Shown here: positions 1-64,000 of the stretch, piece after piece
Layout: the number at the start of each line of letters is the position of its first letter
Position numbering within the stretch: position 1 is the first letter of the stretch
Assembly (NCBI GenBank): GCA_020073605.1
Contig: JAIQEW010000011.1
Span: 186,001 to 250,000 of the forward strand
Direction: 5' to 3'
Source: Terriglobia bacterium
Lineage (GTDB): Bacteria; Acidobacteriota; Terriglobia; Acidiferrales; UBA7541
Length of the DNA: 64,000 nt
Made by a program: the position numbers and the translations under genes
Notes under the pieces: model-generated
The model's input: the letters and a program-made list of their open reading frames with translations, nothing else
Database searches by the model: none
What the model was told of the DNA's origin: nothing

Positions 1-724
1 TCGAAGTGCCGTACGTAATCACGGGCCGCTTCACGCGTGGAAGAATCGCCTGCACGTTGGGCTCGTCCAGGCACAGCACGACGGAGCCATAGAACGGCAC
101 GCGGTTCGTGAACTGGAGAAACACGTCCTGGATTTCCTCGAGCGAGCTGTAGTGGTCGAGGTGTTCGCGGTCGATCGTCGTCACCACGGCGATCACCGGC
201 GAGAGCAGCAGGAACGACCGGTCGCTCTCGTCAGCCTCGGCGACCATGTATTCGCCCTGTCCGACGCGCGCGTGCGCGCCCGCATGGTTCACGCGTCCGC
301 CGACCACGAACGTCGGATCGAGGTCCGCGGCCGCCAGCACCGAAGCGATCATGGAAGTGGTGGTGGTCTTCCCGTGCGCGCCTGCCACGGCGATGCCGTA
401 CTTCAGGCGCATGAGCTCGGCGAGCATCTCGGCGCGCGGGATCACCGGAATTTTCAGCCGGTGCGCTTCGACGATTTCCACGTTATCCGCCGGAACGGCC
501 GACGAAACGACCACGACGTGCGCGCCCTGCACGTTTTCGGCTGTGTGGCCTTCGTGAATCGTCGCGCCCAGCTTCCGCAGGCGTTCGGTGACCGGCGACG
601 ACTTCAAATCCGAGCCCGAGACGGCGTAGCCGCTCGAAAGCAGCACTTCGGCGATGCCGCTCATGCCGCTGCCGCCAATGCCGACCAGATGAATGCGTTG
701 AAAATTGCGGAATGTGACGTTCAT
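1..724 (-). CDS. murC: UDP-N-acetylmuramate--L-alanine ligase MurC (partial, C-terminus beyond window)
   Basis: Cytoplasmic ATP-dependent ligase that adds L-Ala to UDP-MurNAc, the first amino acid of the peptidoglycan stem peptide. Translating the minus strand from the ATG at 724 gives [20 protein letters not shown], with the N-terminal nucleotide-binding glycine motif typical of MurC, followed at about residue 110 by the Mur-ligase P-loop [11 protein letters not shown]. About 241 residues are present of the usual 450-480; the C-terminus lies left of position 1. The start codon overlaps the murG stop in an ATGA arrangement, which suggests translational coupling. It is the last visible gene of the dcw operon. 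Confidence 0.95.
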
Positions 725-1803
725 GGCCGGACCACCCCTTCGATCACGTCCACGATCTCCTCGACGGCTCTCGGTCGTGCGAGCGCGCGGGCGCGGTCTT
801 CCATCTCTTGAATTCTCCGGGGCTGGTCCAGGAGGGAGAAAATCTCGTCTGTCAGGCGTTCGGGCGTCAGCTCTTCTTGAGGCAGCAGCCGGGCCGCGCC
901 CGCGCTTTGCATGGCTTGCGCGTTGCGGGTCTGGTGCGCGTCTGTCGAGGCCCCGAAGGGGATAAAGATGGCGGCGCGTCCGGAGGCCGATACCTCCGCG
1001 ACAGTGATTGCGCCCGACCTGCAAACGATCAGGTCGGCTTGAGCAAACCTCTCCGCCATATTTTCGATGAAGGGGACGACCTCCGCCTGAAATTGGCGAC
1101 GTGCATAAGCCACTCGCACGGCATTATAGTCGCGTTCGCCAGTCTGATGCACGATGAAAAGCTGGTTTTTTCGCGCGGCCAGGCGGTCGAGCGAATCGAC
1201 CACCGCACGGTTGATGGGTAGCGCGCCGCGGCTCCCGCCCGTGATCAGCAGGTTGAACGGCGCGCGATGCTCCCTGGGCGGCGCGCCGAAAAACTCTTTT
1301 CGCACGGGGCATCCGGTGACGACTGCCTTACGGCCGAGGCGTATCGCGGTTTCCTGGTTTGCGACGGCGATCCGCGTCGCCAGCCGCGCGAGCACGCGGT
1401 TCGTGAATCCCGGCTCGACGTTCGGCTCGAAGACCACGCTCGGGATCCGATGCAGCACGGCCAGCAGCATCATCGGTCCGGAAGCGTACCCGCCGACGCC
1501 GAACGCAGCGCCGAAGCGATGCCTGCGAAGGATTTTCTCCGAGTCCCACAGACCCGCCGGAAGCATCGCCATATTGCGCAGCAGCTTTGCGCCGCCGATG
1601 CCTTTGAGGCCCGCCACGCGGATCGTCTCGAGCGGCATCCCGGCCTGCGGCACGAGCCGCGCTTCCATTCCGCGCTCGGTTCCCACAAACACGACGCTTC
1701 GATCTCCCCGCCGCAGCCATTCCCGCGCGACGGCCAGCGCCGGAAAAACGTGCCCGCCCGTGCCGCCGCCTGCAATCAATAGACTGTTCGCATCCGCGCT
1801 CAC
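721..1803 (-). CDS. murG: UDP-N-acetylglucosamine--MurNAc-pentapeptide-PP-undecaprenol GlcNAc transferase MurG
   Basis: Peripheral membrane GT28 glycosyltransferase that converts lipid I to lipid II at the inner face of the membrane. The 360-residue length is normal. The N-terminal [15 protein letters not shown] loop, the central [13 protein letters not shown] motif and the C-terminal [14 protein letters not shown] and TDAHQTRNA motifs that bind UDP-GlcNAc are all visible. It overlaps ftsW by 4 nt at its start and murC by 4 nt at its end, so it sits in a tightly coupled operon. Confidence 0.97.
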
Positions 1804-2909
1804 GTCTCATCCGCGTGCTGGCTGATGTTCAACAGCACGCCGGTTGCCAGCAGCATTCCGAGCAGGCTCGAGCCTCCGTAGCTGATGAACGGCAGCGGAA
1901 TGCCCTTGGTCGGCAGCAGGCCGAGCACGACGCTCAGATTGATCAGCGCCTGCCCCACGACCATCGCCGTGATCCCGATTCCCAAAAACTTCCCGAATGC
2001 GTCCGGCGCCTTCATCGCGGCCACGAACCCGCGCCAGCCGTACACCGCAAAAAGCGTCAGCACGATCGCCGCGCCGATGAATCCAATCTCTTCGCAGATC
2101 ACCGAAAAGATGAAATCGGTATGCGCCTCGGGCAGAAAGAACAGCTTCTGGCGGCTCTCCATCAAGCCGACGCCGGTAAATCCTCCCGAACCCACCGCGA
2201 TCAGCGACTGCGCCAGTTGAAACCCGTGCCCTTGCGGGTCAGCCCCCGGCGAGAGAAACGCCTCCACGCGCTGCAAGCGATACGGCGTGCTCGCGATCGC
2301 GATGTAGATCAGCGGCACGGCCGCGAGCGCCGCTCCGGCGATATAGCGGTACGAAAGGCCGGCGATAAAGAGCATCACGGCCGCGATGAAGAAAATCATG
2401 CAGGCCGTGCCCAGGTCCGGCTCCTTGTAAACCAGCCCCACCATCAGCAGCACCGTGCCGACCGCCGGCAGAAGTGTGCGCGTCACGTTATTGACGCCCG
2501 GGCCGCGCGGCTCGCGGCGCACTTCCAGGAACCACGCGAGGTAGAAGATCACCACGAGCTTCGCCAGCTCCGAGGGTTGCAGGCCCAGCGGCCCCATGCG
2601 AATCCAGCGGTGCGTTGCGTGCGACCGGTCCAGGAAAAACACGGCGATCAGCATCACCAGCGTCACCGAGAGCGCCGTGAAAATCACGCGCGGCTGGCGC
2701 AGCTTGCGGTAGTCCGTGTTCATCAGCCCGAACATCCCGGCGATCCCGAGCACGATCCAGAGAAGCTGGCGGATCAAGAAATAGTATCCGTTGCCGTACC
2801 CTTCCCGCGCCGTGATGGCCGAAGCGCTGAACACCATCACCGCGCCGATCAGGCACAGCGCCAGGGTCACGCCGAACAACTGACGATCGTGCTGTACGCT
2901 CCGGGGCAT
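1800..2909 (-). CDS. ftsW: Lipid II polymerase FtsW (SEDS family)
   Basis: Polytopic SEDS-family glycosyltransferase that polymerises septal peptidoglycan from lipid II together with its cognate class B PBP, FtsI. The 369-residue protein has about ten hydrophobic segments, beginning near residue 12 (LFGVTLALCLIGAVMVFSAS). The C-terminal ISYGGSSLLGMLLATG segment is the FtsW/RodA/SpoVE signature. Its position between murD and murG, in the same operon as ftsI, favours FtsW over RodA. The start follows the murD stop by 3 nt. Confidence 0.95.
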   Translation of the reverse strand: MPRSVQHDRQLFGVTLALCLIGAVMVFSASAITAREGYGNGYYFLIRQLLWIVLGIAGMFGLMNTDYRKLRQPRVIFTALSVTLVMLIAVFFLDRSHATHRWIRMGPLGLQPSELAKLVVIFYLAWFLEVRREPRGPGVNNVTRTLLPAVGTVLLMVGLVYKEPDLGTACMIFFIAAVMLFIAGLSYRYIAGAALAAVPLIYIAIASTPYRLQRVEAFLSPGADPQGHGFQLAQSLIAVGSGGFTGVGLMESRQKLFFLPEAHTDFIFSVICEEIGFIGAAIVLTLFAVYGWRGFVAAMKAPDAFGKFLGIGITAMVVGQALINLSVVLGLLPTKGIPLPFISYGGSSLLGMLLATGVLLNISQHADET

Positions 2910-2912
2910 CCC

Positions 2913-4307
2913 TTATCCTTTCCGCGCGGAAGCAGGCGCGGCCGACTGACTTTCGAGCTTTCCGACGAGCTCCTTGAACGCACGCCCGCGATGCTCGTAA
3001 TTCTCAAACTGATCGAAGCTCGAGCACGCCGGCGCGAGCAGCACCACGTCGCCGGGCCGCGCGCGGTCGCTCGCGATCTGTATCGCGCGTTCGAGCGTGC
3101 GAGCGTTTTCAACCACCACTGCGTCGCCCAAATCGGCGGCGATCTTTTCAGCAGCGGCGCCGATCACCAGCACCATCCGCGCCCGCTCCCGCAGCGGCTC
3201 CTTCAGAGGCGTGTACGGGCTGCCCTTGTCCTTGCCGCCCAGAATGACGATCAGCGGTCCGGGAAACGCCTCGATGGCTTTAAGCGCCGCGTCCACGTTC
3301 GTGGCCTTCGAATCGTTGTAGAACTTCACGCCGGCGACCTCGGCTACGAATTCCAGGCGGTGCTCGACGCCGCGAAACGTCTTCACGCCGGTCGCAATTG
3401 CCGCGGGTGTCGCGCCCGCGAGGTACGCAGCCGCGCACGCCGCCAGCACGTTTTCGACGTTGTGCTCGCCGCGCAACGGAATTTCGTCGCGCCGCCCCAG
3501 CGCCACTTCCGATCCGTCGTTGCGAAACACGATCTGGCCATCCCGCAGATATGCCCCCTGGGCCACTTGCTTCTGCCGGCTGAACCAGAAGACTTGAGGC
3601 CGCGCGGGCATCCTGCGCGTCACCTCGGGATCGTCCGCGTTGAGCACGGCGATATCGCGCTCGAGCTGGTTTTCGAACAGGCGCACCTTCGTGGCCGCGT
3701 ACTCCTCGAACGACGCGTGGCGGTCGAGATGGTCGGGCGTCAGGTTCAGCAGCACGCCGATCTCCGGCCGGAACTTCTCGATCGACTCGAGTTGAAAGCT
3801 GCTGATCTCGGCGACCGTGACGCTCGAATCCGTCGAGGACTCGACGAGCGAAAGCAGCGGCACGCCGATATTGCCGCCGACAAGCGTTGGAATTCCCGCG
3901 CCCGCCAGGATGTGCGCCACAAGCGACGTCGTGGTCGTCTTGCCGTTCGATCCTGTGATCGCCACCAGCTTCCCACGCAGAAACCGCCACGCAAGTTCGA
4001 CCTCGCCCCAGACGGGAACTGCGGCAAGGTGCGCCAGCACGAGCGCCGGCAGATTGGCCGGCACGCCCGGGCTCACGACGATCAAATCCTGATCGAGAAA
4101 CGCTGCGGCCGGATGCCCCCCTAGTTCCAGCTTCACGCCCGCCGCGCGCAGCTTCGCGGCCGTCTCGGCGAGCTCGCTCTCCGGCTTTTCGTCCGTGGCT
4201 GTCACGGTCGCCCCATAGCCCGCGGCGAAAAGCGACACGGCCACACCCGTCCGCGCGAGCCCCACCACCAGCACGCGCTTGCCTGCAAGATCGAATCCGG
4301 GTCTCAC
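2913..4307 (-). CDS. murD: UDP-N-acetylmuramoyl-L-alanine--D-glutamate ligase MurD
   Basis: ATP-dependent cytoplasmic ligase that adds D-Glu to UDP-MurNAc-L-Ala. The 464 residues show the N-terminal Rossmann-like domain (GKRVLVVGLARTGVAVS), the Mur-ligase P-loop ITGSNGKTTTTSLVAHIL near residue 115, a central LNLTPDHLDRH motif and the C-terminal domain with YNDSKATN and ILGGKDKG. These are the expected order and length for MurD. It lies 6 nt after mraY and 3 nt before ftsW. Confidence 0.97.
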   Translation of the reverse strand: MRPGFDLAGKRVLVVGLARTGVAVSLFAAGYGATVTATDEKPESELAETAAKLRAAGVKLELGGHPAAAFLDQDLIVVSPGVPANLPALVLAHLAAVPVWGEVELAWRFLRGKLVAITGSNGKTTTTSLVAHILAGAGIPTLVGGNIGVPLLSLVESSTDSSVTVAEISSFQLESIEKFRPEIGVLLNLTPDHLDRHASFEEYAATKVRLFENQLERDIAVLNADDPEVTRRMPARPQVFWFSRQKQVAQGAYLRDGQIVFRNDGSEVALGRRDEIPLRGEHNVENVLAACAAAYLAGATPAAIATGVKTFRGVEHRLEFVAEVAGVKFYNDSKATNVDAALKAIEAFPGPLIVILGGKDKGSPYTPLKEPLRERARMVLVIGAAAEKIAADLGDAVVVENARTLERAIQIASDRARPGDVVLLAPACSSFDQFENYEHRGRAFKELVGKLESQSAAPASARKG

Positions 4308-4313
4308 GTTCCT

Positions 4314-5447
4314 CTACCTCAATTTCAGCGTCGTCAGCGAAAACAGCGCGAACACCAGAGCCATGATCCAGAAGCGCACGATGATTTTCGACTCGCTCCA
4401 CCCCATCAGCTCGAAATGGTGATGCAGCGGCGCCATGCGGAACACACGCTTCCCCGTCAGCTTGAACGAGCCGACCTGAATGATCACCGACAACAACTCC
4501 AAAATAAAGATGCCGCCGATCGAAAGCATCAGGATTTCCTGCTTCAAAATCACGGCCACCGTTCCAATGGCTCCGCCGAGCGCGAGCGATCCGACATCGC
4601 CCATGAACATTTCCGCAGGGTGCGCGTTGTACCAGAGAAATCCGAGCGAGGCGCCGGCGAGCGATCCGCAAAAGATGGTCAATTCTGCGGCGTCAGGAAT
4701 TTTCTGAATCTCCAGATATTCCGCGAAGCGCGCGTTGCTCGAAAGATAGGTAATCACCGTCAGCGCCACCGACGACACCAGCACGCAGCCGATCGCCAGC
4801 CCGTCAAGCCCGTCGGTCAGGTTCACGCCGTTGGAAAGGCCGGCGATCACCAGCACGAGAAACAACACAAACGGTACGTACGCCAGCGGCCAGATGAAAT
4901 GATGGCTCAGCAGCCAATCGATCACGAGGTCAGGATGCAGCCGCTTCAGGAATGGCACGCTCAACTGCGTCGAATACGCGCCCTTGGCCTCGAGGCCGAT
5001 GAGCACGGCCCCGACTAACACGCACGTCAGCACCTGCAACGCGAACTTCCCTGCCGCCGTAAGGCCGCGATTGTGCTTCCGCACCACTTTGTTGTAATCG
5101 TCCACGAATCCGATCGTGCCGAACGCCAGCGTGGCGCCGACCGCAAGGAGCACGTAGGGATTCCGCAGGTCGGCCCACAACAGCGTGGGAATGACGATCG
5201 CCCCGACGATCAATATGCCTCCCATCGTCGGCGTGCCCGCCTTCGCGTGGTGGCGCTTCGGACCCTCCTCGCGGATGTACTGCTTCACTTGCAGGGCGCG
5301 CAGCCGCTCGATCATCCACGGGCCGAAAACCAGCGACAGCACAAGCGCCGTCAGGCTCGCCACCGCCGTGCGCACGGTGATGTAGCGAAACACATTCAGC
5401 GGGCTGAAATGCGGGCGGAGCACGAAGTAGAAGAGGTAGTAGAGCAT
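4314..5447 (-). CDS. mraY: Phospho-N-acetylmuramoyl-pentapeptide-transferase MraY
   Basis: Integral membrane enzyme that transfers phospho-MurNAc-pentapeptide to undecaprenyl phosphate, forming lipid I. Family motifs are all present: KAGTPTMGGILIVG, FVDDYNKV, NLTDGLDGLAIG, HPAEMFMGDVGSLALGGAIG and the HHHFELMGW box near the C-terminus. I chose the ATG at 5447 (MLYYLFYFVLRPHFSPLNVF, 377 residues) because the frame upstream runs into the 3' end of murF and reads as non-homologous Arg/Pro-rich sequence. With this start the gap to the murF stop is 1 nt. Confidence 0.96.
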   Translation of the reverse strand: MLYYLFYFVLRPHFSPLNVFRYITVRTAVASLTALVLSLVFGPWMIERLRALQVKQYIREEGPKRHHAKAGTPTMGGILIVGAIVIPTLLWADLRNPYVLLAVGATLAFGTIGFVDDYNKVVRKHNRGLTAAGKFALQVLTCVLVGAVLIGLEAKGAYSTQLSVPFLKRLHPDLVIDWLLSHHFIWPLAYVPFVLFLVLVIAGLSNGVNLTDGLDGLAIGCVLVSSVALTVITYLSSNARFAEYLEIQKIPDAAELTIFCGSLAGASLGFLWYNAHPAEMFMGDVGSLALGGAIGTVAVILKQEILMLSIGGIFILELLSVIIQVGSFKLTGKRVFRMAPLHHHFELMGWSESKIIVRFWIMALVFALFSLTTLKLR

Positions 5448-5448
5448 C

Positions 5449-6924
5449 TCAGTGGGATCCCTTCCGGCCGGCCTCGAGGGCTTCGAGCGCATCCTTCGAA
5501 CCGGCGCGGCGGTGCCGCGCATCGATCGCTTCCAGAATTTTCTCCATCCGTACGCCGCGCGATCCTTTCAGAAGAAGCAAATCGCCGCGCGTGATGAATT
5601 GCTCCAGGAATTTCGCCGCGTCCTGCGAATTGGCGAAAAATTGCGTGCGCTCCCGCGGATGGCCCGCGGCCACGGCTGCCGCGATGAAATCCGCGGCGTG
5701 GCCCTGCACGCCGAACATCCAGTCGATCTTCCCGAGGCTCGCAGCCATCCGGCCGCATTCACAGTGCAGTTTCGCCGACGAATCTCCCAGCTCGAGCATC
5801 TCGCCCGCCGCCACGATTCGCCGCCGGTATCCGGGCGTCGCCGCCAGCAGCTGGACCAGCGCGCCCAAAGCCGTGGGACTCGAATTGTAGGAGTCGTTGA
5901 TCACCGTAAAACCTTCTTCGAAGCGCACCACTTCGCCGCGCTTGTCCGCCGGCGTGAGCGCCGGAAACACGCGCCTCGCCTCCTCCGCGCCGATCCCCCA
6001 GACGCTGGCCGCCGCGAGCGCCGCAAGCGCGTTCATCACGTTGTGCCGCCCGATCAGCGGCAATTCCAGCCGCGCGCGTCCGGCGGGCGAGACGAAATCG
6101 AATGCCGATCCTTCGATCCCGCGCTCTTCAATCGACTCCGCGCGAAATTCCGCAGGCGCGCTCGTCCCAAACCGGATCACGCGCCCGCGCGCCACATCCG
6201 CAAATCGCGCCACGCGCTCATCGTCCGCGTTCAGGACAGCCGTCGCATTCGGCCACGCCAGATTCTCGATCAGCTCGCGCTCAGCGAGCGCAATCTCCTC
6301 GATCGAGGAGAAGAACTCCAGGTGCTCCACCGCCACGCGCGTAACCACGCCGACTTCGGGCGCGGCAATCTGCGCGAGCCGCGCCAGTTCCCCGCGGTGC
6401 GACATCCCCAGTTCCACCACCGCCGCGCCGTGCTCGTCATCCAGCTTCAGCAGCGTAAGCGGCAGCCCGTATTCGTTGTTCAGGTTTCCCAGCGTCTTCA
6501 GCACGCGGAACCGCGCGCCCAGGAGCGCCGCCAGAATCTCTTTGGTTGTCGTCTTCCCGACGGACCCCGCCACGGCCCCGATGATCCGCCCCCGCCCGCC
6601 CTTCCTCCAGATCTCGCACGCGCGCGAGGCCAGCCGTTGCAGAGCGTCGAGCGTGTCGTCCACAGCAAAGAGCTTGCCCTGCGCGTCCTCCGGGTACTCT
6701 CCGAGGCGCTCGCGCGCCACCACCCCGGCCGCCGCGCCCCGCTCCAGCGCCCCGGCCACAAAACCGTGTCCGTCGTGACGCGGTCCGCGTATGGCAACAA
6801 ACAGTTCCCCGGGCTGGATAGTACGAGAATCAATCGAGACGCCGGCCACCCCGGCCAGGGGGTCGAGCCCCTTGGGAGTCGGGACACCCAATGCTTCAGC
6901 CAGTTGAACCACCGTCCACCGCAT
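5449..6924 (-). CDS. murF: UDP-N-acetylmuramoyl-tripeptide--D-alanyl-D-alanine ligase MurF
   Basis: Adds the D-Ala-D-Ala dipeptide to the UDP-MurNAc-tripeptide. The 491-residue product starts MRWTVVQLAEALGV. It shows the N-terminal SIDSRTIQPGELFVAIRG motif shared by MurE and MurF, the P-loop GSVGKTTTKEILAALL, NLNNEYGLPLTLL, and the C-terminal YNSSPTALGALV and LLLKGSRGVRME motifs diagnostic of MurF. The frame stays open further upstream, but that sequence overlaps the end of murE and is Arg-rich, so I placed the start at 6924. Confidence 0.96.
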   Translation of the reverse strand: MRWTVVQLAEALGVPTPKGLDPLAGVAGVSIDSRTIQPGELFVAIRGPRHDGHGFVAGALERGAAAGVVARERLGEYPEDAQGKLFAVDDTLDALQRLASRACEIWRKGGRGRIIGAVAGSVGKTTTKEILAALLGARFRVLKTLGNLNNEYGLPLTLLKLDDEHGAAVVELGMSHRGELARLAQIAAPEVGVVTRVAVEHLEFFSSIEEIALAERELIENLAWPNATAVLNADDERVARFADVARGRVIRFGTSAPAEFRAESIEERGIEGSAFDFVSPAGRARLELPLIGRHNVMNALAALAAASVWGIGAEEARRVFPALTPADKRGEVVRFEEGFTVINDSYNSSPTALGALVQLLAATPGYRRRIVAAGEMLELGDSSAKLHCECGRMAASLGKIDWMFGVQGHAADFIAAAVAAGHPRERTQFFANSQDAAKFLEQFITRGDLLLLKGSRGVRMEKILEAIDARHRRAGSKDALEALEAGRKGSH

Positions 6925-6958
6925 CGCGTCTCCAATGAGCTGGGTTTCACCGCTCTCG

Positions 6959-8458
6959 CTATTGTCCCGCCTTCGCCTTTGAAAAACCCTTGCTGCGCAA
7001 TATCGCCCGCGCCTTTTCCCGGTCGTCGAACTCGATGGTCCCGGTAGGCAGCACCTGGTAGGTCTCGTGCCCCTTGCCGGCCAGCAGCACGATATCGCCC
7101 GGCCGCGCTTCCTCGATCGCGATCGCCAGCGCCCGCTCCCGGTCCGGCTCGATCCGGTACTTCGCATTCACTTTCTGCAATCCCACGACCACGTCGTTGA
7201 TGATCCGCAGCGGGTCCTCGCTCCTCGGGTTGTCGCTCGTGAGCACCACCAGATCGCTCAGCGACCCCGCCGCTTCGCCCATCAGCGGACGCTTCGTGCG
7301 GTCGCGCTCTCCGCCTGCACCGAACACGGTGATGATCCGCGCCGAGGGTCCAAGCTCGCGCGCTGTCGCGATCAGATTGCGGAGCGCGTCGTCCGTGTGC
7401 GCGTAATCGACGACCACGAGAAACGGCTGCCCCTCGTCGATTCGCTGAAAGCGTCCCGGAACCAGTTCGAGATTCGATATGCCTTCTTCGATCTTGCCAT
7501 TCGGAATATGCAGGCCGACGCCCGCGCCGATCGCGGCCAGGATGTTGTACACGTTGATGCGGCCCACGAACGGCGAGCGCACCTCGACATTTCCCGCCGG
7601 AGTTTGCGCCGTGAATTCGAGGCCGTGAAAACTAAGCGCGAACTTCTTCGTGGTCACGTCGGGCGCGCCTTTCAACCCGTACGTCAGCGTTCGCCGCGCC
7701 AGCCCTCCGAGTTGCTTGGCATACGGGTCATCCGCGTTGACGACGGCCACGCCGGGCGCCCCCGCGCCGGTGCCTTCGAAGAGCCGCCGCTTTGCGGCGA
7801 AATATTCTTCGAACGTCTGGTGGTAATCGAGATGGTCGCGCGTCAGGTTCGTAAAGATTGCGGCCGCGAAATGACAGCCCCACAGCCGCTCCATCGCCAG
7901 CGCGTGCGAACTCGCTTCGAGCACCGCGTGCGTGCCTCCCGCATCACGGATTTCCGCGAACATCTGCTGGAGATCGAGCGATTCGGGCGTCGTGTTGATC
8001 GCCTCGCGGCTCCCTTTCGGCGTGCGGTATCCGGTCGTCCCGATGAGACCGGTGGTAAGCGCCGCCGCGCGCAGAATCGAATCCACCAGGTACGCGGTCG
8101 TGGTCTTGCCGTTCGTGCCGGTGACGCCCACCAATTGCAGATTATCGGCCGGATGTCCGAAAAAGTTTGCCGAGACGATGGCAAGCCCGCGCCGCTCGGA
8201 ACCTGGAAGCAGTTCGACCCAGGTGATGTCCGCCGGATGCTCGCTTCGACGCTGGCTCTCGCTTGCGATGGCAACTGCGCCACGGCGCAGCGCCTCTCCG
8301 ACGAACTGCGTCCCATCGAGCTTCTGCCCGCGCAGAGCGAAGAAGATCGCTCCGGGAGTCACCTTCCGGCTGTCGTACGCAACCGACTGAATCTCCACGT
8401 CGGCGGGTCCGGTGATCTTCCCGATCTCGGCTCCCGCCAGTAGTCTCTGAAGTTTCAT
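6959..8458 (-). CDS. murE: UDP-N-acetylmuramoyl-tripeptide synthetase MurE (meso-diaminopimelate type)
   Basis: Adds the third stem-peptide residue. The 499-residue product from the ATG at 8458 (MKLQRLLAGAEIG) has the N-terminal YDSRKVTPGAIFFALRG motif, the P-loop GTNGKTTTAYLVDSIL, and the C-terminal TSDNPRSEDP box. DNPR at this place is the known specificity motif for meso-diaminopimelate rather than L-lysine, so the wall is predicted to be DAP-type. A longer reading frame extends upstream but overlaps the ftsI 3' end region and has no homology-like content. Confidence 0.96.
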   Translation of the reverse strand: MKLQRLLAGAEIGKITGPADVEIQSVAYDSRKVTPGAIFFALRGQKLDGTQFVGEALRRGAVAIASESQRRSEHPADITWVELLPGSERRGLAIVSANFFGHPADNLQLVGVTGTNGKTTTAYLVDSILRAAALTTGLIGTTGYRTPKGSREAINTTPESLDLQQMFAEIRDAGGTHAVLEASSHALAMERLWGCHFAAAIFTNLTRDHLDYHQTFEEYFAAKRRLFEGTGAGAPGVAVVNADDPYAKQLGGLARRTLTYGLKGAPDVTTKKFALSFHGLEFTAQTPAGNVEVRSPFVGRINVYNILAAIGAGVGLHIPNGKIEEGISNLELVPGRFQRIDEGQPFLVVVDYAHTDDALRNLIATARELGPSARIITVFGAGGERDRTKRPLMGEAAGSLSDLVVLTSDNPRSEDPLRIINDVVVGLQKVNAKYRIEPDRERALAIAIEEARPGDIVLLAGKGHETYQVLPTGTIEFDDREKARAILRSKGFSKAKAGQ

Positions 8459-8526
8459 GCCCCGTTCTTCCAGTCTCGCGCCCCGCCGCTCATTTCTCAA
8501 GTCGGGCTTCTGTTCGGAGATCAGGC

Positions 8527-10578
8527 TCAATTCCCATTCCCTCGCGCCGCGACCGGCTGCAACTCTCCCGGACGCCCAAACCGCACCGTCACGCGGCTGC
8601 CGCGCAGCACCTGCGCCCCGCCTTCGGGATACTGCTCCACTGCAACTCCGCTGCCGATCAGCAGCGGCGCAAGCCCCAGGCGCGAGCATTTTTCGGTCAC
8701 GCCGCGAACGGTCTGGCCCGTGAGGTCCGGCACGACAATCGCGCTCGGATCGCCGAACGCCACCGTCGGCGCCGCAGCAGCAGGCTGCTTCGTCTTCGCA
8801 ACAGCTGCCGCGAAACGCTCCTTCGTCAAATCCGGCGCGCCCGCAGATGCAGCGCCTGATGATGGCGCCACGCGCATATTCTTCGCCGTCTCCACGTCGG
8901 AAGGCGCGCGCATGTCGTGCGGCACGTGGAGATATGCCAGCACTTGCTCGGCGATGCGCTTGAACACGGGGCCGCCCACCTCTCCGCCGTGATGCGGCCC
9001 GACCGGCGAATCGAGAACCACGAGAATCGTCACTACCGGAGTGTTCACCGGCGCAAAACCGACAAACGATGCGTTGTATTGAGAAGTCGAGTAGCGGCCC
9101 GTCGCGGGATCAATCTTCTGCGCTGTGCCCGATTTTCCCGCGGCCGTATAGCCATCAAGCCGCGCGGGCGTGCCGGTTCCTTCGAAAACCACGCCCTCCA
9201 TCATCTGGCGGACGGTTGCCGCCGTCCTGCCATCCGTTGCCTGTTGCGCGGCGGGAACGGCTGGCAGAGGCGCGGACGTATTCCCGTCGATCTCGCGCAC
9301 GATGTGCGGCCGGTAGAGTGTTCCGCCGTTCGCGACAGCGGAGATCGCGGAAGTAATCTGAATGGGCGTCACGCTCACTTCCTGCCCTATGGCGAGCGAG
9401 CCGATCGAGCTCGCCGACCAATTCGCGGGTGGGCGCAGCAATCCGCGATTCTCGCCCGGCAGCTCGATTCCGGTCGGCTGGCCGATTCCGAAATCCCGGA
9501 TCGTGTCGTAAAACCTCGGCGCGCCGAGCCGCAGCGCGATCTTGATGGCGCCCACGTCGCTCGAATGCTCCAGCACTCCGCGGACGCTTAGCACCCCAAA
9601 TTTCTTCCAGTCGTGAATCAGCCGGCCCGCCACGAGAATCTGGCCCATCTGGCAGTCGATGAGCTGGTCGGGGTTTGCCACGCCGTGTTCGATTGCCCCC
9701 GTGAGCGTGATCACTTTGAACGTTGAGCCCGGCTCGTACGCGGAGGCGACAGCCCGGTCCGTTCGCGATTCGTCCGAATAGCTGCCCGCGTTGTTCGGAT
9801 CGAATACGGGCCAGTTGGCTACGGCGAGCAGTTCGCCCGAGTTGGGGTCCTGCACCACCACCGTGCCGGCCTTTGCATGCGTTTCCGAAATCGCGCGCCC
9901 GAGCTCTTTTTCCGCGATGTACTGGATCGTTTCGTCGATGGTGAGCGTCACACTCGCGCCCGGATCGGGAGCCGATTCGCTGCGGTCGTACTGGCGGCGG
10001 CGCCCGTCGGCCATCACCATCATTTTGCCGGGCCGCCCGCGGATCCGCTTGTCGAGCGAGTATTCGATTCCGCCGATGCCTTTTTCATCCACGTCCACGT
10101 AGCCGAGGACGGAAGCGGCCAGCTCCCGCTGCGGATAGACGCGGCGGTTCTCCTTCTGGAAGAACACGCCCTTCAGGTTCATGTCCGTGATCCGCTGGAC
10201 CGTTTCGGGCGAGAGCTTTCGCGCCAGGCGCACCGGCGTGCGCGCCTCCCGAATTTTCGTTTCGAGATCGTCGGCGGACACGTTCAGCACCCCTGAAAGC
10301 AGCCGCGCCACCATTTCGACATCGGTGATTTCGGCCGGATCGCCGAAGACGGAGTCCATCGGCAGGCTCACCGCCAGCTCGTGGCCTTTGCGGTCGTAGA
10401 TCGTGCCGCGCATCGGGCTGATTTCGAAAACGCGCTGTTGTTGACGCTGCGCTCGGGAGAAGTATTCGCTGTAGCAGAAGAGCTGAAGGTAACCGAGGCG
10501 GGCCACCACGAGCGCCATCCAAACCACCGCCAATGCCCAGACGACCAGCCAACGGAGACGCGGATTGCGCTGCTGCAT
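8527..10578 (-). CDS. ftsI: Septal class B penicillin-binding protein (FtsI/PBP3-like) with C-terminal PASTA domain
   Basis: Membrane-anchored D,D-transpeptidase that cross-links septal peptidoglycan with FtsW. Order in the 683 residues: a short cytoplasmic tail and one TM helix (about 10-31), the PBP dimerisation domain, then the transpeptidase domain with active-site STFK at 285-288, an SSD triad at 339-341 and AGKSGTAQK near 480. A single PASTA domain occupies roughly the last 65 residues (IVVPDLTGQTVRGV onward). The second motif reads SSD where SxN is usual. A stretch rich in Ala and Pro links the two domains. It lies between ftsL and murE. Confidence 0.95.
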   Translation of the reverse strand: MQQRNPRLRWLVVWALAVVWMALVVARLGYLQLFCYSEYFSRAQRQQQRVFEISPMRGTIYDRKGHELAVSLPMDSVFGDPAEITDVEMVARLLSGVLNVSADDLETKIREARTPVRLARKLSPETVQRITDMNLKGVFFQKENRRVYPQRELAASVLGYVDVDEKGIGGIEYSLDKRIRGRPGKMMVMADGRRRQYDRSESAPDPGASVTLTIDETIQYIAEKELGRAISETHAKAGTVVVQDPNSGELLAVANWPVFDPNNAGSYSDESRTDRAVASAYEPGSTFKVITLTGAIEHGVANPDQLIDCQMGQILVAGRLIHDWKKFGVLSVRGVLEHSSDVGAIKIALRLGAPRFYDTIRDFGIGQPTGIELPGENRGLLRPPANWSASSIGSLAIGQEVSVTPIQITSAISAVANGGTLYRPHIVREIDGNTSAPLPAVPAAQQATDGRTAATVRQMMEGVVFEGTGTPARLDGYTAAGKSGTAQKIDPATGRYSTSQYNASFVGFAPVNTPVVTILVVLDSPVGPHHGGEVGGPVFKRIAEQVLAYLHVPHDMRAPSDVETAKNMRVAPSSGAASAGAPDLTKERFAAAVAKTKQPAAAAPTVAFGDPSAIVVPDLTGQTVRGVTEKCSRLGLAPLLIGSGVAVEQYPEGGAQVLRGSRVTVRFGRPGELQPVAARGNGN

Positions 10579-10689
10579 GAACTCCGGCCTACCCTATCGG
10601 AAACGTGCTCCGGCCGCGATCTCGAACGCGCCGCCGGATGAGGCCTGCCGTAGGCCGTCCATTCATGCTGATTTCACAGCAGGCTGACT

Positions 10690-11079
10690 TCAGGGCCGAG
10701 CCGGCTGCGCCACGGGGCGCGCCTCGGCCACTACGCCGTCGCTCGAATCCTGGATCGGAGCCACCTGCCCGGGCACGGGAACCGTCAAGCCGAGCTGATT
10801 GCGCGCAATCGCATCGACCCGCATGGGCGAGCGCAGCGTCGCGACTTCCAGGTGCAGTTGCTGATTGAGCTGCGCGGATTTTGCGCGCTCGCTATCGAGC
10901 TGCTCGATCCGGTAGCGGACCTGTATGCACTCGAAGTGCTGCCAGGCGTAGAACAGCAGGCACGCCGCCATCGCCGATCCCGCGGCCACGCGCCTCCAGA
11001 AATCGTGCATCTGCGCCGTCGGCGCGGGACGCGTCAGCCTCGAATTATCAATGCGCTTTACCGTGTAGTATTCCGTCAT
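10690..11079 (-). CDS. ftsL: Cell division protein FtsL-like
   Basis: Small bitopic division protein, assigned mainly by position between rsmH and ftsI. The 129 residues have a cytoplasmic N-terminus, one TM helix at about 32-48 (AAGSAMAACLLFYAWQHF), a short coiled-coil/heptad region (IEQLDSERAKSAQLNQQLHLEVATL) and the RVDAIARNQLGL segment typical of FtsL/DivIC proteins. A Pro/Ala-rich tail follows. The start overlaps the rsmH stop by 4 nt. FtsL sequences are poorly conserved, so the name depends on topology and context. Confidence 0.85.
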   Translation of the reverse strand: MTEYYTVKRIDNSRLTRPAPTAQMHDFWRRVAAGSAMAACLLFYAWQHFECIQVRYRIEQLDSERAKSAQLNQQLHLEVATLRSPMRVDAIARNQLGLTVPVPGQVAPIQDSSDGVVAEARPVAQPARP

Positions 11080-11987
11080 TTCCAGCTCCCGGCCGGGCGG
11101 CTTTCCGCTGGCGCGATCTTTTCCAGAACGCGCATTTTTGCGCTCCGCGCGCGTGGATTGTTTCTGACTTCTTCTTCACCGGGCTGGATCACACGTTTGG
11201 TCAGCACGCGAAAACTTCCCTCTCGCGCCAGGCGCTGAAAGGCGTGCTTCACGGGACGATCTTCGAGCGAGTGGTAGCTGATCACCACCCATCGTCCTCC
11301 AATAGATAAAGTGGCAGGGGTCCGCGAAAGAAACTGCTCGAGTTCCTCCTCTTCTCGATTCACCGCTATCCGCAGCGCCAGAAACGTTTTTGTCGCGGGC
11401 TGCAGTTTCTGCCTTCCCCTTGCTTTTCGAACCCCTGCCACAACCGTTGCCAGGTGTTCGGTGTCGCGAATGGGCCGCGACCGAACAATCGCCCTGGCGA
11501 TTCTGCGTGAATCCCTCTCCTCCGCCTTCTGATAGAGGAGATCGGCCAGTTCCTTCTCCGACCAGTGATTCACAATCTCGTCCGCTGTCAGCGGCGTCTC
11601 GGGGCTCATCCTCATATCGAGCGGCGCCGCCCAGCGGAATGAAAATCCGCGCTCAGGGCTGTCCAGCTCGAGGCTTGAGATCCCCAGATCGGCGAGCACT
11701 CCGTCGAGCGGAGGCAGCTGCATGTTCTCCGCCACTTCGCCGATCTTCGAAAATTCCGCTTGCACCAGAACCACCTTCTCTTCGTACGGCTTCAATCTTT
11801 CCCGCGCGATTTCGAGCGCCTTCGGATCGCGATCGAGCGCCACGAGCCGCCCCGTCGTCAGCCGCCGGGCGATTTCAATCGAATGCCCGCCCGTGCCAGC
11901 CGTCGCGTCCAGGTACGTCCCTTCGGGCCGGATGCGAAGCCACTCCATCGCTTCCTCGGCCAGAACGGGCGTATGTAAAACGCTCAA
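11076..11987 (-). CDS. rsmH: 16S rRNA (cytosine1402-N4)-methyltransferase RsmH (MraW)
   Basis: SAM-dependent methyltransferase acting on C1402 in the decoding centre of 16S rRNA. The 303-residue product begins MSVLHTPVLAEEAMEWL, a typical RsmH N-terminus (HxPVL). The SAM-binding loop DATAGTGGHS, the VLADLGISSLELD motif and the late SYHSLEDRPVKHAF motif are all diagnostic. It follows mraZ by 3 nt in the usual mraZ-rsmH order. Confidence 0.97.
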   Translation of the reverse strand: MSVLHTPVLAEEAMEWLRIRPEGTYLDATAGTGGHSIEIARRLTTGRLVALDRDPKALEIARERLKPYEEKVVLVQAEFSKIGEVAENMQLPPLDGVLADLGISSLELDSPERGFSFRWAAPLDMRMSPETPLTADEIVNHWSEKELADLLYQKAEERDSRRIARAIVRSRPIRDTEHLATVVAGVRKARGRQKLQPATKTFLALRIAVNREEEELEQFLSRTPATLSIGGRWVVISYHSLEDRPVKHAFQRLAREGSFRVLTKRVIQPGEEEVRNNPRARSAKMRVLEKIAPAESRPAGSWK

Positions 11988-11990
11988 AAG

Positions 11991-12428
11991 CTAAATGCCC
12001 AGTTGCTCCAGCGCCTGCTCGTCTTCCGCCGTCATCGGGTTACGGTTCATGTTGTCGAGGAACCGGGTGTGATTCCAGACTTCCAGGTACGTCAGCTTCC
12101 CCTGAACGTCCACTTCACCCCTCATCTCCGCCGATTCCCTCAAAACAGGTGGAATCAAAACGCGCCCCTGCCCATCCACCTCGACCACTTGACCGTAATA
12201 GTTGGTGCGTGAAAGAAACTTTTGCTTGGCCCGGTTGTGTGAAGAGACCTTCGCGAGCTTCCGCTCTTTCTCTTCCCACACCTTCATGGGATAGATGTGC
12301 GCGCAATCGCCTTGCGTGCTGGTGACGTAGAACTTCGTTCCGCTCCGGCGCAGCTGGGCCAGAAAGTCGGCGGGGATTTTCACCCGTCCCTTCTCGTCCA
12401 CCGTCGCCAGATAGTTGCCCCGCAGCAT
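11991..12428 (-). CDS. mraZ: Transcriptional regulator MraZ
   Basis: AbrB-fold DNA-binding protein that regulates the dcw operon by binding repeated boxes in its own promoter. The 145-residue length is normal. Both SpoVT/AbrB-like repeats show: the N-terminal LATVDEKGRVKIPADF and the second VEVDGQGRVLIPPVLRE, each with the D-x-K/Q-GR-hydrophobic-IP signature. It is the first gene of the operon. A promoter and four in-phase GTGG boxes lie 63-146 nt upstream and fit autoregulation. Confidence 0.96.
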   Translation of the reverse strand: MLRGNYLATVDEKGRVKIPADFLAQLRRSGTKFYVTSTQGDCAHIYPMKVWEEKERKLAKVSSHNRAKQKFLSRTNYYGQVVEVDGQGRVLIPPVLRESAEMRGEVDVQGKLTYLEVWNHTRFLDNMNRNPMTAEDEQALEQLGI

Positions 12429-12490
12429 GTAAGCCCTTGAAAACGTCGCCCGGCGTGTTCGCGCTTGAAATCACTCGCTCGATCGCCTCG

Positions 12491-12535
12491 TCCACGGCTT
12501 GAATCTGTTTTCCACTACTCGCCACTTTCTCCCAC
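12491..12535 (-). promoter_or_regulatory. Probable MraZ operator (four GTGG boxes in 10-bp register)
   Basis: On the minus strand GTGGG (12535-12531), GTGGC (12525-12521) and GTGGA (12515-12511) recur at exactly 10-bp spacing. A fourth GTGGA (12495-12491) is two periods further. MraZ of other bacteria is known to bind tandem TGGG-type repeats with this one-helical-turn spacing just upstream of mraZ. The array sits immediately downstream of the predicted transcription start. Confidence 0.8.
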
Positions 12536-12546
12536 TTTGTGCCCCG

Positions 12547-12574
12547 ATTGTAGTGTCCTTCTTTTTCTTGTCAA
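12547..12574 (-). promoter_or_regulatory. Sigma70-type promoter of the dcw operon
   Basis: Reading on the minus strand, a perfect -35 TTGACA (12574-12569) is followed after 16 nt by TACAAT (12552-12547). Transcription would begin near 12540, giving a leader of about 110 nt that contains the MraZ boxes. Confidence 0.75.
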
Positions 12575-12811
12575 GCGGAATGTTCACAAATTGAGAAAAA
12601 TTCTTTGGATGGGCTCAATCAGCGCGCAATTCGAAATCGACCAGCCCAAAATGGGAGAAACCACAACCGCTAGGGGAGCCTCTGCGCGCGCATCGCGATA
12701 GCTAGCGGTCGAAACGCATCCACGGGCGGAATTGTTTTGTAAGAGTCAACAATCGGACGGCTGGATTCTTTGCGCCGGATGGCCCGGAGAGCGGCGGGAA
12801 GGTCGCGAAAG

Positions 12812-13444
12812 CTACTGCGCAGGCGGATTTCTCAGCGAATTCAGCTCGCGCAGCATGGATTGCTCGTCCGGGCTGAGCCCCTGCACGAATCGTGGGTCGT
12901 TCAGCGCCGCTTGCTGCTCGGCCGGCGTCATCGATTGCAATCGGGCCAAATGGCGCCGGATGGCCATCCGCCGTTCGATCGGCATCGATTGCCAGCGCGG
13001 CAGCAGCGTGTTGCGCACATATTGGCGCTGCTCGGACGTCATCTGTTCGAGCATCTGTTCGCGCGTTCGCGCCGCTTCCTGCTGCTCGGGCGTCAGGCTG
13101 TTCCATCTCTGCAGGTTCTGGCGGATCTGTTCCTGTCGCTGCGGGGGCAGGCTCTTGAACCGCTCGTTATTCTGCATGAAGCGCTCCTGATCCTCCGGCG
13201 GCATATCGCGCAGGTTTTCCACCCACTTCGGAGGCAAACCTTCCATGTTGCGGGCACCGTGCTGACCCGCGCCGCCGTTCGCATTCGGCCGCTCGCCGGC
13301 GCCATTCTCTCTTGCTTTCTGGGCCGCCTCCCGGCGCGTCTGTCTTTCCCGCCAGCGCTCACCCATCTGCGCGGAGGCAGGCTTCGCCCCAAGCCCCATC
13401 AGGAGCCCAAGAACGAGCGCCAGCGCTGGAACCCGATGCCTCAC
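12812..13444 (-). CDS. DUF3106-type periplasmic protein
   Basis: 210 residues with an N-terminal signal peptide (VPALALVLGLLMGLGAKPASAQ). The mature chain is highly charged and Gln/Arg-rich, built of repeated short helical units of the pattern (L/M)-(T/P)-PEQ-(Q/R) such as SLTPEQQEAA, QMTSEQRQYV and SMTPAEQQAAL. This pattern is that of DUF3106 and resembles Spy/CpxP-like periplasmic proteins. The gene is 12 nt after the anti-sigma gene, so it is probably cotranscribed with the ECF sigma pair and may be part of an envelope-stress response. That role is inference. Confidence 0.8.
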   Translation of the reverse strand: MRHRVPALALVLGLLMGLGAKPASAQMGERWRERQTRREAAQKARENGAGERPNANGGAGQHGARNMEGLPPKWVENLRDMPPEDQERFMQNNERFKSLPPQRQEQIRQNLQRWNSLTPEQQEAARTREQMLEQMTSEQRQYVRNTLLPRWQSMPIERRMAIRRHLARLQSMTPAEQQAALNDPRFVQGLSPDEQSMLRELNSLRNPPAQ

Positions 13445-13456
13445 TACTTTCCTCCG

Positions 13457-13963
13457 TCAGTCATTGGTAGTCGTATCGTTCGGCTGCGACTTGTCCGGCT
13501 GTTGCGCTCCGGCGGGAGCGAGATCGGAAAGCGCATCCATCTTCGTCACCACGTCGAAGTTCTCGAGCACGCCCAGGTTTTGGATGGCATTGAAATCCTG
13601 CTGCTGCGTTGCTGTCGTCGTGCCGGGCGTTCCCGGATTGCTCGGCGGCAACTTCGCGATCCATACCGTCAGGGCGACGAGCAGCGCTGCGGAAAATGCG
13701 AGCCGCGATTGCGGCACAAACCAGTCAAACCAGCCCCGCTGCGGCTCGGCGGCCACGCGCTGCCTCATGCGCGCGTCAAATCCGAACGAGGGCTCGACCG
13801 TGGGCATCTCCTCCAGCACGCTCCAGACTTTGCGAAACTCCTCGGCGCGCGTACGGCAAGCAGCGCAGCCTGCGAGATGCTCTTCCACGTCGCGCCGCTC
13901 GGCCGAGTTTGCGCGGCGGTCCAGATACGCGACCAGTCCCTTTTCCACTTCCTCGCACTTCAT
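13457..13963 (-). CDS. Anti-sigma factor with N-terminal zinc finger (zf-HC2) and one TM helix
   Basis: Membrane-bound anti-sigma factor predicted to sequester the sigma factor encoded just upstream. From the ATG at 13963 (168 residues) the ZAS/zf-HC2 motif HLAGCAACRTRAEEF (HxxxCxxC) lies at about residues 28-42, one TM helix (LAFSAALLVALTVWIAKL) near residue 95, and a Thr/Gln-rich periplasmic C-terminus follows. The start overlaps the sigma-factor stop as ATGA, indicating coupled translation. A longer upstream extension in frame lies within the sigma gene and was not used. Confidence 0.9.
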   Translation of the reverse strand: MKCEEVEKGLVAYLDRRANSAERRDVEEHLAGCAACRTRAEEFRKVWSVLEEMPTVEPSFGFDARMRQRVAAEPQRGWFDWFVPQSRLAFSAALLVALTVWIAKLPPSNPGTPGTTTATQQQDFNAIQNLGVLENFDVVTKMDALSDLAPAGAQQPDKSQPNDTTTND

Positions 13964-14571
13964 GATGGCCTTCCCTCCCCCGCGCGATGCGCCACTGGCT
14001 GGGCGACAAGCGGCGCCAGTTGCACCCGCAGGGTCTCGTAAGCGCGAAACAACAGCGACTTCAGCGCGCCTTCCGAGCAATCCAAAATCCCGGCGATTTC
14101 GCCATAGTCCATCTCTTCGTACTTATGCAGCAAGACGGCCGCGCGTTGCTTCTCCGGCAGCGACGCAATCGCCCGCCGTATGACTTCCGTCCGGTCGCGC
14201 TCGATCATGTGCTCGTCGATCCGCATTTCGCGCGCCGGGAGTTCCCTGGGCGCCGAATCTTCGCCGTCTGCAGGCGCGTCGAGCGAGATCCCCATCCTCT
14301 GGTAGCGGTTATCGCGGACCGAATTCAGCGCCAGATTCGTCGCGATGCGGAAGAGCCACGTGGTGAATTTCGCGCTCGGAGAGTATTGCTTCCGCGCTCG
14401 GTAGACCCGCAGAAATACCTCCTGCGCCAAGTCCTCCGCGGTGGCCGTGTCCCGCACCATGCGGTAGAGGAAATTCACCAGCGGCGAGCGATACTTCTGC
14501 AGCAGGAAGTCAAAGGACGCATCGTCCCCTGCCTTCACGTCCAGCATCAGTTGGACGTCGCTTCTGGCCAT
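13960..14571 (-). CDS. ECF RNA polymerase sigma factor (sigma70 family)
   Basis: Extracytoplasmic-function sigma factor of about 203 residues. Region 2 (FDFLLQKYRSPLVNFLYRM, TAEDLAQEVFLRVYRA, FTTWLFRIATNLALN) and region 4 (LPEKQRAAVLLHKYEEMDYGEIAGILDCSEGALKSLLFRAYETLR) are clear, with no regions 1 or 3. A GGAGG lies only 2 nt before the ATG at 14571, so a GTG at 14580 or an internal ATG at 14547 are alternatives. The gene heads a sigma, anti-sigma, DUF3106 operon. Confidence 0.92.
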   Translation of the reverse strand: MARSDVQLMLDVKAGDDASFDFLLQKYRSPLVNFLYRMVRDTATAEDLAQEVFLRVYRARKQYSPSAKFTTWLFRIATNLALNSVRDNRYQRMGISLDAPADGEDSAPRELPAREMRIDEHMIERDRTEVIRRAIASLPEKQRAAVLLHKYEEMDYGEIAGILDCSEGALKSLLFRAYETLRVQLAPLVAQPVAHRAGEGRPS

Positions 14572-14730
14572 GGCCTCCACAGTCTATCTAACACGCATGG
14601 CGCCATAAAGTTGCGGCGAGCCTTCATGCCCTGGCGTGTAATGCCCGATCCGCTACCGAGCAGTGGCCGTCGCGTCTATGCGGAAGCCGCAGCTCTCCTG
14701 TAAACAATTGAAGGGACAACGGATAGGTGG

Positions 14731-15186
14731 CTATCGGCCGAACTGCCGCAAGTGATGGTCGGCGTGGAGGTAGCCCCAGCGCAGCCATTCCTGTCGCGTC
14801 ATGTGGCCGAAAAACGGGTGTGCGATCGAAAGGCTAGCAGAGGCCTCGCAGAATCGCCGGACCAGCGCGAGCAACTCGGCGCGGTCCTGTTCAAACTCTA
14901 CGGGAGCCGTTCCGCCAACGCCCTGCTCCACTTCCGGGCGTGTCTTGACGCCCTTCGGCCACTTCATGGGCAATTGCAGAGCAATCCATTTCATCAATGT
15001 CCGCTGAAGAAGGCCGGTCGCGGGGCTCGCGGACTTCTCGCCCAGCGGCAATCGGTACGCATCGCTCAGATGGCACACCATCTGATGCACGGACATGCGC
15101 CCCCACAGCCTGCGATCGGAAGAGGTTAACGCCGAGATGCGCGCCGCGATCGATTCGCGGTCGGCTGCTGATTCAAGAGTGCGCAC
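14731..15186 (-). CDS. DUF1569 / DinB-like protein
   Basis: 151-residue cytoplasmic protein of the DinB-like four-helix fold. The N-terminal SVHQMVCHLSDAYR (conserved His) and the C-terminal HPFFGHMTRQEWLRWGYLHADHHLRQFG with several His residues match DUF1569 proteins, in which three His form a metal site. Members of the wider superfamily are thiol- or metal-dependent transferases, but no substrate can be read from this sequence. It follows the ZIP transporter gene by 11 nt and may be cotranscribed with it. Confidence 0.75.
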   Translation of the reverse strand: MRTLESAADRESIAARISALTSSDRRLWGRMSVHQMVCHLSDAYRLPLGEKSASPATGLLQRTLMKWIALQLPMKWPKGVKTRPEVEQGVGGTAPVEFEQDRAELLALVRRFCEASASLSIAHPFFGHMTRQEWLRWGYLHADHHLRQFGR

Positions 15187-15197
15187 ACGTCCTCCTT

Positions 15198-15974
15198 CTA
15201 TTGGACGCGGAAAGTCGCTTTCAGCGCCAGCAGGATCGCCACGCCCAAGAAGACGAGCACGGCCATTCCCGCCCCGGGCTCGCGATTCACTTCAGGAATC
15301 AGATCAGAAGCCGCTACATAGAGCGTGACGCCTGCGGAAAACGGCAGCGCGTCCGCCACGGTGCTCCGCAGCACGAACATCAGCGCCATGCCGCCCAGCG
15401 TCGCTGCTCCCAGAATTGCGGACGATGCAAACGCCGCCCGCCGGCTCTGCCCGCTCGCCAGCATGAGCGACGACACCGTGAACCCTTCCGGAATCTTGTG
15501 CAGGAAGACCGCGAGAAACACCACTCCGCCGAGCCAAGTGGACACGAGCAATCCTGCCGCAATCGCCACGCCGTCGAAAAATGTGTGGATCACGAGTCCC
15601 ATCAGCGCGGCGTAGCTCGCGTGCGCGCCGTGCACCTCTTCGTGGTGAGTCTCCTCGCCGAAATGAAAGTGCGGCGCGACGGTATGCTCGAAGAAGTGGA
15701 CCAGAAAATAGCCCGCCAGGACGTACACGAAAACGGCGTTCGTGCTGTTGAAGAAGATCGAAGCGTTGTCGCTGCGGAGCCTCAGCGACTCCGGGATCAT
15801 CTCGAGCGTCGCGGTCGCAAGCATGAATCCGGCGCCCAGCGCGATGAAATACTTCAGAAACTGCCGGGACCATTTGCGATGCGCGATCAGCGATCCCCCG
15901 AGCAGGTTCGCCGCCGCGGCCGTCAGCCCCAGCAGCGCTGCCAAAAGGATGCGGGTTGTCTCAGTGGAATTCAT
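15198..15974 (-). CDS. ZIP family metal transporter
   Basis: Inner-membrane divalent metal (Zn2+/Fe2+) permease of 258 residues with about eight TM helices. A His-rich cytoplasmic loop (HFFEHTVAPHFHFGEETHHEEVHGAH is the region at about 92-117) lies between TM3 and TM4. TM4 and TM5 carry the metal-coordinating HTFFDGVAIAAG and HKIPEG motifs that define ZIP proteins. It lies 11 nt upstream of the DUF1569 gene on the same strand. Confidence 0.9.
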   Translation of the reverse strand: MNSTETTRILLAALLGLTAAAANLLGGSLIAHRKWSRQFLKYFIALGAGFMLATATLEMIPESLRLRSDNASIFFNSTNAVFVYVLAGYFLVHFFEHTVAPHFHFGEETHHEEVHGAHASYAALMGLVIHTFFDGVAIAAGLLVSTWLGGVVFLAVFLHKIPEGFTVSSLMLASGQSRRAAFASSAILGAATLGGMALMFVLRSTVADALPFSAGVTLYVAASDLIPEVNREPGAGMAVLVFLGVAILLALKATFRVQ

Positions 15975-16069
15975 TCATGTAGCTCGCCCCGCCTTCACGC
16001 GGCGAGGCTCTTTCGTTCGTCAACAAACCCTCGGGTCTGACGACCCGAGCTACATGCGCGCGGCGGATG

Positions 16070-17149
16070 TTACCCCCCGTGCCGGAACAAAATCACGTCG
16101 CCGTCCTGCACAATGTACTCTTTCCCTTCCAGACGCACCTGTGCCCGTTCGCGCGCAGCGGCGAAACTCCCCGCCTTCAGCAGGTCCTCCCAATTCACCA
16201 CATCCGCCTTGATGAAATTCTTCTGGATGTCGCTGTGGATCGCGCCAGCCGCTTCCTGCGCCGTCATCCCGCGCTCGATTGTCCACGCGCGGCATTCCGG
16301 CTCGCCGCACGTGAGAAACGAAATCAGCCCCAGCAAGCGATACGTCGCCTGAATCAACCGGTCGCGCCCCGACTCCTTCAGCCCGTACGCGCTCATCATT
16401 TCCGCGGCTTCTGCGTCGGAAAGCTCTGCGAGTTCCGCCTCGATCTTCCCGCAGAAGGGCACGACGGCCGTCTGCGGCTTCAACGCGAGCTTTTCCAGGT
16501 GATATTTCTCGACCGCGCGATCGATCTGCGACGCTTCCTCATCCCCCAGGTTCAGCACGTAGAGCATTGGTTTGCGCGTGAGGAACATGAACCCGGTGAT
16601 CATCTTCATCTCTTCCGGCTTGAATTCCAGCTCGCGCAGAGGCGTTTCCGCTTCGAGCGCCAGGCGGCACCGCGTCAGAACTTGCAGCTCGACCTCGAGC
16701 AGCGGGTCTTTCTTCTTCTTCAAGTCCTTCTCGACGCGCTCGATCCGTTTCGCCGCCTGCTCGAGATCGGTCAGAATCAGCTCGAGATCGACGTTCACAA
16801 TGTCCCGCAGCGCGTCGAGCGATCCGCCCTCATGGGGCACCGAAGGATCCTCGAACAGCCGCACAACGTGCGCCAGCGCGTCCGCTTCCCTCAGCGGGAC
16901 CAGCGAGGCAGCGTTCTTCTCGCGGTCTTTCTGTATGCCGCCGATATCGACGTACTCGATCGTCGCGTACGTGATCTTTTTCGGCTTGAACACCTCGGCC
17001 AGTTTCGCCACCCGCGCATCCGGCACTCGCGCGATTCCCACGTGCATTTGACCAGGTGTGCTCCGCCCGCCGGTGGCGGGCGCCTTCGTGAGAATCCGGA
17101 ACAGACTTGTCTTCCCTACCAGCGGCAGCCCGATTATTCCTGTTTGCAT
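16070..17149 (-). CDS. ychF: YchF/Obg-family ATPase (EngD-like, DUF933/TGS C-terminus), divergent
   Basis: Cytoplasmic P-loop NTPase of 359 residues. The G1 loop is GLPLVGKTSLF, the switch region has YVDIGGIQKD instead of the usual VDIAGLVKGA, and a NxxE-type specificity motif that favours ATP over GTP appears as NLGDEE. A coiled-coil segment (about residues 130-160, rich in Lys/Glu) and a C-terminal TGS-like domain (ADVVNWEDLLKAGSF...DGDVILFRHGG) follow in YchF order. The switch II and G1 differences make this a divergent member. It is divergent from the pyruvate-kinase-like gene, with a 120-nt spacer. Confidence 0.85.
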   Translation of the reverse strand: MQTGIIGLPLVGKTSLFRILTKAPATGGRSTPGQMHVGIARVPDARVAKLAEVFKPKKITYATIEYVDIGGIQKDREKNAASLVPLREADALAHVVRLFEDPSVPHEGGSLDALRDIVNVDLELILTDLEQAAKRIERVEKDLKKKKDPLLEVELQVLTRCRLALEAETPLRELEFKPEEMKMITGFMFLTRKPMLYVLNLGDEEASQIDRAVEKYHLEKLALKPQTAVVPFCGKIEAELAELSDAEAAEMMSAYGLKESGRDRLIQATYRLLGLISFLTCGEPECRAWTIERGMTAQEAAGAIHSDIQKNFIKADVVNWEDLLKAGSFAAARERAQVRLEGKEYIVQDGDVILFRHGG

Positions 17150-17269
17150 AAGCTTTCGATACTAGCACACGCCGCTTCGTTCGCCGCCCGCCGCCCCGGC
17201 CCATACCGCGTTCATCCTGCTGTAACGAAGCCCGAGGACAATGAACCTGGCTTCCGAAACCGGCCCTAA

Positions 17270-19150
17270 ATGCAAAACAGCATTCAGTTGCAGCCCAGAG
17301 AGCTGATCCAGCAATTAAACCTTCTCCGCTCGGAGATGCTCAGCCTCGAAGCGACCAGCCTCGCCGAGTCCGCCGGCGTGCATCCCGACCACCGCGCGAG
17401 CGCGGCGAATCTGATCCACTACCTGGCGCTCCGCCGGCACGACATCCGCCAGCTCCAGTCTCAGCTCGCGGCACTCGGACTCTCCTCCCTCGGCCGTACC
17501 GAACCCCACGTCATCGGCGCATTGCACGCCGTCATAAACGCCCTTCGCCGGCTCGATGGATCGAATGAAGCCGGCGCTGCGCTTCCGGACGGCGCCCCCG
17601 AGATGGGTGAAGGGGCTGCGCTGCTCGAAAACAACGCCGAAGCCCTGCTCGGTCCGTCTCCCACGGGCCGCAACGTTCGCATCATGGTGACCATGCCGCA
17701 GGAAGCCGCCACCGACTACGATCTGGTCCGCGATCTCGTCCTCCACGGGATGGATTGCATGAGGATCAACTGCGCCCATGATGGTCCGGACGCGTGGTCG
17801 GGAATGATTCGCAATCTTCGCCGCGCGGAGAAGGAAACGGGCAGGGCCTGCAAGATCGCGATGGACCTGGCAGGACCCAAGCTACGCACAGGATCCGTCG
17901 AGCCGGGCCCGGCGGTTCTCAAGTATCGGCCCAAGCGAGACGATTTCGGGCGCGTCATTTCTCCGGCGCGGATTTGGCTCACGCCCGGCTCGCAACCGGA
18001 GCATGCCCCCGCGCACGCGGATGCGTACATCCCGTTGCCCGCCGAATGGCTCGCGCGACTGAAGCCCGGTGATCGTGTTCGATTCAGGGACGCTCGGGGC
18101 GCTTCCCGCTCGCTGACGATTTCAGGGGTCGATGGAAACAGCCGCTGGGCCCAGTCCAGTCGAACGACTTACGTCGTCCCCGGACTTGTTCTCGAATTGC
18201 AGACCCGCGCGAACAGAAGGATCGCAAAAGCGCTTCGGCGCACCCGCGTCGGCGCGATTCCCCCGAAGGCGCAGACGCTCCGCCTCAACGTGGGCGACAC
18301 GCTCGTTCTCACGCGGTCGCTCGAGCCCGGCCGCCCCGCGAAGTACGACAAGAAAAAGCAATTGATTAGCCCGGCGCGAATCGGCGTCACTCTTCCCGAG
18401 TTTTTCGACTGCATGCGGGTGGGCGATCCCATCTCGCTCGATGACGGCAAGATCGGCGCCATCGTCCGCACCGTCACGCCGGAAAAAGTCAGCGTGGAAA
18501 TCACTCATGCGCGCCCCACGGGCGAAAAGCTCGGCGCCGAAAAAGGCATCAACGTCCCCGAAAGCGAGCTGTGCCTCTCTTCCCTGACCAAAGACGACCT
18601 CGAAGCTCTCAAGTTCGTGGTCAAGCACGCCGACATCGTCAGCTATTCGTTCGTGCGCAAGGAAGCGGACGTGCTTGGGTTGCAGTCGCGGCTGGCCGAG
18701 CTGGGCGGAGAAAACCTCGGCATCATTCTGAAGATCGAAACGCGCGAAGCCTTCGACCAGTTGCCTCGCCTTCTGCTCGCCGCGATGCGCAGCCGCGCCG
18801 TCGGAGTGATGATCGCGCGCGGCGACCTGGCGATCGAATGCGGCTACCAGCGGCTCGCCGAAGTACAGGAAGAGATTCTCTGGCTCTCCGAAGCCGCGCA
18901 CATGCCGGTGATCTGGGCGACGCAGGTTCTCGAGTCCCTGGCGAAAACGGGCGTCCCGTCGCGCTCCGAGATCACGGACGCAGCGATGGGAGAGCGCGCC
19001 GAGTGCGTCATGCTCAACAAAGGCCCATACATCGTCACCGCCGTGCGCACCCTCGACGACATTCTCCACCGCATGCAGTCCCACCAGGAAAAGAAGCGCT
19101 CCATGCTGCGCAAGCTCCAAGTCGCTTCAGCCTTCCACGCCGGCGCGTAG
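17270..19150 (+). CDS. Pyruvate kinase-like protein lacking the C-terminal regulatory domain
   Basis: 626 residues. Residues 1-130 are a helical extension without PK similarity. The barrel begins at about 135 (VRIMVTMPQ...HGMDCMRINCAH 159-170, MDLAGPKLRTG 198-208), a long B-domain insertion covers about 210-430, and the second barrel half has INVPESE, SYSFVRKEADV, IILKIETREAF, VMIARGDLAIE and IWATQVLESL. Catalytic Lys/Glu of KIE and the Thr of ATQ are kept. The DTKGPE motif reads DLAGPK and NFSH reads NCAH, changing the monovalent-cation ligands and phosphate-contact residues. No C-domain follows. Phosphoryl transfer from PEP is therefore uncertain. Confidence 0.8.
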   Translation: MQNSIQLQPRELIQQLNLLRSEMLSLEATSLAESAGVHPDHRASAANLIHYLALRRHDIRQLQSQLAALGLSSLGRTEPHVIGALHAVINALRRLDGSNEAGAALPDGAPEMGEGAALLENNAEALLGPSPTGRNVRIMVTMPQEAATDYDLVRDLVLHGMDCMRINCAHDGPDAWSGMIRNLRRAEKETGRACKIAMDLAGPKLRTGSVEPGPAVLKYRPKRDDFGRVISPARIWLTPGSQPEHAPAHADAYIPLPAEWLARLKPGDRVRFRDARGASRSLTISGVDGNSRWAQSSRTTYVVPGLVLELQTRANRRIAKALRRTRVGAIPPKAQTLRLNVGDTLVLTRSLEPGRPAKYDKKKQLISPARIGVTLPEFFDCMRVGDPISLDDGKIGAIVRTVTPEKVSVEITHARPTGEKLGAEKGINVPESELCLSSLTKDDLEALKFVVKHADIVSYSFVRKEADVLGLQSRLAELGGENLGIILKIETREAFDQLPRLLLAAMRSRAVGVMIARGDLAIECGYQRLAEVQEEILWLSEAAHMPVIWATQVLESLAKTGVPSRSEITDAAMGERAECVMLNKGPYIVTAVRTLDDILHRMQSHQEKKRSMLRKLQVASAFHAGA

Positions 19151-19189
19151 CCGCCTAATTGCATCTCCGATGATGTTCCGTGCACTTTA

Positions 19190-19262
19190 GGGGGTCGGAG
19201 CTTCAGCTCCGACATGAAACCGTCGCGCGAAGCGCGCACCTTTGCGCAGCTTCACCCGCAGC
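19190..19262 (+). repeat. Interspersed palindromic repeat, copy 1
   Basis: The hairpin at 19194-19213 (stem GTCGGAGC, loop TTCA) is followed by a GCGCGAAGCGCGC palindrome. The unit recurs at 27583-27665, where the outer stem is GTCGCGGC with matching changes on both arms. The covariation suggests that the fold, not the sequence, is kept. Confidence 0.7.
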
Positions 19263-19392
19263 ATGTGCGCCGTTTGCACCCGCCGTGGCGCGCATTCACA
19301 CGCACCGTTTCCGGCGTGAAGCGATGGCGGCGTACCAAAACATTCCGGCCTCGTTGTGCGATCCGGCTCCAAGCGATATCCTTTCGAGCGCC

Positions 19393-20139
19393 ATGAACGC
19401 AACCACGAGCAAGCTCACGCTGCCCTTCGATCAAGTCGAAGCCCACGCGCACCTTTCGCGCATCGACAAGCGCCTCGCCGGCGTGATTGAACGCACCGGT
19501 GCATTCCAGTTCAAGCTCGATGATTGCGACAGTGTGTATGAATCTCTTCTCGAAGCGATCGCATACCAGAGCATCGCGGGCAAAGCCGCAAAAGTGATCT
19601 TCGGCCGCATCAGCGCGCTCGGGACGAACGGCCGCTGCCCCACGCCGGAAGAACTCCTGCGAGTCCGCAAACCCAAGCTGCGCAAGGCCGGGCTCTCCCA
19701 CGCAAAGATCGCCGCGGTAAGGGATCTCGCGCAGAAGACGATCGAAGGTGTCGTGCCCACACTCGAAGAAGCCGAAAAGATGTCGGACCAGGAGCTTGTG
19801 GACCGGCTGATTTCCGTCCGCGGCATCGGCGCGTGGACGGTCGAGATGTTTCTGATCTTCCGGCTCGGCCGCCCGGATGTCCTGCCGATCCACGACTACG
19901 GCGTGCAGAAGGGTTTTGCCATCACCTATCGCAAGAAAAGCATTCCGAAGCCGCGCGAGCTGGCCGAATTCGGCGAGCGTTGGCGGCCGTATCGCACCGT
20001 CGCGAGCTGGTACATGTGGCGTGCCGTCGAGCACGCCGGCCCCGCCGCCCGCAAAATCACCAAGGCCAAAGTCGCCTCAAAGAAGTCCCGGTCAAACAAG
20101 CGGCCCGCCAAAAAGCGCACAACGAAGAGTCGTTCGTAG
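19393..20139 (+). CDS. DNA-3-methyladenine glycosylase II (AlkA-like, HhH-GPD)
   Basis: Base-excision repair glycosylase for alkylated purines. The 248-residue product from the ATG at 19393 (MNATTSKLTLPFDQVEAHA) has AIAYQSIAGKAA typical of AlkA helix B. The helix-hairpin-helix and catalytic region LISVRGIGAWTVEMFLIFRLGRPDVLPIHDYGVQKG follows near residue 140, with the catalytic Asp in PIHDYG. The C-terminus ends in a Lys/Arg/Ser-rich tail that may bind DNA nonspecifically. The in-frame sequence upstream of 19393 is repeat-derived, so I did not use the earlier start. Confidence 0.9.
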   Translation: MNATTSKLTLPFDQVEAHAHLSRIDKRLAGVIERTGAFQFKLDDCDSVYESLLEAIAYQSIAGKAAKVIFGRISALGTNGRCPTPEELLRVRKPKLRKAGLSHAKIAAVRDLAQKTIEGVVPTLEEAEKMSDQELVDRLISVRGIGAWTVEMFLIFRLGRPDVLPIHDYGVQKGFAITYRKKSIPKPRELAEFGERWRPYRTVASWYMWRAVEHAGPAARKITKAKVASKKSRSNKRPAKKRTTKSRS

Positions 20140-20182
20140 GGGCGCCCAGTCTAGCCACTAGTCACTCGCCACTAGCCACTGG

Positions 20183-20668
20183 TCACCGGTCACTGCTTTC
20201 TCTCGAAGGCCTCACACTGAGGAACAGCGCGACCAGCCCAATCACCAGCACGCCACCCTCTAAATCCACCGAAATTCCGTGCAACCGGTCGAACTCCGCG
20301 CGCCTCGGATCGCTTCCCTGCGTCGCTTCCACCGAACCCATCTCTCGCCGCAACTCCGCCATTCGCGGCATCACGAACCGCTGCGAGGCCAGCGTCAGCA
20401 GCAACATCAGAATCACGCCGAGCATCGCCGGTTCGATCAATGCCCGCAAAGACTTCGCCAACGCGACCGAGGCAACGACAAAGACGACCGCCGCGATGAT
20501 CCCCACGCCGTGCAGCCCGCCCAACGTGGCCCCAACCAGCGCGCCGGCCAGGTCGCGATTCGGCAGCACCGCAAACGCGTCGCGCGTGACCACCGCCACG
20601 AAATAGATGATTGACCCCACCCACGTGCCTAATGCGAACACTCGGAGGAATCGCAGGATGTGGGTCAT
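20183..20668 (-). CDS. DUF4149 membrane protein
   Basis: 161 residues with four predicted TM helices (about 8-28, 45-68, 77-97 and 137-155). The N-terminal FALGTWVGSIIYF and central LGGLHGVGII segments match DUF4149 proteins (also called TMEM205-like in some annotations). Function is unknown. It is convergent with alkA and lies 88 nt from the tRNA-Val gene, on the same strand as that tRNA. Confidence 0.75.
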   Translation of the reverse strand: MTHILRFLRVFALGTWVGSIIYFVAVVTRDAFAVLPNRDLAGALVGATLGGLHGVGIIAAVVFVVASVALAKSLRALIEPAMLGVILMLLLTLASQRFVMPRMAELRREMGSVEATQGSDPRRAEFDRLHGISVDLEGGVLVIGLVALFLSVRPSRESSDR

Positions 20669-20756
20669 CGGAGAATTCCGCTAGAATGATTTCTCGGCCG
20701 AGGCGGGGGTTCGCTTCGCATTTTCAGGTCGCAAGAACTTCCGGCCGTATCGAAAA

Positions 20757-20832
20757 TGGTGGGCGACCAAGGACTTGAACCTTGGACCTCTCCCGTGTGA
20801 GGGGAGCGCTCTAACCACTGAGCTAGTCGCCC
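20757..20832 (-). tRNA. tRNA-Val (CAC anticodon)
   Basis: Minus-strand cloverleaf of 76 nt: acceptor stem GGGCGAC pairs with GTCGCCC, D-loop AGCTCAGTGGTTAGAGCGC, anticodon stem CTCCC/GGGAG around loop CTCACAC (anticodon CAC), T-arm CCAAGG-TTCAAGT-CCTTGG, discriminator A and an encoded CCA at 20759-20757. Confidence 0.97.
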
Positions 20833-20868
20833 ATAGAACTTACTTTTTGTAGCAGAAGGCCCATTCAA

Positions 20869-21825
20869 TTGCAAACTGCCGTCACCGCCGCCAGCAGCCG
20901 CCTTGCCGAGCTTCAGCGCTCGATCGCCCGCGTCGTCAAGGGCAAGGAAGACGTCATCCAACTCGCGCTCACCACGCTCCTCGCGCGCGGCCACTTGCTG
21001 ATTGAAGACGTTCCCGGCGTCGGCAAGACCACTCTCGCGCAGGCGCTCGCTCGCTCGTTCCACTGCTCGTTCCAGCGCATCCAGTTCACATCCGACATGC
21101 TGCCGAGCGACGTGATCGGCGTCAGCGTCTACAATCCCTCGACGCAGGAATTCGAATTCAAGCCCGGCCCCATCTTCGCCAACATCATCGTCGCCGACGA
21201 AATCAACCGCACCACGCCGAAGACGCAATCCGCACTGCTCGAAGCGATGAACGAATCGCAGATCACGATGGACAACCACACGCATCCGCTGCCGCAGCCG
21301 TTCCTAGTCCTCGCGACGCAGAATCCCATCGAGCACCACGGCACCTATCCGCTGCCCGAATCGCAGCTCGATCGCTTCCTGATGCGCATCCGCATGGGCT
21401 ATCCGGCGCGCGAAAGTGAAAAAGAGATCATCCGCAATCATTCCGCCGCGGGACACGTGGAGCAGGTCGTCCCGCTGATGGACGCCGCCGACGTGCTCGC
21501 GATGCAAGCCGCCGCCTCGCAGGTGAAAGTCGAAGAGAGCCTGCTCGATTACGCGCTCGAAATCGTGGAGCGCACACGCCAGACCGAGCAGTTGAGCCTC
21601 GGTGTCAGCCCGCGCGGCACCGTGATGCTGCATCGCGCGGCGCAAGCGCGCGCGTTCCTCGAGGGCCGCGACTATTGCCTTCCCGACGATTTCAAGCAGC
21701 TCATCATTCCCGTCTTCTCGCATCGCGTCGTCGTCAGCTCGCGCTACGTCTCGACGCAAAAGAAATCCGAGCAGACCGAAGCGATTCTCCGCGAAATCCT
21801 CGACACCACTCGCGTCCCCTTATAG
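20869..21825 (+). CDS. MoxR-family AAA+ ATPase
   Basis: Cytoplasmic AAA+ chaperone-type ATPase of 318 residues. Walker A VPGVGKTTLAQALARS (about 46-61), Walker B IIVADEINR, the sensor motif ATQNPIEHHGTYPLPE and the arginine-finger region QLDRFLMRI are all canonical for MoxR. The TTG start at 20869 is preceded by AGAAGG at a 9-nt distance. It is followed by a DUF58 gene and, after mutY, a transglutaminase-like gene. This set often works together in maturation of a membrane or periplasmic complex, but its target here is unknown. Confidence 0.92.
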   Translation: MQTAVTAASSRLAELQRSIARVVKGKEDVIQLALTTLLARGHLLIEDVPGVGKTTLAQALARSFHCSFQRIQFTSDMLPSDVIGVSVYNPSTQEFEFKPGPIFANIIVADEINRTTPKTQSALLEAMNESQITMDNHTHPLPQPFLVLATQNPIEHHGTYPLPESQLDRFLMRIRMGYPARESEKEIIRNHSAAGHVEQVVPLMDAADVLAMQAAASQVKVEESLLDYALEIVERTRQTEQLSLGVSPRGTVMLHRAAQARAFLEGRDYCLPDDFKQLIIPVFSHRVVVSSRYVSTQKKSEQTEAILREILDTTRVPL

Positions 21826-21839
21826 GCAGGCCATGAAAC

Positions 21840-21905
21840 CCAGAGAGATGTCATTCCGAGGAGTCCCGCCAATTCTTTCCGGGACGACGAGGAATCTCTC
21901 TTTGT
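21840..21905 (+). repeat. Diverged copy of the TCATCCCGAGCGAGG-type interspersed repeat
   Basis: Between MoxR and DUF58 the sequence ATGTCATTCCGAGGAGTCC is followed by GACGACGAGGAATCTCT. This resembles the 46-bp units at 29872-29917 and 63157-63202 (TGTCATCCCGAG...GACGAGGGATCTG). Confidence 0.5.
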
Positions 21906-21939
21906 CTCACGCCGGAGCAAAGGTGCTGTCCGCCGGACG

Positions 21940-23280
21940 ATGAGCGCACACGATTCCACTCTCAATCGCTGGTGGCAAGGCCGCGACCGCCCCGGATGGC
22001 GCAATTTCGGCATCGCGATGCTCGCGCTTTCGGCGGCGCTTTTCATCGCGCTGTTCTCCGCCACGGCCGCTCAAGAAGGCCGCATCTGGCTCGCCGGAAT
22101 CACCACAGTGCTCTCGCTCGGAATCGCCGGCTGGGTCGCCGTTGCGATCGTCCCGGCCCTCGCCAAGCGCACGAGCCTCCGCTGGCTCGCGTATCAAGTC
22201 GATTACCGCCTCACGCGCGACGGCATGATCTACCTCGGCGCGGTGCTGATCCTGGTCCTCGCGGCGGTCAACACCGGCAACAATCTGCTCTTCCTGATTC
22301 TCGCCTGCATGCTCGCGGGCATTCTGATCTCGGGCGTGCTTTCCCGCGTCGTGCTCACCGGCATCGATCTGAAGTTCGATCTGCCCGAGCATATCTTCGC
22401 CGAGCAGCCCGTGCTGGCCGAAATCGAGCTGCGCAACGAAAAGCAGGGCTGGCCTTCGTTTTCGCTCCGCGTCGCCGGTGGGAGCAAGAAAGCTCCGGCC
22501 GAGATTCTCACGCGCCCCGTTTTCTTTCCATACGTCCCGCGCATGAGCGCGGCGCGCCAGAAAGTCGAGCTGCGCTTTCCGCGCCGCGGCGTCTATCGGC
22601 AGGACGCGTTCGGAATTTCCACGCGCTTTCCCTTCGGCTTTTTCGAAAAGACGCGCCAAGTGGATTCCAATATCGAGATTGCCGTCTACCCGCGCGTCCA
22701 GCCGACCGACCAGTTCTACGAGGTCCTGCCGCTTCTCTCCGGCGAGATGGCCAGCCACTTCCGCGGCCGTGGCCACGAGCTGCACTCGCTGCGCGACTAT
22801 CTGTATACCGACAGCGCCCGGTTCGTTGACTGGAAGGTGACGGCGAAGTCGGGGCGCCTGATCGTCCGCGAATTCGCGCGCGAGGACGAGCGGCGCGTCG
22901 CGCTCGTACTCGATCCCTTCATCGGCCCGCCGCGCGCCGAGCTCGGCCAGCTCGCCGAAGCGGAGCACGCCGAGCGCTTCGAGCGCACGGTTTCGCTGGC
23001 GGCCTGCATCGCCTGGCACTTCCACGAAATCCGCTCGGTGATGCAGTTCCGCACCGACCGCTTCTCCACTCCGATGGCGCCCGCGGGCGAAATCATCTAC
23101 GACACGCTCCGCGAGCTGGCCACGATCCAGCCCGACACAACCGCCGTGGGCAGCGCTTTCCTTGACGACCTCGCGAGCCAGGGCGAAATCTTCAAGATCA
23201 TCCTCACCGCCCGCCCCCAGCGCACCATCCCCACCGCCCTCTGGTCTTCTTCCTACTTCATCTTCATCGACCGCCTCTAA
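21940..23280 (+). CDS. DUF58 domain-containing membrane protein
   Basis: 446 residues. Three to four hydrophobic segments at the N-terminus (about 25-48, 50-75, 98-135) precede a soluble part with the DUF58 signature: LRDYLYTDSARFVDWKVTAKSGRLIVREF (about residue 288), then ERRVALVLD, which begins a VWA-like fold. DUF58 proteins are usually encoded next to MoxR ATPases and are thought to be their partners. It starts 114 nt after moxR with a small interspersed repeat between them. Confidence 0.88.
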   Translation: MSAHDSTLNRWWQGRDRPGWRNFGIAMLALSAALFIALFSATAAQEGRIWLAGITTVLSLGIAGWVAVAIVPALAKRTSLRWLAYQVDYRLTRDGMIYLGAVLILVLAAVNTGNNLLFLILACMLAGILISGVLSRVVLTGIDLKFDLPEHIFAEQPVLAEIELRNEKQGWPSFSLRVAGGSKKAPAEILTRPVFFPYVPRMSAARQKVELRFPRRGVYRQDAFGISTRFPFGFFEKTRQVDSNIEIAVYPRVQPTDQFYEVLPLLSGEMASHFRGRGHELHSLRDYLYTDSARFVDWKVTAKSGRLIVREFAREDERRVALVLDPFIGPPRAELGQLAEAEHAERFERTVSLAACIAWHFHEIRSVMQFRTDRFSTPMAPAGEIIYDTLRELATIQPDTTAVGSAFLDDLASQGEIFKIILTARPQRTIPTALWSSSYFIFIDRL

Positions 23281-23366
23281 ACTCTTGGTGTTGTGCTTGT
23301 CTCTGTGACTTCTCTGCATTCTCTGTGTTTCGCACTTGCCCCTGCCCATGCAAGAATACCGCGCAC

Positions 23367-24452
23367 GTGAAATCGCAATTCACTCCGCGCGCGCTGAAAG
23401 CTTTCCAACGCCGCCTCCTCGGCTGGTTTCGCACGCATCGCCGCGACCTGCCCTGGCGCGCGAGCCGCGATCCCTATCGCGTTTGGGTCGCGGAGATCAT
23501 GCTCCAGCAGACGCGCATCGCCGCCGTCCTGCCTTACTACCACCGCTTCCTGAAAAACTTTCACACGGTCGAATCGCTCGCCCGCGCGCCGCAGGACAAA
23601 GTCCTGCGCCTCTGGTCCGGCCTCGGCTACTACAGCCGCGCCCGCAATCTGCATCGCGCCGCGAAGGGAATCGTCGCGCGCCACGAAGGCAAATTCCCGC
23701 CCACGCTCGAAGCCGCGCTCGCGCTTCCCGGCATCGGCCGCTACACAGCCGCTGCCGTCCTGAGCATCGCCTACGACGTTCCGCTGGCGGTCCTCGACGG
23801 CAACGTCGCGCGCGTCCTCGCGCGCCTCGGCGCCATTCGCGGAGATCTGCGGGCCCCGCGCCGCTGGCGCCAATTGGGAGATACGGCCGACTCACTTCTT
23901 GCTCGCAGCGCTCCCGGCGACTGGAACCAAGCGCTGATGGAACTTGGTGAAACGGTCTGCACGCCCCAGGCCCCTCGCTGCGGGGCGTGTCCGGTAGCGC
24001 GCTGGTGCCGCGCTCGCGCTCTCAATCTCACGCGCGAAATTCCTGCTCCACGCAGCAAGCGAGCAGCCGTGAAGATTCGAATCGCCGCCGCGATTCTCCG
24101 CGACCCGCGCGGCCGCACGATTCTCGTCCGCGATCCCGGCGCGCACGATGACGTCCTCTTCTCGCGGATGTGGCAGTTCCCTGCCGTGGAAGTCGCTCGC
24201 GAGCCGAAGCCGGAGCTGGCAAAACATCTCAGCGAGATTCTGAATGTCGATGCCGCCTCACTCGATCTCGAAGCCCTCCCCGCCGCACGCCACGGCGTCA
24301 CGTTCCGCAACATCACGCTGCTGCCATTCCTCGCTCGCGTGCAAAACCTCCCGAAGCGCCCTCGCACGCGAGTGGTCGCGCTCAGCAATCTCAGCCGCCT
24401 CCCCGTTTCGAGCGCAACCCACAAAATCGCCGCCGCAGCTCTTCTTCCGTAG
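23367..24452 (+). CDS. mutY: A/G-specific adenine DNA glycosylase MutY
   Basis: Removes adenine mispaired with 8-oxoguanine. Visible: PWRASRDPYRVWVAEIMLQQTR with the catalytic Glu, the helix-hairpin-helix LPGIGRYTAAAVLS, the catalytic Asp in AVLDGNVARVLARL, and the iron-sulfur motif C-x6-C-x2-C-x5-C (CTPQAPRCGACPVARWC). A C-terminal NUDIX-like domain for 8-oxoG recognition follows. I chose the GTG at 23367 (MKSQFTPRALKAFQRR, 361 residues). A GTG at 23325 is also in frame but adds a Cys/Pro-rich segment without homology. It interrupts the MoxR-DUF58-transglutaminase group. Confidence 0.93.
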   Translation: MKSQFTPRALKAFQRRLLGWFRTHRRDLPWRASRDPYRVWVAEIMLQQTRIAAVLPYYHRFLKNFHTVESLARAPQDKVLRLWSGLGYYSRARNLHRAAKGIVARHEGKFPPTLEAALALPGIGRYTAAAVLSIAYDVPLAVLDGNVARVLARLGAIRGDLRAPRRWRQLGDTADSLLARSAPGDWNQALMELGETVCTPQAPRCGACPVARWCRARALNLTREIPAPRSKRAAVKIRIAAAILRDPRGRTILVRDPGAHDDVLFSRMWQFPAVEVAREPKPELAKHLSEILNVDAASLDLEALPAARHGVTFRNITLLPFLARVQNLPKRPRTRVVALSNLSRLPVSSATHKIAAAALLP

Positions 24453-24531
24453 CCCGGTGTCGGCGCACACCCGCCGTTACCAATCCGCCTCGCGGACGCC
24501 CGCCCCCGCCGCCGAATGCTACGATCTTAAA

Positions 24532-26787
24532 ATGGCCTCCGCCGCGCGACCCATCGCGCCGCCTCTCCCGGCGGTTCAACGCTACTTCGAGGTGTCGCTC
24601 TATCTCCTCGTCTCCACGGGCGTGCTGGCCATCATCTCCACGCGCAAGCTCGACTTGCTTTCGACCCTCGTTCCCGCGGCCGCGCTGATCTACAAAGGCC
24701 TTCGCGTCCATCGAGGGCGCGGTCCGGAAGTTTCTCCGCGTGTCGCCACGTGGCTCGTCCTCGCCTATTTCCTGTTTTTCCCGCTCGATATCTGGGTACT
24801 GTCGCGCGCGCTGTCCGAGGGTGCGCCCAATCCTCCGCTCTACGCGGCGCTGCTTTCCGCAATTCATCTTTTGCTCTTCGCCACTCTCGTGCGCCTTTTT
24901 TCGGCGCGCACCAACCGCGACTACGCCTTCCTCGCGGTCCTGGCGGTTGCGTCCATGCTGGCTTCGGCGATCTTGACGGTGGGAACCGGCTTCCTCGTCG
25001 CACTCGCCGTTTTTCTGGTGCTGTCCGTTTCCACCTTCGTCTCTCTCGAAATCCGCCGCAGCGCGGTGGGAGCCGTTTCGCCGCCGTTCGAGCCCGGCTC
25101 GCCGACGGCACACCGGCTGAATCGCGCGCTCGGGCTCACGTCGCTGCTGGTGGCCGCCGGTGTGCTCGCGTCCGGCGTCGTGCTCTTCTTTCTGATTCCG
25201 CGCTTCACGACCGGATACTTGAGCGCGATCAGTCTCCAGCCCAATCTTCTGACGGGCTTCAGCGACAACGTCGTCCTCGGCCAGATTGGCGAGATCAAGA
25301 AGAACAGGGCCGTCGTGATGCGCATCGCCGTCGATGGCAACCCCGCTCGCGCCTCCGACGTCCACTGGCGCGGCATCGTGCTCACGAATTTCGACGGCAA
25401 GCGCTGGTTCACTCCCGAGCGCGCCGAGTTGGTGCTCCCCCCGGATGACGACGGCCTCTACATGCTCGGCTCAGGCCCTCTTCCCGTCGGCGAGTTCTAC
25501 CCGCTGCACTACACCGTGCTTATGGAGCCGATCGCCACATCCGCGGTCTTTATCGCCCCGCGTCCCGACACGCTCCACGGGCGTTTCGGCGAGGGCCTCA
25601 GCCGCCCTGGCGGAGCCCCGGGCCGCGGTTATCTGCTCCTCGATCGCACCGGGTCGATCTTCAATCCGTCACACAACAACACACAGATTCGTTATGAAGG
25701 AACGTCTCGCCTTCCCCTGATCCAGGCGTCCGAGTTGCGCAAGGCTCCTGATTCCTATCCTGATGCCATCCGGGAGACCTATCTTCAGTTGCCGCCGCTC
25801 GATCCGCGGATCACGAAGCTCGCTCAAGACATCACCGCGCATTCGAACACGGAATTCGACAAGGCTGCAGCCATCCTGCGCTACCTCGACACGCACTACG
25901 GCTACACGCTCGATCTTTCCGGTCCGCCCATGGATGACCCGCTCGCGTATTTCCTCTTCGTGCGGCGTGCGGGGCATTGCGAGTATTTCGCTTCGGCGAT
26001 GACGGTAATGCTCCGCGCGGTCGGAGTTCCGGCGCGTTACGCCACCGGATTCCATCAGGGCGAATACAACGACGTCGGGGGCGACTTCATTATCCGCGAG
26101 AGCGACGCCCACTCCTGGGTCGAAGTCTATTTTCCCGGCGCTGACTGGATCACGTTCGACCCTACGCCGCCGGACAGTGCACGGAGCGGCGGCCTGCTCG
26201 GGCGGCTGGGGCTGTACTGGGATTGGTTCCAGTTCGCTTGGGGCGAGTGGGTGGTCAACTACGACTTCTCGCACCAGATGACGCTCGGGCAGAATTTGCA
26301 GAAATCGACGCGCAGTTGGGCCGATGGCGCGCGGGATTTCTACCGCCGAAAGCAACGCGGCGTTATGCACCGTCTCCTCGCGCTCGACCGCAAGCTCGAG
26401 GCCTCGCGCTACTTCTTGCCGGGAATTCTGGTTCTACTCTTGGCGGTGCTGTTTGCTCTGCGCGGCGGTTCGATGGTCCGCTACGCTGTCGCCCGGTGGA
26501 GTCTCCGCGCCCGCCGCGGCGGAAATCTCACCGCGTCGCTCGCCGCGCTCGAGTACACCGAAATGCTGCGCCTGCTCGAAAAGCGCGGCTGGACGAAATC
26601 GCCGTCGCAGACGCCTCTGGAATTCGCCGCCGCGATCCCGGCCGCAGATCTCTCCGCCCCCGTCGCGCAGTTGACCGAGATGTATCAATCTGCCCGCTTC
26701 GGCAATCATCCCGCGCCGATTGAGCAGATGTCCTCGCTCCTGCGCTCCATCCGCGACCTCCTCCGTTCCCGCAAACCCGCGCGATGA
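24532..26787 (+). CDS. Transglutaminase-like membrane protein (DUF3488-transglutaminase-DUF4129)
   Basis: 751 residues from the ATG at 24532. Several N-terminal TM helices (about 15-230) match DUF3488. A periplasmic transglutaminase-like domain carries the Cys-His-Asp triad in RRAGHCEYFASAMTV, DAHSWVEVYF and ITFDPTPP. Another TM helix (FLPGILVLLLAVLFALRGG) precedes a cytoplasmic C-terminal DUF4129-like segment. This architecture is commonly encoded beside MoxR and DUF58, as here. It may process or cross-link a cell-envelope substrate, which is unidentified. The stop overlaps the next gene's start by 4 nt. Confidence 0.9.
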   Translation: MASAARPIAPPLPAVQRYFEVSLYLLVSTGVLAIISTRKLDLLSTLVPAAALIYKGLRVHRGRGPEVSPRVATWLVLAYFLFFPLDIWVLSRALSEGAPNPPLYAALLSAIHLLLFATLVRLFSARTNRDYAFLAVLAVASMLASAILTVGTGFLVALAVFLVLSVSTFVSLEIRRSAVGAVSPPFEPGSPTAHRLNRALGLTSLLVAAGVLASGVVLFFLIPRFTTGYLSAISLQPNLLTGFSDNVVLGQIGEIKKNRAVVMRIAVDGNPARASDVHWRGIVLTNFDGKRWFTPERAELVLPPDDDGLYMLGSGPLPVGEFYPLHYTVLMEPIATSAVFIAPRPDTLHGRFGEGLSRPGGAPGRGYLLLDRTGSIFNPSHNNTQIRYEGTSRLPLIQASELRKAPDSYPDAIRETYLQLPPLDPRITKLAQDITAHSNTEFDKAAAILRYLDTHYGYTLDLSGPPMDDPLAYFLFVRRAGHCEYFASAMTVMLRAVGVPARYATGFHQGEYNDVGGDFIIRESDAHSWVEVYFPGADWITFDPTPPDSARSGGLLGRLGLYWDWFQFAWGEWVVNYDFSHQMTLGQNLQKSTRSWADGARDFYRRKQRGVMHRLLALDRKLEASRYFLPGILVLLLAVLFALRGGSMVRYAVARWSLRARRGGNLTASLAALEYTEMLRLLEKRGWTKSPSQTPLEFAAAIPAADLSAPVAQLTEMYQSARFGNHPAPIEQMSSLLRSIRDLLRSRKPAR

Positions 26788-27569
26788 ACCACCGCATCTG
26801 GTTCTTGCTGGCAGCCGTCCTCGTCACTGTCATCTCCGTCTTCCTCTTTCCGGCAATTCCGCAGAGCGAGGCGTATCACAACTTCGCGGACAAGCGTGCG
26901 CTGCTCGGCATCCCAAACTGCCTCGATGTGATCTCGAACGCGCTGTTTCTCGTGGTGGGCTTGCCTGGAATGGGCTTTGCGCTTCGCGACACGGCCGAAC
27001 GCGGCCCGCGCTTTCTCGACTCCCGCGAGCGCTGGCCGTATTTCACTTTCTTCGCCGCCGTGACGCTGACGGCGTTCGGCTCGGCTTGGTATCACCTTCG
27101 CCCCAACGACCACACTCTCGTCTGGGACCGCATTCCGATGGCGATCGGCTTCATGTCTCTCGTTGCAGCCGTTGTCGCGGAGCGCATCAATGTGAAGGCC
27201 GGCGTGCGGCTGCTCCTGCCTCTCATCACAGTTGGCATCGGCAGCGTCATCTACTGGGACGTGACGCAGTCGCGCGGACACGGCGACCTTCGCCCATACG
27301 CCATCGCGCAATTCGGCTCGCTGCTCGTCCTGTCGTTGATCTTCGTGCTGTTCCCCGCCCGCTACACACGCACCGCCGACTTTGCTGTCTCGCTCGCGCT
27401 CTATGGCGTTGCGAAAGTCTTCGAAGCAGCCGACCGCCTGATTTTCTCGCTCGGCGGATTCGTGAGCGGCCACACCATCAAGCACATCTTCGCCGCCCTT
27501 TCTGCCTACTGGATCCTCCGCATGCTTCGCCTCCGTGTCCCAATTCGCACCGATTCCTCCTCGACTTAG
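26784..27569 (+). CDS. Ceramidase-like (CREST superfamily) membrane hydrolase
   Basis: 261 residues with about seven TM helices. The three CREST-superfamily signatures are present: the Ser/His segment FGSAWYHLRPND, the Asp in TLVWDRIPMAIG, and the late double-His motif GHTIKHIFAALSAYWI. In alkaline ceramidases these bind zinc and hydrolyse amide bonds of lipids. The bacterial substrate is unknown. It overlaps the transglutaminase gene by 4 nt, so the two are cotranscribed. Confidence 0.75.
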   Translation: MNHRIWFLLAAVLVTVISVFLFPAIPQSEAYHNFADKRALLGIPNCLDVISNALFLVVGLPGMGFALRDTAERGPRFLDSRERWPYFTFFAAVTLTAFGSAWYHLRPNDHTLVWDRIPMAIGFMSLVAAVVAERINVKAGVRLLLPLITVGIGSVIYWDVTQSRGHGDLRPYAIAQFGSLLVLSLIFVLFPARYTRTADFAVSLALYGVAKVFEAADRLIFSLGGFVSGHTIKHIFAALSAYWILRMLRLRVPIRTDSSST

Positions 27570-27582
27570 CGAAGTCAGCTTT

Positions 27583-27665
27583 GTGGGTCGCGGCTTCAGC
27601 CGCGACATAGAACAAGGCCGCGCGAAGCGCGCACCTGTGCGCTGCTCTTCTTGCAGCATGTTGTC
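27583..27665 (+). repeat. Interspersed palindromic repeat, copy 2
   Basis: Hairpin at 27587-27606 (GTCGCGGC, loop TTCA, GCCGCGAC), then a CGCGCGAAGCGCGCACCT block shared with the copy at 19190-19262, and GCAGCATGT at the end. It lies just after the ceramidase-like gene. Confidence 0.7.
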
Positions 27666-27772
27666 CCGGCGCGACCGTGCGAACAAAATTGGCTGCCAAC
27701 CTAGGAGTAGGGGCTAATATACCGCTCCAGCGACGAGCCGGTTCCGGTGACTCGGGGGATTCGCGTAGAAAT

Positions 27773-28804
27773 ATGCGCTTCAAAGAAAGATTTCGAGCGG
27801 TCGCCACGCTAGCTTTTGCCGCAGCGCTTCTCTGGACTGCGGCCGCGCGAGCGCAGGAGCCATCGCCCGCTCCGCGTGGCAACGAGGGCTTTCCGATCGG
27901 CCCGCCCGCCAACATCCTCAGCTTCACCGCGACGCCGGCTTCCGTCCAGGCTGGCCAGTTCGTCACCCTCACATGGGCCGCCGTGAACTCCGTCGATATG
28001 TCCATCGACCAGTGCGTCGGCACGATCCCCGCGCGAGGCAGCCGCCAGGTTTCCCCGGCCATGACCACCACCTACACGCTCACCGCCAAAGGCCGCGGGG
28101 GCAATGACAAGCATTCCGTCACCGTGACCGTCACGGGCTCTAGCTCGGCCGCAGCCAATTCCGATGCCGTCTGTGCCGAAGACCGCGACAAGCCCATTCC
28201 CCGCATGGGCGACCACCCTGACCTTTCCGGCATATATATCGGCGGCTTCGGCATCGTCCCCATGGACAAGATCACGCTCAAACCCGGCGCCGAGCATTTC
28301 AAGATGACCGAGGAAGAAACCGCGCTCGGTCCAACCACGCAGTGCGTTCCGCCGGGCGTGCCGACCGCCACCATGTGGCCGTATCCGCTCCAGATCGTGC
28401 AGAAGCCGAATCTCGTGCTGATCCTGTACGAGGCCTATCCGATGTTCCGCGTCATCCCGACCGATGGCACGCCTCACCCCGACGACCTCGACCCCACGTG
28501 GATGGGCAACTCCGTCGGTCACTGGGAAGGCGACACGCTCGTTGTGGACGTCACCGGCTTCAACGACAAAACCGTGATCTCCGGCTATCACCACACGACC
28601 GCCTACCATGTCGTCGAACGCTACCGCCGCACTTCCTACGGCACGCTCAGCTATGTGGCCACCATCGAAGACCGGAACGTTTTCGCAGCGCCGTGGAGAT
28701 ACGGCGGCCCCTTGCTTCTCCACCCCGAGTGGGACCTGCAAGAATACGTCTGCGAGGAAAACAACAAGAACTATCAGGAATTATTGCCGGCCAAGAAGCA
28801 GTAG
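27773..28804 (+). CDS. Secreted protein with Ig-like domain, function unknown
   Basis: 343 residues from the ATG at 27773. A signal peptide (VATLAFAAALLWTAAARAQ) is followed at about residues 45-120 by an Ig-like module (SFTATPASVQAGQFVTLTW, TTTYTLTAKG), a type frequent in secreted acidobacterial proteins. The C-terminal domain (about 140-343) has SVGHWEGDTLVVDVTGFND and HTTAYHVVERYRR. I recall this second domain in secreted proteins of unknown function and can offer no reaction. No neighbour hints at its role. Confidence 0.7.
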   Translation: MRFKERFRAVATLAFAAALLWTAAARAQEPSPAPRGNEGFPIGPPANILSFTATPASVQAGQFVTLTWAAVNSVDMSIDQCVGTIPARGSRQVSPAMTTTYTLTAKGRGGNDKHSVTVTVTGSSSAAANSDAVCAEDRDKPIPRMGDHPDLSGIYIGGFGIVPMDKITLKPGAEHFKMTEEETALGPTTQCVPPGVPTATMWPYPLQIVQKPNLVLILYEAYPMFRVIPTDGTPHPDDLDPTWMGNSVGHWEGDTLVVDVTGFNDKTVISGYHHTTAYHVVERYRRTSYGTLSYVATIEDRNVFAAPWRYGGPLLLHPEWDLQEYVCEENNKNYQELLPAKKQ

Positions 28805-28861
28805 CCCGCCATTGACAATCCCGCCTTTGCGGCACACGATTCCATCCGTTCGTTTTCGCAC

Positions 28862-29857
28862 ATGAGCACCGGCCGACGCCTTCAACTCGCCCTCATCCTT
28901 CTCACCGTCGTCGTCCTGACGGGCACGGTGGGCTTCCACGTCATCGAGAACTGGTCCTGGTTCGACGGGTTCTACATGACCCTCACCACGATGACCACCA
29001 TCGGCTACGGCGAGATTCATCCGCTCTCCCGCGACGGGCGCATTTTCAATTCGTTCATGATCGTGGCCTCCGTTCTCGCCGGCGGCTTCGTAATTGCTAC
29101 CTTCACGCAGACGTTGCTAGAATTCGAGTTCGGCAAGGCCCTCGGCCGCCGCCGCATGGAACGCGAACTCGCCAAACTCTCCGGCCACTACATCGTCTGC
29201 GGCGCCGGCCGCGTCGGACGCACGGTCGCGCGCCAGCTTAAGGAGCGCGGGCAGACCTGCGTCATCATCGAACGCGATCCCGCCCGCGCCCGCTGGGCCG
29301 AGGACGAAAAAGTTCCTGTCATCATTGGCAACGCCTCGAGCGAGGAAAATCTCCAGAAGGCGCACATCGATACCGCCAAGGGATTCATCGCCGCGGTCAG
29401 CACCGACGCCGAAAATATCTACATCGTTCTCACGGCGCGCGGTCTTCGCCCCGATTTGCAAATCATCGCCCGCGCGAGCGAAGAAGAGGCGACGTCCAAG
29501 CTCCTGCGCGCCGGAGCGTCCCGGGTTCTCTCTCCTTACCACTTCATCGGCCACCGCATGGTGCAGCTCCTGCTTCACCCCAACGTTCTCGATTTCGTCG
29601 ATGCGGCGTTCGGCCGGGAGCGCCTCGACTTCGAAATCGGCGAGGTGAAAATCGACGGCAAGTCTGGCCTCGTCGGAAAGAAGCTGGCGGACTCCGCGAT
29701 TCCAAAGCAGGCAGGCGTCATTGTCCTCGCGCTGCGCCATGCCGACGGAAAGATGACGTTCAATCCCCCGCCCGAATCCGTTATCCGCGCCGATGACTGC
29801 CTTATCGTGATCGGCGGCGACGAACAGCTCAAACGCCTCGAATCCCTCGCCACGTGA
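28862..29857 (+). CDS. Voltage-independent potassium channel with RCK (TrkA-N/TrkA-C) domains
   Basis: 331 residues. Two TM helices flank the selectivity-filter segment TTMTTIGYGEIHP (about 38-50). A cytoplasmic RCK-N domain starts at HYIVCGAGRVGRTVARQL (about 108) with a Rossmann GxGxxG, and a TrkA-C domain occupies about 245-331. This is the MthK/Kch-like layout of a K+ channel gated by a ligand bound at the RCK ring. Confidence 0.92.
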   Translation: MSTGRRLQLALILLTVVVLTGTVGFHVIENWSWFDGFYMTLTTMTTIGYGEIHPLSRDGRIFNSFMIVASVLAGGFVIATFTQTLLEFEFGKALGRRRMERELAKLSGHYIVCGAGRVGRTVARQLKERGQTCVIIERDPARARWAEDEKVPVIIGNASSEENLQKAHIDTAKGFIAAVSTDAENIYIVLTARGLRPDLQIIARASEEEATSKLLRAGASRVLSPYHFIGHRMVQLLLHPNVLDFVDAAFGRERLDFEIGEVKIDGKSGLVGKKLADSAIPKQAGVIVLALRHADGKMTFNPPPESVIRADDCLIVIGGDEQLKRLESLAT

Positions 29858-29871
29858 CAATGCGACGAGCA

Positions 29872-29917
29872 TTGTCATCCCGAGCGAGGCCGCATTCAGG
29901 CCGACGAGGGATCTGCT
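29872..29917 (+). repeat. 46-bp interspersed repeat, copy A
   Basis: Matches the reverse complement of 63157-63202 at 43 of 46 positions. It begins TTGTCATCCCGAGCGAGG and ends GACGAGGGATCTGCT. It lies between the K+ channel gene and rimO. Confidence 0.75.
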
Positions 29918-30086
29918 CTTTACTCTGTTGCTCCCGAGCCTCCCCAATTGCGTAGCGGTGCCCTTTAGGACGGCGGGGTTCGCCGCCTCTGCTTCCTCCA
30001 CTTCCCCTGCCTCGTGCCTCTGCCATGCTAGAATTGATTGTTTCCGCGCAAGACATTTTCACGCAGTGCACAAGGACCACACCGAG

Positions 30087-31508
30087 ATGCCGAAGGTCGG
30101 ATTCGTCAGCCTGGGATGCCCGAAGAACCTCGTCGATAGCGAGGTGATGATGGGCATTCTCGCGCGAGCGGGCTACGAAATCACTCCGCGCGCGGACGAT
30201 GCGGACGTCCTCGTCGTCAACACGTGCAGCTTCATCGCGCCCGCGCAGCAGGAATCGGTGCAGTCGATTCTCGAAATGGCCGAGTACAAGAAGTTCGGCC
30301 GCGCGCAAAAATTGATCGTTGCCGGATGCATGGTCGAGCGCTATCGCAATGAAATCCGCGAGCAGATTCCCGAAGTGGACGCCGTGATCGGCACCGGCGA
30401 AGTGGAACAAATCCTCGCCGCGTGCCAGGGCGATCTGCGCGCCGCCACGAACGCCGCCGAGCTGCCGACGTATCTCTATCACGACCTCACGCCGCGCGTC
30501 CTCGCGACGCCGCGCCACACGGCCTACATCAAGATCAACGAAGGCTGCGACCATCCCTGCACGTTCTGCGTGATTCCGCAGCTCCGCGGAAAGTTCCGCA
30601 GCCGCCGATTCGAATCCGTGGTCCGCGAAGCGGAAAATCTCGCCGCGGCGGGCGTCCGCGAAATCAATCTCATCGGCCAGGACACCACCTACTACGGCGA
30701 GGACCTCGGCTTGCGCGACGGCCTGCCCACACTTCTCGAGCGGCTTGCGCAGATCGAAGACCTGCACTGGATTCGCTTCCTTTACTGCTACCCCAATCGC
30801 ATCACGCCCAAACTTCTCGATACGATCGCCGCGCATCCGCGCCTCGCGAAGTATCTGGATATCCCGCTCCAACACGCCAGCCGCAACGTCCTCGCGCGGA
30901 TGAAGCGCGGCTCGAACGCGGACGCGTTCCTGAAGATGCTCGAAAGAATCCGCAAGGCGATTCCCGGCGTCTCGATTCGCACGTCGTTCATCGTCGGCTT
31001 TCCCGGCGAGACGGAAAAAGAGTTTCGCGAGCTGTGCGACTTCGTTCGCGCCGCCGAATTCGACTGGATGGGCGTTTTCGCCTACTCGGATGAGGACAAG
31101 TCGAAGAGCTTCTCGCTCGACGATAAAGTTGACGCGAAGACGATCGCGCGCCGCAAGAACGCTCTGATGTCGCTCCAAAAGACAATCTCACGGCGCAAGC
31201 TGCGCCGGTGCGTCGGCCAGCGTTTGCAGGTGATGCTCGAAGGACCCTCGAAGGATACGGACCTCATCTGGGAGGCCCGGCACGAAGGCATGGCGCCCGA
31301 TATCGACGGCAAGGTGTACATCACGGAGTTCGAGGGCGTGAACGACGCCGCGGAACTCCCCGCGCCGGGCACGCTCGCGACCATCGAAGTCACCGAAGCG
31401 AAGGACTACGACCTCATCGGACGCGCCGTCGAATTTGCGGCGCCGCATCTCGCCCTACAGATTCCGCCTCCGGCAAAAGACCTGTTTCCCATTCTTTCCT
31501 CGCGCTGA
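30087..31508 (+). CDS. rimO: Ribosomal protein S12 methylthiotransferase RimO
   Basis: Radical-SAM enzyme that adds a methylthio group to a conserved Asp of ribosomal protein S12. The 473-residue product from the ATG at 30087 begins MPKVGFVSLGCPKNLVDSE, the RimO N-terminal signature. UPF0004 Cys residues are in SLGCPKN, NTCSFI and AGCMVERY. The radical-SAM cluster motif is CDHPCTFCVIPQLRGKFRSR (CxxxCxxC), and a TRAM domain ends the protein. The upstream in-frame extension falls in repeat sequence. Confidence 0.95.
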   Translation: MPKVGFVSLGCPKNLVDSEVMMGILARAGYEITPRADDADVLVVNTCSFIAPAQQESVQSILEMAEYKKFGRAQKLIVAGCMVERYRNEIREQIPEVDAVIGTGEVEQILAACQGDLRAATNAAELPTYLYHDLTPRVLATPRHTAYIKINEGCDHPCTFCVIPQLRGKFRSRRFESVVREAENLAAAGVREINLIGQDTTYYGEDLGLRDGLPTLLERLAQIEDLHWIRFLYCYPNRITPKLLDTIAAHPRLAKYLDIPLQHASRNVLARMKRGSNADAFLKMLERIRKAIPGVSIRTSFIVGFPGETEKEFRELCDFVRAAEFDWMGVFAYSDEDKSKSFSLDDKVDAKTIARRKNALMSLQKTISRRKLRRCVGQRLQVMLEGPSKDTDLIWEARHEGMAPDIDGKVYITEFEGVNDAAELPAPGTLATIEVTEAKDYDLIGRAVEFAAPHLALQIPPPAKDLFPILSSR

Positions 31509-31611
31509 CCCGAAAGATTTTGGACATGCCCTCCTGCAGGCGCCGTGTGTATAATCCCGGTCGCACTGAGGGGCGGAAAGCGATTGAGTCCGTCGGGAGC
31601 CACCTAAGAAA

Positions 31612-32892
31612 ATGAGCACGAGGGCTATCAGCCGATCTGTGCCTGTGCCGGAGCCGAATCTTACGCCGGACGAAATGATCCAGCGCGCCATCGCCCTCCG
31701 GCCGCGTCTCCTCGCGGAGCAGGACGAAGCCGAGCGCCGCGGAGTCCATTCGGAAGCCATCCATCAGGAGTTTCGCAAGGCGGGATTCTATCGCTGCCTC
31801 CAACCGCGCCGCTTCGGCGGCTACGAATTCGACCTCAAGACCTACTATCGGATCGGCATTGAGATCGCGCGCGGCTGCCCGTCCACTTCCTGGTGCCTGA
31901 TCGTCGGCTCGGGCCATGCCTTGATGCTCGGCTCTTACTTCGGCGAAGAGGCGCAGGCCGAAGGGTTCGGTCCCGTCGGCGATTTCTCGGCCCCGTCCGT
32001 CGCCGCGCCGTCAGGAACGGCCACGCCGGTCGATGGCGGCTGGCTCGTGAAAGGCAAATGGGGATATGCGTCGGGAGCCCCATACTCGACGCACTTCATG
32101 CCGAGCGTCCTGATCCTGGAAAAGCCGGACGAGCCTCGCGCGGGAATCGCGCTCGTGCCGCGCTCGCAATGGAAGATGCTCGACGATTGGGGAGCGATCC
32201 TCGGCATGAAGGGAAGCGGCTCGAACTCTATCGTGGTCGAGGGCGCGCGCGTGCCCAAAAGCCACGTGATTCCGATCGACATGCTCAATATCGAGCTCGC
32301 CGGTGGTACTCCCGGTTCCCGCCTCCACGGCAATCCGATGTACGCAGGCCGGTGTCTTTCCTTCTTCCATGCGGAACTCATTTCGGTGATGGTCGGGCTG
32401 GGCTACGCCGCGATCGACGAGTACGAAAAAATCATTCGAACGAAATCCACGCTCTATCCGCCGATGATTCCCCGCTACCTGCACCCCGATTATCAGCGCT
32501 TCCTGGGGTTGGCACTGGGAATGATGAACGCGGCGAAACGGCTCGTCCTGAACGCGGGCGAGGTCTACATGGAATACTGCCGCCGGGGCGCTGAAGGCGG
32601 CGAACCTTTCACGTTGGAAGAGGACCTCGAGCTTCTTGCGAGCCTCGAGCACGGCGGCCGCCTCGTGTGGGAAGCGGTCGAAATGCTTTTCCGCACGGCC
32701 GGCTCGAGCGCCGCAAAAGACGGCGAGCGCATGCAGCGCTACTACCGCGACGCCTCGATCTACCGCGGCCACCTTTCGGCGCAGTATGAAATGCTCGCGC
32801 AGCGCATCGCGCTCGTCCACCTCGGCCTCGATCACGACATCTCGACCACGGAACGCGGCTCCCGCCCGCCCGCCGGCGATCCGAAAAAGTAG
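31612..32892 (+). CDS. Acyl-CoA dehydrogenase-fold flavoprotein (group D monooxygenase-like)
   Basis: 426 residues with the acyl-CoA dehydrogenase fold: helical N-terminal domain (FRKAGFYRCLQPRRFGGYEFDL), middle beta domain (VKGKWGYASGAPYSTHFMPSVL, MKGSGSNSIVVEGARVP) and C-terminal helical domain (FRTAGSSAAKDGERMQRYYRDASIYRGHLS). The AGSS/RYYRD C-terminal motifs resemble HsaA/HpaB-type two-component flavin monooxygenases rather than true dehydrogenases, which carry a catalytic Glu I do not see. The substrate is unknown and no reductase gene is adjacent. Confidence 0.8.
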   Translation: MSTRAISRSVPVPEPNLTPDEMIQRAIALRPRLLAEQDEAERRGVHSEAIHQEFRKAGFYRCLQPRRFGGYEFDLKTYYRIGIEIARGCPSTSWCLIVGSGHALMLGSYFGEEAQAEGFGPVGDFSAPSVAAPSGTATPVDGGWLVKGKWGYASGAPYSTHFMPSVLILEKPDEPRAGIALVPRSQWKMLDDWGAILGMKGSGSNSIVVEGARVPKSHVIPIDMLNIELAGGTPGSRLHGNPMYAGRCLSFFHAELISVMVGLGYAAIDEYEKIIRTKSTLYPPMIPRYLHPDYQRFLGLALGMMNAAKRLVLNAGEVYMEYCRRGAEGGEPFTLEEDLELLASLEHGGRLVWEAVEMLFRTAGSSAAKDGERMQRYYRDASIYRGHLSAQYEMLAQRIALVHLGLDHDISTTERGSRPPAGDPKK

Positions 32893-32915
32893 TTCGTTCC
32901 CACGGTGTAACGGCT

Positions 32916-32931
32916 TGTGACGGTTGTTACT
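32916..32931 (+). promoter_or_regulatory. CRP/FNR-like palindrome, copy 1 (imperfect)
   Basis: TGTGACGGTTGTTACT has the TGTGA-N6-half-site form of CRP/FNR operators with one change in the right arm. A perfect relative lies at 34364-34379, and the next 40 nt of the two sites are also similar. Confidence 0.35.
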
Positions 32932-32984
32932 GCAAACAGTGCTTTGCTGGGCGGGTATGCTGGCGGGATTTTCGGGCCGGTGCG

Positions 32985-33233
32985 CTATGCGGCACGCACT
33001 ACACGGTATTGGCTGTTCGGCGAGGCGTTCGGGCGATGTTCTCGTGACTGCTTCTTGGCGGGCTTGCTTTTCTCAATCACACCGTCGACTAACAAGGTTA
33101 GATCGACCAGCTTGACCCAGAATTCGTCCCCACTCGCCGGCACCAAAACTTTGGCCAACTCTGTGGTTGATTCCAGCACCAGAACCGCGCCTGCTCTCTT
33201 GTGGTTATGCGTCGCTCGCTGATTATTCTTCAT
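32985..33233 (-). CDS. Possible small protein, unknown
   Basis: An 82-residue minus-strand frame starting MKNNQRATHNHKRAGAVLVL. It has a plausible beta-rich middle (AKVLVPASGDEFWVKLVDLTLLVDGVIE) and a basic tail. There is no clear ribosome-binding site and no recognisable family, so it may not be a gene. An overlapping plus-strand frame is Cys/Thr-rich and less protein-like. Confidence 0.3.
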   Translation of the reverse strand: MKNNQRATHNHKRAGAVLVLESTTELAKVLVPASGDEFWVKLVDLTLLVDGVIEKSKPAKKQSREHRPNASPNSQYRVVRAA

Positions 33234-33461
33234 GTCTGATGTTAACATATGCGTAAAGAAAACTCCATGGTAAAGGGTGGCTTTGTTGGCAGGATAGCGC
33301 CGCGCATTTGCGGCGATTGGCTAGTACGCGATGCGCCCAGCACCTTTGCTTCTGTTGCGATCCAAGCGGCTTATCAGGGTACAATAGAGCAGGCGAATCC
33401 CCTTTTTGACCATCCCGGGATTACCAGCGACATTCTCAAATCAAAGAGGAGCAATCTGAAC

Positions 33462-33656
33462 ATGGCATACGGTAGGCGCGAGAAACCAGCACCGAAATCA
33501 GGACGAGCCGGATTTGTGGAAGCCAAGCTCGATGAACTTAGGCGTCGATGGGAAGCAGCGACAGACGAGCGCGAAAAGGCTGAAGTCTCGGAACAGATCC
33601 GCGAGTGGCAATCATTCAGGCCGGAACGCTCCGCACCCTCCGGCGGCAGGCGATAG
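33462..33656 (+). CDS. Small basic protein, unknown
   Basis: 64 residues starting MAYGRREKPAPKSGRAGFVE. AGAGGAG at 33445-33451 lies 10 nt before the ATG and is a good ribosome-binding site. The middle is one long amphipathic helix rich in Arg/Glu (AKLDELRRRWEAATDEREKAE). I do not recognise the family. The frame is open further upstream but that part lacks a start signal and coding character. Confidence 0.55.
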   Translation: MAYGRREKPAPKSGRAGFVEAKLDELRRRWEAATDEREKAEVSEQIREWQSFRPERSAPSGGRR

Positions 33657-33739
33657 GAGTTCTTCCCGCACGTTCAGTTGGGCGCGCATGACGTTGCCGA
33701 TTCAAGCCGGCAGGGCCTGACTGGACGCAGCAAATGCGA

Positions 33740-34234
33740 TCAGGCCGTGCGGGCCGGCTCGGGGCGGAATTTGATCGCCACGGCGATGATGAGCGCGATG
33801 AAGAGCACCAGCACGATGCCCTGCGTGGCCTTGAATGGCGGCCCGGACTTCGTCGGATCAAATGCCTTCAGCGCGGGAACCTTATCGAAAAGCTGCACCA
33901 CCAGAACGAACACATTCAGGTACTCCGCCAGCATGGCTGTGACCACGTAGATCGGGCGCCACGGGCCCGCGAGACGCAGCGCGTAGCGCGCCAGAATCGC
34001 GATCGCCAGCACCACAATCGAAATGCAGCCGACCACGATTCCTGGCGTGATGCCGTGGAACGGGAAGAGGAACCCGGTGACGCTCGTCAGCACCGTGGTC
34101 ACCAGAAAGAGCGCGGTCCAGCCGTCGAGCCGTTTGGCGGCGAGCAGCCCGAACAGGACGACGAATCCGGAAAAGATTCCGATCAAGCTCAAAACGACAT
34201 GCACGAGGGTGAACGTCGACATACCGAGTACCAT
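33740..34234 (-). CDS. Small integral membrane protein, unknown
   Basis: 164 residues from the ATG at 34234 (MVLGMSTFTLVHVVLSLIG). Four to five hydrophobic segments are visible (about 6-28, 35-55, 60-82, 95-115 and 140-158), joined by short loops. I do not recognise a family. It is divergent from the small membrane protein gene at 34457, with a CRP/FNR-like palindrome between the two. Confidence 0.65.
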   Translation of the reverse strand: MVLGMSTFTLVHVVLSLIGIFSGFVVLFGLLAAKRLDGWTALFLVTTVLTSVTGFLFPFHGITPGIVVGCISIVVLAIAILARYALRLAGPWRPIYVVTAMLAEYLNVFVLVVQLFDKVPALKAFDPTKSGPPFKATQGIVLVLFIALIIAVAIKFRPEPARTA

Positions 34235-34363
34235 GATCCGCCTCCTTGTTTCCCAAGTTACCGTTTTCGATAAGTCCGACGGCCGGTAACATACACCGAG
34301 CCGTCTCCCCGCGCAATGCTCCAGCCGAGTTGTAACCGGGTTGTGATCTTGCGGACATCTTGC

Positions 34364-34379
34364 TGTGACGGTGGTCACT
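34364..34379 (+). promoter_or_regulatory. CRP/FNR-like palindrome, copy 2
   Basis: TGTGACGGTGGTCACT contains the perfect inverted repeat GTGAC-N4-GTCAC and fits TGTGA-N6-TCACA closely. It is 78 nt before the start of the small membrane protein gene at 34457 and 130 nt before the divergent gene. Confidence 0.45.
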
Positions 34380-34456
34380 GCGAATGAAGTACTGCTGCGG
34401 GAACATGGCGCCGATAAAGGGTCTATGAGGGTGATGCGTGCCCGAGGGAGGCAACC

Positions 34457-34738
34457 ATGGTAGGAATACCCGCTCCGCTGCCCTACATGTTGATAGCGTG
34501 CGGAATCACGACAGTCGTCCTGGCGATCCTGGTGATCTACGGGAATGCCTTGTCAACGAGAGAAGAAGATCAGCTGTACCTCAACAAGGCCGAACAAAGC
34601 ATGATGGCATCCGAGCAAAGGGTGCTCATCGCGAAGATGGATCGCCTGAAGAGGGTGATCGTAGTCCTCGCGGTGACTTCAGGCATCCTTGTGGTGGCGA
34701 GCACGGGCACCTGGATATGGTTCGGCCTCACGAGATAG
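34457..34738 (+). CDS. Small two-TM membrane protein, unknown
   Basis: 93 residues with TM helices at about 9-28 (LIACGITTVVLAILVIYG) and 66-88 (VIVVLAVTSGILVVASTGTW), joined by a charged segment that may be helical. GGGAGG lies 7 nt before the ATG. I do not recognise the family. It is followed by a strong hairpin at 34793. Confidence 0.65.
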   Translation: MVGIPAPLPYMLIACGITTVVLAILVIYGNALSTREEDQLYLNKAEQSMMASEQRVLIAKMDRLKRVIVVLAVTSGILVVASTGTWIWFGLTR

Positions 34739-34792
34739 CACGATCGCGCGGCTCCGAGGTGGTTTGCAAGCGCCGGTCCGAACACAGAAGAA

Positions 34793-34830
34793 GCGCCGCA
34801 GCGCTCATCGCGCTGCGGCGCACTCTCTTT
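34793..34830. terminator. Probable bidirectional Rho-independent terminator
   Basis: A 12-bp perfect stem (GCGCCGCAGCGC pairs with GCGCTGCGGCGC) with a 5-nt loop at 34793-34821. CTCTCTTT follows on the plus strand, and TTCTTCTG follows on the minus strand. It separates the convergent genes ending at 34738 and 34851. Confidence 0.65.
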
Positions 34831-34850
34831 GTGGGGCCCTCGATGCTCGC

Positions 34851-36050
34851 TTACCGGACGTCCGGCTGAGGCGCCGGGACCGCCGTCCGGTTGGCCGGGA
34901 CGATCTGGGTCTGGTAGCTGAAGACTTCGCGGCTGCGGGCATCCACAAACACCTTCAACCAGTTGACGTCGTTGTTCCCGTTCCCCTGATTGTCGCCGAA
35001 CGTCTCCACGCGCGTGAAGTTCTCAAGCCGCTGTCCCTGCGAGTTCAGGAACGGCTTGTCGACGCGAAAGTAGTGCGAGTCGCCATGCACGTAGGCGACC
35101 GGCTTTTCGAAGGCGATCACTTCGTCGCGCATGGCGAGCAGGAACTGCTGGAAGCCGTCGGGCTGTCCGTCGGTTTCGGCGAGCGTCTTCGGATTGCGCA
35201 CCGGGCCCCGCGTGGCGTCCGTCGCGTCGAAGCCGGGATCGGCCTGCGAGATGAACATGATCGCAGCAGAATGGTATGCCTTCGCTTCGTCAAACGTCTC
35301 CTGCATCCACTCGATATCGGCCGCGTTGCGCGCGGCGTACTCGGCCGGGTCGGGCGCGGTGTCGCAGAGGTTGTTGCACGAGCCCTGGATATTCAGCGAC
35401 GCGTAGGTGACGCCGCCGATCGTCCAGCGGCGGTTCTCGACGCACGCCACGTTGCCGCTCACGCCGAGGCAGATCGGCGCGGTCTGCACCTCCTGAAAGA
35501 TTCGGTGTTGCCCGAGCGAGAACGGAGTGCTGAAGAAGACCGCCCGCTCGTGGTCGAGACGTTCGAGCGAGGAAAATCCGCCGTTCGAAGCGCGGTCGCA
35601 GTCCGTCCAGTCGTTGTCGCCCGTCGTGAAAATGGCCGGCGCCTTCAGCGAGTTGAAGTAATTGAGGGCCTGCGTGTACAGAGCGTCGCTGCACGTGGTG
35701 GGCGTGGTCGAGCCGGGTGTTCCGCTGCCCGCCTTGAGATCGCCGTCGTGAGCGGTGAACGCGAGATCCTGCGAGTTCATGTCCGCGATCAGGTTCGGTA
35801 CACCTGTCGTTGCCTGGAGATCGGAGTAGGGCAGGTCGCCCCAGAGCCCGATCGCGTACACGCCGCGGCTGTCGCGGTCGTGTCCGTCGCCTCGGCCGTC
35901 GTCGCCTCGGGCTGCGAATCTACCGCCGGCCGCCAAGGCCGTCGTGAGTGCTGCGATAAACAGCGCCGCGATGGCCGAGAAGAGCAGTTTGCGCATCGCC
36001 TGTGATCGCTTTCCTGATTGATCGAACTTAGAATCCTTCTTCATTGCCAT
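34851..36050 (-). CDS. Secreted metallophosphoesterase-like protein
   Basis: 399 residues from the ATG at 36050, which follows GGAGG by 7 nt. An N-terminal signal segment (LLFSAIAALFIAALTTALAAG) precedes an Asp/Arg/Gly-rich linker. The rest resembles calcineurin-like phosphoesterases: GLWGDLPYSD, AHDGDLKAG, IFTTGDNDWTDCD and the late VHGDSHYFRVDKP supply the Asp/Asn/His residues expected of a two-metal site. The canonical GNHE box is replaced by GDNDW, so activity and substrate are uncertain. It is probably exported to the periplasm. Confidence 0.65.
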   Translation of the reverse strand: MAMKKDSKFDQSGKRSQAMRKLLFSAIAALFIAALTTALAAGGRFAARGDDGRGDGHDRDSRGVYAIGLWGDLPYSDLQATTGVPNLIADMNSQDLAFTAHDGDLKAGSGTPGSTTPTTCSDALYTQALNYFNSLKAPAIFTTGDNDWTDCDRASNGGFSSLERLDHERAVFFSTPFSLGQHRIFQEVQTAPICLGVSGNVACVENRRWTIGGVTYASLNIQGSCNNLCDTAPDPAEYAARNAADIEWMQETFDEAKAYHSAAIMFISQADPGFDATDATRGPVRNPKTLAETDGQPDGFQQFLLAMRDEVIAFEKPVAYVHGDSHYFRVDKPFLNSQGQRLENFTRVETFGDNQGNGNNDVNWLKVFVDARSREVFSYQTQIVPANRTAVPAPQPDVR

Positions 36051-36079
36051 TTCTCTTCCTCCAGGGCGTATCGGATGAT

Positions 36080-36280
36080 CCACGCGGGACCCGCCGCGCC
36101 CGCCGTGGCGGGCTGCGGCCGCAAGCAATCTAGGCGAACTCCTTTTACAGGGGCGTGAATGGCTCGTTTAATTCTCGGCGATAGCGGGAGAAATCACGTA
36201 ACGGGCCTCATTCGCCGCCATTGGGGCGTGCGCCGTGAGGTGGTTTGCGAGCGCCCGCCATGGCGGGCTGCGTCGGCAAG
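36080..36280. repeat. GC-rich palindromes GCCCGCC-N2-GGCGGGC
   Basis: Two copies of a short inverted repeat, GCGCCCGCCGTGGCGGGCTG-like near 36095 and GCCCGCCATGGCGGGCTG near 36255, lie between the phosphoesterase gene and yacG. A related unit (GCCCGCCAAGGCGGGCC) is in the groES-groEL spacer near 53730. Their role is unknown. Confidence 0.5.
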
Positions 36281-36302
36281 TCCTTTGCGGTATGCTCTCT
36301 GA

Positions 36303-36509
36303 ATGAAGCGGCACTGCCCGATCTGCAAGAAGCCGACCGACTCCGAGACGGACGCTGACTTTCCCTTTTGCAGCGAGCGATGCCGCCTGCTCGATCTCGG
36401 CAACTGGGCCAGCGAAAAATACACCATCAGCTCACCCGCCTTCGACGAATCGATGTTCGAGGATCTCGAGCGGGACCTTCACAAGTCAGACAAGGACGAC
36501 CAGGAATGA
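36303..36509 (+). CDS. yacG: DNA gyrase inhibitor YacG (zinc-binding)
   Basis: 68-residue zinc protein of the YacG family, which in E. coli inhibits DNA gyrase. The four Cys ligands sit in CPICKKP (C5, C8) and [19 protein letters not shown] (C23, C27). The LGNW segment is the family hallmark. An acidic C-terminus follows. It overlaps the pgpA start as ATGA. Confidence 0.92.
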
Positions 36510-37186
36510 GCGCGGGCGCCGGCCCTCATTCCGCGGACGGCCCTACGCCGCCCGACTCGGGGGCTGCGCGCCCGCCCGCCGCAGCGGGCAAACCGCGCTT
36601 CGCGCTTTTCATCGCCACCGCCTGCGGCCTTGGCTATCTTCCCAAAGCACCGGGGACGTGGGGCTCGCTCGCTGCCATCCCGATCTACTTTGTTGTCTAT
36701 TCCTACTACTACTTCGGCTCCTTCCCGACTGACTTTTTCCCTAACGCGCATGACTACGCGATGCGCGCCGCATGGGCCGCTTCGGCCGCCGCTGTGATCT
36801 CGGTGTTGCTGGCAGGCGTCGGCGTGCAGGCTGCTAGTCGAGCTGCCGAATTCTCAGGCAAGAAAGATCCCCAATTCGTCGTCATTGACGAGGTTTCGGG
36901 ACAGCACCTCACGCTGATACTAGGAAGCGTGCTACCAGTGCCCTGGAGCGCCGCTCAGACACATTGGCCAGGCTACCCGTTCGGTTCCGTCTGGCCTCAT
37001 TCCGTGCTTAGCTGGCAATATTTGTTGCTGGGTCTTATACTTTTTCGCGTATTCGACATCTGGAAACCTTTTCCGGCGCGCCAGGCGGAATCGTTGCCGG
37101 GCGGCTGGGGCATCATGGCGGACGACTGGGTCGCCGGTGTGTATGCTGCGATCGGTCTGTGGATCGCCCGGGCGGCGGGGCTTTAG
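36506..37186 (+). CDS. pgpA: Phosphatidylglycerophosphatase A
   Basis: Membrane phosphatase that makes phosphatidylglycerol from phosphatidylglycerol phosphate. The 226-residue product has [41 protein letters not shown] and [16 protein letters not shown], the PgpA motifs in order. Four TM segments are visible. The Ala/Pro-rich first 30 residues are an extension relative to E. coli PgpA. The ATG overlaps the yacG stop. Confidence 0.93.
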
Positions 37187-37207
37187 GAGCGTCTTGAAAG
37201 GTGGAAG

Positions 37208-37265
37208 GGCGGGGTTTCAACCCCGCCGAACGTCGCATGATTTCATCAGGGGTTTTAACCCCTGA
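37208..37265. repeat. Two short AT-core palindromes
   Basis: GGCGGGGTTTCAACCCCGCC (37208-37227) and TCAGGGGTTTTAACCCCTGA (37246-37265) share a TTTYAA core with different, self-complementary arms. They lie between pgpA and the next gene and look like miniature intergenic repeats or weak terminators. Confidence 0.55.
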
Positions 37266-37331
37266 GGCCGGGATTTAGGCCCTCGTCTTTTCTTTCAACT
37301 GTGAACTGTCAACTGTGAACTGCCTTTGAAA

Positions 37332-38351
37332 ATGAACGGCACTCCGAGAATCGAAAGCGTGAAGCCGGGCGCGGCACTGCCGGGCGGCGAAATCGCCATT
37401 CGCGGCAGCGGCTTCGCCTCGCGCAACCACACGCGCCCTCAGGTGGAGTTCGGCACTTCCGAGGCCAACATCATGCTCGCGGCGGAAAATCTGCTGATCG
37501 CATGCGTCCCCGAAGGAGCCGCGGGCGGCGCTGTGCGAGTGAAAATGGGCAGCATCGAAAGCGCGCCTTTCCCCATCGCGCTTGGCACGCAGATCGCGGA
37601 CAACTTGCATCCGGTGGGCAATCCTGCGGTGGATTCCGACGGCAACGTCTACGTGACGTTCAGCGGCCAGCGCGGGCAGAAGGTCCCCGTTTCGCTTTAC
37701 AAAATCACGGCGAACCACGTCGTGAAGCCGTACATCACCGAGATGATGAACCCGACCGGCCTCGCGATCAACCGCGACGGCTATCTCTTCGTCTCCTGCC
37801 GCCACGAGGGCACGATCCATCGCGTCTCGCCCGACGGCCGCGCGATGCAGTGGATCGAAGGCATGGGCATCGCCACCGGCCTCGCCTTCGACAAGACGGG
37901 CAACCTCTACGTGGGTGACCGCAGCGGCACGATTTTCAAGATCGGCACCGACCGCGAAATTTTCGTCTTCGCCACGCTCGAGCCTTCGATGGCGGCCTAT
38001 CATCTGGCGTTCAGCCCGAGCGGCGATCTGTACGTCACCGGTCCGACCACTTCGAGCTTCGAGCGCGTGTACAGTATCTCTCCCGCGGGCGAAGTGGACG
38101 TGTTTTTCCGCGGGCTGGGGCGCCCGCAGGGCCTCGCATTCGACCGCGGCGGAAATTTGTACGTGGCGGCATCGCTCGGCGGCAAGCGCGGGATCGTGCG
38201 TATCACGCCGCAGGCCGAAGCGGAGCTGGTGCTCGGCGGAAGCAACATCGTCGGGCTGGCGCTGCTCCCCACGCATCGCGCCATGATCACCACAAACAGT
38301 GCCCTCTTCACCCTCGACTGGGACGTCGAAGGACTGCCTCTAAACGGTTAG
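37332..38351 (+). CDS. IPT/TIG plus NHL-type beta-propeller protein, function unknown
   Basis: 339 residues from the ATG at 37332. No signal peptide is evident. An N-terminal IPT/TIG-like domain (about 5-85, PGGEIAIRGSGFASRN) precedes five or six repeats of the form G-(L/I)-A-(F/I/V)-D-x-x-G-N/D-L/V-Y-V (for example TGLAFDKTGNLYVGD and QGLAFDRGGNLYVAA). That is the pattern of NHL/SMP-30-like propellers. The likely role is ligand or polymer binding, or a lactonase-like activity, but nothing in the context decides. Confidence 0.75.
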   Translation: MNGTPRIESVKPGAALPGGEIAIRGSGFASRNHTRPQVEFGTSEANIMLAAENLLIACVPEGAAGGAVRVKMGSIESAPFPIALGTQIADNLHPVGNPAVDSDGNVYVTFSGQRGQKVPVSLYKITANHVVKPYITEMMNPTGLAINRDGYLFVSCRHEGTIHRVSPDGRAMQWIEGMGIATGLAFDKTGNLYVGDRSGTIFKIGTDREIFVFATLEPSMAAYHLAFSPSGDLYVTGPTTSSFERVYSISPAGEVDVFFRGLGRPQGLAFDRGGNLYVAASLGGKRGIVRITPQAEAELVLGGSNIVGLALLPTHRAMITTNSALFTLDWDVEGLPLNG

Positions 38352-38405
38352 CCGCGCCGCCGCGAAACCCTGCTTCTGAGCCGGAATAACAGCATGTATT
38401 CCCGT

Positions 38406-38434
38406 TTGTTGGATCGGTGGAATTCGGGTATTCT
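38406..38434 (+). promoter_or_regulatory. Weak sigma70-like promoter
   Basis: TTGTTG (38406-38411), a 17-nt spacer and TATTCT (38429-38434) lie just before the small membrane protein gene at 38452. Confidence 0.35.
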
Positions 38435-38451
38435 CTGCTCACGGCGTGTTC

Positions 38452-38709
38452 ATGAATCATCTACCTAAGCTCCTTATTCTTTTGAGTCCATTGGTGACTT
38501 GGGGTGCTCTCTTCCTCGCCTTCCGCTTCGGTGGACTTTCCCTACCCAAACTCCTACCTTGGGTAAAGTTCTTGACTCTTGCAGGATTGGTCGCGTGGGC
38601 GCTGCTTATGGTTCTGGGTAGTCCTTACGCCGATTCGCACATGGGTGTTCTGTTTGCTCTGTGGCTCGCAGTGTGGTGGATTGAGCGTCGTCCTAGGGGC
38701 CGAGTTTAG
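38452..38709 (+). CDS. Small membrane protein, unknown
   Basis: 85 residues (MNHLPKLLILLSPLVTWGAL) with three hydrophobic helices at about 5-25, 33-53 and 60-76, ending in a basic tail (ERRPRGRV). Base composition is lower in GC than the neighbours. A GTG at 38446 is an alternative start. No family is recognised. Confidence 0.5.
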   Translation: MNHLPKLLILLSPLVTWGALFLAFRFGGLSLPKLLPWVKFLTLAGLVAWALLMVLGSPYADSHMGVLFALWLAVWWIERRPRGRV

Positions 38710-38872
38710 ACACTCTGGCCCGAGCTCACCAGAATTGAAACCACCAATTCCTGATTCACGCGCTCGCCGAACATCTGCCTGCTGACCACGGTTGGGTTTT
38801 TCAAACTGACCAACGACCAAGTTTCGGCGTCCCTTGCGCTGGCTCGTAGTCATCGAGTAAAACTCCTAAAGC

Positions 38873-40126
38873 ATGAAAGCGGAAATCATTGCGATCGGTT
38901 CGGAGCTGCTCACTCCCGCGCGGCTCGATACAAATTCGCTCTTTCTCACAGCCGAGCTGAATGACGTGGGCATCCGCGTGATCCACAAGGCCGTGGTCGG
39001 CGACATTCCGGGCGAGATGCGCTCGTCCTTCAGCCATGCGATGGAGAGCGCGGACGTGATCGTCTCTTCCGGTGGCCTCGGACCGACCGACGACGACCGC
39101 ACGCGCGAGACGGTGGCGGAGCTTCTCGGGCGGAAACTGCGCGTGGACGACGTCATCCTCCAGAAAATTCAGGACCGATTCCGCCGGCTGGGCCGCCCGA
39201 TGCCGGAAATCAACGCCCGGCAGGCCATGGTGATCGAAGGCGCGACGATCCTGCCGAATCCCCGCGGGACCGCGCCCGGCCTCTGGATCGAGGCGAAGGG
39301 CCACATTCTGATCTTGCTTCCGGGAGTGCCGCAAGAACTGCGCGCGATCATGGAGACCGAAGTGAAGCCCCGCCTCTTGAAGCTCGGGCTCAAGCAGAGG
39401 CTCTACACGCGCGAGCTTCGCGTCGCGGGGCTTTTCGAGTCCGATGTCGAGCAACGCGTCTCGCCGCTCTATGCGGCGTATCCGGAAACGGAGACGACCA
39501 TCCTCGCGTCGCCGACGGGCATCCAGCTCCACCCCCGCATCTGGTCAGAGGACCGCGCAAAGGCCGAAGCCATGCTCGACGAAATCGTCAAGCGCATGGC
39601 GCTGGCGCTCGGCGAGCATCTTTTCTCTACGCACGGCGAAACGATGGAAGAGGTCGTCGGCCGCCTGCTGGTGGAAAACCACGCCACGATCGCCGTGGCC
39701 GAAAGCTGCACGGGAGGCCTGCTGGCCGAGCGGCTGACCACCATTCCCGGCAGCTCGGCGTATTTTCTGGGCGGCGTCGTGTGCTACAGCAACGAATTGA
39801 AGACGAGCATGGTCGGCGTGCCGGCGGAATTGATCGAATCGAAGGGAGCCGTGAGCGCCGAAGTGGCGGCCGCGCTGGCGGATGGCATTCGGAAGCGGAC
39901 AGGAGCGACGCTCGGCGTGGGAATCACGGGGGTCGCGGGTCCCAGCGGCGGAACGCCGGAAAAGCCCGTCGGGCTGGTGCACATCGCCCTCGCCGACGGG
40001 CGCGCCACCAGCGCGGCTGTGCTGCGCCTTCCGGGCGACCGGGAGCGCATCCGGCAGTTCTCGGCGCAACGGGCGCTCGATCTCGTGCGGCGGTATTTTC
40101 TGTTTCCATCGCCCGGACGCGCGTAG
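38873..40126 (+). CDS. cinA: CinA-like protein (MoCF-biosynthesis domain plus nicotinamide-nucleotide amidase domain)
   Basis: 417 residues. The N-terminal domain has IIAIGSELLTPARLDTNS and VSSGGLGPTDDDRTRE of the COG1058 ADP-ribose pyrophosphatase/molybdopterin-binding-like fold. The C-terminal domain has AVAESCTGGLLAERLT, YSNELKTSMVGV and GITGVAGPSGGTPEKPVG, the PncC nicotinamide-mononucleotide deamidase signature. CinA proteins act in pyridine-nucleotide recycling. It lies 2 nt before thpR and the two are probably cotranscribed. Confidence 0.94.
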   Translation: MKAEIIAIGSELLTPARLDTNSLFLTAELNDVGIRVIHKAVVGDIPGEMRSSFSHAMESADVIVSSGGLGPTDDDRTRETVAELLGRKLRVDDVILQKIQDRFRRLGRPMPEINARQAMVIEGATILPNPRGTAPGLWIEAKGHILILLPGVPQELRAIMETEVKPRLLKLGLKQRLYTRELRVAGLFESDVEQRVSPLYAAYPETETTILASPTGIQLHPRIWSEDRAKAEAMLDEIVKRMALALGEHLFSTHGETMEEVVGRLLVENHATIAVAESCTGGLLAERLTTIPGSSAYFLGGVVCYSNELKTSMVGVPAELIESKGAVSAEVAAALADGIRKRTGATLGVGITGVAGPSGGTPEKPVGLVHIALADGRATSAAVLRLPGDRERIRQFSAQRALDLVRRYFLFPSPGRA

Positions 40127-40128
40127 CC

Positions 40129-40704
40129 ATGCGCCTTTTCGTCGCGCTCGACTTGCCCGGCGAGGTGCGGGACGCGATCGGCGAGCTGATCGCGCGGCTC
40201 AAGCCGCTCTGCAAAAGCGCGCACTGGACGCGCCCGGAAGCCATGCACATCACGCTCAAATTCATCGGCCATGCGATCGGAGACGCGGACGCGCAGAAGC
40301 TCGCCGACGCTCGCGCCGCGCTCAAGACGGTGCGCTCCGACGCGCCGGTGGAGATGCGATTTCGCGGCGTGGGTTTTTTCCCGGATGCGCGCCGCCCGCG
40401 CGTGGTCTGGTGCGGCGTGGAAGCCTCGGCCAATCTGGCGCATCTTGTCGCGGGCGTCGAGCGCGCGCTCGAGCCGCTCGGAATCCCGCGGGAAGAGCGC
40501 GCCTTCGTGCCGCACCTGACGCTCGCGCGATTCAAGTCATTCGGGGGCATCGGGAAACTCGTCCGCGCGGCGGAAGAAATGAAGGCTGCCGATTTCGGGT
40601 CGGCGCGCGACACGGAATTCCATCTCTACCAGAGCATCCTGAAAGATTCGGGCGCGGAGCACAAAAAGATCGAAAGCTATCCGTTCGTGAAGGCCGGTGC
40701 ATGA
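40129..40704 (+). CDS. thpR: RNA 2',3'-cyclic phosphodiesterase ThpR (2H phosphoesterase, LigT-like)
   Basis: 191 residues starting MRLFVALDLPGEVRDAIGEL. The two catalytic HxTx motifs of 2H phosphoesterases appear as HITLKF (about residue 40) and HLTLARF (about residue 127). Members hydrolyse RNA 2',3'-cyclic phosphates and can ligate 2'-5' ends in vitro. It is 2 nt after cinA and overlaps plsY by 4 nt. Confidence 0.93.
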   Translation: MRLFVALDLPGEVRDAIGELIARLKPLCKSAHWTRPEAMHITLKFIGHAIGDADAQKLADARAALKTVRSDAPVEMRFRGVGFFPDARRPRVVWCGVEASANLAHLVAGVERALEPLGIPREERAFVPHLTLARFKSFGGIGKLVRAAEEMKAADFGSARDTEFHLYQSILKDSGAEHKKIESYPFVKAGA

Positions 40705-41312
40705 ATCCCTATTGGCTCATTCTCGTCGCCGCGTATCTGCTGGGTTCGATTCCCTTCGGGCTTCTTATCGTCAAGGCACGCGGCGGGCCGGACGTGCGCA
40801 CCACCGGCAGCGGCAATATCGGCGCGGCCAACGTCGCGCGGAGCGCCGGGGCGGTCGCGGGGGTGCTCACTCTCCTGCTTGATGCCGGGAAAGGCTACTT
40901 GGCCGTCTGGATTGTCGGGCGCTGGACGGGCGGCAGCGTCCGCTGGATGATGGCCGCAGCCGTGGCGGCGGTGGTTGGCCACGTGTTCCCTGTCTGGCTG
41001 CGATTCCGGGGCGGCAAAGGGGTGGCCACCGGGCTAGGGGTCTTCCTGCCCATCTGTCCCGAAGCTGTGGCGGCTGGGGCTGCGCTCTGGCTGCTGATGG
41101 TCGGATTCTGGCGCTACTCGTCTCTGGGTTCGATTGTCGCGGCGGCGGCTCTGCCGGTGTTCGTGTACGTGTTCTATGCCCCGGGCCACGCTCCTCCAAC
41201 CTACGTCAGCTTGGGCACGATTCTGATTTCGCTGCTCGTGCTCGCCAAGCACCGCGGGAACATGGAGCGGCTCGTGGCAGGCAAGGAAAGCCGGCTCCGA
41301 TGGCGGCGATAG
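40701..41312 (+). CDS. plsY: Glycerol-3-phosphate acyltransferase PlsY
   Basis: Integral membrane enzyme that acylates glycerol-3-phosphate from acyl-phosphate, the first step of phospholipid synthesis. The 203 residues show the three PlsY motifs: AAYLLGSIPFGLLIVK, TGSGNIGAANVAR and VFPVWLRFRGGKGVATGLG, with five TM helices. The ATG overlaps the thpR stop. A long upstream in-frame extension is the antisense-like shadow of cinA/thpR and is not coding. Confidence 0.95.
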   Translation: MNPYWLILVAAYLLGSIPFGLLIVKARGGPDVRTTGSGNIGAANVARSAGAVAGVLTLLLDAGKGYLAVWIVGRWTGGSVRWMMAAAVAAVVGHVFPVWLRFRGGKGVATGLGVFLPICPEAVAAGAALWLLMVGFWRYSSLGSIVAAAALPVFVYVFYAPGHAPPTYVSLGTILISLLVLAKHRGNMERLVAGKESRLRWRR

Positions 41313-41429
41313 GCACCCGCACTGCCCACCCAACTGCTACTAGCCATGTAGCTTATACAGCAACCCTAGTACGATAGTCCCGTTGTGCCCATGGGCCTTG
41401 CTCCGCTAGCATTTTCGAGCGGGATTCCT

Positions 41430-43199
41430 ATGCCCATCCGAGCCCTCAAGCGCCTGACCACGCGACGACTGCGCATCCTTTGGATCGTGATGGGAGCTCT
41501 TCTCATCATCAGCGTCACGCCGCTGTGGCTCTATCACCGGCAGGCGCTGCGCCTGAGCGAAGAAAAGCTTCAAGATACCGAGCGCGTGCAGCAGAGCGAA
41601 ATCACGCGTTCGCTTGCCAGCGAGACGCTCCAGTTCGAGCAGAGCCTGCGCGAACAGCTTCTGAGCCAGCGGCAAATGCTGGCACTGACCGGCTGGATTC
41701 AGGATGTGGACGATCCCACGCACGCGCCCCAGCTTGCGCGTCTGCTCCAGGTATTCGTCGAAAACAATCCGAACATTCTCTACGTCACCGCCGTCAACCA
41801 GAAAGCCAAGGGGCCGTCCGCCGGGAGCGTGAGCGCGGACCGCGATCCGTTCGTCGAAGCGGCATGGAAGCGCGCGTTTACCTCCAGCATGCAAGGCTTC
41901 GACACCATTAGCGAGCCGTTCGCGCTCGGGCGGGACAATCGCCCGGCGCTGGTCGTCTCGGTTCCGCTGCTGGCGGACGGGCAGTTTGCGGGAATGCTGA
42001 GCGCCGTGGTGTCGCTCGACCGGCTGCAAGCGCGGCTGCGCGATGCGAGCGTGCGCGACCGCAAGGTTTACATCGTGGACGGGCACGGCCAGATCGTGGC
42101 CTATCCGGACACGCGCGACCTGGTTCCGGGGCGCGACATCACTTCCACTTCGCCGCTCGCTAAGCAGATCACCGACCTGCCGCGTGAGCTGCGCGCGACG
42201 CAGACGACGAATTTCGTCACGCCGGCCAAGGACAATCACCACTCAGTTGAGATGATCGGCACGTACAGCACGATACCCGAGCTGCGCTGGGCCGTGATCG
42301 CGGAGCGCAGCCTCGACGACGCCCGCAAGGACGCCGGAATGACGGAGCTGACGGCGGAAGCTCTGCGCTTCGTCGTGGGTGTCACATTCGTGTCGCTGAT
42401 TCTCGGATATCTCTTCGCCGTCGGGATCACGCACCCCATTCGCGGCCTGGTTGAATCGACGCGCGCCATCAGCCGCGCCGAATTCCACGAGCGCGCGCGC
42501 GTCGAGGGCGCCGCCGAAATCAGCGAGCTCGCCGAAACGTTCAACAAAATGGCCGGCGACATCGAGGAGTACGTCGAGCGCCTGAAGCAGGCGGCGGCCG
42601 AAAATCGCGAGCTGTTCCTGGGATCGATCCGCATGCTCGCCGCCGCGATCGATGAGAAGGACCCGTACACGCGCGGCCATTCCGGCCGTGTGGCGAAGTA
42701 TTCGCTGATCCTCGGAGACGGCCTGGGCTTGAGCGCCGAAGACCTCGACCGGCTGCGCATCTCGGCGCTGCTGCACGACGTCGGCAAGATCGGCGTCGAT
42801 GACCGCGTGCTGAAGAAGCCCGGCAAGCTCACGGACGAAGAATTCGACCTGATGAAGCAGCACACCGTGAAAGGCGCGAACATCATGCGCCCGGTTGCGC
42901 AGCTAAAGGACATGCTGCCCGGAATCGAACTGCACCACGAGCGCCTGGACGGCGGCGGCTATCCTTACGGCTTGCAGGGCGATCAAATTCCCCTCATGGC
43001 GCGAATCATCGCCGTGGCCGATACGCTCGACGCCATCACCACGAACCGCCCCTATCAATCGGCGATGGACCTCGAGTACGCGCTCGATCGCATCCGTTCG
43101 CTGTCCGTCACGCGCTTCGATCCCAAGGTGGTCGATGCGCTCGACGCGGCGGTCCACACGGGCCGGCTCCGCCTCTCCGCCACCCTCGTCGAAGTCTGA
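41430..43199 (+). CDS. Sensor protein with Cache-like domain, HAMP and HD-GYP phosphodiesterase
   Basis: About 589 residues from the ATG at 41430; a GTG at 41385 adds 15. Order: TM1 (ILWIVMGALLIISVTPLWLY), a periplasmic double-Cache-like sensor (about 45-310), TM2 (RFVVGVTFVSLILGYLFAVG), HAMP (THPIRGLVESTRAIS), then the HD-GYP domain with DPYTRGHSGRVA, LLHDVGKIGV and HHERLDGGGYP. The complete HD and GYP motifs predict cyclic-di-GMP hydrolysis controlled by an extracytoplasmic ligand, which cannot be inferred. It is monocistronic by spacing. Confidence 0.93.
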   Translation: MPIRALKRLTTRRLRILWIVMGALLIISVTPLWLYHRQALRLSEEKLQDTERVQQSEITRSLASETLQFEQSLREQLLSQRQMLALTGWIQDVDDPTHAPQLARLLQVFVENNPNILYVTAVNQKAKGPSAGSVSADRDPFVEAAWKRAFTSSMQGFDTISEPFALGRDNRPALVVSVPLLADGQFAGMLSAVVSLDRLQARLRDASVRDRKVYIVDGHGQIVAYPDTRDLVPGRDITSTSPLAKQITDLPRELRATQTTNFVTPAKDNHHSVEMIGTYSTIPELRWAVIAERSLDDARKDAGMTELTAEALRFVVGVTFVSLILGYLFAVGITHPIRGLVESTRAISRAEFHERARVEGAAEISELAETFNKMAGDIEEYVERLKQAAAENRELFLGSIRMLAAAIDEKDPYTRGHSGRVAKYSLILGDGLGLSAEDLDRLRISALLHDVGKIGVDDRVLKKPGKLTDEEFDLMKQHTVKGANIMRPVAQLKDMLPGIELHHERLDGGGYPYGLQGDQIPLMARIIAVADTLDAITTNRPYQSAMDLEYALDRIRSLSVTRFDPKVVDALDAAVHTGRLRLSATLVEV

Positions 43200-43313
43200 T
43201 CATCCGAAAAGGATGATCCGTCCCGAGCGAGTCCCCCGTGGCGGACGAGCCGAGAGACCCCTCTTCGATTCAACTTTCACTTCTGCCCGAGCCCCGGCAG
43301 TTCCGGGAGGCAC

Positions 43314-43874
43314 TCACCCCTCAAGAGGCTCGTCGGACTGGAATGCGCTAATAGCCATGCGGATCAGGTACGTCCCGACGACTATCGCGAGCGTCACCGC
43401 GAAGAGCCGCCAACCCACATAAATGGCCGTGATCGCCGCGTAGATGATCCCGATCATCTGGAGGGCCCAATCAAAATGAAGTTTGAATCGCCATATCTTG
43501 GGGCGAACGCGGAGCCGGTAAACCTCGATACCCAGCCGCTCCTCAATGACCTTCAGTTGCTTGCGATATCGATGCGAGTAGCGGTGATGCCAGGCATAGT
43601 GAAAGAGCGCAAATAGGTAGAACAGAAAACCCAATACGAACACCGCCTTCGAAAGTGTAACTCCCGGCAAACCTGGCAGCGAGGCGGCTTGCGACTCAAC
43701 CTCCGGCTTGAGCGCAAGGCCCGGTAGGATGAAGCTGACGGCCAGGATGGCCGTGAAGGTCGTGTGACGGAGCTTCGTAGTTTCAAGCTCGAGATTCGCC
43801 AATTGCTTGTATTGCTCGAAAAGGGACGGAGGGTCTTCCCGTGCTAAAGCATGAGAAATCTTAGGAGCAGTCAT
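43314..43874 (-). CDS. Membrane protein, unknown
   Basis: 186 residues. A cytoplasmic N-terminal helix (about 1-38) precedes TM helices at about 40-58, 76-97 and 135-175 (probably two), with a basic loop rich in His/Arg/Tyr (HHRYSHRYRKQLKVIEER) between them. I do not recognise the family. It is divergent from ftsY with a 231-nt spacer in which I see no clear element. Confidence 0.6.
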   Translation of the reverse strand: MTAPKISHALAREDPPSLFEQYKQLANLELETTKLRHTTFTAILAVSFILPGLALKPEVESQAASLPGLPGVTLSKAVFVLGFLFYLFALFHYAWHHRYSHRYRKQLKVIEERLGIEVYRLRVRPKIWRFKLHFDWALQMIGIIYAAITAIYVGWRLFAVTLAIVVGTYLIRMAISAFQSDEPLEG

Positions 43875-44105
43875 CTACTGTGGCTCCCTTCCATTAGCCA
43901 GGATCGGAGCGATCCCACTGCCGACGCACTTCCCGGCGATTGCGGTGCGGACAAGCTCGCATTATATGGCAGTCGTGGAATGGTGGCGCACAAGGAAGAA
44001 ACCTCCCATTCGGTAGCGTCGCCAGAGCCCGCTCCGGGGACCGGAGCGTTTCCTCTGCTAGAATGATGGCCTTCGTATTCACGGGGCGTTCGCGCGAAGA
44101 AATCC

Positions 44106-45047
44106 ATGATTTCACTATTCGGAAAAAAAGAAGGGTCGCTGCTCGACCGGCTGAAGCAGTCGGTCAGCAAGACGCGGACGGAACTCGCGGCGCGCGTCGA
44201 GCAACTGCTCACGGGCAACCGTCCCGTCGATCCCGAGGTGCTGAAGCAGCTCGAATCGGCGCTGCTCGGCGCGGACATCGGCGTGCGCACCACCAAGGAA
44301 GTGCTCGCCGCTCTGCGCGAGCAGGTGAACGAGCACAAAATCGCCGACGCTGCCGGGCTGAAAGACGCGCTCAAGCAGCAGATCATGAACATTCTCGCTG
44401 TGCCGTCGGCGAGTCCCGATGGACAGACGGTGTCGGCGCCGCGCGTGATATTTGTCGTCGGCGTGAACGGCACGGGGAAAACGACGACGATCGGCAAGCT
44501 CGCGAATCGCCTGAAGAAAGAAGGCGCGAGCGTCGTGCTCTGCGCCGCGGACACGTTTCGCGCCGCCGCGATCGAGCAGCTTGAAGTCTGGGCCCGCCGC
44601 GCGAGCGTCGAAATCGTGAAGCAGAAATCGGGCGCCGATCCCGCCGCGGTGGTCTTCGACGGGCTCACGGCGGCGAAGGCGCATTCCGCGGATGTCGTGA
44701 TCGTGGATACGGCCGGGCGCCTGCACACGAAATCCAACTTGATGGCCGAGCTCGAAAAGATGAAGCGCACGGCGGCAAAGGTCGTGCCGGGCGCGCCGCA
44801 CGACGTACTGCTGGTCCTCGACGCGACGACCGGGCAGAACGGCCTCAACCAGGCGCGCGAGTTCTGGAGCCACGCGGGAGTCACCGGCATCGTGCTGACG
44901 AAGCTCGACGGCACGGCAAAGGGCGGCATCGTGGTCGCAATCGCGCGCGAGCTGAACCTGCCGATCCGCTTTGTCGGCACGGGCGAGCAGGTGGACGATC
45001 TCGTGCCTTTCGACGCGCAAACCTATGTCAACTCGCTCTTCGACTAA
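44106..45047 (+). CDS. ftsY: Signal recognition particle receptor FtsY
   Basis: GTPase receptor that docks SRP-ribosome complexes at the membrane. 313 residues with a short N-terminus, the N domain (LLDRLKQSVSKTRTELAARV) and the G domain: P-loop GVNGTGKTTTIGKLA, DTFRAAAIEQL, the switch motif DTAGRLHTKSNLMAEL, TKLDGTAKGG and VGTGEQVDDLVPF. The A domain seen in E. coli is absent, as in many bacteria. The 3' end overlaps ribD by 23 nt. Confidence 0.96.
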   Translation: MISLFGKKEGSLLDRLKQSVSKTRTELAARVEQLLTGNRPVDPEVLKQLESALLGADIGVRTTKEVLAALREQVNEHKIADAAGLKDALKQQIMNILAVPSASPDGQTVSAPRVIFVVGVNGTGKTTTIGKLANRLKKEGASVVLCAADTFRAAAIEQLEVWARRASVEIVKQKSGADPAAVVFDGLTAAKAHSADVVIVDTAGRLHTKSNLMAELEKMKRTAAKVVPGAPHDVLLVLDATTGQNGLNQAREFWSHAGVTGIVLTKLDGTAKGGIVVAIARELNLPIRFVGTGEQVDDLVPFDAQTYVNSLFD

Positions 45048-46170
45048 CGCAGCCGACGCCGCGTGGATGGGGCGCGCGCTCGAACTGGCGCGCCGGGGCG
45101 CCGCGCTCGCGCATCCCAATCCGACGGTCGGCGCGGTGGTCGTGAAAGCCGGACGCGTTGTCGGCGAAGGCTTTCACGATTACGACAAGCGCGACCACGG
45201 CGAGATCGTCGCGCTGAAGAAGGCTGGCAAGCGCGCGCGCGGCGCTACGCTTTACGTCACTCTCGAGCCATGCTGCACCACCGGCCGCACCGGACCCTGC
45301 ACGAGCGCGATTATCGCCGCGGGCATGAAACGAGTCGTCGCGGCGATGCGCGATCCGAATCCGGCAGTCGCCGGTAAAGGATTCGCACAGCTTCGCCGCG
45401 CGGGAATCGCCGTCGCGGTGGACGTGCGCGAAGCGGAGGCGCGGCCTCTCAATGAAGCGTTCGCGAAATGGATTCGCACGCGGCTTCCGTTTGTAACATT
45501 GAAAACGGCGCTCACGCTCGACGGGCAAATCGCAGCGCGCATCGGGAGCACGACGTGGATCACGAGCGATGCGTCGCGCGCAGAAGTGCAGCACATCCGG
45601 CACGCGGCCGATGCGCTGCTCACCGGAATCGGCACGGTCCTCGCGGATGATCCGCGCCTCACCGACCGCACCGGCGAGCCGCGCAGGCGAAGGCTGCTTC
45701 GCGCCGTGGTCGATTCGCGGCTGCGCCTGCCGCTCAAATCGAAGCTCGTAAAATCGGCGAAGGGCGATGTAATCGTCTTCACGGCGCAGCGGGCGGATTC
45801 GCCGCGAGGTCGGGCGCTCACCAAAGCAGGTGTCGAAGTATTTCGCGTGCCGGCGCGCCGCGGCCGCGTTGATTTGCACGCCATCCTCCGCGAGCTGGGA
45901 AATCGCCAGATGCTGAATGTGCTGTTCGAAGCAGGAGCGGAGCTGAACGGCGCCGCGCTCGAAGCTGGAATTGTGGACAAGATGATTCTCTTCTATGCTC
46001 CCAAAGTGATGGGGACGGGCGGAGTGCCAATGGCGCGCGTTTCGTCGCGCTGGTTCTCGCACTCACCGCCGCTCGGGGATTTGAAATTGCATCGCAGCGG
46101 CCCCGATTTCGTTGTCGAAGGATATTTTCACGATGTTTACGGGAATCACGGAACACGTCGGAAAAATTGA
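45025..46170 (+). CDS. ribD: Bifunctional riboflavin biosynthesis deaminase/reductase RibD
   Basis: Catalyses the deamination and sugar-chain reduction steps of riboflavin synthesis. The 381 residues from the ATG at 45025 contain the zinc-deaminase motifs HPNPTVGAVVV, DHGEIVALKKAG (HGE in place of the usual HAE) and LEPCCTTGRTGPC. The reductase domain has VTLKTALTLDGQIA, SDASRAEVQHIRH, DALLTGIGTVLADDPRLT and LFEAGAELNGA. It overlaps ftsY by 23 nt upstream and ribE by 38 nt downstream, so translation is likely coupled. Confidence 0.95.
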   Translation: MSTRSSTNAADAAWMGRALELARRGAALAHPNPTVGAVVVKAGRVVGEGFHDYDKRDHGEIVALKKAGKRARGATLYVTLEPCCTTGRTGPCTSAIIAAGMKRVVAAMRDPNPAVAGKGFAQLRRAGIAVAVDVREAEARPLNEAFAKWIRTRLPFVTLKTALTLDGQIAARIGSTTWITSDASRAEVQHIRHAADALLTGIGTVLADDPRLTDRTGEPRRRRLLRAVVDSRLRLPLKSKLVKSAKGDVIVFTAQRADSPRGRALTKAGVEVFRVPARRGRVDLHAILRELGNRQMLNVLFEAGAELNGAALEAGIVDKMILFYAPKVMGTGGVPMARVSSRWFSHSPPLGDLKLHRSGPDFVVEGYFHDVYGNHGTRRKN

Positions 46171-46786
46171 CTCGCTCGAACGCCGCGAGGGCGGCGGGCG
46201 GCTGCGCGTAAGCCTCGCGGGCGCGCGCGAAATCGCCGCCGAGATGAAGCTCGGCGATAGCATTGCCGTCAACGGCTGCTGCCTCACGGTCGCCGAATTC
46301 GGCGCGGACTCATTCTCCGCCGATCTTTCGGGCGAGACTCTGCGCCGCACGTCGCTCGGCGAAAAGAAGTCCGGCGACCTCGTAAATCTCGAGCGGCCGC
46401 TCGCGGCCAATGCGCGGCTGGGCGGGCATTTCGTGCAAGGCCACGTCGACGGCATCGGCCGCGTCACGAAGCTCACGCCCGAAGGCGACAACTGGTGGCT
46501 CGCGGTGCGCGTGCCGGCGGAGCTGCGCCGCTACGTCGCGGGAAAGGGCTCGATCGCAATCGACGGCATCAGCCTCACGGTGGCGCGCTGGCAGGACGGC
46601 ATCGCCGAATTCGCCATCATTCCCTTCACGCACGCGCACACGAACGTCCGCGCGATGGCGCCCGGCGACGCCGTGAATCTCGAATGCGATATCCTGGCGA
46701 AATACGTGGAAAGCCTGCTCGAAGCACGCAAGGGATCTAGCGCGTCGCGCCTCACAATCAGCAAGCTGATCGAAGAGGGATTCTAG
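46133..46786 (+). CDS. ribE: Riboflavin synthase alpha subunit
   Basis: Dismutates two 6,7-dimethyl-8-ribityllumazines into riboflavin. The 217-residue product begins MFTGITEHVGKID and consists of two lumazine-binding repeats: residues 1-95 (VNGCCLTVAEF, NLERPL) and 96-190 (GGHFVQGHVDGIG, SIAIDGISLTVA). Both are complete. The 38-nt overlap with ribD is unusually long. I found no FMN riboswitch before ribD. The 3' end overlaps the convergent permease gene by 4 nt. Confidence 0.95.
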   Translation: MFTGITEHVGKIDSLERREGGGRLRVSLAGAREIAAEMKLGDSIAVNGCCLTVAEFGADSFSADLSGETLRRTSLGEKKSGDLVNLERPLAANARLGGHFVQGHVDGIGRVTKLTPEGDNWWLAVRVPAELRRYVAGKGSIAIDGISLTVARWQDGIAEFAIIPFTHAHTNVRAMAPGDAVNLECDILAKYVESLLEARKGSSASRLTISKLIEEGF

Positions 46787-48228
46787 CCGGCCGCGGATTG
46801 CGCCGCTTCGCGCCTTTTCGCGCGCACGCCGCGATAGTAGAGCACGAGACCCAGCAAGATCCCGCCTAACGTGCCCCCAACCAGCTTCAATTCGAAGAGC
46901 CACTTGTGCGCGGCTTCGGCCGGCGGAACGAACGACAGCCCGATCGCCGCAAGCACGATGCTGAGTCCCATCAGCCCCGCGATCCACACGCCGAGTCTTC
47001 CGCCGGGGATCAGCACCGCGTCTTTGTTTGCCGCGCGGTCCGCGCGATACGCCAGCCGGATGATCGCGGCGTACATATAAACAAACGGAATGAAATAGAG
47101 GATCGTCGCGGCGTCCACAAGTATCTGGTAGGCGCCGTTGACCGTCTCGTTCAGCTGGATCAAAAGCAGGATAGTGCACGAAATTCCTGCCTGCACGAGA
47201 ATGGAAATCCACGGCGTCTTCCATCGCGGATGGATTTTCCCGAATGCGGCCGGCATGTAGCGGTCGATTCCGACGACGAACGGAATGCGCGCCACTCCCG
47301 CCACCGTGGCTCCCACTCCCCCCGCGTTCCCGAACACCACCAAAATCGCGGCAAAGATTCCAAACCACGCCATGTGCAAGGTCGTTGACCCGCTCGCGAG
47401 CGCGCCGAAAACCCCGCTCTTCGGATCGACTACCCCCGGCGGCAGAATCGCGAGCAACGCCATCGTGCCCGCGATGTAGATCAGCACAATGGAAATCCCC
47501 GAGCCGAGAATCGCCCGGGGAAACGTCCTGTGCGGGTCGCGGATTTCCTCGCTCATCGCCGAGGCAAGCTCCAGCCCGCCGAATGCAAACGCGATCTGCG
47601 GCCAGAAATTCAGCGTGTCCCAGTTCCACGCCGGCCGAATATTGGACCAGGTGAAGTGCGTCACGGATCCGTGCACGAACCCGAGGTATCCGCCGAGACC
47701 CACCAGCATCAGCAGCGGAATATACGTTCCGACGCCTCCGGCGTTCTGGAGCCACTTGCCGACGCCCACACCGATCATGTTCAGATACACGGCGAAGAAG
47801 AGCAGGATGAACGAGCCTGTGATCAGAAACGTCCGGTTCGTCGCCAGATGCGCGGCGCCGCTTCCGCCGACGTACGAACACATCGCCACGCTGGCAATCA
47901 AGAGGCCCGGAAAGTAAAAGAACGTGTAGATCCAGTAGGTCCACCCGGCGACGAAGCCGTGGAATTCACCGAACGCTTTCTTCGACCAGGTGTAAAGCCC
48001 GCCCTCCTCGGGAAATCGCGTGGAAAGTTCGGCGATGATGTACGTGGTCGGCAGAAAGAAAAAGGTGGCCGCCAGCAGCCACAAACTGACCGAGGAAGTT
48101 CCGTTGTGCGCCGCCACGGCAATCCATCGCGGGCCGAGCACGGAAGCCACGTTGAAGAGCAGCAGGTCCCACGGCCCGATCGCGCGGCGCAGCTGCTTCT
48201 TGGGATCGGATGAGTTGTGCTCGCTCAC
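46783..48228 (-). CDS. APC-family amino acid permease
   Basis: Secondary transporter of 481 residues with about 12 TM helices. The first helix has AIGPWDLLLFNVASVLG, and the N-terminal region contains FPEEGGLYTWSKKAFGEF, the consensus APC amphipathic motif. Conserved SEEIRDPHRTFPRAI lies after TM6. The substrate cannot be read. Its stop overlaps the ribE stop on the other strand. The start overlaps the downstream end of the ABC gene by 4 nt, so the two may form an operon. Confidence 0.9.
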   Translation of the reverse strand: MSEHNSSDPKKQLRRAIGPWDLLLFNVASVLGPRWIAVAAHNGTSSVSLWLLAATFFFLPTTYIIAELSTRFPEEGGLYTWSKKAFGEFHGFVAGWTYWIYTFFYFPGLLIASVAMCSYVGGSGAAHLATNRTFLITGSFILLFFAVYLNMIGVGVGKWLQNAGGVGTYIPLLMLVGLGGYLGFVHGSVTHFTWSNIRPAWNWDTLNFWPQIAFAFGGLELASAMSEEIRDPHRTFPRAILGSGISIVLIYIAGTMALLAILPPGVVDPKSGVFGALASGSTTLHMAWFGIFAAILVVFGNAGGVGATVAGVARIPFVVGIDRYMPAAFGKIHPRWKTPWISILVQAGISCTILLLIQLNETVNGAYQILVDAATILYFIPFVYMYAAIIRLAYRADRAANKDAVLIPGGRLGVWIAGLMGLSIVLAAIGLSFVPPAEAAHKWLFELKLVGGTLGGILLGLVLYYRGVRAKRREAAQSAAG

Positions 48229-48992
48229 GCGGTCGCGTCCAGAGCGGGAATCAGCTTGTCCTGGAGAATGAAATTGTGGAGAAAGCGATCGCTGGAGTTC
48301 TCGAACTCGGCCCAGGTGCCGAAAAACGCGACGCGGCCCTCTTGCAGAAAGATCATGCGGTCGGCAAGCTTCTTTGCGAGGTGCGTGTCGTGCGTCACTA
48401 CGATCGCGGTCTTGTGGAGCGTCTTCTTCAATTTCACGATCAGGTCGCTGGTATGCGCCGCCATCAGTGGATCGACCATCGTGGTCGGCTCGTCATAGAG
48501 AATCGCATCGGGATTGTCCGCCAGCGCACGCGCAATCGCCACGGAGCGCTTCGTGCCGGTGCTCAAATCCGAGGGTAAGCGATCGGCTAAGTCCGACACT
48601 TCGAGCATTTCGAGCAATTCCGCGACCCGCCGGTCGATGGCGTCGGGATCTTTCCACTCCGGACGGCCGACGAGCGGAAAAGCGACATTCTCGGCAACGG
48701 TAAGCGAATCGAAGAGCGCGCCCGCTTGAAACACCATCGTCACGCGCCGGCGGATCGTGGAGAACTGGCGTTCGTTCCAGCCGGTGACGTCCTGTCCCGC
48801 GACAATAATGTGGCCTTCGTCCGGATAGAGGAAGCCGAGCAGCAGCTTCAGCGAGACGGATTTTCCCACGCCGCTGCGGCCCATGATCACGGCCGTCTCG
48901 CCTTGCTCGATGAAGAAGCTGACGTCCTTCAGGACGGCGTTGTCGTCGAACGCCTTCGAGACGTTGCGAAATTCGAAATAGGGGTTGGCCAT
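48225..48992 (-). CDS. ABC transporter ATP-binding protein, MlaF-like
   Basis: 255-residue ATPase. Walker A GRSGVGKSVSLKLLLG (about 37-52), Q-loop FQAGALFDSLTVAENVAFPL, signature LSTGTKRSVAIARAL, Walker B AILYDEPTT and H-loop VTHD are visible. The Q-loop region and the DEPTTMVDP segment match MlaF/Ttg2A lipid-transport ATPases. The signature reads LSTGT where LSGGM/Q is usual. No MlaE permease or MlaD substrate-binding gene is adjacent; the flanking genes are an APC permease and mobA. Confidence 0.88.
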   Translation of the reverse strand: MANPYFEFRNVSKAFDDNAVLKDVSFFIEQGETAVIMGRSGVGKSVSLKLLLGFLYPDEGHIIVAGQDVTGWNERQFSTIRRRVTMVFQAGALFDSLTVAENVAFPLVGRPEWKDPDAIDRRVAELLEMLEVSDLADRLPSDLSTGTKRSVAIARALADNPDAILYDEPTTMVDPLMAAHTSDLIVKLKKTLHKTAIVVTHDTHLAKKLADRMIFLQEGRVAFFGTWAEFENSSDRFLHNFILQDKLIPALDATA

Positions 48993-48997
48993 GATCG

Positions 48998-49612
48998 CTA
49001 GAACGCCGAACGCGCCCCGAACCTCCCCCGCGCTTCTTCGTAGTCCGCGGGCGAGTTCATATTCTTGAACAGGAGGCCGTCGGAATCAAAGCCTTTCCAT
49101 TCGAGCGGCCCGATCATTTCCACGAGCACGCTTTGCAACCCGTCGGTGACCTTTCGCGTGCCGCTCTCCAGCGCTTCGCGGATGACCGGCTCGCACCGCT
49201 TGTGATACATCGCGCAGAGAGGTTCCGCGCCGCGCGTGTTCATGGGCAGCACGGCCGCCCCTTCCGATGCCAGAGCGCGCGCCGCCAGGAAATCGAGCCA
49301 ATCCTTCGTGAGATAAGGCAGATCGCACGCCACTACGAGGCTCCACGGCGCGCTGGAAGCACGCAGGGCCGTGGCGATGCCGCCGAGGGGCCCCGCGCCT
49401 GGCCAATCGTCGTCGATCGCGCGCAGCCCGAGCGGGCGGAATGCGTCCGCATTGCCGATCACGGTCGGCGGGCCGGCAACGGATTCGACCAGGCGCGCCG
49501 TCCGCAGCACGAGCGGGACGCCGCCTAGATCGAGCAGCGCCTTGTCGCGCCCCATGCGCGAGCTTTCGCCCCCTGCCAAAATGAAACCTTCGATTTGTCG
49601 CGTCGAATTCAT
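48998..49612 (-). CDS. mobA: Molybdenum cofactor guanylyltransferase MobA
   Basis: Transfers GMP from GTP to molybdopterin. The 204 residues show the MobA signature GFILAGGESSRMGRDKALLDL at the N-terminus, GPLGGIATAL and ACDLPYLTKDWLD, which contains the metal-binding Asp, then the late KNMNSPADYEEA. It is 5 nt upstream of the ABC gene on the same strand. No other molybdenum-cofactor genes are visible in the window. Confidence 0.92.
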   Translation of the reverse strand: MNSTRQIEGFILAGGESSRMGRDKALLDLGGVPLVLRTARLVESVAGPPTVIGNADAFRPLGLRAIDDDWPGAGPLGGIATALRASSAPWSLVVACDLPYLTKDWLDFLAARALASEGAAVLPMNTRGAEPLCAMYHKRCEPVIREALESGTRKVTDGLQSVLVEMIGPLEWKGFDSDGLLFKNMNSPADYEEARGRFGARSAF

Positions 49613-49647
49613 GCTTAGAGAGCCAGCCTATTCCATGGATGTTTCCC

Positions 49648-49820
49648 GTAGGGGCGCAGCACTGCTGCGCCCGGCTAAGATGCTTGGCTCGATTTCGCCC
49701 ATGCGCTCGTACGATAGGGCTTCGTAGGGGCATCCGCCGCGGCGGATGCCCGGCAAACGTGCTTGGCGCCGCCGCGCCATTCGCCGGCGGTTTCGTAGCG
49801 GCCACCTTCAGGTGGGCGCC
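49648..49820. repeat. Three related palindromic units beginning CGTAGSGG
   Basis: Units at 49648-49675, 49724-49754 and 49794-49820 each begin GTAGGGGC or GTAGCGGC, form a hairpin and end CCCGGC or GGGCGCC. The arms differ between copies (GCGCAGCA/TGCTGCGC, CATCCGCC/GGCGGATG and GGCCACC/GGTGGGC) but stay self-complementary. They fill most of the spacer between mobA and the response regulator gene, in which I see no gene. Confidence 0.65.
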
Positions 49821-49885
49821 GTTGCCTTCGTCACGGCTGCTCCTTCGATCGTCGATTGCCTCCTTTACTTCCTTTACCTCGCTTC

Positions 49886-51073
49886 CTACTTTCCCGGCCT
49901 CTGAATGCCGAGCTCGCGCAGCTTCTCTTGCAAACTCTGCCGGTGAAGCCCGATCTCCGCGGCGGCGCGCGAAACATTCCAGCGGTGCTCTTCGAGTTTG
50001 CGCTTGAGGTACGCGATCTCGAATTTCCGCTTCGCCTCGCGGAAATCGGCTTCGCTCAGGAACGAATCCCCTCCCCCGTCGCGCTGCACGCCAACACTGG
50101 ACGCGTTGTCGCGGACTTCGGCCGGCAAATCCGCCGCGCCGATTTCATCGCCCTTGCTCAGGACCAGCGCGCGCTCAAGCGCGTTGCGCAATTCGCGGAC
50201 GTTGCCTGGCCAGTCGTAGCGGCGCACGCGCTCCATCGCGTCGGCGTTCAGGCGAGCGCGCCGGCCGTGGCGCGCGCCGAGCTGCGCGAGAAAAGCATCC
50301 GCGAGCTGCGGAAGATCTTCCTTGTGCGCGCGGAGCGCGGGCAATTCAATCTCGTCGAGAAACAGCGTGCCGCCCGACGCCATCTCGAACTTTCCCTTGC
50401 GCTGCTGCGCCGCGCCCGTGAATGCGCCGCGCTCGTAGCCGAATAGCTCGGACTCGATCAGGTTTTCGGGCAATGCCGCGCAATTGACCGCGACGAACGG
50501 CCTTTCGGCCCGCGGCGACCGCGCGTGGATTTCCTGCGCGAGCAGATCCTTGCCGGTTCCGCTCTCGCCCAAAATCAGTACGGTCGCATCGGTGGTCGCC
50601 ACGCGCTCCGCCATGTCGAACACGCGGCGCATCGCCGCCGATCCGCCCAGCATCCGGCCGAATTGCCCCTCGGCGACAAGCTCGCGGCGCAAACGCTCGT
50701 TTTCCGCGCCAAGCTCCGCGAGGCGCATCAGATTCGCAACGCGCTTCCGCAGCTCTTCGATGTCGAAGCCCTTCACGATGTAATCGGCCGCGCCGCTGTG
50801 CAGCGCTTCGACAGCCGTGCGCGCCGTATCGAGCGCCGATACGATCAGCACGGGGGTTTTGTCGCCGGCCGCGCGCAGCGAACGGAGGAATGCCACGCCG
50901 TCTTCTTCCGGCATGATGAGGTCGAGCAGAATCAAGTCGGGATGCTCGCGCGAAACCGCTTCGCGCGCGGCGCTTGCCGAGCCCGCCTCGGCGATCTTGT
51001 ACGTTCCTTCGAGCGCGCGGCGCATGCCGTAGCGCGCCGAAGGCTCGTCATCCACGATGAGAATCGTTCGCAT
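49886..51073 (-). CDS. NtrC-family response regulator with internally truncated AAA+ domain
   Basis: 395 residues from the ATG at 51073. The receiver domain spans 1-120 with phosphoacceptor Asp51 and Lys101. The sigma54-interaction AAA+ domain has Walker A GESGTGKD (169-176), the GAFTGA loop (216-221) and Walker B TLFLDEI (236-242). Directly after Ile242 the sequence continues with ELPALRAHKEDLPQLA, so the usual segment of about 65 residues with sensor I and the RxDLYYRL arginine finger is missing. The C-domain YDWPGNVRELRNALERA and a Fis-type HTH (about 343-390) follow intact. It overlaps the kinase gene by 26 nt. Confidence 0.9.
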   Translation of the reverse strand: MRTILIVDDEPSARYGMRRALEGTYKIAEAGSASAAREAVSREHPDLILLDLIMPEEDGVAFLRSLRAAGDKTPVLIVSALDTARTAVEALHSGAADYIVKGFDIEELRKRVANLMRLAELGAENERLRRELVAEGQFGRMLGGSAAMRRVFDMAERVATTDATVLILGESGTGKDLLAQEIHARSPRAERPFVAVNCAALPENLIESELFGYERGAFTGAAQQRKGKFEMASGGTLFLDEIELPALRAHKEDLPQLADAFLAQLGARHGRRARLNADAMERVRRYDWPGNVRELRNALERALVLSKGDEIGAADLPAEVRDNASSVGVQRDGGGDSFLSEADFREAKRKFEIAYLKRKLEEHRWNVSRAAAEIGLHRQSLQEKLRELGIQRPGK

Positions 51074-53075
51074 GGTCCTCCGTCTTATCGGTTGGCGACT
51101 CATCCGCCGCAAGCGGAAGCGTCATGCGAAACCGTGTGCCCACTTCGCCATCGAGCGGACTTTCGCACGAGAGCGTCCCGCCCATTTCATCCACGCGTCG
51201 AGCCACGATGGAAAGTCCGAGGCCCGTTCCGGTGGCCTTCGTCGTGAAGAACGGCTGAAAGATTTTCGCTCGCAGCTCGGGAGAAATTCCCGGGCCGTCG
51301 TCCTCGACGCGAATCTCGAGGAAATCGCCCTGCCGCGCGAGGCGGACACGCACGCACCCGCCGCTGGCCCGGGCGCCATTCGGGTGCGCTTCGATCGCGT
51401 TCAAGATCAAATTGGACAGCACCTCGCTCAGCGATTGTTCCGAGGCCAGAGCGGAAAGTTCCTCCGCCGGACCTTCGAATTCCAGGCGCACGTTGCGGCG
51501 CTCGGCGTCATGGCGAAAAAGCGCAGCGGTTTGTTTCGCGAGCGTAACCGCGTCAACGCGCTGGCCCCTGGGGGCAGGCTTCGCGAAATCCAGAAGCTGC
51601 CGGAGCTTCGCGCTCATGCGGTCGATTTCGCCAAGGACAAGTTCGCAATCGTGCCGCAAATCGCCCGGCAGGTCGGACTTCTCGAGCTGCACCTGCAAAA
51701 CCGTCTTCATCGAGCTGAGCGGGTTGCGCAGGTTGTGCGAAACACTCGCGGCCATCTGCCCGAGTAGCGCGAGACGTTCGCGCTCGGCGAGTTCGCGTTC
51801 GAGCCGCAGCTTCTCCTCGATCAGCCGGCAGAGATCGAACATCCCCGGCAATTGCTCCGCCAGATATTCGAGCGCCGCGGATGTCTCGCCGGTTAGATAG
51901 GAGCCGGTCGAAGCGGCTTCAAGCAGGCCGATTTCCTTGCGGTCCTTCAGCAGCGGCACCTGGACCACGTGCCCCAATCCGCCCGGGGACTTGAGCGCCT
52001 CCTGTCCCGGCACCCGCGGGACGGAAATTCGCACCTCCGCCAGCCCGAACTCATCGCGAATGCGTTTCTCCGCATGGGTAATCAGACGCGCGACATCTCC
52101 CTGCCGGGCCTGCTCCTGCAAATCGACGGCGAGGCGTTGCCAATTCTCGATTCTCTCCCGAAACGTGCGATGGAGCGCCGGCCCGATCACGCGCTCCAGC
52201 GGCTCAAACAGAAAGATCAGCACAAACAGTAGAACGCTCGCCGTAGCCTCCGGCGGAAAAACCGGCGCGAGCCATCCACTGATCCTGTGCACAAGCGCAA
52301 GATACAAGAGCGCGAGCAGCGTCGCCGATAGCGCGTACACCATGTTCCGCTGCGCCCCGTACTCGAGAAAATTGTGCTCCAACGCGAAATAGATCAGCAA
52401 TGCTCCGGGAACAACACCTGCCACAATCGTTGCCGTCGCGAGCAGTTCGGACACAAACGGAGACGCGGTCGCATAGGCAATGCGCGCAATTAGTATCGCG
52501 AAAACGAAACACGAGGCTGAGAAAAGCCACTTCCCTAACGTCTTCCCGCTCCGACTCTGCTCGGCTCGCATTAGGCCCCACTGCACGGCAGCGGCTGAGC
52601 CTGCACACACCGCGAGGTCTCCCAGGAGACTGAAATCTGCGAAACTCAGCAGCGCGGCGCCAAACGCCATTCCGCGCGCGCGCGACACCACGGCCACCCC
52701 GATCAGTTCACCTAAAGCGATCAGGTAAACCAACCAAACGCAAGCCCAGATCGCGGGCTTGATCCGCACACGCTGAATTGCCCGGGAGTACTCCACATGG
52801 GTGTGCCAGATCAACGGCAGCAGGAAGAAAGTGCCCACATCAATCAGGATGGCGCACAGAAGCCGAGTCGCATCCGGAATCGATCCATATTGAATCCTGG
52901 CATTCAGCGCGAGCAGTCCGCCCGCATATATCGCGAACAGCGTGAGCACAAGGAAGAACAGCAGCCGCTCGAACAGCCGCGGCCGCCGGTGCCCCAGGAT
53001 CAGAGCGATCAGAAACAGGTAGACCAGCGTTCCGGCGGTCAAGCCGATCAATCGAGCATAGAAAAGAATCGACAC
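51048..53075 (-). CDS. Sensor histidine kinase with multi-TM N-terminus
   Basis: 675 residues. Seven to nine TM helices fill residues 1-300, followed by a GAF-like region (about 325-415). The HisKA dimerisation domain has the phosphoacceptor His447 in SVSHNLRNPLSSM. The ATP-binding domain has NLILNAIEAHPNG, VEDDGPGISPELR and FFTTKATGTGLGLSIV. Its layout resembles the PrsK/PEP-CTERM-type or NtrY-like kinases that pair with sigma54-dependent regulators. The 3' end overlaps the partner regulator gene, so they are cotranscribed. Confidence 0.92.
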   Translation of the reverse strand: MSILFYARLIGLTAGTLVYLFLIALILGHRRPRLFERLLFFLVLTLFAIYAGGLLALNARIQYGSIPDATRLLCAILIDVGTFFLLPLIWHTHVEYSRAIQRVRIKPAIWACVWLVYLIALGELIGVAVVSRARGMAFGAALLSFADFSLLGDLAVCAGSAAAVQWGLMRAEQSRSGKTLGKWLFSASCFVFAILIARIAYATASPFVSELLATATIVAGVVPGALLIYFALEHNFLEYGAQRNMVYALSATLLALLYLALVHRISGWLAPVFPPEATASVLLFVLIFLFEPLERVIGPALHRTFRERIENWQRLAVDLQEQARQGDVARLITHAEKRIRDEFGLAEVRISVPRVPGQEALKSPGGLGHVVQVPLLKDRKEIGLLEAASTGSYLTGETSAALEYLAEQLPGMFDLCRLIEEKLRLERELAERERLALLGQMAASVSHNLRNPLSSMKTVLQVQLEKSDLPGDLRHDCELVLGEIDRMSAKLRQLLDFAKPAPRGQRVDAVTLAKQTAALFRHDAERRNVRLEFEGPAEELSALASEQSLSEVLSNLILNAIEAHPNGARASGGCVRVRLARQGDFLEIRVEDDGPGISPELRAKIFQPFFTTKATGTGLGLSIVARRVDEMGGTLSCESPLDGEVGTRFRMTLPLAADESPTDKTEDHANDSHRG

Positions 53076-53229
53076 GCCAGCGCCTCTGAAGCCAGATGGT
53101 AGCCCCGATGGAATAGCAACTCAACGACCAAGTGTCGGAAAAATCCGACGCTCGTAAGTCACTGTTTCAATTGGCATTAGTAAATTACAGGAGCACGGCG
53201 ATCTGAGCAAGGAATGGTCAGGTTTCGCC

Positions 53230-53257
53230 TTGACTGTCGGGGGCTATCTGCTATATT
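53230..53257 (+). promoter_or_regulatory. Sigma70-type promoter of groES-groEL
   Basis: TTGACT (53230-53235), a 16-nt spacer and TATATT (53252-53257). The -10 hexamer abuts the CIRCE element, so HrcA binding would block initiation. Confidence 0.7.
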
Positions 53258-53282
53258 AGCACTCGCCTAGGAGGAGTGCTAA
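53256..53282 (+). promoter_or_regulatory. CIRCE operator (HrcA binding site)
   Basis: Perfect match to the consensus inverted repeat: TTAGCACTC, 9-nt spacer GCCTAGGAG, GAGTGCTAA. It lies 70 nt before groES. Heat-shock control by HrcA is established for this element; hrcA itself is not in the window. Confidence 0.97.
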
Positions 53283-53352
53283 GGTCTCTCCTCCCCAAGC
53301 AAATCACAGCAAACCATCCCGAAGCATCGGGACCATCGGAGGAATCGCAAAA

Positions 53353-53676
53353 ATGGCCGTTAACATCACACCGCTACACGACCGCGTGCTCGTGCGGCGG
53401 CTGGAAGAGAAGGAATCCGTGAAGGGCGGCATCATCATCCCCGACACGGCCAAAGAGAAGCCGCAAGAGGGCGAAGTGATCGCAGTCGGCCTCGGCAAGC
53501 TGAATGACAAGGGCGAGCGCATCCCACTCGACGTGAGGGCGGGCGACCGTGTTCTATTCGGCAAGTACAGCGGCAACGACATCAAGATCGACGACGAGGA
53601 ATTCATGATCCTGAAGGAAGACGAGATCCTCGCAAAACTCGGCGGCGCGGCGAAAGCGGCCGGCGGCAAAAAGTAA
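53353..53676 (+). CDS. groES: Co-chaperonin GroES
   Basis: Heptameric lid of the GroEL chaperonin. 107 residues, slightly longer than the usual 95-100 because of a Lys/Ala/Gly-rich tail. [33 protein letters not shown] (mobile loop) and [16 protein letters not shown] are typical. It is controlled by the CIRCE promoter 70-120 nt upstream and is followed by groEL after 110 nt. Confidence 0.97.
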
Positions 53677-53762
53677 CTTCCGCCTGCGTCCGCCACAATC
53701 GGCGGACTACGGCGGACACGGTCCGGGCGCCCGCCAAGGCGGGCCACGGAAAACCATCCTAA

Positions 53763-55433
<1,671 letters not shown>

Positions 55434-55461
55434 GCCTTCCCCGCAAAACCGAATCAAATGC

Positions 55462-55508
55462 AAAAGGGCGTCCCGATGCAATCCGTTGGGGCGCCCTCAT
55501 CTTTTTCG
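55462..55508 (+). terminator. Rho-independent terminator after groEL
   Basis: Stem AGGGCGTCCC/GGGGCGCCCT around a short loop, then CATCTTTTTC. Its first 32 bases match 58716-58747 next to the transposase gene with one mismatch. Confidence 0.75.
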
Positions 55509-55567
55509 ACTACAACCCGCCACCGAGCTACTCGAAGATTTTTCTCTCGGTCTATCGTTGTGTAGTC

Positions 55568-56362
55568 CTAAAGCTGAGCCGTGCAGATACTCTCGCCCTC
55601 GCGCCAAAACTTCAATTTAACACTCGCAGTCGCTTGAGTGCTTTGGTCGATTAAAGTGATGTCAACCCGGTCATAGCCAGTAAGCTCAAAGTGCTCGATA
55701 TAGGAAAAGCCTTCGGCGTAAAACTTATCTCGATTGTCGGTCCTCCTGTCCTCGAAAGTCATGAACTCACCGTCCAGGTCACACAACAGAACGAGTTCGC
55801 GTGTGTCGCCAATTCCCACATCGGTGCAGTTGACGGGCGAATTGAGCCAAACGCCATAGTCTATGTCGCGTTCGGTTGCTCCGTTCTTGTGTCTGAATTT
55901 CAGTTTGGCGATGACATTTAAGGCATCGGTGATTCTCTCGCCGCCGACAGAAACTCTGTTTTCAAACTTGACCACGAGGGCGTGAACCGCAGTCTTTCGC
56001 TGTTCTTCGGTAATCGGATCGCAAATGCCGTTCGCCGGCCATGGGCTCACAAACACGTCTTTTCGTCTCGACCCCGCGTATTCGAGATTTGGACGCTCTT
56101 GTTTGCTCTTCGTTGCGCGAATAACAGGGGGCGTGGCAACCGCGTGACCTATGTGGATTTGATCTGCGTGGAACGTTTGCGTTGCGACAGGTGAGTGGTC
56201 CAAAGCCGAACGCGTGATTTCGGTAGTCGATTTGGATTCGTGCTTGGACTCTTTCCGCGACGTTAGACGTTGAACGATTATAGCGACGATCAGCACGCCG
56301 ATCCCACTGAAAACCCATTGGTAGTTCTGGGAAAACCAATGGACTAGCTTCTCGTATTCCAT
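55568..56362 (-). CDS. Membrane-anchored protein, unknown
   Basis: 264 residues from the ATG at 56362 (MEYEKLVHWFSQNYQWVFSG). One TM helix at about 17-33 (VFSGIGVLIVAIIVQRL) is followed by a basic linker. The C-terminal two thirds are soluble, with GVWLNSPVNCTDVGIGDTRELVLLCDLDG and repeated short beta-like stretches. I do not recognise the family. A TTG at 56386 is an alternative start. Base composition is visibly lower in GC than the core genes, consistent with accessory DNA. It lies 34 nt after the small membrane gene on the same strand. Confidence 0.6.
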   Translation of the reverse strand: MEYEKLVHWFSQNYQWVFSGIGVLIVAIIVQRLTSRKESKHESKSTTEITRSALDHSPVATQTFHADQIHIGHAVATPPVIRATKSKQERPNLEYAGSRRKDVFVSPWPANGICDPITEEQRKTAVHALVVKFENRVSVGGERITDALNVIAKLKFRHKNGATERDIDYGVWLNSPVNCTDVGIGDTRELVLLCDLDGEFMTFEDRRTDNRDKFYAEGFSYIEHFELTGYDRVDITLIDQSTQATASVKLKFWREGESICTAQL

Positions 56363-56396
56363 ATTTTCAAGAAGGCCGAACCACAACAGGGTCGCC

Positions 56397-56624
56397 TCAA
56401 CTTAAAGACTGGCGCGGGCCACATAACACGAGAACCAAAACAAGTGTGACGAAAGCCCCGGCTGCAAAGCCAGTCCAGTAAATCCTTGGCGTTTCCAGAA
56501 CTGCGATCTCTCGCGATCGCTTTTCTATTTCGTTTTCGAAATAGCGTCGGAAGCAACGGATGAGATACGAAACCAGTCGATAGCCTAGTTCCAATTCCGG
56601 AGTGTGATGCTGAATATTTTCCAT
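56397..56624 (-). CDS. Small single-TM protein, unknown
   Basis: 75 residues, MENIQHHTPELELGYRLVSY at the start, a central charged helix (RCFRRYFENEIEKRSREIAV) and one C-terminal TM helix (WTGFAAGAFVTLVLVLVLCG). The topology is that of a tail-anchored protein. No family is recognised. It is upstream of, and probably cotranscribed with, the membrane-anchored gene at 55568. Confidence 0.55.
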   Translation of the reverse strand: MENIQHHTPELELGYRLVSYLIRCFRRYFENEIEKRSREIAVLETPRIYWTGFAAGAFVTLVLVLVLCGPRQSLS

Positions 56625-56747
56625 GACTGTATGAAACCACAGGCGTTGCCATTCGGGAACCTGTTTTTGTTCATCGACAGCTGGAAGGTGAGCCTCCTAG
56701 TACCCCACGATGGACCGCTGGTAAAATGGCAGTTGTGCGGATTTCGT

Positions 56748-57485
56748 CTATCCTCGCTGAAGCAGCCAGCCTATGAATTCGGACAGTAGATTGCGGACGA
56801 AGGGCACTATCATGATGATCACGAAGAGTACGACGAACAAAGCGACCCTCAACAAGGATCGTACCCACCACGGCTTGTCAGACTTAAACCATTCAAAATC
56901 GCCCAGAATCGAATTACAGAGCGCAAATGAGGCCGAGAAGAAGAAGGCATACAGCGCAACCGTTGGAAAGCCGCGAGTTACCGCTACCGTAATTGTGTCT
57001 CGCATTCCGTCCCCCTTCACAGCAGCGAGATACCGAGCGTGACGAATGGCCAACAGGGCTGCGCCGCCTGTAGCGGCGCCCAGCAGAATGTTCAGACCAC
57101 TACCAAAGAGCGAGCGATTGTAGAAGGTTCTTCCTACGGGCTCTCTAGCCCAAGTGCGATAGGCGGCGACATACTTCGTCCCAAGCCATACAGCAATGAA
57201 TTGAGGAAATCCGAACACGATGGAAGTCGAATACAGAATGATTTCTATCGCACCTACCCACCGTTGCAAGCCCGTCCCGAGATGCCCCAGCTTCTTATAG
57301 TCCAAAGCCTTCGCTGTTGCGCCTACTCTATCAGCCGCGTCCGCCGCTACCTTCTCTGGCTTCAGGAGGACGTACATGAAGAAATGCTGAACTCCCAAAG
57401 ACAGAATGGTCCCCACTCCGATCACCAGCACCAATAGAAACCATTCCCATAGATTCGATGGATACATTGAGCGGAATTCTACCAT
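56748..57485 (-). CDS. Multi-TM membrane protein, unknown
   Basis: 245 residues with about five TM helices (residues 14-35, 78-105, 128-148, 165-185 and 212-232). A cytoplasmic segment at about 43-75 (KPEKVAADAADRVGATAKAL) is helical and charged. An internal ATG at 57467 could be the true start. I do not recognise the family. It lies in the low-GC island and on the same strand as the two small genes to its left. Confidence 0.55.
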   Translation of the reverse strand: MVEFRSMYPSNLWEWFLLVLVIGVGTILSLGVQHFFMYVLLKPEKVAADAADRVGATAKALDYKKLGHLGTGLQRWVGAIEIILYSTSIVFGFPQFIAVWLGTKYVAAYRTWAREPVGRTFYNRSLFGSGLNILLGAATGGAALLAIRHARYLAAVKGDGMRDTITVAVTRGFPTVALYAFFFSASFALCNSILGDFEWFKSDKPWWVRSLLRVALFVVLFVIIMIVPFVRNLLSEFIGWLLQRG

Positions 57486-57596
57486 GCACGTTACGTATCA
57501 GGCTGGTGATGGATTTCAATCATCACCAGCGGGTGGCCCAGACTTTCGTCGGCGGCCCTTTGCAGTAGCGAACTCGCGTTTTCGGGTGCCCCACTT

Positions 57597-57632
57597 GCTT
57601 GCACTGAGGTCGCCGCGGCGACCGAACGTGTC
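57597..57632 (+). repeat. GACCGAACGTGTC-type repeat, copy 1
   Basis: GCTTGCACTGAGGTCGCC followed by GCGGCGACCGAACGTGTC. It recurs at 58916-58951 with three or four changes, so the two copies flank the transposase gene in the same orientation. Confidence 0.6.
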
Positions 57633-57746
57633 CTGAGCGTAGCCGAAGGGTGCTCGGTTTTTGAGCGTGGGCTTCTGGTTTTTCTTCATTCAGGGAGGGC
57701 TCACGCGTCAAACAACCGAATCGCCCGCCTGGAATGCAAGGCGGCC

Positions 57747-57813
57747 ATGCCGGGCTAAAGTACCCGGCGCTACGTTGGAATCTTCAAGAAAGAGTCTAAG
57801 CAGGGCGCGGCGG
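57747..57813 (+). repeat. 67-bp direct repeat, left copy
   Basis: Identical to 63282-63348 except for one base (T at 57761, G in the right copy). It begins ATGCCGGGCTAAAG, includes an inverted REP unit (57749-57776), continues TTGGAATCTTCAAGAAAG and ends GGGCGCGGCGG. The two copies bound a 5.6-kb segment with the RAYT and NACHT genes. Confidence 0.85.
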
Positions 57814-57845
57814 TCCCGCAGGAGCATCCGGGACGCACAAAACGC

Positions 57846-57865
57846 GCATGGGCGGCATGTACTAA
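57846..57865 (+). repeat. Copy of the groEL 3' end
   Basis: 20 bases identical to 55414-55433, the last codons and stop of groEL (GCATGGGCGGC then ATGTACTAA). A shorter, related string (GCATGGGAGGCATG) is at 63255-63268. Confidence 0.65.
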
Positions 57866-57898
57866 ACGCCTCGTCCGACGGTTTGGACGTAGGTTTAA

Positions 57899-57994
57899 AC
57901 GTAGCGCCGGGTCCTTTAGCCCGGCACAAAGGGCGGCCAATCGGCCGCCCTTTGCATTTCAGGTTTAGACGTAGCGCCGGGTCCTTTGCCCGGC
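57899..57994 (+). repeat. REP units (two, plus strand) with GGGCGGCC hairpin
   Basis: CGTAGCGCCGGGTCCTTTAG-type units at 57899-57925 and 57969-57994, each a hairpin of GCCGGG and CCCGGC arms. Between them, at 57928-57953, AAAGGGCGGCC pairs with GGCCGCCCTTT across a 4-nt loop, forming a possible terminator. The same units flank the transposase gene downstream. Confidence 0.75.
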
Positions 57995-58130
57995 ATGTTT
58001 TGCGTCCGTAGTTCTACGTCTTGCCCGCCTCGCGAACCTGCGCTAGAAGAATCAATCGCAACGCCGCGCTCTTCGGCGCGGCACTTTGTTCTCGGCCTCT
58101 AATATGGCGGCATAAACGGGAAACCGCTCC

Positions 58131-58156
58131 CGGGCTAAAGGACCCGGCGCTACGTT
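58131..58156 (-). repeat. REP unit (inverted) directly before the transposase gene
   Basis: CGGGCTAAAGGACCCGGCGC followed by TACGTT, the reverse complement of the unit at 58687-58712. It ends 7 nt before the transposase start codon, so the gene has a REP unit on each side in opposite orientation. Confidence 0.8.
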
Positions 58157-58163
58157 CAGGTCT

Positions 58164-58679
58164 ATGGCTGAATTTGCGCGCAAAAACATCCGCCTGCCCG
58201 CGGAACGATACCTGGGACGCCAACTCTACTTCGTTACGCTTTGCTTCCACCACCGGCGTCGCTTCGGTGCGAACGCACGGATCGCACGCTGGCTCATCGA
58301 CGAACTCCGCACACATGCCGCGGCGTGCGAGTTCTTCGTTCACGTCTTTTGCGTCATGCCCGACCACGTCCACATCCTCGTGGCTGGCGCATCGGAAACC
58401 AGCAACATGATGGCATTCGTGATGTCGTTCAAACAGAAAACCTCATCGGAATTCGCCCGCAGGACGCACCGCCCGTTGTGGCAATTCAAATATTACGACC
58501 ATATTCTCCGCGCCAGGGATTCTGCCGACCGCGTGGCGTGGTACATCTGGTCGAATCCGGTGCGAAAAGGCCTCTGCGCCACACCGATCGATTATCCGTT
58601 TCTCGGATCGTTCACCGAGATGGGCGCGAGGATGTTGAAAGGTTCCATGGTCGCCGGATGGACGCCACCATGGAAATAG
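58164..58679 (+). CDS. REP-associated tyrosine transposase (RAYT, Y1/IS200-like)
   Basis: 171-residue single-domain nuclease of the TnpA-REP family. The N-terminal LPAERYLGRQLYFVTLCFHHRRR, the metal-binding HUH motif as HVH in VMPDHVHILV, and the candidate nucleophilic Tyr in LWQFKYYDHILR are present, followed by VAWYIWSNPVRKGL, which is characteristic of RAYTs. RAYTs are domesticated relatives of IS200 transposases that mobilise or process REP palindromes. Inverted REP units lie 7 nt upstream and 8 nt downstream of this gene. It appears intact. Confidence 0.9.
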   Translation: MAEFARKNIRLPAERYLGRQLYFVTLCFHHRRRFGANARIARWLIDELRTHAAACEFFVHVFCVMPDHVHILVAGASETSNMMAFVMSFKQKTSSEFARRTHRPLWQFKYYDHILRARDSADRVAWYIWSNPVRKGLCATPIDYPFLGSFTEMGARMLKGSMVAGWTPPWK

Positions 58680-58686
58680 GTTTACG

Positions 58687-58809
58687 CGTAGCGCCGGGTC
58701 CTTTAGCCCGGCACAAAAAGGGCGTCCCGATGCAATCCGTCGGGGCGGCCAATCGGCCCCGCCCTTTGCATTTCAGGTCTAAACGTAGCGCCGGGTCCTT
58801 TAGCCCGGC
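58687..58809 (+). repeat. REP units (two, plus strand) after the transposase gene
   Basis: Units at 58687-58712 and 58784-58809 read CGTAGCGCCGGGTCCTTTAG then CCCGGC. Each is followed by CACAAAA and a GGGCGTC hairpin. The segment 58716-58747 is the near-copy of the groEL terminator. Confidence 0.8.
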
Positions 58810-58811
58810 AC

Positions 58812-58852
58812 AAAAGGGCGTCTCGACGCGATCCGTCGGGGCGCCCTTTTTT
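58812..58852 (+). terminator. Strong Rho-independent terminator (REP-linked)
   Basis: AAAAGGGCGTCTCGACG pairs with CGTCGGGGCGCCCTTTTTT around a CGATC loop, giving a long stem followed by six T. It also works in reverse because the left arm begins AAAA. It would end the transposase transcript. Confidence 0.75.
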
Positions 58853-58915
58853 CTTTTGCCTTTGTAGCGGCCACCCCTTTTACCCTGAGGCCTCGCCATT
58901 GGCGAGACCGAACGG

Positions 58916-58951
58916 GCTTGCACTAAAGTCGCCCCGGCGACCGAACGTGTC
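58916..58951 (+). repeat. GACCGAACGTGTC-type repeat, copy 2
   Basis: Counterpart of 57597-57632, in the same orientation, on the other side of the transposase gene. Confidence 0.55.
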
Positions 58952-59096
58952 GCGAACTATGCGTCCGCCGCTTTCTGGCGGGAGGCGGGCGCTTTTGCCG
59001 CGCGGACGCTCGATGTGAAATTCAGACTCCCTACCCTCGCAAGAGAGGACAGGGTACCGGGAAACTATGCGTCCTCCGATGTGGGGCCGGGTGATG

Positions 59097-62000
59097 TCAG
59101 TGGCTGAACCAGTGATCTCTGTCCGCGATGTCGGCGACCGGAACCGTCCGCCTTGCAACCTCAATTCTGTACCTGTCTACGGCAGGGTTAACGAGATAGC
59201 TAGGATAATCGGTAGGAGAGTCCAGAATCTTCTCAGCAATTGAGACAGGCATCGGCTTTTGTTTTTCACGCCTCCTACTGTCAATGCGATACGGCATGTA
59301 CGGGTTCGATTCTCCCAACGCGTAGCATTGTCGGATCACTTCAAGATTTGGATTCCATTTGTCGGTACCGAAGTGGTTTAGGTCGAGCGCGTATCTAACA
59401 GCAAACTCCAGCACCTGCGGTTCCGCGTCGAGTCGTTTCTGTAAGCATTTTCGGTAAACCAGCATCGCTGTGTGATCGCCTCCTCTCAGGGCCAGGACAC
59501 AGGCCATCCGCGCTGAGATGCTTGCTGGAATGTCCGACGTCTTCAAAGGAACAACCTTGTGACCTTTTACCCTCCTAGGTAGTTGGCACTCTTCTGCGGT
59601 GTCGTATATCCAGGTCCAGTCCTTCGTTCGGAATGCGTCTAAGAGTTCGCCGACACGTCCGGAGTGCTGGGCAAGCACTTTCGGATCTGCCAGCGCCACC
59701 ATAACCATGCACACAAAGCGGCGGTCTTCGTTCGTTGACGTGGAGCTTAGCTGGTTCGCCCAATAGTTCGGATCATCCGCTCGACGTGACCCGAAGAGCA
59801 CACGCTGACAAAGGGGGCGCGTCTTGTCTATGAGGTCGGGGGAGTCAGAGGTTCTGTCGCGTTGTACGACATATGTCGACAGTACGGCCAGATGTTGCCA
59901 TTTCTTGGTTTCTCCCCACAGATTCCTACCCGTTTCCACAATTGTATTCCAAGGTTGCAGATCGGTGGTCCAATCGAGATCTTGACGAACTCGTTCCCGA
60001 TCGACGACTTCCACAAAATGCTTGCATTTGGGATAGTTGACGTATGATTCCGTGCCCTTTGACAGCGGGAGCGTATCAGGATCTAGCTCGAGTCCATAGT
60101 ATCTACTTATTGCCTGATTCAGTCCTCCGGGGCCTCTATGCATGTATGCGCTTTGGTAGAGTGTGGGGCTAGCCGCGTAGCAAAAGCTGCCGAGAATAGA
60201 TTTCACGGACGGCCCGCGATACGGTAGTTGAATACTCCCGTTCAGAGTTTCATCGACGGCCGCGTCAAACTTGCTCTCACTATCCTCCAAGAAATCAAAC
60301 CTGCCAGATTGGCACAAAGACTGGATGGCGTCGACATCGTGTTCTGCAGAGGGAAAGAGGCTGTTGACATCGCTGAGGGCGAGCGTCGGCAACACCTTGA
60401 GCACTAATCCATGCTCCAACCACGTTTTTCGCCTACTAGGCGAGCTGCTTCTGAAATGGTGAATCCACTTCGAAGACAGGTCGTCTGGGGATTCCGAGTT
60501 TAAGTTGAGGAACCGCAAAAGGTCCGAAACAAGGCCTTTCGGATGATACTTTTCCAGGAATACAAAGCATCGATCTATTAATTCCTCTCTACCACATTTT
60601 GCGGGAAGCGGGGGAAGATGTCTAAACTCGCGCCCACGTCGGATGTCAGAGTTTAGAGCCAACAATCGACGGAACCCCTTGGGCTCAAACAGAAGATCAA
60701 CTACTTGGTGAACCGATCTGGGATTTTGATTGAAAACCCAATCCGCGAGGAGCGTAATGGCTAGCTCTCTTGGGTCGGAGATTCGGTCGTACCCCTCCTC
60801 GGCTGATAGAGCCTGTATCCTCTCAACGAGGGAAGGCAGCTCACCTTTGCTGTAGCATCCCGCGTAGAATCTCGTGACGTTTAACCAGTAGAAATTCCTC
60901 GCAATCGCGTCGAAACGGTCCGGGCGCGGTCCGGGCTTCTCTTTTCCTGGAGACGAATGAGGAGCGGTGTAGAACAGGAAGCACGCGGCGAAGTACTCCC
61001 TGAGTGGCTGTACTTCGAATTCGAAAGTCCCTTGGACTCTTGATACGAGGGCCACGACGCGCTCCACCATGCCCGTAAAAAGCTGGTCCGCAAGCGTTGG
61101 ATCGTATCCCTCCTTGCGTAGATAGTCAGCCACCACCGTTTGCAGGCGATCCTGTGAGATGCTTGCCCGTGCTTTCCCCTTCTCCGACTCCGAATGAAGG
61201 AGCCAGGCCAAATATCTGTGGAGTTCCACCAACAAGTCGCGGTGTTCCCGAACAACGGAGCTCTTTTCGGATTCGCGATTAAAGAAGAGCTCCATATAGA
61301 AGTCATAGAGCGCCGTTCTCTTGTCTGGCAAGGAAGAGCCCCGCGTAAGGATAAGGCTGAGCAAGATCGCAAGTTGCATCGGGTTTCTCGCCAAATCTCG
61401 AAGATGCGGTTGTTCCAACTTCGATTCCAAAACCTGCCGAAACTCCGTTCTTAACTTCTTGTCGAGACGCCGAGCGGCCATCCAGAGTTCCGCGTAACGC
61501 AGAATCAACTCGGGAGAAAGGGCAACCAGTTGCAGATATGTGTATTCCTTTTCCGGCATGCCGGGAGAGTTGGCGAATGCGGCGGGCCGGCTGGTTACGA
61601 TCGTTTGCAGTGATGCAGAGTTTTGCGCAAGCCTCTTGACTCCCTCTGCGATTTCACTCACCACGTTTCTCCGGGTAGGGATGTCGGCCACCTCGTCCAG
61701 ACCATCGAAAACGAGCAGAAGAGCGCTAATGCGGGCAACCGCGAGGAGGTCATCCGCGCTGAAACTGGTGCCACCGGACTGGTGGCTGATAAGAAAGGCG
61801 AGGAACCCCTCTAGCGATCTGCGTTGACCCACGATTGCATGATCGGATTCCTTGACGAACGGGTTCCTTCCCGCCAGCCAGGTAGCAAAATCTCGCAGGT
61901 CAACTCGTATCGGGAGTCTGACCGGGACATCGCGATGCTGAGGAGGTATGCTTGCCAGTGCCGCGGACATTTGCAGCAGTTTCATCCGGTGAACTTGGCA

Positions 62001-62903
62001 AATGTATTGCGCCACCGTCGATTTGCCTTGTCCCGGCGCGCCTTCGAGAACGACCTTCGGAAAGCGGGATGCGGTACGACGGCGTAGCAGAAAGGCTGCC
62101 GCCCCCACCGGTTCGTCTTCGCGTACTGCGGAATGGAATTGGAGGGCGTAGTTCTGCGCGCTATCTGCTTCTGCGTAGTCGAAATTATCGCTGAACTGAA
62201 TCGGCGTCTGCGACGCTTCGCGAAAGTGTTTTGCAAATTCTCCATCCCGCGGTAAAAGCGGAACGTCAATGAATAGCTCGAGAAGTTTGTTCTGGAGCTC
62301 GACTTGTTTAAAGCGCACCTCCTCGTCGACTTCATACTGTTGTCGAAGAAATGCCAAGATCGACGAAGTTCGGCGCTCGCGATGTTCACTCAGGCCCGAT
62401 TCGACGATCGCTCTCAGTATGTCGGGACCTGACATTAGTTCTGGGTAGACCCATTTCAGCGACCACGTGATGTCTAGCCGTCTGTTGACGTCATCTCGCC
62501 ACCAGCACATGGCTGGTACTTTGAGGTGCTCGCTGAGGATCTCATTTACTTTATCTATGCTTCCACTTTCGAGGTGCCCTGTACCGGGGACGTTTGTCAG
62601 AAGGTAGTATCCGCGGGCGCCCTTTGGTATGAGCTTCGAGAGTTTTGGCGCCTCCTCTTTAACAATTCCCAGAAGCCACTTGTGGGGATCTGGTTCGGCA
62701 AGCGGCTTGTGGAGAAACTTGACTTGATAGACTGAAAACGGCGCCGATTTCTTAGCACGCATGGCTCTAACAGCGTCCCGGCCACCATCAGCTTGTCCGA
62801 TAGGAAAGCATTGCATGTCAGGGTGCTCCCTAGCGAGCAACGACTGACACAGCTGCTGGAATCGGTCCGGGCCAAGATTTTCTAGAGGATAGTCCACAGA
62901 CAT
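59097..62903 (-). CDS. Nuclease-NACHT NTPase fusion, probable NLR-like anti-phage protein
   Basis: 1268 residues. Residues 1-150 look like an Mrr/PD-(D/E)XK nuclease domain: LENLGPDRFQQLCQSLL, then GQADGGRDA (D39/D43) and YQVKF (Q60-x-K62), the order of catalytic residues in that fold. Residues about 280-600 are a NACHT-type STAND NTPase with Walker A EGAPGQGKSTVAQYI (K294, S295) and extended Walker B LLLVFDGLDEVAD (D400, D403/E404). The remaining 660 residues have no motif I can name and would be the sensor. This order (effector, NTPase, sensor) matches Avs and bNACHT defence proteins. It is a single gene of lower GC inside the island; no partner gene is adjacent. The ligand is unknown. Confidence 0.8.
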   Translation of the reverse strand: MSVDYPLENLGPDRFQQLCQSLLAREHPDMQCFPIGQADGGRDAVRAMRAKKSAPFSVYQVKFLHKPLAEPDPHKWLLGIVKEEAPKLSKLIPKGARGYYLLTNVPGTGHLESGSIDKVNEILSEHLKVPAMCWWRDDVNRRLDITWSLKWVYPELMSGPDILRAIVESGLSEHRERRTSSILAFLRQQYEVDEEVRFKQVELQNKLLELFIDVPLLPRDGEFAKHFREASQTPIQFSDNFDYAEADSAQNYALQFHSAVREDEPVGAAAFLLRRRTASRFPKVVLEGAPGQGKSTVAQYICQVHRMKLLQMSAALASIPPQHRDVPVRLPIRVDLRDFATWLAGRNPFVKESDHAIVGQRRSLEGFLAFLISHQSGGTSFSADDLLAVARISALLLVFDGLDEVADIPTRRNVVSEIAEGVKRLAQNSASLQTIVTSRPAAFANSPGMPEKEYTYLQLVALSPELILRYAELWMAARRLDKKLRTEFRQVLESKLEQPHLRDLARNPMQLAILLSLILTRGSSLPDKRTALYDFYMELFFNRESEKSSVVREHRDLLVELHRYLAWLLHSESEKGKARASISQDRLQTVVADYLRKEGYDPTLADQLFTGMVERVVALVSRVQGTFEFEVQPLREYFAACFLFYTAPHSSPGKEKPGPRPDRFDAIARNFYWLNVTRFYAGCYSKGELPSLVERIQALSAEEGYDRISDPRELAITLLADWVFNQNPRSVHQVVDLLFEPKGFRRLLALNSDIRRGREFRHLPPLPAKCGREELIDRCFVFLEKYHPKGLVSDLLRFLNLNSESPDDLSSKWIHHFRSSSPSRRKTWLEHGLVLKVLPTLALSDVNSLFPSAEHDVDAIQSLCQSGRFDFLEDSESKFDAAVDETLNGSIQLPYRGPSVKSILGSFCYAASPTLYQSAYMHRGPGGLNQAISRYYGLELDPDTLPLSKGTESYVNYPKCKHFVEVVDRERVRQDLDWTTDLQPWNTIVETGRNLWGETKKWQHLAVLSTYVVQRDRTSDSPDLIDKTRPLCQRVLFGSRRADDPNYWANQLSSTSTNEDRRFVCMVMVALADPKVLAQHSGRVGELLDAFRTKDWTWIYDTAEECQLPRRVKGHKVVPLKTSDIPASISARMACVLALRGGDHTAMLVYRKCLQKRLDAEPQVLEFAVRYALDLNHFGTDKWNPNLEVIRQCYALGESNPYMPYRIDSRRREKQKPMPVSIAEKILDSPTDYPSYLVNPAVDRYRIEVARRTVPVADIADRDHWFSH

Positions 62904-63122
62904 TTCCTATTCAGAGGGAAGGCGGGTGGCCCAGGCTTTCGCGTTTCTGGACACTCGGCTCGCTCACGAACACCGCAGGGCATGATACCATCGCGGCACT
63001 TCACTTGAGGGTACGTTGTTGCGGGTGCCGCATGCTCGGTTTGTGAGCGTGGGGATTTTCGGTCTTCTGTCATGCCGAAACGCGTTGAATGCATCTACAA
63101 AAAGCACGAACCGGAGGACCAT

Positions 63123-63148
63123 GCCGCGCTAAAGAACGCGGCGCTACG
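63123..63148 (-). repeat. REP-like unit with compensated stem
   Basis: GCCGCGCTAAAGAACGCGGC then GCTACG. Compared with the usual GCCGGGCTAAAGGACCCGGC form, both arms have changed together (GGG/CCC to GCG/CGC), which preserves the hairpin. Confidence 0.6.
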
Positions 63149-63156
63149 AAGGCAAC

Positions 63157-63202
63157 AGCAGGTCCCTCGTCGGCCAGAGTGCGGCCTCGCTCGGGATGAC
63201 AA
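63157..63202 (-). repeat. 46-bp interspersed repeat, copy B
   Basis: Reverse complement of 29872-29917 with three mismatches. See the entry at 29872. Confidence 0.75.
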
Positions 63203-63281
63203 CGTAAAGAGAAGACGCCCTCCTTCCGCCGAGGGCGGCGGATGCACAATTCGCGCATGGGAGGCATGCGCCACTAGAAAG

Positions 63282-63348
63282 ATGCCGGGCTAAAGGACCC
63301 GGCGCTACGTTGGAATCTTCAAGAAAGAGTCTAAGCAGGGCGCGGCGG
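63282..63348 (+). repeat. 67-bp direct repeat, right copy
   Basis: Same sequence and orientation as 57747-57813 with one mismatch. It includes an inverted REP unit (63284-63311). It ends 33 nt before the MarR gene stop. Confidence 0.85.
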
Positions 63349-63381
63349 GCGACCCTGGATTTCCTCCTCTGGCCCTTGCCC

Positions 63382-63933
63382 TTACTCGTCCACATCCTCG
63401 AGCGTGATCTCCTTGATAAATTTCAAGAAATCTCCCTCGCGCAGCTTCCGGCAAAGCTCGATCAATGTTCCCTGTTGCCGGTAGCTGAGGACGCGCATAT
63501 GCGCCTTCGCCACCTTCGCCTGATGCGGCACCACGCTCTCGACGAACTTCGCGCCCGCCGGCGTCAGGCTTACCATGCCGATTCGCCGTCCCTCCCTCCG
63601 TTTCCCTCGAAGAGCGATCGGTATGCGGCTTTCCCTGGTCGGCCGAAGCGGAAGCGTCACGATTTCCTGGCGCACGCATCCCGATTTCTCCAGGCTAAGG
63701 ATCGTGGCCGCCATATTCGCCCGCTCGCGCATGCGTCGCTCGGCGGCCTTCACGATGCTCATCGGACCTTCGCGGTGCAGCATCAAGAGCAGCCGGAATT
63801 CCTCGGTCGTGATGCCGAACGTTTCGAGCGGACCCCGCAGCTCCTTCCGGATCCAGTCCGCCGTGTCCACCAGATCGAGATAGGCCGCGAAAGCTCGCTG
63901 CGTCTTCTCTTTTTGCCTCGGCCGGTCGCTCAT
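63382..63933 (-). CDS. MarR-family transcriptional regulator
   Basis: 183 residues from the ATG at 63933 (MSDRPRQKEKTQRAF). The winged-helix region has FGITTEEFRLLLMLHREGPMSIVKAAER and MAATILSLEKSGCVRQE, then a wing with RIGMVSLTPAGAKFV. The last pattern is the MarR D/GxRxxxxxLTxxG signature. The dimerisation helices are at both ends. The ligand and target genes are unknown. Upstream, an alternative ATG at 63951 is in frame. Confidence 0.85.
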   Translation of the reverse strand: MSDRPRQKEKTQRAFAAYLDLVDTADWIRKELRGPLETFGITTEEFRLLLMLHREGPMSIVKAAERRMRERANMAATILSLEKSGCVRQEIVTLPLRPTRESRIPIALRGKRREGRRIGMVSLTPAGAKFVESVVPHQAKVAKAHMRVLSYRQQGTLIELCRKLREGDFLKFIKEITLEDVDE

Positions 63934-64000
63934 CCACAAAAGGCTACACAAAAGCTCGCCTTTTGGGGGTTTTCATCCCCGTAAAGACGGCTTATGGGAG

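Follow-up and report, generated by a model that had tools for sequence, protein, structure and literature searches.

Locus and protein layout

The window, that is, the whole stretch of DNA analysed here, comprises 64,000 nt of Terriglobia bacterium contig JAIQEW010000011.1 (GCA_020073605.1; contig positions 186,001-250,000). The locus and the segments of its main protein, hereafter the query, are as follows.

53353-55433, plus strand: groES-groEL, left edge of the variable stretch, conserved in congeners (congener comparison)
57747-58814, no strand: REP-like repeats of the left flank (repeat search)
58164-58679, plus strand: Y1_Tnp protein adjoining the nuclease-NACHT gene (Pfam PF01797, E 4.3e-8)
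59097-62903, minus strand: nuclease-NACHT-helical-array protein, a single gene with an intact ORF of 1268 aa
62439-62903, minus strand: effector, predicted PD-(D/E)XK (Mrr/Avs4-like) nuclease, residues 1-155, with D39-G-G-R-D43, Q60-V-K62 and E84
62064-62438, minus strand: linker, residues 156-280, partly helical, kept in HNH-bearing relatives (module HMM)
61524-62063, minus strand: NACHT nucleotide-binding domain, residues 281-460, with G288-x4-G293-K294-S295-T296, D400-x2-D403-E404 and R439
60954-61523, minus strand: residues 461-650, presumably the helical/winged-helix part of the NACHT module, with FEFEVQPLREYFAA; the best conserved region of the family
60414-60953, minus strand: C1, residues 651-830, where the helical array begins; common to HNH relatives and unmatched in most of the sister group
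59904-60413, minus strand: C2, residues 831-1000, which vary most and form a candidate recognition surface
59100-59903, minus strand: C3, residues 1001-1268, the last helices of the protein; variable, though W1265/F1266 at the end are conserved (alignment and model)
63121-63348, no strand: the same REP-like repeats, right flank (99% identity between 63282-63348 and 57747-57813)
63382-63951, minus strand: regulator, which we take by resemblance to be of MarR type; the variable stretch probably ends here on the right

The genome carries one match to the 1268-aa protein. The preliminary description of this DNA had placed the gene in lower-GC DNA, among repeats and beside a RAYT. The composition agreed with this, as the GC content of the gene was 0.536 against 0.62 for the window and its GC3 was 0.591 against 0.854 for groEL. 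A GC3 ranking was set aside, since the greedy ORF list contains an antisense ORF over groEL. The repeats were also found, on both flanks; the 25-nt REP-like unit has 13 copies in the genome with at most 2 mismatches, six of them at window positions 57750-63309. The neighbouring gene does match Y1_Tnp, and RAYT is a name that we assume for it. The Y1_Tnp protein is probably unrelated to the function of the nuclease-NACHT gene.

NACHT core and linker

Conservation was counted in an alignment of the query with 80 relatives (81 rows). The residues picked out beforehand (D39, D43, Q60-x-K62, K294, D400, D403/E404) were all found at those positions and are conserved in the relatives. The Pfam NACHT model (PF05729) scored 30.2 bits in the query (cut-off 26.7, E 4.9e-7). 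In addition, the Walker A/B residues K294, D400, D403 and E404, together with R439, were invariant (81/81 rows). The NACHT-like NTPase core of the preliminary description is of the NACHT/STAND type. Residues 460-660 contain 43 alignment columns with a conservation of at least 0.9, and the 461-650 module was recognised in the HNH-bearing relatives with E values of 1e-56 to 1e-60. The linker module HMM matched three of these relatives (L032, L033 and L036) at E 2e-11 to 6e-12.

Predicted N-terminal nuclease

The confident model of the N-terminal domain has the alpha-beta-beta-beta-alpha-beta core of the PD-(D/E)XK superfamily. The active-site signature of conserved acidic and (Q/E)xK residues is present: Q60 and K62 were invariant (81/81 rows), D43 was kept in all 79 rows with a letter there (two rows are gapped) and D39 in 78 of 79. 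When the model was compared with known structures, the best match was the Avs4 effector, followed mostly by restriction endonucleases. By sequence, the N-terminus had no match in Pfam, nor did its profile match any PDB sequence. The domain is a predicted PD-(D/E)XK nuclease, as first proposed for residues 1-150, and may share the metal-dependent DNA cleavage of that superfamily.

C-terminal helical array

The region after the NACHT/winged-helix core is about 620 aa long, slightly shorter than the 660 residues estimated earlier. The preliminary description had called it unrecognised. It matched no Pfam family, but its model is a confident all-helical array (pLDDT 91.5, pTM 0.90). C2 contains no column with a conservation of at least 0.9, and its mean identity in 51 close pairs was 49%, compared with 76-81% in the NACHT module. 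By these comparisons the C-terminus is fast-evolving. Since the C-terminal model had no significant match in the PDB among the matches listed, a sensor role is assigned to the array by analogy, and we regard it as the putative sensor. Helical arrays are a common kind of receptor surface. Taken together, the evidence supports a single protein that combines an effector nuclease with a NACHT switch and a long, helical C-terminal region, the tripartite effector-NACHT-sensor layout of the bNACHT proteins with the array as the presumed sensor.

Relatives and exchange of the ends

Relatives of the query span eleven phyla according to their record titles. The tree was built with FastTree, which gave long-branch warnings, and was used only for naming phyla; the phylum labels were clustered on it (14 changes, compared with 37.8 on average after shuffling). 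The query was named by neither NCBIfam nor PADLOC, where the best match was only IetA (E 0.051), and by Pfam only as NACHT. Against PDB sequences, all matches of the query alone had E values of at least 0.37, and the family profile gave three weak matches, two of which were NLR-family entries (E 0.21 and 0.58). No title on this nuclease-NACHT-helical family was found in the open-access literature searched. The protein is a member of a family without a name, scattered over many bacterial phyla.

Both ends of the protein vary among these relatives. First, the nuclease segment is missing from L032, L033 and L036, in which the alignment reveals an HNH motif; the linker, NACHT module and C1 are retained in all three and C3 in two. 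Residues 2-119 of L033 matched the PADLOC models "Effector Endonuclease" (E 1.2e-23) and SAVED_HNH (E 2.5e-21). Second, 13 sister-group proteins (L005, L034, L179-L184 and L186-L190), some of which are shorter, kept the nuclease and NACHT parts and matched neither C2 nor C3; C1 was weakly matched in two of them. Either end is exchanged among the relatives. Two unrelated DNase types occur on one core, which points to DNA cutting as the output.

Comparison with known systems

The basic kind, a nuclease-STAND protein, is already established. Avs1-4 (PMC12931631) and bNACHT25 (PMC12169576) are precedents for STAND anti-phage receptors. The query effector shares the nuclease fold of Avs4, but the match spans the effector only, at 13% identity. 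The Avs4 PDB entry has 1534 residues and is, by its title, bound to a phage portal. Avs4 was absent among the matches listed for the C-terminal model, and the family profile found no Avs chain in the PDB by sequence at E ≤1. Avs5 (PMC12931631) is a STAND protein whose C-terminal repeat domain is poorly conserved and required for sensing; its effector is a Sir2 NADase, whereas that of the query is a nuclease.

By their description, bNACHT25 (WP_001702659.1) and bNACHT32 (clade 6) likewise join a NACHT module to an N-terminal PD-(D/E)XK DNase, which phage protection requires (PMC12169576). Proteins of clade 6 end in an NCH1 domain; the 25 of 37 Pfam families listed for 75 members of our family include no C-terminal domain of NACHT proteins. 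The NACHT N-terminal helical domain NNH2 is present in Pfam.

The PADLOC names matched by L033 are, as we read them, of the CBASS or HNH-SAVED effector type. The L033 HNH domain is alike, but it is fused to the linker, NACHT module and helical C-terminus, and the protein of the window carries PD-(D/E)XK in its place. The first part of EruA (NCBIfam NF058535, "NACHT domain-containing antiphage protein") was matched by L053 with 20.1 bits (E 1.5e-4; cut-off 1000 bits). The PADLOC candidate PDC-S73 gave weak, mostly N-terminal matches in L189 (E 2.6e-10), L005 (5.8e-7) and L025 (3.2e-6). The query matched neither model at E ≤1.

Proposed function

We consider it likely that the protein works on its own as a STAND (NLR-like) immune switch and cuts DNA on infection. 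At rest, the C-terminal array would hold the NACHT NTPase closed. Recognition of an invader-derived or invader-altered molecule would make the array release the NACHT module, which may then bind ATP and oligomerise. The oligomer would gather the N-terminal PD-(D/E)XK domains, and host and invader DNA could be cut. Such cutting would kill or arrest the cell and so end the infection, an abortive outcome. For the family as a whole, stopping infections by cutting DNA is the most likely role. The preliminary description had proposed an Avs- or bNACHT-like protein, and the domain layout, the Avs4 nuclease match and the exchange of ends agree with this, with anti-phage activity as the presumed purpose.

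In its layout the protein resembles the immune receptors of animals and plants, with a DNA-cutting head, an ATP-driven switch and a long helical tail. For NACHT proteins, nothing is harder to learn than the trigger. With the same switch under two unrelated DNase heads and differing tails, in relatives from eleven phyla, the family is a natural experiment on the target of the C-terminus and on how freely heads can be swapped. The preliminary description had suggested that the trigger could be new. We advance only tentatively, as a somewhat doubtful proposal, that a single NACHT-winged-helix core has received its effector (PD-(D/E)XK or CBASS-type HNH DNase) and its sensor independently of each other, and that the fast-evolving 620-residue array is a new sensor, with a trigger other than terminase, portal or coat protein through DnaJ. 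For NACHT modules, a bacterial origin with later acquisition by eukaryotes has been proposed (PMC12169576).

Genomic neighbourhood, distribution and alternative roles

The preliminary description had also predicted a frequent location of homologues in defence islands. We compared at most five nearest ORFs in each of 30 loci (149 ORFs) with 150 control ORFs about 64-96 kb away on the same contigs. The loci were chosen for long contigs from 50 with long enough flanks, and the ORFs were called by a greedy longest-ORF script instead of a gene caller. At E 1e-10, 29 PADLOC families were matched around the gene and 18 in the control. The 25 of these 29 families that were listed had at most two members each (including capP, MTase_II, PglX, RmrA, Ppl, capH and AriA); in the control, mad3 had four members, mad8 three and the others, including DrmD and other helicases, one each. 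The paired control (149 vs 150 ORFs) showed no enrichment, contrary to the prediction. As a separate observation, single relatives lie close to AbiE, Abi, SIR2 and Lit genes.

The distribution of the family is patchy and partly mobile: 19 congeners gave no match, and one member, L117, was found on a viral contig. Matches were found in 42 of 72,556 plasmid records, and integrase or conjugation genes lie near several of them. Phage_integrase and DDE_Tnp_1 each occurred in 3 of the 149 neighbour ORFs and were absent from the 25 of 95 control families listed. These data would suit the same switch if its targets were plasmids or other mobile elements, or if such elements employed it against one another, with no particular bearing on phages. 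Nevertheless, the gene may just be cargo of large plasmids, and the 80 genome loci come from genome contigs (chromosome and plasmid not being distinguished); we regard this role as unlikely. A phage-borne family was also considered and rejected: the 50,697 phage records gave no match, and of the five loci matched in IMG/VR, L117 is full-length and has a terminase gene nearby. L118 and L119 seem to be the L086 and L105 genes over again (equal ORF lengths and scores), and in L120 and L121 only the nuclease and nucleotide-binding segments match.

A modification-dependent or NTP-gated restriction enzyme, in which the C-terminal array would bind (modified) DNA and the NACHT module would gate the Mrr-like nuclease, seems to us distinctly improbable beside the immune switch. 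The lack of defence-gene enrichment and the position about 3.7 kb from groEL would favour a cell-death switch that serves general stress or development and plays no part against invaders. Such a switch is highly improbable, because the gene was not found in 19 congeners, no full-length relative occurs elsewhere among 396 genomes sampled from the phylum (both of which argue against a housekeeping gene), and 12 congener groEL stretches are without it.

bNACHT25 requires DnaJ, and a chaperone link through the nearness of groES-groEL was considered here. It was set aside on account of the same 12 stretches and of the 25 of 105 neighbour Pfam families listed, which include no chaperone. In four congeners, relatives of the MarR-type regulator (39-59% identical, putative orthologues) lie 0.4-2.2 kb downstream of groEL and are co-directional with it.

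Reading frame, domains and conservation

The nuclease-NACHT gene is an uninterrupted open reading frame of 1268 aa on the minus strand (59097-62903), with a single match within its own genome. Every residue named in the preliminary description was found at its given position. In Pfam, NACHT (PF05729) scored 30.2 bits, above the curated cut-off of 26.7. PADLOC returned IetA at an E-value of 0.051 and nothing else, and the NCBIfam matches were all far below cut-off. Therefore, the name that these libraries give the protein stops at NACHT.

Among candidate stretches in genome contigs, 205 of 346 encode a relative, and the best 80 of these were retained (L037-L116). By tblastn, 42 of 72,556 plasmid records matched the protein, none covering 80% of it in one place, and none of 50,697 phage records matched. 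We aligned the protein with 80 relatives of at least 1050 aa: 71 of the 80 genome loci (nine are absent), eight plasmid loci and one viral-contig locus. Matches had to start by residue 60, a rule that leaves out HNH-bearing relatives. K294, D400, D403, E404 and R439 were invariant in all 81 sequences. Residues 460-660 hold the majority of the best conserved columns (43 columns at 0.9 or above), including an FxFEVQxLREYFAA motif, which resembles the terminal part of NLR NACHT modules.

The closest relative is a Bryobacterales protein (50% identity). The tree comprises the 71 genome loci, many of them metagenome bins, and spans eleven phyla as assigned by record title: Actinomycetota (28), Pseudomonadota (20), Bacteroidota (8), Cyanobacteriota (5), Chloroflexota (3), Bacillota (2), and one each of Acidobacteriota, Spirochaetota, Myxococcota, Thermodesulfobacteriota and Rhodothermota. 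One Arenicellales chromosome (OY282380.1) carries two copies, L077 and L080, 75% identical and about 18 kb apart. Five members (L046, L051, L083, L094 and L101) have a broken reading frame inside the contig, from either sequencing errors or genuine inactivation; the latter would fit a costly gene.

Exchange of the N- and C-terminal parts

Profiles of seven segments (nuclease, linker, nucleotide-binding domain, residues 461-650, and C-terminal C1, C2 and C3) were searched against further relatives. No nuclease match was obtained for three plasmid proteins from actinobacteria (L032, L033 and L036); they matched the linker (E 2e-11 to 6e-12), the nucleotide-binding domain (3e-45 to 1e-48), 461-650 (1e-56 to 1e-60) and C1 (6e-25 to 1e-27). 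C2 matched none of the three and C3 matched two (3e-24 and 1e-22); L032 is only 891 aa long. In the alignment, all three carry an HNH-like motif at the N-terminus. That of L033 matched Pfam HNH_2 slightly below cut-off (E 8.1e-4) and PADLOC endonuclease effectors at 1.2e-23.

A sister group of 13 proteins (L005, L034, L179-L184 and L186-L190) matched the nuclease, nucleotide-binding and 461-650 profiles throughout, C1 weakly in L182 and L187, and C2 and C3 in none. Five of them (L005, L179, L180, L186 and L187) are about 1180-1333 aa long, so they have another C-terminus; the others are shorter (712-1027 aa). The HNH heads and the other tails together show that head and tail change separately, as in NLR-like receptors. 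Of the sequence evidence, this swap of one DNase type for another points most strongly to DNA cutting as the output.

Eight NACHT proteins from the phylum Acidobacteriota (L003, L004, L007, L008, L009, L011, L013 and L023) are more distant relatives, matching the nucleotide-binding segment, 461-650 in seven of eight, and no other segment. L120 and L121 matched the nuclease and nucleotide-binding segments alone, at lengths too short to judge the rest.

Relation to known systems

Two reports state that the PD-(D/E)XK domain of bNACHT25 is required for protection and for DNA degradation during infection (PMC12169576), and that Avs1-4 recognise conserved phage proteins, after which nucleases cut phage and host DNA (PMC12931631). 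By analogy with these systems, the most likely mechanism is that the C-terminus would sense the trigger, the NACHT domains would then assemble, and the nucleases would pair and cut, with cell death as the presumed result. The analysis itself shows the anatomy of the protein, its conservation, the exchange of its ends and its distribution, and the steps of this mechanism are inferred. The model of the C-terminus had no significant solved relative.

Nuclease-STAND defence proteins are a kind already known, and the DefensePredictor report describes further NACHT-containing and PD-(D/E)XK systems validated in E. coli (PMC13092281). The protein is probably a further member of this kind, without a name in the libraries searched, and its family may already lie inside a published bNACHT clade.

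Neighbours of the relatives

Several single cases are suggestive. A Mycobacterium gordonae plasmid copy adjoins AbiE genes, a Rhodococcus HNH copy a SIR2-family gene, and an R. fascians copy an Abi-family gene. The sister-group protein L186 (1320 aa, annotated 'hypothetical') on the Klebsiella variicola plasmid NZ_CP044049.1 has a Lit-family phage exclusion gene at a distance of 2.6 kb and a TerB-domain gene farther along. On the IMG/VR viral contig L117, a terminase large subunit (1279-3249, phrog_9, E 2.8e-117) lies about 5 kb from a full-length member, a probable prophage-borne copy.

A survey of 30 loci (149 neighbour ORFs) was controlled against distant positions on the same contigs. It showed no excess of PADLOC families near the gene, so the predicted location in defence islands is unsupported. 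No Pfam family matched more than three of the 149 ORFs. No recurring partner gene was seen among these neighbours; the gene is therefore probably sufficient alone.

Distribution and genomic site

Within the genus, the protein matched its own genome only (20 genomes, the others being drafts 55-96% complete). Among 101 related genomes four matched, and in a phylum sample 19 of 396 did (E ≤0.001); in both sets, full length was confined to its own genome. The L005 match in the phylum sample covers residues 4-682. In the family Streptomycetaceae, the core was matched at E ≤1e-30 in 13 of 200 genomes: six family members (one of which lacks the C3 match), six sister-group proteins and one fragment.

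The following features surround the gene:
53304-55481, minus strand: 725-aa open frame, antisense across groEL
55568-56386, minus strand: 272-aa protein, in the same low-GC stretch as the gene (GC3 0.597)
57747-58814 and 63121-63348: clusters of REP-like repeats flanking the gene, next to a Y1_Tnp protein
63382-63951: MarR-type gene, orientation different from its relatives in four congeners

Here groEL and the MarR-type gene are 8 kb apart and convergent, enclosing the nuclease-NACHT gene, the repeats, the Y1_Tnp protein and a pair of shorter ORFs on the minus strand. In four other genomes of the genus (G004, G018, G014 and G002), groEL is followed 0.4-2.2 kb downstream by a MarR-type relative with the orientation of groEL (39-59% identity, a likeness rather than an assignment of orthology). 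A local inversion is possible. The ORFs of the interval were found in none of 12 congener groEL stretches (2.4-10.5 kb each), and the MarR match was likewise absent in eight of the 12. GC3 is 0.591 in the nuclease-NACHT gene, compared with 0.854 in groEL and 0.779 in the MarR-type gene. The gene was probably acquired here, at a variable site.

Six of the 13 genome copies of the REP-like repeat (at most two mismatches) fall within 5.6 kb around the gene, and two 67-nt copies that flank it are 99% alike. Recombination between such repeats may have moved or inverted this interval. Residues 16-58 of the 272-aa protein matched the PADLOC candidate PDC-M43A (E 6.7e-6), and a Pfam search of this protein gave no match. 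The antisense 725-aa frame misleads gene picking by longest ORF.
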